From a virus, in the IMG/VR virus record IMGVR_UViG_3300042923_000147, positions 1 to 22,502 of that record: a DNA stretch of 22,502 bases. The stretch is one strand, 5' to 3'. The first letter of the stretch is position 1, and each line of letters opens with the position of its first letter. A model generated the notes under the pieces. The model worked only from the letters and a program-made list of their open reading frames with translations, was not told the origin of the DNA and ran no database searches. The position numbers and the translations under genes were made by a program. Of this stretch, positions 1 to 22,502 are shown piece by piece.

Positions 1-144
1 GCCATTGACCAGGCCGACGATGGGACCTTCGCTGATCCCGTCCAGGATGTTGGCATAGCTGATGTTGATCAGGCTGTCGGGGCTTTCGACAGGCGTGTGC
101 TGTTTGGACTCGCCTTTGGAGCCCAGGATGGACAGGTCAGTCAT
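1..144 (-). CDS. J: Tail tip / host specificity protein J, N-terminal fragment
   Basis: The first 48 codons of a gene that continues past the left edge of the window. The protein begins MTDLSILGSKGES and continues with SLINISYANILDGISEGPIVGLVNG-like text (residues 24-48), which resembles the conserved N-terminus of lambda gpJ-type tail tip proteins. The family forms the central fibre and baseplate hub at the tail tip and contacts the host receptor through its C-terminus, which is not visible here. The gene lies directly downstream of the tail assembly gene I (8 bases between the I stop and this ATG), the lambda order. A weak AGAG/GGAAGC-like ribosome site precedes the ATG. Assignment rests on the N-terminal text plus gene order. 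Confidence 0.85.
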   Translation of the reverse strand, partial: MTDLSILGSKGESKQHTPVESPDSLINISYANILDGISEGPIVGLVNG

Positions 145-152
145 GGAAGCCT

Positions 153-785
153 CTATTGCTGGTCTTCGGCGCGAATGCCGAGGGAGAGCTGAGCAGAGCC
201 GGCCGTCATCTCGCCGTAGCACAGCGGTACCGGGTTGCCTTGGGTGATGGTGTTCTTGATGCCGGTGAAGTTGTAGCTGGGGCGGTTATCGACCGATTCG
301 CTGCTGTCGATCTTGGCCTGCTGGCCGGTGATCATCTGGGCAACGCCGCCGATGGCCAGTGACAGGCCAAACATGGCAGTGGCGCCAGCGAAGCCGCCTG
401 CGCTTAATGCAGAGCCCCAGGCAGACGCGGATGCCAGTCCTGCCAGCCCGCCCGTTGCAAATGTGGCCGCAGCTATCAGCGCAATGCCCAGCACCACCTG
501 CAAGCCGCCACTGTTCTTGCTGCCCTGTACTACTGGCGCAATGCGAATCTCTGCATTCCCGGGCGGGTGGCCCAGCTCGTCCTCGCCGATGTTGCGCTTA
601 CCGTAGAACACTGCGAACGCCAGGCCGCGGTCCTTGGACCTGGCCAGGTAGGCCTGAAATTCAGGAAACAGAACACCCAGCGCCCTTACTGCCTCGGCCG
701 AAGACTGGACTGCTAGGCGGTGCATCCGCCCGAACAGTCGCCCCAGCTCGCCATGCAAACGAATAGTGCGAAGTCTTTCGACCAT
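153..785 (-). CDS. I: Tail assembly protein I (TAP-I family)
   Basis: A 210-residue protein of the lambda tail assembly I family, needed to build the tail tip complex with J, K and L. It has an N-terminal globular part (residues 1-90), a long Gly/Ala-rich hydrophobic segment (about 95-153), and the conserved C-terminal stretch with NRPSYNFTGIKN and GNPVPLCYGEM (168-193) typical of the family. I chose the ATG at 785 because GGAG lies five bases upstream. An in-frame ATG at 800 sits inside the T-tail of the preceding terminator and lacks a ribosome site. It is separated from K by an inserted lipoprotein gene, an interruption of the usual K-I adjacency. Confidence 0.87.
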   Translation of the reverse strand: MVERLRTIRLHGELGRLFGRMHRLAVQSSAEAVRALGVLFPEFQAYLARSKDRGLAFAVFYGKRNIGEDELGHPPGNAEIRIAPVVQGSKNSGGLQVVLGIALIAAATFATGGLAGLASASAWGSALSAGGFAGATAMFGLSLAIGGVAQMITGQQAKIDSSESVDNRPSYNFTGIKNTITQGNPVPLCYGEMTAGSAQLSLGIRAEDQQ

Positions 786-800
786 ATTTACTCCAGGCAT

Positions 801-823
801 AAAAAAACCCGCCGAAGCGGGTT
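801..823 (-). terminator. Intrinsic terminator after lipoprotein gene
   Basis: Read on the minus strand, a perfect 7-bp stem AACCCGC/GCGGGTT with a TTCG tetraloop is followed by seven T residues. It begins 13 bases after the lipoprotein stop codon and overlaps the leader of gene I. Its position just behind one gene in the middle of a tail operon suggests that it travelled with that gene as a moron unit. Confidence 0.85.
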
Positions 824-835
824 CTAAAATGGCTG

Positions 836-1192
836 CTACAAACAGCCTTCAATACTCTTTACTCTTCGATCAGTAACGTAACTTGGGCGACCTACGTTGC
901 TGAAAAAATCAATTCTAGTTTCATTGCCCACTTTATAGAAATCAGCAAGCTCACGATTCAGATCGTTTAAAACCGTCTCGCCGCCGCCAGGCCGGGGCTG
1001 TAGGAACACTCGGTAGTTCGTTCCAGCAAGAGCGTCGTTCTGCCAAGCAAATAGGGTGCACTTTGCAAGCTCAGAAAGATCTTTGTTTGAACGGTACGAC
1101 TCGAGAGGCCCTTTCTCTCGTGCACCTTCAATTGACCATGTGCAGCTTGCGAGAAGTGTTGATATTGCTATCAGACTTAGGAAATTTTTCAT
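836..1192 (-). CDS. Small phage lipoprotein (moron; possible superinfection-exclusion factor)
   Basis: A 118-residue predicted lipoprotein. The N-terminus MKNFLSLIAISTLLASC has a Lys, a hydrophobic core and a lipobox LASC with the modified Cys at 17; residue 18 is Thr rather than Asp, so outer-membrane sorting is the default expectation. The mature part is polar with no family I recognise; one further Cys pair candidate is C45 and C117. AAGGA lies seven to eight bases before the ATG. The gene is visibly richer in A+T than its neighbours, sits between tail genes K and I, and has its own terminator, the signature of a moron. Small lipoproteins beside receptor-binding genes in other phages (Cor of lambdoid phages, Llp of T5) block receptors after infection; that role is an inference here, with no recognised homology. 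Confidence 0.8.
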   Translation of the reverse strand: MKNFLSLIAISTLLASCTWSIEGAREKGPLESYRSNKDLSELAKCTLFAWQNDALAGTNYRVFLQPRPGGGETVLNDLNRELADFYKVGNETRIDFFSNVGRPSYVTDRRVKSIEGCL

Positions 1193-1229
1193 GAAAGTAT
1201 CCTTTCCAAAAGGCCAACTCTACCAGCAG

Positions 1230-1994
1230 TCACCCTACATCTCGATGCCTCATGTAGAACCGGACGGCCTCGAGCCAGAAGCCGCCGAACACGTCTCGCT
1301 TAGAATCGCGGCCGTAGAGGTGGTGGAGGATGGCGCCCGGTACCGGGTGATGATCGGGTTCTGTCTTGAGAACGCCGTCGGCCAGATAGACCCCGGCATG
1401 ATTGGCCTTCTCGGACCGCACCTGCATGACGATGAGGTCGCCCTGGCGTAGGTCGCTCGGGTCAACAGGGTAGAAGCCGGCGCCTTCGAAGTTGTCGGCG
1501 TACAGGTCCTGGCCCATGTCCCACCAGCCGTCTTCGCGCTCGTAGTCTGGAAGCTCAATGCCCAGCTCGCGCCGGTAGTAGTCGCGCACCAGGGTGTAGC
1601 AGTCGAGCACGCCGTGGTGGAATGGCCGGCCCACCAGCGGGGCCTGGTATCCGGTTGGCTCGTGCACCAGGTGCCCCACCGGCTCACCCTCGCGGACCTC
1701 GATGATCACCCAGGGCAAGGCCGTGGCCTCCATCGCTGCGCGGTCGGACGTGCTGAGCTGCGCCGACTGTCCTGGGTGACTGTGCACCACTGCGACGACC
1801 GTGCCGCGATCTTCCGCATCAGCCCAGTCCTGTGCGCTGATCCGAAAGTCCTGCTCGGGATCCGGCGCCGAGTTGTGCAGCGGCAGGTACTGGAGCTTGC
1901 GCCCCAGCCTGAGCAGCAGTCCGCAGCACTCTTGGGGAGCCTTCTCGCGGGCGTGCTCGTACATGGCCGTGGTAACAGCCTGGGAAATTTTCAT
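1230..1994 (-). CDS. K: Tail tip assembly protein K (JAB metalloprotease-like + NlpC/P60)
   Basis: A 254-residue two-domain protein matching lambda gpK. Residues 1-115 form a JAMM/MPN domain: Glu22, then the metal motif His71-Ser-His73 with Ser81 and Asp84 in the expected H-x-H-P-x7-S-x2-D spacing. Residues 120-254 form an NlpC/P60 peptidase-like domain with Cys132 in the VLDCYTLVRDYY motif and His199 in NHAGVYL. Proteins of this family sit in the tail tip; the NlpC/P60 part is thought to cut peptidoglycan during DNA entry, and the JAMM part may process a tail protein. All visible catalytic residues are kept, so both activities look intact. The start follows the L stop by nine bases. Confidence 0.93.
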   Translation of the reverse strand: MKISQAVTTAMYEHAREKAPQECCGLLLRLGRKLQYLPLHNSAPDPEQDFRISAQDWADAEDRGTVVAVVHSHPGQSAQLSTSDRAAMEATALPWVIIEVREGEPVGHLVHEPTGYQAPLVGRPFHHGVLDCYTLVRDYYRRELGIELPDYEREDGWWDMGQDLYADNFEGAGFYPVDPSDLRQGDLIVMQVRSEKANHAGVYLADGVLKTEPDHHPVPGAILHHLYGRDSKRDVFGGFWLEAVRFYMRHRDVG

Positions 1995-2003
1995 GGGTGA
2001 GCC

Positions 2004-2702
2004 TCAGTTGCCGGCGGAGGGGAAACTGCCGTAGCGCAGGGGGTTGTGCTCGCCGAAGCGCAGCTTGCAGCCAGTCAGCGTTCCGGAGCACATATCGCGC
2101 TCTGGGTCGCTGGTCCGCACGTCCTTGTCGGTGGCGTAGTTCGAGCCGGTGTAGCCGCAGTAAGGTCCCCGGTATCCGCCGATCGTCAGCCACTGGCAGC
2201 AGTTGGCGACGATCTGCCGGCCAGGCAGCTTGCGGTCTGAGGCAATCAGCGGGGACTTGAGGACGAAGGACACCACCTCGTCGTCCGCACCCTGCTTCTG
2301 GTCGATTGCCAACACATCGTCCGCAAAATGCTCGTCCGGATCAGCCTCCGGGTTACCGCCAGGGAAGTTTGCGGCGTCTAGGAAGCGGCCAAGCGTACGG
2401 TGCCGAACGACCTTAGCATCGATCAAGTCGTCGTAGATTCGGCATAGAGCCGTGATCAGCCCAGTCACATTGCCTACGGTCAACGTCGGGGTGTTCTGCT
2501 GACCTTCCCCTGTCATGCCCATCCCTTCAACCTTGATGGGCCAGGGCGAGTACTCCTTGCCTTGCCAGAAGATCGGCCCAACCTGGGTATAGCCGTGGAA
2601 GTAGTAGACGTCGCCATTCAGTCCCGTCAGGTCCAGCTCGAACAGCTCGACGTATTGGCCAGGCGCCAGGGTCTGGATCGCCTCGTAGATGCTTTGCGTC
2701 AT
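2004..2702 (-). CDS. L: Minor tail protein L
   Basis: A 232-residue protein of the lambda gpL family, a component of the tail tip between the distal tube and J. The C-terminal part has a cysteine cluster (Cys168/169, Cys182, Cys205, Cys212) in the contexts NCCQW, PYCGYTG and MCSGTLTGCKLRFG. Lambda gpL carries an iron-sulfur cluster on four C-terminal cysteines, and the same set appears available here. Cys87 lies outside that cluster. The start codon overlaps the stop of M by one base (TGATG), consistent with translational coupling. Confidence 0.9.
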   Translation of the reverse strand: MTQSIYEAIQTLAPGQYVELFELDLTGLNGDVYYFHGYTQVGPIFWQGKEYSPWPIKVEGMGMTGEGQQNTPTLTVGNVTGLITALCRIYDDLIDAKVVRHRTLGRFLDAANFPGGNPEADPDEHFADDVLAIDQKQGADDEVVSFVLKSPLIASDRKLPGRQIVANCCQWLTIGGYRGPYCGYTGSNYATDKDVRTSDPERDMCSGTLTGCKLRFGEHNPLRYGSFPSAGN

Positions 2703-3040
2703 CAGGCAGCTCCAAAGTATTGGTCGAAGGTTGCGGTCAGCGTGTACAGGCCTGCGCCGTGCGGCGTTGCGGCATAGCTTGCGCAGGTGAACAAGGCCGC
2801 AGCGCCCAAGGGCGGAGTCCAGGTGAAAGGCGCGAACCCCTTGTGGCTTCGCAGGAAGGTCAGGATTTCCAGCACATAGGCCTCTTTCCCCCTGAAGGTT
2901 AGCGGCCAGCTCTGTACCTCGTTGTTGATGCCGTCTCCGGCCACCTGCCGGTAGCCGTTGCCGAACTGGGCGCTACGCACGCGGAAGGTTCCTGTGCCCG
3001 TCGGCTCGATGTACGGCGTCCAGGTGAAAGTCTTTGCCAT
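2702..3040 (-). CDS. M: Minor tail protein M
   Basis: A 112-residue protein resembling lambda gpM and the phage minor tail protein family. The text FTWTPYIEPTGTGTFRVRSAQFGNGYRQ (residues 5-32) and the later WPLTFRGKEA and FAPFTWTPPLG are characteristic. The protein joins the distal end of the tail tube to the tip. It lies between the tape measure and L exactly as in lambda, 18 bases after the tape measure stop. Confidence 0.88.
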   Translation of the reverse strand: MAKTFTWTPYIEPTGTGTFRVRSAQFGNGYRQVAGDGINNEVQSWPLTFRGKEAYVLEILTFLRSHKGFAPFTWTPPLGAAALFTCASYAATPHGAGLYTLTATFDQYFGAA

Positions 3041-3058
3041 GGTGAGTGCTCTGTTGTG

Positions 3059-5575
3059 TCAGCGGACGGGCCGGTTGATTGCCGTCCAGATCATGCCGCC
3101 CCGAGCAAGTTGCCTGGTGATCTCTTGGCGCGCGCCGTCCTGGGCCGCTTTGGCGTATGCCTCCCTGATGGCTGTCATGTCGCCGGGTGGACTGCCGCCT
3201 TGCCCGCCTGCCCCATCCACCGAAATATCCTGGTGGATGACCACCGACGAACCATTTCCGCTCTGGCCGATGGCCTGCATCGCCGCGCCTGAATAGGCGG
3301 CACCAGCAGGAGCCACGTACCCACCATCTGCATACCCTTTGGCGTTGAGGCTTTCCAGGAAAGCGCGCATGCCAGGCTGCTCGACGATCTCCTTGCGCAG
3401 GACGAACTCACCGCCGTGCACGATGCCTGCCGGGTCGTACTTGCCACCGGGGCCGGTGTACCCTCCGTCTGAGAAAGGTTTGCCGTAGGTCATGCCAGCA
3501 GTATTGAGTTGAGGCGTGAACGTCGTCGACGCTGAGCCAACGGATGCGGTGGTCGGAGCCGGTACCCCGCCTGCCCAGGCGCTGCCCACGCTAGTTGCAA
3601 TACTCGACAGCAGCCTCGAGGCAGCTTGTCGGGCGGCGATGCGTGCCATGTCGGATATGACCGACTTGGCGAATTCAGCGAACGAGAACTTGCCCGTCAT
3701 GGAGAAGTTGACCACTGCGTCTTCCATGGCGCTGAAAGCGTTGGTGAACAACGATCGAGTCTGGCCCGCCACGTCCTGCGCCTGGCTCACATAGTCGTAT
3801 AGCGCATCACTGGCACCGCTCGACCAATCTGCCTGGGCTGCGTCAAGTTTCACATAATAGTTTTGCTGGTCTGCAAGACGCTCGGCCAGCGCCTCCTTGA
3901 GCAAACTGCTCTCCTTGTCATACCGGGACTTCGCATCGGGATCACCCAGCGCCTCAGCGGTCTTGTACTGCTTGTAGAGCTCTCGCCGCTGGTTGAGAAA
4001 GTCATGCTCCACGGCCAGGCTTTCGCGCATGCGGGAGCGGACTTTCTCACCCTGGCCAGCGCCAGCAACGTCCACCTCGAAACCTTGGCGCACAACGATG
4101 TTGCTGTCCTTCAGGTTGGCCGCGAAAGCTGCCAGCTTGAGGTCTTCTTCGTTCTGCTTTTGCAGTCTGATCTTGGCGTCAAGTTCGGCGGCCAGACCTT
4201 CCAGTACTTTCCGACGCTCGCCGGTGATGCCCTTTAGCCTTCCCGACTCGAGTTCGAAGGCGAGCTTGCTGACTTCGGTTGCCTTGTTCTGCTTGCTGGT
4301 GGAGGCGTCGATGAGCGCGATCTGGCGCCGGTATCCCTCCTCCGTCGTTTCGAACTGCGTCTGCAACTTTTTCGCCGCAGCTTCTGCTGCCTTCGCCGCC
4401 GCAAGGGCCTCTTCCGTGGGCGCCTTGAAGGAGCCACTGCCAGCCTGGTGATTCAGGAGAGCCAGCGCCGAGGCGATCTCCTTGATCTTGCCACTGGCCT
4501 GGCCAGACGACCCGGCCTGGTCAATGCGCTCCCACAGCTTGTTGTAACGTGCGTCCATGTTGTCGAGGTCTTTGCCAACGCCAGCGGCCAGCTTCGACGA
4601 GTTCTCGCGGATCTTGCCCAGCATCTCCGAAGGTTTCGACAGGTCTACGCCGTCGAAGGCGCCGCCGACGATCGTCACCAAGCCAGAGATGGATCGTCCC
4701 GTCAGCTCGAAGGCGTAGGCGACCATCAGCGCCGTCTTGGCGGTGACATCCAGGACTGCTCGCAGGCCATCGGATAGGACCGACATCGACTCGGTATCCT
4801 GGCTCAGGTCGAACAGGATCACGGCGTAATCGCTGAGCGTTGGCATCAGCGCACCAGCCATCTGGTTCTTGATGCCAGTCAGCGACTGCTCGGCCAGCCA
4901 TCCAGCTGCAGCCAGATTCTGGGTGGCGACGATCGTCTTCTCATCCATGATCGCGCCGGCCTTCTCAGCAGCATCCCCTAGAGTCGCAAAGCCCGCGCCG
5001 TTGTCGCGCAGAAGCGGCAGTAGCAGCGTAGCGTCACTCGCCAGCGCTTCCATTTGCTGGGTCATCTCGGCCTGGCTGAGGCCGGCCTTCTGAAGACTGG
5101 TGGCGAACAGCTGCAGGGCCTGGGGACCAGAGAGGTTGCGGAACTGATCGGCCGTGACGCCAACCTTCGGTGCGATGGTCTTGAAGAAGTCCTGAAGCTC
5201 ACCACCGCCGTTGAGCAAGAAGTCGCCGACCTTGTCGTTCACATCCTTGAAGATGTCAGCAAGTTTCTCGTTCTCGATCCCGACGGCCTTGGCTCCGGCC
5301 GCATAGCGTTGAAACTCGCGGGTGCTGGTCCCAGCCACGGTCGAGAAGCGCGTGATCTCGTTGGCAGCCTGCACGGTTGAAACGGTGAAGGCCGCCAGCG
5401 CAGTTACGCCGGCCGCGACACCTGAGACAATGGCAAGGCCGGCAGCCTTGGCGCTCTTCTCCACCTCCTTGCGCCACTTCTGAGAGCTTCGCTCGGCCTT
5501 GTCCATGCCAGCAACGAACCCCCCTACCTGGGCGATGACATCGAGTGTCAATGTGCCAAGGGATCTGCTTGCCAT
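3059..5575 (-). CDS. H: Tail tape measure protein (lambda H type)
   Basis: An 838-residue tape measure protein that sets tail length and is ejected ahead of the DNA. Visible parts are an N-terminal SLGTLTLDVIAQVGGF motif, an Ala/Val-rich hydrophobic segment around residues 45-68, long helical and coiled-coil stretches with many Lys/Glu/Ala (about 380-600), and the C-terminal lambda-type signature NFSMTGKFSFAEFAKSVISD followed by Gly-rich tail text. I placed the start at 5575 because GGAG lies six bases upstream; an in-frame ATG 36 bases earlier has none. Lambda gpH is about 853 residues, so a tail of nearly lambda length is expected. It directly follows the G/GT chaperone genes, the universal order. 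Confidence 0.93.
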   Translation of the reverse strand: MASRSLGTLTLDVIAQVGGFVAGMDKAERSSQKWRKEVEKSAKAAGLAIVSGVAAGVTALAAFTVSTVQAANEITRFSTVAGTSTREFQRYAAGAKAVGIENEKLADIFKDVNDKVGDFLLNGGGELQDFFKTIAPKVGVTADQFRNLSGPQALQLFATSLQKAGLSQAEMTQQMEALASDATLLLPLLRDNGAGFATLGDAAEKAGAIMDEKTIVATQNLAAAGWLAEQSLTGIKNQMAGALMPTLSDYAVILFDLSQDTESMSVLSDGLRAVLDVTAKTALMVAYAFELTGRSISGLVTIVGGAFDGVDLSKPSEMLGKIRENSSKLAAGVGKDLDNMDARYNKLWERIDQAGSSGQASGKIKEIASALALLNHQAGSGSFKAPTEEALAAAKAAEAAAKKLQTQFETTEEGYRRQIALIDASTSKQNKATEVSKLAFELESGRLKGITGERRKVLEGLAAELDAKIRLQKQNEEDLKLAAFAANLKDSNIVVRQGFEVDVAGAGQGEKVRSRMRESLAVEHDFLNQRRELYKQYKTAEALGDPDAKSRYDKESSLLKEALAERLADQQNYYVKLDAAQADWSSGASDALYDYVSQAQDVAGQTRSLFTNAFSAMEDAVVNFSMTGKFSFAEFAKSVISDMARIAARQAASRLLSSIATSVGSAWAGGVPAPTTASVGSASTTFTPQLNTAGMTYGKPFSDGGYTGPGGKYDPAGIVHGGEFVLRKEIVEQPGMRAFLESLNAKGYADGGYVAPAGAAYSGAAMQAIGQSGNGSSVVIHQDISVDGAGGQGGSPPGDMTAIREAYAKAAQDGARQEITRQLARGGMIWTAINRPVR

Positions 5576-5623
5576 TTGATTCTCCAGGCGAAAGGTGATG
5601 CGAGAGCGCAATGGGCGTGGGCG

Positions 5624-6312
5624 CTACTGCCAAGCCTCCATAGCCTGCTCGAGGCTGATTGGCCGGGGCTGGTCATGGGGGGTGAAGTCTTGCGGCGTGA
5701 AGGGGGTCGGCTGGACTTTCTGGTTTCGCGTCTGGTTGGCCATGATCGAAGCCAGCAGGCCGCCGACGCGCTCCACGCGCATGCCTACGTTCAAAGACCC
5801 GCGGCGCTCCCGGTACTTGGCCCACGCTTGAAACTCGCGAATGCTCAGGTTTTCTTGAGCTTGCGCGATCGTGGAGCCACCGACCCCGCAGAGGACGAGT
5901 TCGTGCCAGAGCTCGTCGAGGTCGGTGAGCTCGACGTCTTTCCCAAGGCGTTCACCTCATGGATGACGGTCAGCAGAGCCACAGACAGGTTGCCGTCCAG
6001 CGCCCCCAGGCGCTTGGTGCTTTCTGGGTCCTTCTCCTGCTCGGCAGGGTCGAGTGGACCATGGGTGATGTCCATGACAGTGAAAACAGGGTTGCCTTCC
6101 TCATCGCAGATCGCTGCCGCGATACGACCGGCGATGCTGTCCTGCCTTCCGGTAGCGGCCAAGACGTCGCTTACAGCCGACTGATAGCCCAGGGGCCGGA
6201 CGAAGACTGTAGCCGTCAGGGTATCGCCGCCCTGATCCCACTTGATCTCCTTTTCGACCGGTCGCCCGGTGAACGAACCGGCCTGCTGCAGGGTGGTGAT
6301 GTTGAGCTTCAT
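5624..6312 (-). CDS. GT: Tail assembly chaperone fusion GT, made by -1 frameshift
   Basis: If ribosomes slip back one base at 5938-5944 after codon 125, the G reading frame joins a second open frame that runs 104 more codons to a TAG at 5624-5626, giving a 229-residue fusion. The added part begins DVELTDLDELWHELVL and ends ISLEQAMEAWQ. It has no ribosome site or good start of its own, so it is almost certainly made only as the fusion. In lambda, G and GT are both required; they coat the tape measure protein and recruit tail tube subunits, and neither stays in the virion. The product is not seen by simple open-frame annotation. Confidence 0.88.
5845..6312 (-). CDS. G: Tail assembly chaperone G (unshifted product)
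   Basis: The zero-frame product, 155 residues, beginning MKLNITTLQQAGSFTGRPVE. It corresponds to lambda gpG, a soluble chaperone that keeps the tape measure protein ready for tube assembly. After the slip site the zero frame goes on for 30 codons of Ser/Thr-rich and basic sequence before TGA, which looks like out-of-frame read-through of the T region rather than a conserved domain. I chose the ATG at 6312; the open frame extends upstream, but that extension is a shadow of the tail tube gene. It follows the tail tube stop by eight bases. Confidence 0.9.
   Translation of the reverse strand: MKLNITTLQQAGSFTGRPVEKEIKWDQGGDTLTATVFVRPLGYQSAVSDVLAATGRQDSIAGRIAAAICDEEGNPVFTVMDITHGPLDPAEQEKDPESTKRLGALDGNLSVALLTVIHEVNALGKTSSSPTSTSSGTNSSSAGSVAPRSRKLKKT
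5909..5944 (-). promoter_or_regulatory. Programmed -1 ribosomal frameshift site
   Basis: The heptamer GGGAAAG occupies 5944-5938 on the minus strand and is in phase with the G frame as G GGA AAG (X XXY YYZ), the same slippery heptamer that lambda uses for G-GT. Five bases downstream, GAGCTC (5932-5927) can pair with a second GAGCTC (5914-5909) around a 12-base loop, a candidate stimulatory stem. The continuous -1 frame downstream and the operon position support real use. Confidence 0.9.
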
Positions 6313-6320
6313 GGATGGCC

Positions 6321-6818
6321 TCAAGCGGTAGCGGATTTCTTGACCCAGGCAGAACCGCCCGTGCGCTGGATCGTTGCGGCGGTGCTCACCACGGCGTTGC
6401 CGGCGAAGTCGAACGGGAAGTCCGAGACGTAGCCGGTGAAGGTGAACCAGGTGCGCGTCTTCGGCAGGTCGAAGTCGGTACCGCCGGTGGCCACCGTGGG
6501 CGCGCCCGTGCCGTCTGCCCAGCCAACGGCCCAACGAATGGCCGTGTCGCCGCTGGCCTCGGACAGCTGGTGCAGGCGAACGTGGCTGGCGTTGGCCGGG
6601 TCAGCGTTCAAGGTGAGCGAGGCCTGGCCAGGGGTGCGCAGGCCTTTCTTGTAGCTGCGCTCCGTGGCGCTGAGCGGGGTGTCTTCGATCTGGTCTGCAG
6701 GCGCCCCGCCTGGGTTAAAAGCCGTGGCGCCGCCGATCTCGAGAACGGTGTATGCACCGGTACCGGATACGGGCGGCACCAGCGCGAAGATGTTGGTGCC
6801 TTGGGTCAAAACCGACAT
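6321..6818 (-). CDS. Major tail tube protein
   Basis: A 165-residue protein in the position of lambda gpV, between tail terminator genes and the G/GT chaperone. It begins [19 protein letters not shown] and contains [24 protein letters not shown] followed by a Lys/Arg turn, a pattern seen in siphovirus tail tube proteins. Subunits would form hexameric rings stacked along the tape measure. GGAG lies nine bases before the ATG. A strong hairpin-terminator lies just upstream, so expression of this abundant protein may depend on antitermination or on RNA processing. It lacks a clear extra Ig-like domain, unlike lambda V. Confidence 0.85.
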
Positions 6819-6836
6819 GGTGGTCTCCTATCGGGC

Positions 6837-6863
6837 AAAGAAAAGCCCGCACGCGGCGGGCTT
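6837..6863 (-). terminator. Internal late-operon terminator upstream of tail tube gene
   Basis: On the minus strand, AAGCCCGC and GCGGGCTT form a perfect 8-bp stem around CGCGT, followed by TTCTTTG (the stem itself ends in TT). It lies between a small coiled-coil gene and the tail tube gene. Nineteen bases of it are repeated exactly in the terminator behind cI (about 22,081-22,099). Confidence 0.75.
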
Positions 6864-6890
6864 GGTGTGTGCTGCGGCCGGCGAAGCTGA

Positions 6891-7064
6891 CTAGCGCTTC
6901 GCCTCCAGGGCGCTGAGGCGCTGGGACAGGACCGCATCATCCGAAGCACGCTGGCGCGCCTCGGTGCTGAGGCGATCATTGAGGGTGGCCACGGTGGTGG
7001 TCAGGCTGGTGGTCAGGTTGGCAACTTGCTTTTCCAGCGTGGCGATCTTCTGGGCTTCGGTCAT
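6891..7064 (-). CDS. Small coiled-coil protein (57 residues)
   Basis: A short gene with a strong ribosome site (GAGGAG six bases before the ATG). The product starts MTEAQKIATLEKQVANLTTS and ends LSQRLSALEAKR. Heptad-like spacing of Leu, Ile and Val with Gln/Glu/Arg between suggests one continuous coiled coil. It stands between the DUF3168-like tail completion gene and the internal terminator before the tail tube gene. No family is recognised; small helical proteins in this slot may assist tail-tube or neck assembly. The strong ribosome site and fit to the operon make it a likely real gene. Confidence 0.7.
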   Translation of the reverse strand: MTEAQKIATLEKQVANLTTSLTTTVATLNDRLSTEARQRASDDAVLSQRLSALEAKR

Positions 7065-7091
7065 CGTTTTCTCCTCGGTTTAATGGGGGCC

Positions 7092-7460
7092 TTAACGCAG
7101 GACTGTCCAGTCCACGTCGAAGCTGACCCGGTAATTTTTGGTGGTGCTGTCGCGCTCCTCGCGGCCCCATCGGGCGATGTAGGCGTGCAGCTCGATCGCG
7201 TTGCGCAGCGCGGTGCGCACCTGGCGTGCGCTCGGCCCGGTGCTGGCGTAGACGTCCACCTGCAGGGTGAAGCCGTCGGCGTCCGGACGGCCAGCCAGGT
7301 AGTTCTCGGGGTTGCCGTTGATGACCTGCCAGACCACGTAGGGCCTGGCCACCTTGTCCGGCGCCTCGCCGAATGAGTAGAGGCGCATGTCGGCGCCGGT
7401 ACCGAGCAGCTCGGTCACCACGGGGTCGCGGGAGCAGGTCTCGAAAATGGGTGCGCTCAT
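7092..7460 (-). CDS. Tail completion / tail terminator protein (DUF3168-like)
   Basis: A 122-residue protein resembling the DUF3168 family, the slot of lambda gpU and SPP1 gp17 tail-completion proteins that cap the tail tube and mate it to the head. Recognisable text includes MRLYSFGEAPDKVARPYVVW, then GNPENYLAGRPDADGFTLQVDVYA and a helix with RQVRTALRNAIE. The start overlaps the stop of the gp10-like gene by four bases (ATGA), indicating coupled translation within the neck gene block. Confidence 0.82.
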   Translation of the reverse strand: MSAPIFETCSRDPVVTELLGTGADMRLYSFGEAPDKVARPYVVWQVINGNPENYLAGRPDADGFTLQVDVYASTGPSARQVRTALRNAIELHAYIARWGREERDSTTKNYRVSFDVDWTVLR

Positions 7461-7942
7461 CGGGTTGCTGCCTTCTTCGCGGCGCGCTTGATCGCGCGGT
7501 CGATGGCCTTCTCGTATTCGGTCACGAAGGTGTTGGTCACCTCGCTGATGCTGTTGGCCAGGGCCGGGCGCATGAACGGGACAGCGGCCATCTTCTCGGT
7601 ACCGAACTCGAGCAGGCGCCAGTGCGGCGTTGGGGCGTTCTGGCTGAGGTCGCCGCCATCCCTGAGCACGGCGCCGTGCAGCACGCCGATTCGAAAGCCC
7701 AGGTCACCGGTGCGCTTGAACAGCCGACCGTTCCAGCGCAGCACGATGTTGTCGGCGATGGAGCGGCCGGTGGCCTTGTCGTCGAGGCGCTCGGCGCCCT
7801 CCTTGGCCTTTTGCACGACGATCTGGGCGGCCTTGCGCAGCGCCGCCCTACCGCCTTTGCGCCTGACGTCGTAGCTCACCGAGTCCAGCTTCCCCAGCAG
7901 GCCATCCAGGCCGGTGATGCTGAACTCGACGCCGTCAGCCAT
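7457..7942 (-). CDS. HK97 gp10-like neck/tail morphogenesis protein
   Basis: A 161-residue protein of the HK97 gp10 family. It opens with the typical ITGLDGLLGKLDSV helix, has a central RKGGRAALRKAAQIVVQKAKEGA helix, and ends with the family mark HWRLLEFGTEKMAAVPFMRPAL (about residues 106-127). The family joins head connector to tail. It overlaps the head closure gene upstream by eight bases and the DUF3168-like gene downstream by four. Confidence 0.9.
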   Translation of the reverse strand: MADGVEFSITGLDGLLGKLDSVSYDVRRKGGRAALRKAAQIVVQKAKEGAERLDDKATGRSIADNIVLRWNGRLFKRTGDLGFRIGVLHGAVLRDGGDLSQNAPTPHWRLLEFGTEKMAAVPFMRPALANSISEVTNTFVTEYEKAIDRAIKRAAKKAATR

Positions 7943-8276
7943 CCTTGACCCCCTTCGAGACCAGCAGGGTCAGATAGTCCAGACCTGACTCGGCATCCTC
8001 CAGCGGAGGCCCTTCGATGCTGTACACCTCGCCCCGGTACAGGACGCGCATGGTCGACAGCACGCCGGGGCGGTACCGGATCACCATGCGGGCGGTTGCC
8101 TCCGACTGGTTCGCGCGGGCGGCCACCACGTCGCGGGTCGACATCGGCTGCACCTGGGCAGGACAACGCGCCCAGCGCGTCACCCACTCGGTGTCGCCGA
8201 ACTCGCCAGTGGCCAGGTCGCGGTGGGTCTGCTGTTCCTGGATGTCGATGCGGTGCCGGAGCTTGCCGGCCTGCAT
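7935..8276 (-). CDS. Head closure protein / head-tail adaptor
   Basis: A 113-residue small beta-barrel type adaptor beginning MQAGKLRHRIDIQEQQ, the usual opening of head closure proteins (SPP1 gp16 / HK97 gp7-like group). Later text VVAARANQSEATARMVIRYRPGV and MRVLYRGEVYSIEGPP fits the same family. I used the ATG at 8276, which overlaps the TGA of the connector gene by one base; a GTG immediately before it is an alternative. The protein would seal the connector after packaging. Confidence 0.88.
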   Translation of the reverse strand: MQAGKLRHRIDIQEQQTHRDLATGEFGDTEWVTRWARCPAQVQPMSTRDVVAARANQSEATARMVIRYRPGVLSTMRVLYRGEVYSIEGPPLEDAESGLDYLTLLVSKGVKDG

Positions 8277-8752
8277 CACACACCCATCCGGATGCGGTAC
8301 GGCATCAGCAGGTGCTGGGAGGCCAGCGGCAGCTCAGTGGCATTGGTGCCGGTGACCACCTCTTCACGGTTGGCGAAAAGGTGCCCCAGCTTGAGCAGGC
8401 ATGCGGCCTGGATCTCGGCGTTCAGCACCATGCCGTAGGCAATGGCGTCGGCCTGGTCGTAGGCATCGGCCAGGGCCTGGCGTGCGTGCTCGAGCAGCCG
8501 GGCGCGCAGCGTGTGCTCAGGCTCGACCTCGGCAATGGCCACCGCAGCGGCGTTCGCCTCCTTGGCTGCCCGCATCGCTGCCGGCACACCGGCCCGAGCC
8601 TGGTCGAGTGCGACCTGGTCTGCGTAGAAACGCCGGTTGAGGAACTGCATGGCCGCCCCTTCCGCCGCTTCAAGCTGCGCCTGGACCAGCACCTGGTCGT
8701 CAGGCTCGGCGTGCAGGTGGTGCATGGCGATGTCGATGGCGATCACTGACAT
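8276..8752 (-). CDS. Head-tail connector protein (gp6-like)
   Basis: A 158-residue, mostly helical protein in the slot of HK97 gp6, between capsid and head closure genes. The opening MSVIAIDIAMHHLHAEPDDQ, the motif QFLNRRFYADQVAL, and the end LASQHLLMPYRIRMGV match the gp6-like connector pattern, in which a helix bundle forms the ring under the portal. The middle (about residues 55-100) is Ala/Glu-rich and longer than in the shortest family members. Confidence 0.85.
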   Translation of the reverse strand: MSVIAIDIAMHHLHAEPDDQVLVQAQLEAAEGAAMQFLNRRFYADQVALDQARAGVPAAMRAAKEANAAAVAIAEVEPEHTLRARLLEHARQALADAYDQADAIAYGMVLNAEIQAACLLKLGHLFANREEVVTGTNATELPLASQHLLMPYRIRMGV

Positions 8753-8755
8753 GGT

Positions 8756-9145
8756 CTACTCCTGCTCAGGCTTAACCTGGGCCGCCATGCGATCCAGTTC
8801 CTTCTGGGCTTCAGCCTTGTTGCCCACAAAGTCACCGACCTGTTTTTGGTCTTCGCCGACGACAATCCATTTGCCGTGCCCCTCTTGCTTGAGGCTGAGA
8901 GGACCGACTACACCAGAAACGGCGAGTGGCAGAGTTGGAGCGCTGAAACTCGATGAAGTCAGCACCCCCGCGCCAGCCGCGTCGTCCTGCGAGATGGTCA
9001 CAACAACCTTGTCGTCGGATTCGTCCAGTTCGGCATAGCCTTTCTGGATCAACTGGCGCCCGTGCTGTTCGATGGTCTCGAAGGGCGTACCCTCAACCAG
9101 TGTTTGGCCGCCAAGGTACAGAGGTTTCAGGGTTTTCAGTTTCAT
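8756..9145 (-). CDS. Hypothetical phage protein beside capsid gene
   Basis: A 129-residue acidic protein starting MKLKTLKPLYLGGQTLVEGT. The first 45 residues resemble a small beta domain seen in phage proteins that follow capsid genes; the C-terminal part has WIVVGEDQKQVGDFVGNKAEA, a compact motif that may be a separate small fold, joined by a Ser/Thr/Gly linker (about 60-80). GGAGG lies five bases upstream of the ATG. Position between major capsid and connector suggests a capsid accessory or head decoration role, but this is only context. Confidence 0.65.
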   Translation of the reverse strand: MKLKTLKPLYLGGQTLVEGTPFETIEQHGRQLIQKGYAELDESDDKVVVTISQDDAAGAGVLTSSSFSAPTLPLAVSGVVGPLSLKQEGHGKWIVVGEDQKQVGDFVGNKAEAQKELDRMAAQVKPEQE

Positions 9146-9158
9146 GAATGCCTCCAGG

Positions 9159-9177
9159 GGCCGCCGCTCGGGCGGCC
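9159..9177. other. Hairpin after major capsid gene
   Basis: GGCCGCC and GGCGGCC form a perfect 7-bp stem with a five-base loop, 12 bases after the capsid stop on the minus strand. No T-tract follows in the minus direction, so it is not a convincing terminator there; it could shield the capsid mRNA 3' end or lower read-through. In the plus direction three T residues follow, too few to be convincing. Confidence 0.45.
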
Positions 9178-9188
9178 TTTACTCAGGG

Positions 9189-10403
9189 TTACGGGGTGAC
9201 CGGGGCCGCGAACTCACCGAAGATGAAAGCCTCCGGACGCTTCACTGCCAGGGCCGCACGCTCCTCGCAACGGATCGAGATAAGGTTCTTCTCGAAGTCG
9301 TCGGCGTTCTCGGTCGAGATAACCACGTTCGCGTCTTCGCGATCGAACAGCTGGGCGCCTGTCTGGAAGGCGCCGGTCAGGAACTTGCCCATGAACGCGG
9401 CGACTTCGGTGGCCACCACCGGCAGCCCCCACAGCACAGGACCGGCCAGGCCCAGCGGGTTGGCGAGGATATAGCGGCCCAGCGAATCCTTGGTCAGCTC
9501 GATCTTTGCCCAGTCCATGAAGTGCAGGACGTGGCCAGACGCTGGCAGGCGCGCCAGCTGAGCCTGCAGCATTGCCAGGCGCAGATCATCAATGCCCGAA
9601 CGCTTTTCGACTTCGAAGGCCGGTACATATTTCGAGGCCTGAGGGACGATACCGTGCAGGTGCACGCCGGTGCCGTCACCGAACAGGATCTCCTGTTCTT
9701 CAACGTACTTGAGGCCGTAGCGCATCTCGACGTCGATGGTCGAACCCAACTGCGCGAAGTCGTCCAGGATCTGCTTGGACGCCTTGAACATATGCGCAAT
9801 GGTCGAAACCGCCGTCAGCTTCGAGGCGAACTCGATGTTCGAGTAAGGCTTGGTCGTGCCTTCAGCCACCACCTTGGCGGCGTTGGTGAAGCCGGTCTGC
9901 TGCACCCAGAAGATAGCCGGCGCGGTAGTGCGGCCAGGGGCGATCAGGTCGCGGATGAACAGTCGCTGCTTTGGTGCGGCATCGATGCCAGGCAAGCGCT
10001 GAGGCTCGACGATGCCGGCCGGGATGTCCGTGGAGAGCAGCGCTGCGCTGACGGGAATGCTCACGCGCTTGTTGCCCTCGACACTGGCCGCGAACTGCTT
10101 GAGCGCCTCGCTCTTGATCACCACGCCGCCGAGGCTTTCACGGGCCTGCGGGGAGTTGGCCGAAGGCAGGCGAGCGAACTCCTGCTCCAGCTCACCCAGC
10201 TGGGCCTTCAGCTGCTTCTCGGCCTCGGTCAGGCTGTTGAACTTGGTGGCCATCTCATCGACGGCGTTCTTCGTTTCTTCGGACAGGCTGCCGGCCTTCT
10301 TGGCCTCAGCCAGGGCGTTCTCGGCCTGCTTGCTGAAGTCGCTGGTGGCCTGTTTCAGTTCTGCAGAGACCTGCTTGAGCAGGTCAGCGGTGTTGTCTGC
10401 CAT
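9189..10403 (-). CDS. Major capsid protein (HK97 gp5 fold)
   Basis: A 404-residue HK97-type capsid protein. Residues 1 to about 100 form a coiled-coil delta/scaffolding domain rich in Lys, Glu and Ala, expected to be removed by the neighbouring protease. The mature region shows FWVQQTGFTNAAKVVAEGTTKP, then TIAHMFKASKQILDD, the FGDGTG motif, GRYILANP and WGLPVVATE, and ends with NLISIRCEERAALAVKRPEAF, all HK97-like. Asn373 and Glu380 keep the spacing of the HK97 crosslink Asn and catalytic Glu, and Lys195 lies next to the crosslink Lys position. GGAG lies nine bases before the ATG. Confidence 0.95.
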   Translation of the reverse strand: MADNTADLLKQVSAELKQATSDFSKQAENALAEAKKAGSLSEETKNAVDEMATKFNSLTEAEKQLKAQLGELEQEFARLPSANSPQARESLGGVVIKSEALKQFAASVEGNKRVSIPVSAALLSTDIPAGIVEPQRLPGIDAAPKQRLFIRDLIAPGRTTAPAIFWVQQTGFTNAAKVVAEGTTKPYSNIEFASKLTAVSTIAHMFKASKQILDDFAQLGSTIDVEMRYGLKYVEEQEILFGDGTGVHLHGIVPQASKYVPAFEVEKRSGIDDLRLAMLQAQLARLPASGHVLHFMDWAKIELTKDSLGRYILANPLGLAGPVLWGLPVVATEVAAFMGKFLTGAFQTGAQLFDREDANVVISTENADDFEKNLISIRCEERAALAVKRPEAFIFGEFAAPVTP

Positions 10404-10418
10404 GGGGATTTTCTCCGG

Positions 10419-11294
10419 TCAGTTGGTGGCTGCTGCCGAGAACCGCGAAATGGCGGCTTTTAGGTCGGCGAGGTGGTCGGCCAGATCGGCCTGGTGGTCG
10501 GCAGCGTTGCGCGTACCGGAGGGGGCAGCGCCAGGCGTACCCCCTTTGAGTTCTTGAATCAGTGAGCGGCGCTCCGACCGCGGCATGCCCTGCTTGGCCA
10601 GGATCGTGTCGAGGCGTCGGGCCGCGACCTGTTGCGGTGCAGAGGCCTGCGGATCTTCCTGTGCCGCATCGGAAGGCAGCAGGCTGTCGGCAAAGCCAGA
10701 ATCGACAGCCGTGCTGCCGCCCATCCATGTCTCGACGTCCATCAGGGCGCGCATCTGCGCTGCGGCGTCACCCGTGCGGACCGAATAAATGTCGGCCAAG
10801 GTGGCGTCGATCTGGTCGAGGAAGTCGGCGACCTCGGTGAAGTCGTTGCGGTCACCTGCAGCGATGGTCCAGGCGTTGTGGATCATCATGAAGCCGGCCC
10901 GGGCGATCTGGATCTCGTCGCCAGCCATGGCGATGAACGAAGCGGCCGAGGCGGCCAAGCCCAGCACCTGGATGGTCACCTTGCCCTTGTGCTCGCGGAG
11001 CAGGTTGTAAATTGCCAGGCCTTCGAAAACGTCGCCGCCTGGGCTATTGATTTTCACGGTCACATCCTTGTCGCCGATGCTGCGCAGCGCGGCGCTCACG
11101 CGCTTGGCCGTGACGCCCTCACCGCTCCACCAGTCCATGCCGATCGGGTCGTACATGGTGATGGTCGATGAGTCATCGCCAGCCGCTGCCTTGATCGCTG
11201 GATTCCAGCGTTCCATGGCCTTCGGCAACAGATCGGATTCGACACGCGCGTGCGGCCGCACCGCCGGCGCCGCCGGAAGTGTCTTGAGAGTCAT
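10419..11294 (-). CDS. ClpP-like prohead maturation protease
   Basis: A 291-residue serine protease of the ClpP/S14 phage group that trims the capsid delta domain. NSPGGDVFEGLAIYN (residues 83-97) is the oxyanion-side motif, Ser116 in GLAASAASFIAMAG is the likely nucleophile, and His139 in MMIHNAW is the likely general base; the acidic partner falls in the helix around 160-170. The C-terminal 80 residues are Ala/Gln-rich and helical, and may bind capsid or act as scaffold. GGAG precedes the ATG by seven bases. It sits between portal and capsid as in HK97-type phages. Confidence 0.93.
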   Translation of the reverse strand: MTLKTLPAAPAVRPHARVESDLLPKAMERWNPAIKAAAGDDSSTITMYDPIGMDWWSGEGVTAKRVSAALRSIGDKDVTVKINSPGGDVFEGLAIYNLLREHKGKVTIQVLGLAASAASFIAMAGDEIQIARAGFMMIHNAWTIAAGDRNDFTEVADFLDQIDATLADIYSVRTGDAAAQMRALMDVETWMGGSTAVDSGFADSLLPSDAAQEDPQASAPQQVAARRLDTILAKQGMPRSERRSLIQELKGGTPGAAPSGTRNAADHQADLADHLADLKAAISRFSAAATN

Positions 11295-11308
11295 GGGGTT
11301 GCTCCAGG

Positions 11309-12709
11309 TCAGGCCGCTTTGAGCAGCGGCATCGATATCAGCGCGTGAGCCATGAGCGGCCCATCGGGGTTACCAGACGCCAGCGCTTGAGACGCCAGCT
11401 CAACGGCCTGATTGATGGCCGCCGTGTCGCCGCTGTTGCGGGCGGAGACGAGTCGCAGCATGAAGGCCGATGCTGCCGGTGAGGCACCAGCTGCAGGCTT
11501 ACCAAGCTGGTCCAGTGGCACAAGAGCCGACTGCACCGTGTAGGCGTCGCCACCTGGAATCGGAGGCAGGTTCTCCAGCCGGCGGACCTCGTTGCGGCAC
11601 ATCCAGCCGTTCTGCAGCGCCGTGTTGTACCAGGCGCCCCGCCCTGCGCTGTCAGCGCGCAGCAGGCCTTCAACAGCGAACTCGGCGAAGTACTCGTCGG
11701 CATCGAGGTCGCCGATCAGGCAGCGGGTAATTTCCTGCTCGATGTTGACCAGCAACGGGCGAAGGCTGTTGGTCAGGAAGTGCAGGTTCTGCGCTTCAAC
11801 GGACGATGCCCAGCTCGACTGCTTGTCCATGTGCCCCACCATGAAGGGCGGAACACGGAACCAGCGGCAAATTTCCTCGACGTTGAACGATCGGGACTCG
11901 AGCATCTGTGCAGCTTCAGGGTTCATCGTGATCCCCTGATACTTCAGGCCGGCCTCGGCCACCATGATCTTGCCGGCGTTGGTTGAACCCATGAACGCGG
12001 TGAGGCTTGCACGCAGTTGCTCGCGCTGTGCGGGCTTGAGGTCGGTATCGCTGCTCAGGATGCCGGACGCCTGCATGCCTTGGGCAAAGACCTTTGCAGC
12101 GGCTTCTTCGGCCGCCATGGCCGAGCCGAAAATCTCTCGGCCGGTGGTGACGGGGAGCATGCCACTGACCCCGTCCAAGCCGAACGCACGGATGTGCATC
12201 AGGTTCTTTTCAGGGATCTCTCGGACCTGGCCCTTCTCGCTGTACTTGTACTGCAAGCGGCCATTGTCCTGGCGCTTCACCGTCATGTGCTGGGGCAACA
12301 GGGGCACAAGCGCAACCACCCGTTGGCCGATCATCTTCTTCTCGACGAAGGCGTTCCCGCGCAGGCACAGGCTGGCAACTACCAACAGCATGAAGCGTTG
12401 CGGGGTCATCTCCGCATTGGGCACCCGGCAGAGCAACCGGTACAGCGGGTGGTCCTTGGCTTGCTCGCGCGATCCATCCGGCATCCGCCGGTAGAACCGC
12501 AGTGGCAGTGTGGAAACCGACTCAGACAGCAGCCTGACGCAGGCCCATACGGTGGAGAGCTGCAGCGCCTTGTCGACACTGACATGCTTGCCGCTGGCAG
12601 AGGTACCGAACCACTCCTGCCAGAATGAGCCGTCGGCGAGACCGACCGGCACGCCGAGCCAGTCCAGTAGCGCGGACTTGACCCGACCTGGTTTTTTCTC
12701 GCGGGCCAT
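11309..12709 (-). CDS. Portal protein (HK97 type)
   Basis: A 466-residue portal protein, the dodecameric ring through which DNA enters and leaves. ALQLSTVWACVRLLSESVST (residues 48-67) followed by LPLRFYRR is the classic HK97 portal opening; later FNVEEICRWFRVPPFMVGH and the helical region with LRPLLVNIEQEITRCL also match. The ATG at 12,709 overlaps the TerL stop by one base (TAATG). An upstream in-frame extension of 63 codons is an Arg-rich shadow of the TerL gene and is excluded. Confidence 0.95.
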   Translation of the reverse strand: MAREKKPGRVKSALLDWLGVPVGLADGSFWQEWFGTSASGKHVSVDKALQLSTVWACVRLLSESVSTLPLRFYRRMPDGSREQAKDHPLYRLLCRVPNAEMTPQRFMLLVVASLCLRGNAFVEKKMIGQRVVALVPLLPQHMTVKRQDNGRLQYKYSEKGQVREIPEKNLMHIRAFGLDGVSGMLPVTTGREIFGSAMAAEEAAAKVFAQGMQASGILSSDTDLKPAQREQLRASLTAFMGSTNAGKIMVAEAGLKYQGITMNPEAAQMLESRSFNVEEICRWFRVPPFMVGHMDKQSSWASSVEAQNLHFLTNSLRPLLVNIEQEITRCLIGDLDADEYFAEFAVEGLLRADSAGRGAWYNTALQNGWMCRNEVRRLENLPPIPGGDAYTVQSALVPLDQLGKPAAGASPAASAFMLRLVSARNSGDTAAINQAVELASQALASGNPDGPLMAHALISMPLLKAA

Positions 12710-14433
12710 TAGATTCCTACCATGATGGGGTTTTCGAAGAAGCCGTCGTTGCTGGGCGCCTGGGCGAGACGCAGCACAGACCCGATGGCCATGATCAGCG
12801 CCACGGCGCCGTCGATCTTGTTGTCGTCGCCCTGCTTGATCGGGCGCACCACGTCGTCGTTGCCGGGCAGGAACTTGCCGATCACGTTGCTGATGCACCA
12901 GGTCATGATGGGGTTGCCGTCGTGATGGAAGCGCCCGGCCTCGATGGCCGCTTCCAACTCCTTCATGGCGTCCGACATATTGGTGTAGTTCTGGGTAATG
13001 GTGATCGGGTTGAAGCCTTCGTCGTCCAGGTCGTGGCTGAGGCCCGTGGCGCCGTGGGGGTCGATCGGACTCTCCGTGATCGGCGCCAGATGGTTAGCCT
13101 CCTTCGTATCCTCGAGGATCTCGCGATAGTCCACTTCGGCGCCGGGCGTTGTGTGCAGGTGGCCGGTATTGACCCAGGCCTGGAAGCGCTCGGTCATGCG
13201 TTTGTTGTCGACGTCGTTGGCCGTGTCCTCTGGGACCCAGAAGGCCGGCGCCACGCTGTAGTAATGGATCTTCCCGTCGATCTCCCGCCAGAACAGCCGG
13301 GCGCGTGAGTTCATGTCGAGCTTGCGCGCCAGGTCGAACCCGGCCACCCACTCCTGCCCCTCGAACTGCTCGAGCGTGAGGCTTGTGTCCTCGCACGCCT
13401 TCCAGCTCTCCATGTTGAAGAAGCCGGCCTTCGCGCTGACCCATAGGTTCAGGTGCTTGGTCTTGAAGGTGTTGGTGAAGCGGGCCGACCTGATGGCCCT
13501 GGCCAGCTGGCTCTCCAGGTACTCCTGGAACACCGACACCCCCATGCAGGGGTTGGCCTTGGCCAGGTTCTTCGGGTCGGTCCAGTCGTCGCCCTCGTCC
13601 AGAGTCCAGATGTAGCCGAACAGCTCGTCATCAGGGACGGTGCCGTTCAGCATCTCGATGACCTGGCGGCGCTTGTCGTAGCACGGGCCCTCAATGTTCG
13701 CGCCAGCCGTGGTGATGATGAACATCAGCGGCTGGCGGCGGGCGCCCATGCCGGTGAGCATGGTGTCGTACTGGGCCGCGCTGTCGTGTTCGTGGAATTC
13801 GTCGATGATCGCGCAGGACGGTGATGCACCGTCACCAGGGTTGCCGATCAGGGGCTCGAAGCGGCTGCCGTTGGACGGGATGTTCAGGTTCGAGGCGTTC
13901 ACCTCAATGCCTGCCGCCTCGATCAGCATGGCCGAGCGACTGACCATCAGCCTGGCCGGGCGAAACACCTCCCACGCCTGTTTCTCTGTGGTCGCGCCAG
14001 AGTAGACCTCGGCGCCGAACTCGTTGTCGGCGACGAACATGCTGATGCCGACGCCGGCGGCGATCACCGACTTGCCGTTCTTGCGCGGCACTTCCCAGTA
14101 GCTCTCGCGGAAACGCCGGTACCCGCCCTTCTTCCGCACCCACCCGAAGGTGCAGGCCAGGCCGAACAGCTGCCACGGCTCCAGGGTGATCAGCTGCCGC
14201 TTGAAGGCCCACTCGCCTTTCGTGTGCGGCAGCAGCTGCATCAGCCGCAGTTTCTTCTCGGCCTTGGCCGGGTCGAACTTGTAGGGGTAGCTCTTGGACT
14301 TGCTGGCCGCGATGTCCTCGAAGTGCCGCTCGATCGCCTGATGGATGTAGCGGCACGCCGGAAACTTGCCTTTGAGGACGGACTTTGCCCACACCATCGC
14401 CTTGTCGACGTTGGTGTACTTGGTCCTGGTCAT
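12709..14433 (-). CDS. terL: Terminase large subunit
   Basis: A 574-residue packaging motor and nuclease. The ATPase part has a Walker A-like motif VPRKNGKS (115-122), and Walker B CAIIDE (207-212) followed by FHEHD. The nuclease part has an acidic residue in [11 protein letters not shown] (Asp367) and the C-terminal [14 protein letters not shown] (Asp541), as expected for an RNase H-like fold. It resembles the HK97/P27-associated large terminase family (phage_terminase_1 type). It overlaps TerS by four bases (ATGA) and the portal gene by one. Confidence 0.95.
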
Positions 14434-14912
14434 GGGTCACTCAAGAGGCCGGCGAAGGGGTTGGTCGTTTTCTGCTTGTTGCCGCCGATGATCCGGCTCC
14501 GGCTGGCAGGGTCCAGGCCCAGCATCGAGCCGAAGGTGACCATCTGCCGCATGGCCTCGTTGGCCGCGGTCAATGCCGGGTTCTTCACCGGCCCACCGGT
14601 GGCTCCGGTAACAACGATCCCGTGGCTGCGGACAGACTCTTGCGCCATGCGCCAGTTGTCGTAGGCCGTGCAGAAGGCCTCGACGTTGTGCAGGTCAGTG
14701 AGCGCCAGCACCTTTGCGCGGAGCAGCTCGGGCACGATCATCTGCCATACCCTGCTGGCGTGCTCGCCCAGCCACTCGGGCGGGTCGACGTTGGTCACCA
14801 GAGAGAAGTCAGGCTCGTCGGTGTTGAGCTTGCGCTTGCCGGGATTTCCCGCCAGCGCCTTTTTGGCCGTGGGTTTTGGGCGACGGCCAGAGCGCCCGGC
14901 AACCCCTGGCAT
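14430..14912 (-). CDS. terS: Terminase small subunit (P27 family)
   Basis: A 160-residue P27-type small terminase, which recognises the packaging site and regulates TerL. It opens with the basic tail [25 protein letters not shown], then has [35 protein letters not shown], and the end [16 protein letters not shown] with [11 protein letters not shown], all typical. I chose the ATG at 14,912 because GGAGG sits five bases upstream; a GTG 12 bases earlier would bury that site. A palindrome-rich gap lies directly upstream, the usual place for cos or pac. Confidence 0.93.
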
Positions 14913-15014
14913 CGGCGCCTCCACTAAACTTTATATTTCGCGGGTGTAAAAAAACGACTGAGGGCGCGGTCTAGAAACGAAAATCCGTGAACTTTGACCC
15001 CTCCCCACCCCCAA

Positions 15015-15035
15015 AAATGAGAATTCCTCTCATTT
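15015..15035. repeat. Perfect inverted repeat in terS leader
   Basis: Eight-base arms AAATGAGA and TCTCATTT around ATTCC. The ATGAG/CTCAT half-sites equal those of the immunity operators, but the half-sites are seven bases apart here rather than four. Confidence 0.6.
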
Positions 15036-15061
15036 CGGTCATTTTCGACCAAAATCGACCG
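15036..15061. repeat. Imperfect inverted repeat in terS leader
   Basis: CGGTC-ATTTT on the left pairs with AAAAT-C-GACCG on the right, leaving CGACC as the loop and one bulged C: ten paired bases in all. It abuts the repeat at 15,015-15,035. It could be a terminase binding site or a regulatory RNA stem. Confidence 0.55.
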
Positions 15062-15090
15062 ATTCCGCACCATTTTTGTGCATTTCTCGG

Positions 15091-15471
15091 TCAAATCCCT
15101 TGACGATTGCCGAATCCGCCGTCCTCTCTGGCCGTCTTGGCCGAGTGGCAGGAGGCACACAGGCTCTGCCACTTCGACCGGTCCCAGAACACGGTCATGT
15201 CGCCCTTGTGCGGGACGATGTGGTCGACGTCGGTCGCTTCAACGACCAGGCCGCGCGTCTGGCACTGCACGCACAGCGGGTGCTTGGCCAGCCACCCAGC
15301 GCGGGCCTGCTGCCACTTGTAGCCGTAGCCCCGAGACGTTGAGCTTTCGCGGGGCTTCTCCCTGGCGTAGCTCTTCACCTGGTCAGCATGGGCGTCACAG
15401 TGGCCGTTGGCGTTGCGGTGCAGCGCTCGGCAGCCTTGGGCGCGGCATGGGCGCTGCGGCCTCAGCGGCAT
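15091..15471 (-). CDS. HNH endonuclease
   Basis: A 126-residue HNH nuclease of the kind found beside terminase genes in cos phages, where it works with the terminase in packaging-site cleavage. Zinc-binding pairs are CVQC (67-70) and CASC (105-108); the catalytic core is DVDHIVPHKGD (Asp83, His84) and CHSAKT (His109, Lys112). The Asn often found directly before the WQ dipeptide is Lys100 here, a possible weakening or family variant. An N-terminal Cys/Arg-rich segment (CRAQGCRALH...GHC) may bind another zinc. It overlaps the upstream unknown gene by ten bases. Confidence 0.9.
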   Translation of the reverse strand: MPLRPQRPCRAQGCRALHRNANGHCDAHADQVKSYAREKPRESSTSRGYGYKWQQARAGWLAKHPLCVQCQTRGLVVEATDVDHIVPHKGDMTVFWDRSKWQSLCASCHSAKTAREDGGFGNRQGI

Positions 15472-15806
15472 GGTGTGCCGTCCAAGTAGGTGCGTGGCGG
15501 TGCGTCAGGGTCTTCGCCTTCGTCGTCGGCCAGCGCCTCGATCAGCGCCAGCTGGCCGGTCGCGATCTGCTCGAGCAGCGCGGTTTGCTTCTGCATCTCC
15601 GCCAGCAGTTGCGCCATGCTTGGCTGAAGTTGGGCGTTAGCGCCGCCGTCCAGTAGCAGAGTACGGCAGCCGAGCCGTTCCGCTTGCAGCTCCGCCAGTG
15701 CTATCGCGCGCTCGCGCTGATCCATGCTCAACACTTGAGGAACCGTTATCACCAGCAGATCGCCCTGTTGCGGGCTCAGCTTCTCGGTGTGCATTTGATC
15801 GGTCAT
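15462..15806 (-). CDS. Hypothetical phage protein with helical C-terminus
   Basis: A 114-residue protein of unknown function. Residues 1-55 look like a small alpha/beta unit (DLLVITVPQVLSMDQRERAIALAE), followed by a helix rich in Leu/Gln (MAQLLAEMQKQTALLEQIA) and an acidic tail. GAAGGTG lies before the ATG, which overlaps the upstream stop by four bases (ATGA). Position between small membrane proteins and the HNH gene gives no clear role. Confidence 0.65.
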   Translation of the reverse strand: MTDQMHTEKLSPQQGDLLVITVPQVLSMDQRERAIALAELQAERLGCRTLLLDGGANAQLQPSMAQLLAEMQKQTALLEQIATGQLALIEALADDEGEDPDAPPRTYLDGTPCR

Positions 15807-16096
15807 GCGGTCACCTTCGTGTGGCGGCCATCGACAGTAGTGAACTCGATCACCTCGCCTTCTACGATCGCAGCGTCAGCGACGATCTGGGGCGCCTCGA
15901 GAGGTAGCACGGTGATGACGGCCTGCCACACGCCGGTCTCGCCCGAAGCCTTGAGCTCGATGCTCTGCACACTGCCCAGCTCGCTGCCGTCGCTCAGCAG
16001 CACCCTCGTCCCCATAGCCATGTGGGCGGTGCCATTGCTGGACGCAGGCGCCGGTATGATAGTGGCCACTCGCAGCGGCCTGTGGTGTTCGCTCAT
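15803..16096 (-). CDS. Hypothetical phage protein, beta-rich
   Basis: A 97-residue protein with alternating hydrophobic residues (TRVLLSDGSELGSVQSIELK and VWQAVITVLPLE), suggesting a compact beta fold. No signal peptide, membrane span or catalytic motif is seen. It is joined to the genes on both sides by four-base ATGA overlaps, so it belongs to one translationally coupled block with the two membrane proteins upstream. No family is recognised. Confidence 0.62.
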   Translation of the reverse strand: MSEHHRPLRVATIIPAPASSNGTAHMAMGTRVLLSDGSELGSVQSIELKASGETGVWQAVITVLPLEAPQIVADAAIVEGEVIEFTTVDGRHTKVTA

Positions 16097-16422
16097 GGAC
16101 GCTCCTCGCTCTGTACGCGGTTGAGTGCTTCATCTGCCTTGTTGGCTGCCTGGGAGGCAGTGGTGGCGGCCTTCGTGGCCTTAGCGGCGGCGGTACCGGT
16201 CTGGCGCGCCAGCTCATCCAGGCGCAAGTCACGCTGCTCGGTCGCGGCGTCATAGGCCCTGCGCACCTCGGCGACATGCTCTAAGTAGGTCTTGGCCAGC
16301 GCCCACTGCGCCAGCTGGTAACCGCCGAAGCCGCCACCGACCACCAGCAGGATCGCGATTGCCCATACCTCGACGCGGCGCCACCAACGGCGGGCCACGA
16401 ACTCCCATGCGCATCTGTCCAT
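16093..16422 (-). CDS. Small membrane-anchored coiled-coil protein (spanin-like layout)
   Basis: A 109-residue protein with a basic, Trp-rich N-terminus (WEFVARRWWRRVEVW), one transmembrane span (about residues 20-42, AIAILLVVGGGFGGYQLAQW) and a long Ala/Lys/Glu helical tail. This layout is that of inner-membrane spanins (Rz-like), though it lacks recognisable Rz motifs. GGAGGT lies eight bases upstream of the ATG at 16,422, which overlaps the previous stop by one base. It sits downstream of Q, where lambdoid phages keep lysis genes, but no endolysin is present here, so the function remains open. Confidence 0.6.
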   Translation of the reverse strand: MDRCAWEFVARRWWRRVEVWAIAILLVVGGGFGGYQLAQWALAKTYLEHVAEVRRAYDAATEQRDLRLDELARQTGTAAAKATKAATTASQAANKADEALNRVQSEERP

Positions 16423-16793
16423 CACGACATACCTCCGAGCTTGGTGCGAAGGCGGGCGATCTCCTCGCTTTGAAGTGTCACGCGTTCGGTGAGCTGCCCC
16501 ACCTGGCTGGTGAGGGCTTCGATCTTGCCCTCCATGCGACCAACCAGGGCGGCCAGGTCATTCCGCTCTTTGGCGAACTGGTCGGCACGCGCTTCGGACT
16601 GCTTGCGCGCCTCACGCTCGATATCGAGCAGCTCATTCAGGCGCCGCACGACGCCGATGTCGGCGGTATCCATCGCCCTGTCAGTTGCATCCCTGGAAAG
16701 CCACTTGCGCAGCCACAGAAAGCCGCCCAGTAGTACGGTGCCCGTTCCGCCCAGCCAGGTGACGGTGCCTGGGCCGAGGTCAGTCGGGTCCAT
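16422..16793 (-). CDS. Small membrane protein with coiled coil (holin-position gene)
   Basis: A 123-residue protein with one N-terminal hydrophobic span (about residues 10-27, VTWLGGTGTVLLGGFLW), then RKWLSR and a long coiled coil (NELLDIEREARKQSEARADQ onward to KIEALTSQVGQLTERV). I chose the ATG at 16,793, preceded by GGAG at six bases; earlier in-frame ATGs lie in the T-tail of a terminator. It is the first gene after the terminator at 16,806-16,834 and so probably the first late gene requiring antitermination at that site. Holin, membrane anchor or exclusion functions are all possible. Confidence 0.6.
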   Translation of the reverse strand: MDPTDLGPGTVTWLGGTGTVLLGGFLWLRKWLSRDATDRAMDTADIGVVRRLNELLDIEREARKQSEARADQFAKERNDLAALVGRMEGKIEALTSQVGQLTERVTLQSEEIARLRTKLGGMS

Positions 16794-16805
16794 TGAGTGC
16801 TCCAT

Positions 16806-16834
16806 AAACAAAAAACCCCGCACTTCGGCGGGGT
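16806..16834 (-). terminator. Intrinsic terminator after DUF2513-like gene
   Basis: On the minus strand, CCCCGC and GCGGGG form a six-bp stem (plus one A-T pair) around CGAAGT, then TTTTTTGTTT. It lies 20 bases after the DUF2513-like stop and before all structural genes, so late transcripts must read through it. Confidence 0.85.
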
Positions 16835-16853
16835 GGTTTGGGTAGATGTTTTT

Positions 16854-17123
16854 CTAGCTGGCTTCGAGAAGGTCATGGCCAGACCAAGTCAACTCGAACA
16901 TATCGAGCTCAAAGTCGTCCTCGTCACTCGAGAACTTCAAGAACCCACCTGTTTGCAGGAGATGAAGGTGATAGTTCAGCTCGGCTTCGTAGGCAGCACC
17001 CACGCTGGGATATTTCTCGATGAAGTATGCTCGAATCCCACAGCGATCAAGACCTTCGCCGCTTTTGTCTTCGGTGGCAATGATTTCCAAAATCTCTTTG
17101 GCCATGCTGACGTCTCTTTTCAT
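16854..17123 (-). CDS. DUF2513-like small protein
   Basis: An 89-residue protein resembling the DUF2513 family, small winged-helix-like proteins common in prophages and of unknown role. The pattern AKEILEIIATED, then AELNYHLHLLQTGGFL and the ending LTWSGHDLLEA is characteristic. I chose the ATG at 17,123, with AGAGG six bases upstream; earlier in-frame ATGs would overlap that site. The gene is bracketed by two intrinsic terminators, which makes it look like an independent insert between Q and the late genes. Confidence 0.75.
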   Translation of the reverse strand: MKRDVSMAKEILEIIATEDKSGEGLDRCGIRAYFIEKYPSVGAAYEAELNYHLHLLQTGGFLKFSSDEDDFELDMFELTWSGHDLLEAS

Positions 17124-17183
17124 GCTCATCCTCTGCATAAATGCCCGGTAGGTAGGCTGAGACTAGCGTAGGCGAAAACTGAC

Positions 17184-17210
17184 AAAAAACCCCAGCACGA
17201 CGGCCGGGGT
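17184..17210 (-). terminator. Intrinsic terminator downstream of Q (tR'-like)
   Basis: On the minus strand, ACCCCGGC pairs with GCTGGGGT (one G-U pair) around CGTCGT and is followed by a run of T. It lies 78 bases after the Q stop codon, the analogue of lambda tR', which Q overrides. Confidence 0.82.
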
Positions 17211-17287
17211 TTTCTTTGTGTCGCATCGCTTTGCAAGCTGGACACGCTGCTATGGAAACAGGTGTTTATCCGCGTGGAAAGAACTTT
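17211..17287 (-). other. Short gap after Q, expected site of the late promoter
   Basis: By analogy with lambda the late promoter and Q-recognition site should lie here or in the end of Q. I could not find a convincing -35/-10 pair; the sequence GATAAA occurs on the minus strand but lacks a good -35 partner. Only the position supports this call. Confidence 0.3.
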
Positions 17288-17677
17288 CTAGGCGGCCTCG
17301 CGCAATTGCTCCAGGGCACAGTCGATCCAGGCGACCCCAGCATTGATCAGCTCACGCGCCTTCGCTTCCCCCATCTTGTGCGCTCGAGCGATCCGCAATG
17401 CTGGCCACTTCGCGCCGAAGTAGAGCCAGATGAAGCCGCCCATCTGCTCGTCGCGCTTCGTCAGACGGGCCACGGCGCCGTCGACGGCCAGCGCCAGGTC
17501 ATCCGTGATCACGTACTGCTTGAGGCCACCTTCTGACGGCACGTTGTCGCGCATCAGCGCGTACAGCGGGCACACGTACTGAGGCACACCCATCCCATCC
17601 ATGCGCCACCAGCCCCACTGCTCCAGCATGTACGCGCTATCGCCCAGGGGCTTGTCGGTGTAGGTTCGTTTCTTCAT
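17288..17677 (-). CDS. Q: Antitermination protein Q family
   Basis: A 129-residue protein resembling the phage antitermination Q family (the phage 82-like group). The aromatic-rich opening SAYMLEQWGWWRMDG and the C-terminal helix-turn-helix-like region GFIWLYFGAKWPALRIARAH with KMGEAKARELINAGVAWIDCAL (residues 79-121) are characteristic. Such proteins bind at the late promoter and let RNA polymerase ignore terminators. Here it is the last gene of the early operon and is followed by two intrinsic terminators before the structural genes, exactly the arrangement it would have to overcome. Confidence 0.87.
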   Translation of the reverse strand: MKKRTYTDKPLGDSAYMLEQWGWWRMDGMGVPQYVCPLYALMRDNVPSEGGLKQYVITDDLALAVDGAVARLTKRDEQMGGFIWLYFGAKWPALRIARAHKMGEAKARELINAGVAWIDCALEQLREAA

Positions 17678-17683
17678 TGGTCT

Positions 17684-18001
17684 TCAATCCCCGGTCCAGT
17701 TCGTCCCGCCGGCACCGCGGCGGTTATTCGTTCGGTAGTGGGCGCCAGCTCCATCTGGCTGGCGCCTGGTCGCTTGCTCGAGCTGCCTGCTCATGGCACG
17801 CAGCTTCATGTTCAGTTGGGTCACCAGCTCCTCGAGCGGTACCGCCTCCCCTGTGGCGGCATTCACCCAACCGGAGGCGTTGCACTGGTCGCAGGCCAGA
17901 TCGTGAAAGACGCCACGGGTGATCCCCTCGCCCCGGCACCAGGTGCACGGCGCCAGCTCGATCATCACCTTGCGCAAGGCAGGCCCGTGGCTTTTCTTCA
18001 T
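17684..18001 (-). CDS. Small CXXC zinc-binding phage protein
   Basis: A 105-residue protein with two DnaJ-like zinc motifs, CTWCRGEG (Cys19, Cys22) and CDQCNASGW (Cys37, Cys40), followed by a helical segment (LEELVTQLNMKLRAMSRQLEQ). The ATG at 18,001 overlaps the stop of the VRR-NUC gene by four bases. It lies in the nin-like area between replication genes and Q, where small zinc proteins linked to recombination or transcription often occur. No exact function is inferred. A longer in-frame start is a shadow of the upstream gene. Confidence 0.72.
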   Translation of the reverse strand: MKKSHGPALRKVMIELAPCTWCRGEGITRGVFHDLACDQCNASGWVNAATGEAVPLEELVTQLNMKLRAMSRQLEQATRRQPDGAGAHYRTNNRRGAGGTNWTGD

Positions 18002-18417
18002 GCCGCCATCCTGGGCGTCGGCGCCAGCGCCAGGTAATCCCGGAGGGCCTGCATCGCGTCGAAGTGGCCACGGCACACCACGGCTAGATAGCCCTGCTCG
18101 TTCAGCGCCTGGATGTAGCTGTGTTGGGAAGGACTGATCTCGGCGTCATTCGGCGGCGTGGCCTTGAACTCGATGTACAGGCCGAAGTACCCACCGCGCG
18201 CCATCGGCAGCACCAGGTCGGGAACGCCCGCGCGCACGCCCTGGGCCTTGAGCTTGATCGCCACCAGCTTGTGCCGGTGTCCGCCGTTGGGAACGTGGTA
18301 GATCAGCTTGGCCACGGCCGGGTAACGCAGCTCGATTTCCTTGATCAGCGCGGCCTGCTCCTGGCCTTCGCGGTCGATCGTCTTGGCGCGTGCCTTGCTC
18401 GGCGTGTAAGCCTTCAT
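17998..18417 (-). CDS. VRR-NUC domain nuclease
   Basis: A 139-residue protein that is almost entirely a VRR-NUC domain, a PD-(D/E)XK nuclease fold. GVRAGVPDLVLP gives the catalytic Asp67, and GLYIEFKA gives Glu83 and Lys85, the E-x-K pair. The upstream YHVPNGGHR (40-48) is also a family mark. Stand-alone phage VRR-NUC proteins are thought to cut branched DNA such as Holliday junctions, a role taken by RusA or Rap in other lambdoid phages. No other resolvase is seen here, so it may fill that role. The gene overlaps the YbcO-like gene upstream by four bases. Confidence 0.88.
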   Translation of the reverse strand: MKAYTPSKARAKTIDREGQEQAALIKEIELRYPAVAKLIYHVPNGGHRHKLVAIKLKAQGVRAGVPDLVLPMARGGYFGLYIEFKATPPNDAEISPSQHSYIQALNEQGYLAVVCRGHFDAMQALRDYLALAPTPRMAA

Positions 18418-18710
18418 GCTGCCACCACACCTTCGCTGATCAGGATGGCCTGGGTACGCATGACGCCCTCGGCGTGGTACTGCCGTGCGGTGGCCCGGTC
18501 GATCGTCCGACTGCGGCCGTCGCACGCATCATGGCAGGCGCTGCACGCCCAGGCACCCTGCAGGTCGTTCGGCTTGCTGCCTACGCCACAGGTGCCGGCC
18601 ATGCGGTAATGCGCCAGCACGGTCGTCTCGGGGTTGCCGTTGCACACGTCGGGTACACGCACCTGGCACTCTCGACCGCGTGCTGCCTTGGTCAGCTTGC
18701 TCTGCTTCAC
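18414..18710 (-). CDS. YbcO-type nuclease (DUF1364)
   Basis: A 98-residue protein closely resembling E. coli YbcO from the DLP12 prophage: AARGRECQVRVPDVCNGNPE, then VLAHYRMAGTCGVGSKP, and ACSACHDACDGR. Candidate metal ligands are Cys15, Cys23, His34, Cys41, Cys56, Cys59 and His60, giving an HNH/treble-clef fold with predicted DNase activity. The start overlaps the P stop by four bases. It is part of the nin-like block and may act in recombination with the neighbouring VRR-NUC protein. Confidence 0.88.
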   Translation of the reverse strand: MKQSKLTKAARGRECQVRVPDVCNGNPETTVLAHYRMAGTCGVGSKPNDLQGAWACSACHDACDGRSRTIDRATARQYHAEGVMRTQAILISEGVVAA

Positions 18711-19486
18711 GCCTCTGCTCCGCGCTTGATGTTCAGCTTGGCCAGCAGCTGAGCACGAGCCTCAGCGCCGCTGGATGGGATAGCCTGCTGACGCATGGTC
18801 TCGTTGAGTCGCCATTCAGCGTGCTCCTCGGCCAACTGCAGCTCCGTCTTCTGGCTGTCGTGGCCGATTCCGGTCAGCACCGCCTCGAGCGGCCGTCCCT
18901 CAACCAGCGCTCGGATGGTGATGTCATAGGCCCGGTCGAACACGGCGCGCGCCTTCTCCGGCAGCAGGTCGGCCAGGTTGTACATCTCGCATTGCAGGGC
19001 AGCGTGGCGCACAGCCTCATGGGACCAGGTGCGATCGCCAGCCCGGCTCGGGTGCAGGTTCACCAGCGCCTCACGGAATGCCAGGTTGTGGCTCGGTATG
19101 CCCAACGATTCGGCTGTAGGCAGGCACATGGCGATGAACTCGCCGGCGCTGGGCGCGAACGGGCTGCCAAGGGCCCGGCAACGCTGGATGCCGTAGCCGA
19201 TCTGGTTGATATCGTGGATCTGCGCGTCCATGAACGCCTTCATCCAGCTGCGCTTGGCCGCGCCCAGGGCCAGATCATCCGGCCAGGCCTGTTTCCAGGC
19301 GGGGAAGATGGCCTGCAGCTCGCGAAACAGCTTGTTCACGACGCTGATGGTGCCGGAGTCTAACTGCTTGGGCTGGGCCGGGGCTGCCGGCGCCGGTATG
19401 TGACCCATCTTCTCGACGAGCTGGACACGGTCGTTCACGTTGCCGATCAGCGCCATGGCGCTCTGGGTTGGTCTTGGCTTGCTCAT
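18707..19486 (-). CDS. P: Replication protein P (helicase loader)
   Basis: A 259-residue protein of the lambda P family. The central part VVNKLFRELQAIFPAWKQAW, followed by KRSWMKAFMDAQIHDINQIGYGIQRC and the motif FAPSAGEFIAMC, is characteristic. The family recruits host DnaB helicase to the origin through the O-type initiator. It follows the O-like gene with a four-base overlap (ATGA). The N-terminal 30 residues are variable, and the C-terminus ends in a charged helix, the part that contacts DnaB in lambda P. Confidence 0.9.
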   Translation of the reverse strand: MSKPRPTQSAMALIGNVNDRVQLVEKMGHIPAPAAPAQPKQLDSGTISVVNKLFRELQAIFPAWKQAWPDDLALGAAKRSWMKAFMDAQIHDINQIGYGIQRCRALGSPFAPSAGEFIAMCLPTAESLGIPSHNLAFREALVNLHPSRAGDRTWSHEAVRHAALQCEMYNLADLLPEKARAVFDRAYDITIRALVEGRPLEAVLTGIGHDSQKTELQLAEEHAEWRLNETMRQQAIPSSGAEARAQLLAKLNIKRGAEA

Positions 19487-20229
19487 GCGTCCTCCGGGTC
19501 AATGGCCCAGGTGTCGTCGTCGAAGTTGGGACCGGCCGCCTGGCGGGTACCGGATGGGGAAGCCTTGGCGGTGTTGGCCGCTTTGGTCAGGTCACGGCGA
19601 ATCCAGCTGACCAGGGCGGCGAGCCACTGCTTCTCGGTCTGCACCAGCCCCTTGGCTTCGTGGTAGTTCACGAAGCCGGCGATCGCTTCCGAGGCGAAGT
19701 GCTCGAGCGTCAGCCCTGCCCGTTTGGCATACGGAGCCAATCGCTTAGGATCAGGCTCCCAGTCCAGCGTCAGCTCGAACGTCGTGCGGTGTGAGTGAGT
19801 AGATTGGTTTAAGGACGGATTGGGTGCAGCTCCTGCACCCCGTTCGGTCGTGAGCTGCACCCCGTTCTGCTGTGAGCTGCACCCCGTGCCGTCAGCTGCA
19901 CCCCGTTCATGGCGAGGTGCAACAGATGCACCCCGTACCATTTGCAGGTCGTACACCACGGGGCGGCGATCACGTCGGTCGATGTAGACGGCGGCAATTG
20001 CCTGGTTGCCACGGCTGATCCAGCCAGCGGCCTCGAGCTCGTCCAGCTTGGAACGCACGGTGCGCTCGGACAGGCCAGTGTCTTCGGCCAGGGTTGCCAC
20101 GGATGGAAAGGCAGCGCGCCCGTCGGTACCGGCGTAGTTGGCCAGGCACAGCAGCACATGGCGCGCCGGGGAGCCTTGAAGCTCGCTGGAAGGGATCTGG
20201 AGTGCCCAAGTCATGGCTTGTACGCTCAC
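19483..20229 (-). CDS. O-like replication initiator with internal iterons
   Basis: A 248-residue initiator. The N-terminal winged helix-turn-helix includes FPSVATLAEDTGLSERTVRSKLDE (about residues 41-64) and AAGWI. A low-complexity linker (about 100-140, Gly/Ala/Ser/Gln) is encoded by the iteron DNA. The C-terminal part (about 150-225, LTLDWEPDPKRL ... EKQWLAALVSWIRRDL) resembles the DnaT/YdaU-type C-terminus that contacts the helicase loader. This is the layout of lambda O, which binds iterons in its own gene. I used the GTG at 20,229, which overlaps the previous stop (GTGA); an ATG at 20,214 is possible but has no ribosome site. Confidence 0.85.
   Translation of the reverse strand: MSVQAMTWALQIPSSELQGSPARHVLLCLANYAGTDGRAAFPSVATLAEDTGLSERTVRSKLDELEAAGWISRGNQAIAAVYIDRRDRRPVVYDLQMVRGASVAPRHERGAADGTGCSSQQNGVQLTTERGAGAAPNPSLNQSTHSHRTTFELTLDWEPDPKRLAPYAKRAGLTLEHFASEAIAGFVNYHEAKGLVQTEKQWLAALVSWIRRDLTKAANTAKASPSGTRQAAGPNFDDDTWAIDPEDA
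19822..19936. repeat. Iterons inside the O-like gene; candidate phage replication origin
   Basis: Five copies of TGCACCCCGT, mostly followed by T, start at 19,834, 19,856, 19,878, 19,897 and 19,927, with spacings 22, 22, 19 and 30. Three inner copies share a longer core AGCTGCACCCCGT. The first copy is also the right arm of a perfect inverted repeat GGGTGCAG/CTGCACCC (19,822-19,840, three-base loop). Spacing of 22 is not a multiple of three, so the repeats are read in different frames and must be kept for the DNA, not the protein. A T/A-richer stretch lies just beside them (about 19,795-19,820). Lambda ori has the same location in O. Confidence 0.8.
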
Positions 20230-20966
20230 AACGAACCCCCGATACCCTTCTCGGCCAAGTAGGTCAGGCCCTTAGTGGTCACCAGCACGCTGTACGCCGC
20301 CCGCTCTTCACCCGTCTCCCAGTCCGGCTTGAGCGCCGTCACTTTGTGCTTGAGCAGGCCGGCAGTGATACGAGGCTGGAAGGCGACCCAGCGCGTCGAA
20401 CCCGCACGCCGGTAGATCCAGCGGTTCTGCTCCATCCAGGCGAACAGCTTCGCCGGCGCCAGCTGCAGCTGCTTGGCCGCGTCGGTGATGCAGATCGCGC
20501 CGCCAGCGCCAGCCAGCCGGTTGATGGCCGCGACCTTTGGGGCCTGCTTGGCCAGGGCATCCTGGAGGCGTTGGTTCTCCTCGGCCTTGTCGGCGGCCAG
20601 GCGCAGGGCCTCGGCAAAGGTGGTTGGGATCTGGACCTGGGCCACCACGCGGGCCTCCAGCTCCTGCCAGCGGTCGATGATCTTGGCGCGCAGCTCGGCG
20701 TTGTAGCCGGAGACCAGCACCAGCGCATCACGCTGGGTGAGCAGGAATTCGGGGTAGCTCTGACCGTTCTGCGGGTGCAGATAGGGGGTCTCCTCAGATT
20801 TGAGGACACCCCTCCTAGCCAGGGATCGGGCGTCGCGCAGCACGTTGTCGTGGCTCTTGCCGGTGAGGTCGGCGACCTCACGTGTCGACATGAGCTGGGA
20901 TGACTGGGCCTGGACTGTGTGGGTGCTGCCGGTGGGGGTGTTGCGTGCATCGATTGCTGTGTGCAT
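20226..20966 (-). CDS. Rha family regulator with KilAC (antirepressor) domain
   Basis: A 246-residue regulator. Residues about 24-105 form a pRha domain (LMSTREVADLTGKSHDNVLR, then EFLLTQRDALVLVSGYNAELR), followed by a helical linker, and residues about 140-246 form a KilAC/ANT domain (ITDAAKQLQLAPAKLFAWME, then YRRAGSTRWVAFQ and YSVLVTTKGLTYLAEKG). Such proteins act as antirepressors or affect lysogeny and host range. It is the second gene of the right early operon, where lambda has cII. A near-perfect 12-base inverted repeat lies inside the gene at 20,785-20,812. Confidence 0.88.
   Translation of the reverse strand: MHTAIDARNTPTGSTHTVQAQSSQLMSTREVADLTGKSHDNVLRDARSLARRGVLKSEETPYLHPQNGQSYPEFLLTQRDALVLVSGYNAELRAKIIDRWQELEARVVAQVQIPTTFAEALRLAADKAEENQRLQDALAKQAPKVAAINRLAGAGGAICITDAAKQLQLAPAKLFAWMEQNRWIYRRAGSTRWVAFQPRITAGLLKHKVTALKPDWETGEERAAYSVLVTTKGLTYLAEKGIGGSL
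20785..20812. repeat. Hairpin inside the Rha gene
   Basis: Twelve-base arms GGGGTCTCCTCA and TGAGGACACCCC with one mismatch and a GATT loop, encoding part of the RRGVLKSEETPYL segment. No T-run follows in either direction, so it is not a simple terminator; an mRNA structure or protein-binding site is possible. Confidence 0.5.
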
Positions 20967-20969
20967 AAT
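20941..20969 (+). promoter_or_regulatory. Candidate plus-strand promoter opposite the start of the Rha gene
   Basis: TTGCGT at 20,941-20,946, exactly 17 bases, then CATAAT at 20,964-20,969. The -10 is five of six to consensus, the -35 only three of six. It points at a plus-strand terminator 24 bases ahead, so any transcript would be about 40 bases. Confidence 0.35.
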
Positions 20970-20992
20970 CGACCTCGAATCGTTGTTGAAGA

Positions 20993-21017
20993 AACCGCCC
21001 TGCCAGGCGGTTTTTTT
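20993..21017 (+). terminator. Intrinsic terminator between cro and Rha genes
   Basis: AACCGCC and GGCGGTT form a perfect seven-bp stem around CTGCCA and are followed by TTTTT on the plus strand (seven T in all). In the minus direction the stem is followed by TCTTC, so it may also slow cro transcripts (a tR1-like position). No plus-strand protein gene ends here. Confidence 0.7.
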
Positions 21018-21103
21018 ATGCCTGCGATTTGGATACTGGATGGATAATCAGTCACATCAGGAATCTTTCGATACCTGTCTTGAGGGCGCAGAATTCCTAC
21101 CTG

Positions 21104-21319
21104 TTAGGCGGCCAGCTCATCCCACGGGAAGCTGGGGCACAGCGCCTCTTTCTTGAAGGCGCCAGCAGTAACCCGCTCGGCGCGCTTGGCAACCACAGGG
21201 GACATGCCGTGCTTACCGCGCACCCATCCGGAGACAGTGCTTTGGTCGACTTCCAGCTTCTCGGCAGTGATGTCTTGGGTACCGAAATGGGCAACCAACT
21301 CTTTGTAGATAGTGCTCAT
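21104..21319 (-). CDS. cro: Cro-like repressor
   Basis: A 71-residue Cro/YdaS-like protein with one helix-turn-helix: ITAEKLEVDQSTVSGWVRGK (residues 16-35). The likely recognition helix starts with DQSTVS, close to the DQASIS of the facing CI protein, so both may read the same operators. AGGAGAGG lies directly before the ATG at 21,319; a longer frame starting upstream runs through the operators and is rejected. The gene is first in the right early operon and diverges from cI. Confidence 0.9.
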   Translation of the reverse strand: MSTIYKELVAHFGTQDITAEKLEVDQSTVSGWVRGKHGMSPVVAKRAERVTAGAFKKEALCPSFPWDELAA

Positions 21320-21332
21320 GGCACCTCTCCTT

Positions 21333-21346
21333 ATGGGAATTCTCAT
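21333..21346. promoter_or_regulatory. Operator site, OR-like 1
   Basis: ATGGG-AATT-CTCAT, one base off a perfect ATGAG/CTCAT palindrome. It lies directly downstream of the proposed PR -10, covering the cro start of transcription, 24 bases from the second site. Confidence 0.8.
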
Positions 21347-21376
21347 AAGGTAGCCTATGAGAATACTCATTTGCAA
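21347..21376 (-). promoter_or_regulatory. PR-like promoter for cro and the right early operon
   Basis: On the minus strand, TTGCAA (21,376-21,371), 18 bases, then TACCTT (21,352-21,347). An operator fills the spacer and a second covers the start site, so repression by CI is expected. The -10 is weak (three of six). Confidence 0.6.
21357..21370. promoter_or_regulatory. Operator site, OR-like 2
   Basis: ATGAG-AATA-CTCAT, a perfect five-base palindrome with a four-base centre. It lies between the PR -35 and -10 and is centred about 43 bases upstream of the cI start codon, the position of lambda OR2 relative to PRM. Confidence 0.88.
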
Positions 21377-21400
21377 GGATATGGGCGGCCCCGTGATACT
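21371..21400 (+). promoter_or_regulatory. PRM-like promoter for cI, predicted leaderless mRNA
   Basis: TTGCAA (21,371-21,376), 18 bases, then GATACT (21,395-21,400). Transcription would start at about 21,407, the A of the cI ATG. No ribosome site precedes that ATG, which agrees with a leaderless mRNA as for lambda cI from PRM. The TTGCAA hexamer is its own reverse complement and also serves as the PR -35. Confidence 0.6.
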
Positions 21401-21406
21401 CCAAAA

Positions 21407-22063
21407 ATGGAACTCAAAGACCGAATCAAAGCCGCCAGAGCCAATGCCAAGCTGACGCAGGTGCAGCTTGCCGAAAAGGTTGGGATGGATCAGGCATCAA
21501 TTTCCAACCTGGAGCGCGGCAAAGCTCAAGGCACAAGCTATATCGTCCAGATCGCCAGCGTGTGCGGCGTCAGCGCGCTATGGCTCGCCAATGGCACGGG
21601 CAATATGCTGGACAAGAAAAAGCCCGAATCTTCCAACGTGGCACCTATCGCACAGGGCGAGGTGACCTATCGATATCCCGTCATCAGCTGGGTAGCTGCT
21701 GGCGCCTGGGCAGAGGCGGTAGAGCCATTCCCGCCGGGCTTTTCTGATAGGTATGAGCTCTCCGAATATGAGGCCAAAGGCCCCGCATTCTGGCTCGAGG
21801 TCAAAGGGGATTCGATGACCTCATCAGTGGGCCAGAGCATCACCGAAGGCACGCTGATTCTGGTAGATACGGAAGCAGACGCCCAGCATGGAAAGCTTGT
21901 TATCGCCAAGCTCGCGGATAGCAACGAAGCCACGTTCAAGAAGCTTGTCGAGGACGGAGGCCGTCGCTACTTGAAGCCTCTGAATCCCGCCTACCCGACC
22001 GAAGTATGCTCAGGTGATTGCCGAGTGATTGGAGTCGTTGTCAGGGCGCTGATCAAGCTGTAG
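21407..22063 (+). CDS. cI: CI-type repressor (XRE HTH + S24 LexA-like autoprotease)
   Basis: A 218-residue lysogeny repressor. Helix-turn-helix: LTQVQLAEKVGMDQASISNLERG (residues 16-38). The S24 domain shows the self-cleavage site VAAGAW (Ala98-Gly99), Ser136 in EVKGDSM and Lys178 in ATFKKL, then YLKPLNPAYP, very like lambda CI. All catalytic parts are present, so RecA-stimulated cleavage and SOS induction are expected. I chose the ATG at 21,407 because the homology starts there and the promoter predicts a leaderless message; the frame is open upstream but that part crosses the operators. It is the only complete plus-strand gene in the window. Confidence 0.93.
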   Translation: MELKDRIKAARANAKLTQVQLAEKVGMDQASISNLERGKAQGTSYIVQIASVCGVSALWLANGTGNMLDKKKPESSNVAPIAQGEVTYRYPVISWVAAGAWAEAVEPFPPGFSDRYELSEYEAKGPAFWLEVKGDSMTSSVGQSITEGTLILVDTEADAQHGKLVIAKLADSNEATFKKLVEDGGRRYLKPLNPAYPTEVCSGDCRVIGVVVRALIKL

Positions 22064-22081
22064 GTCCATCTCCCCCAAACC

Positions 22082-22105
22082 AAGCCCGCCGCGTGCGGGT
22101 TTTTT
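22082..22105 (+). terminator. Intrinsic terminator after cI
   Basis: CCCGC and GCGGG pair around CGCGT, extended by flanking A/G-T pairs, then six T residues. It lies 18 bases after the cI stop and shares 19 identical bases with the terminator before the tail tube gene. Confidence 0.85.
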
Positions 22106-22123
22106 CATGCCTGCTCATAAAAT

Positions 22124-22137
22124 ATGAGAACACTCAT
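22124..22137. promoter_or_regulatory. Operator site, OL-like 1
   Basis: ATGAG-AACA-CTCAT, a perfect palindrome of the immunity consensus. Its last T is the first base of the PL-like -35 hexamer. Confidence 0.87.
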
Positions 22138-22165
22138 TGACAGTGAATATGAGCCTACTCATAAT
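22137..22165 (+). promoter_or_regulatory. PL-like early promoter
   Basis: TTGACA (22,137-22,142, perfect -35), 17 bases, then CATAAT (22,160-22,165, five of six). One operator abuts the -35 and another fills the spacer into the -10, so it should be tightly repressed in the lysogen. It reads toward csrA. Confidence 0.88.
22149..22162. promoter_or_regulatory. Operator site, OL-like 2
   Basis: ATGAG-CCTA-CTCAT, a perfect palindrome lying between the -35 and -10 of the PL-like promoter, 25 bases from the first site. Confidence 0.88.
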
Positions 22166-22481
22166 CAGCTCATTGCCGGCTCATACGCCATGCCTTCAGC
22201 CGGTACAGCTCTTTACACAACCAGACGTGACCACCTCGACGCACCCGGGCCCTCACCCGGGTCGGGACAAGCTAAGTCGTCGACCATGCAGCCTCTGGAT
22301 AGCTGCCGGCCTCCCCTCATTGGGAGGACGCCAGACCATGCAGCCAGCCGGGAAGAACACCGTCCACGAAATGTGTGACCCGGCCAGGTGGGGATAGCCG
22401 CGGCGCGGCATGGTTTGGATAGGTTTCACCGATTGGCCTGCACACGCGGGCCAGACGGGAAACCAACCAAGGAGTAGGACC
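22166..22481 (+). other. Structured leader between PL and csrA
   Basis: No convincing gene is present in these 316 bases; the open frames begin inside operators or lack ribosome sites. Visible structure: a boxA-like GCTCTTTA followed by CACAA (22,208-22,220); a hairpin ACCCGGG/CCCGGGT with a six-base loop (22,243-22,262); a hairpin CCTCCC/GGGAGG (22,310-22,327); and a nested stem before csrA (22,422-22,464). A 19-codon frame at 22,338 behind GGAGG could be a leader peptide but is unsupported. The layout suggests an antitermination (nut-like) leader. Confidence 0.5.
22208..22262 (+). promoter_or_regulatory. Candidate nut-like site (boxA plus hairpin)
   Basis: GCTCTTTA at 22,208-22,215 equals the core of bacterial boxA, and the following CACAA keeps most of the usual AACAA. 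A seven-bp GC stem with CCCTCA loop stands at 22,243-22,262, a boxB-like position though 23 bases from the end of the boxA region, farther than in lambda. It lies just downstream of the PL-like promoter. Confidence 0.4.
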
Positions 22482-22502
22482 ATGCTGATACTGACCCGCA
22501 AG
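22482..22502 (+). CDS. csrA: CsrA/RsmA-type translational regulator, N-terminal fragment
   Basis: Only seven codons are inside the window: MLILTRK, the nearly invariant start of CsrA/RsmA proteins. AGGAG lies about eight bases upstream of the ATG, within a leader that has several GGA motifs, the RNA core bound by CsrA. CsrA-family proteins bind GGA-bearing hairpins near ribosome sites and repress translation. The gene would be the first in the leftward-lambda-like early operon driven by the PL-like promoter. The short read limits certainty, but the combination of start sequence, ribosome site and promoter context is persuasive. Confidence 0.72.

Follow-up and report, generated by a model that had tools for sequence, protein, structure and literature searches.

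Does one palindromic hexamer between cro and cI serve as the −35 element of two opposed promoters, and how many operators govern them? This question is raised by a phage immunity locus that the original prediction described as a compact switch, in which two operators control back-to-back promoters sharing a single −35 hexamer. The stretch of DNA analyzed, hereafter called the window, is a whole 22,502-bp IMG/VR virus record, possibly a genome fragment. Judged from its sequence, the phage appears to be a lambda-like, temperate phage of Pseudomonas, known from an uncultivated virus record, and its genes are arranged as follows.

Left part of the window: head and tail genes (terminase, portal, tape measure).
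Minus strand: replication genes of the lambda P-like and O/DnaT-like types.
20226 to 20966, minus strand: Rha/KilAC antirepressor.
21104 to 21319, minus strand: cro, 71 amino acids, a helix-turn-helix protein of the YdaS/P22-Cro type (Pfam YdaS, 4e-7; P22_Cro, 1e-6).
21407 to 22063, plus strand, near the right end: cI repressor, 218 amino acids (Pfam HTH_3 and peptidase S24).

The protein families bear out the predicted cI/cro switch, the two genes encoding a Cro with a YdaS/P22-Cro helix-turn-helix and a CI with HTH_3 and peptidase S24 domains. The Cro protein shows 80% identity over 71 amino acids to Cro of Pseudomonas phage D3, and CI is 47% identical to CI of phage 434 and 98% identical to CI of prophage L004 in Pseudomonas entomophila 6C6. 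In contrast to D3, cII is absent between cro and the antirepressor gene (20966–21104). A GC-rich inverted repeat at 20989–21016, in the same interval, could be a terminator. A search of Rfam gave no match.

The reading to which we assign a probability of about 0.85 is that the region is the OR of a temperate Pseudomonas phage with D3-type immunity built on the 434 plan, in which PR and PRM share the palindromic TTGCAA and are accompanied by three operators and an OL/PL pair. The observed sequence, geometry, conservation and protein families form the basis of this proposal, and binding, activation, exclusion and the transcript starts are deduced from them. The elements between cro and cI are as follows.

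21333 to 21346: OR1, ATGGGAATTCTCAT, around the predicted PR start at 21340; counterpart of an annotated D3 operator.
21347 to 21352, minus strand: predicted PR −10, TACCTT, with an 18-bp spacer; its columns are invariant in the alignment.
21357 to 21370: OR2, ATGAGAATACTCAT, in the PR spacer, centered at −43.5 of PRM; counterpart of a D3 operator.
21371 to 21376: palindromic −35, TTGCAA, predicted to be common to PR (minus) and PRM (plus); conserved in three operator classes.
21381 to 21394: OR3, ATGGGCGGCCCCGT, in the PRM spacer; its counterpart is annotated in D3, and it occupies the place of 434 OR3.
21395 to 21400, plus strand: predicted PRM −10, GATACT, with an 18-bp spacer.

Both operators of the original prediction, ATGGGAATTCTCAT at 21333–21346 and ATGAGAATACTCAT at 21357–21370, are present and lie 24 bp apart, and the second, with its center at −43.5, stands as proposed at the activating position upstream of cI. 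The further proposal of a simpler two-operator switch did not survive, however, as a third operator, ATGGGCGGCCCCGT, lies at 21381–21394 and aligns with an annotated operator of D3 (AF165214), whose type of immunity region is also that of JBD44, F10 and PMG1. The D3 record annotates three putative 14-bp operators with 24-bp spacing, as found in the window at 21333, 21357 and 21381, and in the cI orientation the two OR regions are almost superimposable, with the third D3 operator falling on 21381–21394. The two-operator reading was dropped after this alignment.

A simplified switch in which one operator both represses cro and activates cI, without OR3, draws on the observation that only two close matches to ATGAG-N4-CTCAT lie between cro and cI, OR3 matching this pattern at just 7/10 positions and being the most divergent among the operators of the window. 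However, OR3 stands in exact 24-bp register with OR2 and matches the D3-class consensus ATGGG-N4-CCCAT at 9/10 positions, a score of at least 9/10 being reached by only 3 of about 22,490 14-mers across the window. The three operators together score 26/30, a value never reached in 200 dinucleotide shuffles (maximum 22). In the aligned ATGGG-class sequences of relatives, OR3 is invariant in its ATGGG half, in the CC and in its last T. These observations make the two-operator alternative very improbable. De novo detection of three operators fails in many distant CI homologues, where scores mostly range from 19 to 22 as in shuffles, and such loci from syringae-group and enterobacterial genomes were set aside.

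The three-operator OR has a partner on the other side of cI.

22085 to 22105, plus strand, after cI: terminator-like stem and T run, CCCGC-CGCGT-GCGGG-TTTTTT.
22124 to 22137: left operator, ATGAGAACACTCAT, a perfect operator.
22137 to 22165, plus strand: predicted PL, TTGACA-17-CATAAT, 11/12, overlapping both left operators.
22149 to 22162: left operator, ATGAGCCTACTCAT, a perfect operator 25 bp from ATGAGAACACTCAT.

This operator pair and promoter downstream of cI are OL/PL, the pair being no part of the original prediction. PL is the sole promoter reported by a consensus scan of 20400–22502. The same left operator pair with 25-bp spacing around TTGACA is found in D3 and L004, in D3 likewise between cI and the left genes, and representatives of two other operator classes (AAAGG and ATAAG) carry left operator pairs at 25–26 bp. 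No third left operator turned up near 22098–22101 and 22172–22175, where the best score was 4/10. Within the 4.8-Mb genome that carries L004, the perfect ATGAG-N4-CTCAT pattern occurs only three times, always in this immunity region, supporting the idea that these sites are specific operators. The terminator-like stem after cI is the same in D3 and other relatives. The PL leader contains a boxA-like (nut antitermination) sequence, GCTCTTTA, at 22208–22215, and D3 and other relatives have CGCTCTTTA at this position.

The geometry of the two central promoters is as predicted: TTGCAA at 21371–21376 is self-complementary, and TACCTT (minus, 21352–21347) and GATACT (plus, 21395–21400) each lie 18 bp from it. 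The ATG of cI at 21407 coincides with the predicted PRM start and has no Shine–Dalgarno sequence, supporting a leaderless cI. The hexamer pairs match the consensus at 8/12 and 7/12 positions, and shuffling the intergenic region gives scores at least as high in 44% and 93% of cases, respectively. The consensus scan of 20400–22502 does not list PR and PRM, and so the consensus alone is unusable here; these hexamers are convincing because they are conserved, being in isolation no better than chance.

So that the test would not be circular, the patterns applied to viral contigs fixed OR2 and OR3, and in the ATGGG class also the PRM −10, but left the hexamer free. Counts refer to distinct cores. 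Among the matches listed for the ATGGG class, TTGCAA is present in 46/47 distinct regions, a figure to be taken as a sample from relatives that are not independent, 39 aligned ATGGG-class sequences corresponding to about 6 effective ones. The ATAAG class has TTGCAA in 35/40 regions and TTGGCAA, an offset form as in 434, in the other five; L377, a match of the ATAAG search without any switch layout, was left out. The AAAGG pattern is nearly symmetric, so that raw hexamer counts mix gaps and strands, and regions were read individually; in all 15 distinct regions read, TTGCAA follows the middle operator. The four bases 3′ of the hexamer take at least 12 forms in the ATGGG class, among the matches listed, and 19 forms in the ATAAG class.

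The flanking elements are also conserved in the ATGGG class. The PR −10 conforms to TAnnnT in 40/40 regions at spacer 18, and the PRM −10 conforms to NATANT in 39/40. Among the matches listed, 45 of 47 regions have the ATG 6 nt beyond the −10.

The Cro proteins of the ATAAG and AAAGG classes are just 43–49% identical to window Cro and differ in their recognition helices, so that a constant hexamer accompanies a changing operator code. The three operator classes have a distant Cro ancestor in common. The original suggestion that a shared −35 makes the promoters compete thus gains support, as the hexamer is kept across three operator specificities, which points to a fully shared −35 that is well supported and unusually well conserved.

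It is conceivable that TTGCAA serves PR alone as a −35, PRM having no real −35 and depending fully on CI, with the symmetry incidental. TTGCAA-18-GATACT is indeed a weak match often reached by shuffles, and several distant relatives have a PR-type −35 at this place, reading TGTCAA or GTCAA on the plus strand, without a plus-strand TTG. Asymmetric hexamers occupy the −35 place in distant families from Acinetobacter, Psychrobacter, Shewanella and Proteus and in the ATAAC class. However, about 100 distinct regions among the matches listed, spread over three classes, have a TTG on each of the two strands, in the form TTGCAA or TTGGCAA. If PR were its sole user, the hexamer would be expected to drift toward a minus-strand TTGACA, a trend seen in the distant relatives; instead, both TTGs are kept at a cost in consensus, making the PR-only explanation unlikely. 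Moraxella phage Mcat6, a distant Cro relative, has TTGTCAA upstream of cro, the offset double −35 of 434.

TTGCAA directly adjoins OR2, and so its conservation might have another cause, such as an extended contact of the OR2-bound protein or a host factor site. However, TTGCAA follows OR2 only and neither OR1 nor OR3, it is unchanged when the operator class shifts from ATGGG to ATAAG or AAAGG, and −10-like hexamers lie 17–18 bp from it on both sides, so that such a cause is highly improbable. The reading of TTGCAA as one −35 shared fully by the opposed promoters can be extended to the proposal that selection maintains it in Pseudomonas prophages with at least three different operator specificities (ATGGG, ATAAG and AAAGG), making RNA polymerase competition a conserved, repressor-independent part of the switch; we consider the chances of this broader proposal to be evenly balanced.

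The steps of CI binding, activation and exclusion are inferred from the geometry and from 434. Bound to OR1 and OR2, CI would block PR by occupying its start and its spacer, and from OR2, at −43.5, it would assist RNA polymerase in using the shared TTGCAA toward cI. With one hexamer available to σ region 4, polymerase could be loaded in just one direction at any moment. PRM would be shut once Cro, or CI at a high level, fills OR3, and PL would be under the control of the left operator pair. The analysis assigns this uncultivated phage to the D3/434 switch group and predicts its operators, its promoters and its left control region. Should the shared −35 act in this way, these prophages would supply naturally occurring switches that vary in repressor specificity while the competition element is fixed, and comparing them would allow a test of what polymerase competition contributes to the lysis/lysogeny decision.

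The layout is already known in outline from D3 and 434. The window shares with the D3-type switch three operators, a D3-like Cro, the CI DNA-binding domain and the left pair with PL, and D3, like the window, has TTGCAA after OR2 and a leaderless-type cI start. The D3 record annotates the operators and pE, but neither PR and PRM nor a shared −35. D3 has cII directly after cro, whereas the window has the Rha/KilAC antirepressor gene there; cII after cro is an accessory and not a defining feature of the D3-type switch. The N-terminal domain of CI (residues 1–68) is 76% identical to that of D3 CI, whereas the C-terminal domain is only 27% identical. The N-terminal domain of CI and the operators appear to have been swapped together. 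The CI of L011, which has AAAGG operators, reverses the D3-mosaic pattern, with 54% N-terminal and 89% C-terminal identity.

Lambda resembles the window in having three operators about 24 bp apart, OL/PL beyond cI, and a leaderless cI with its start about 42 bp downstream of OR2 (OR2 is centered at −43.5 in the window), but its operators are 17 bp long with another sequence, as against 14 bp in the window. The original prediction contrasted the locus with lambda, where PR and PRM each have a −35 of their own; this is correct but overlooks 434, in whose annotation the two −35 hexamers overlap. In E. coli, bidirectional promoters use one short element for both directions, for which RNA polymerase can compete (PMC12825309). 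Those promoters share the −10, whereas in the window it is the −35 that would be shared, so that the polymerases face apart.

The closest parallel in geometry is 434 (OL657226), where the order OR1, PR −10, OR2, −35, OR3 and PRM −10 agrees with that of the window almost base for base. In 434, OR1 lies beside the PR −10, and OR2 and OR3 stop immediately short of the PRM −35 and the PRM −10, respectively. The corresponding junctions in the window fall at 21346/21347 (OR1 and PR −10), 21370/21371 (OR2 and −35) and 21394/21395 (OR3 and PRM −10). The center of OR2 is at −43.5 from the PRM start in both. The use of PR and PRM in 434 is mutually exclusive, according to Xu and Koudelka (2000) as cited in PMC4519249 (ref. 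37) and PMC4848623 (ref. 33). The operator sequence and the Cro family differ between 434 and the window, and 434 cI has a leader with a ribosome site, whereas window cI is leaderless. The main difference in layout is one base: between OR2 and OR3, the −35 hexamers overlap by 5/6 bases in 434 (TTGTCAA) and by 6/6 in the window (TTGCAA), the promoter spacers are 17 bp and 18 bp, and the OR2–OR3 distances are 23 bp and 24 bp, respectively. The fully coincident palindromic −35, with the function predicted for it here, would thus be a small variation on a known layout.
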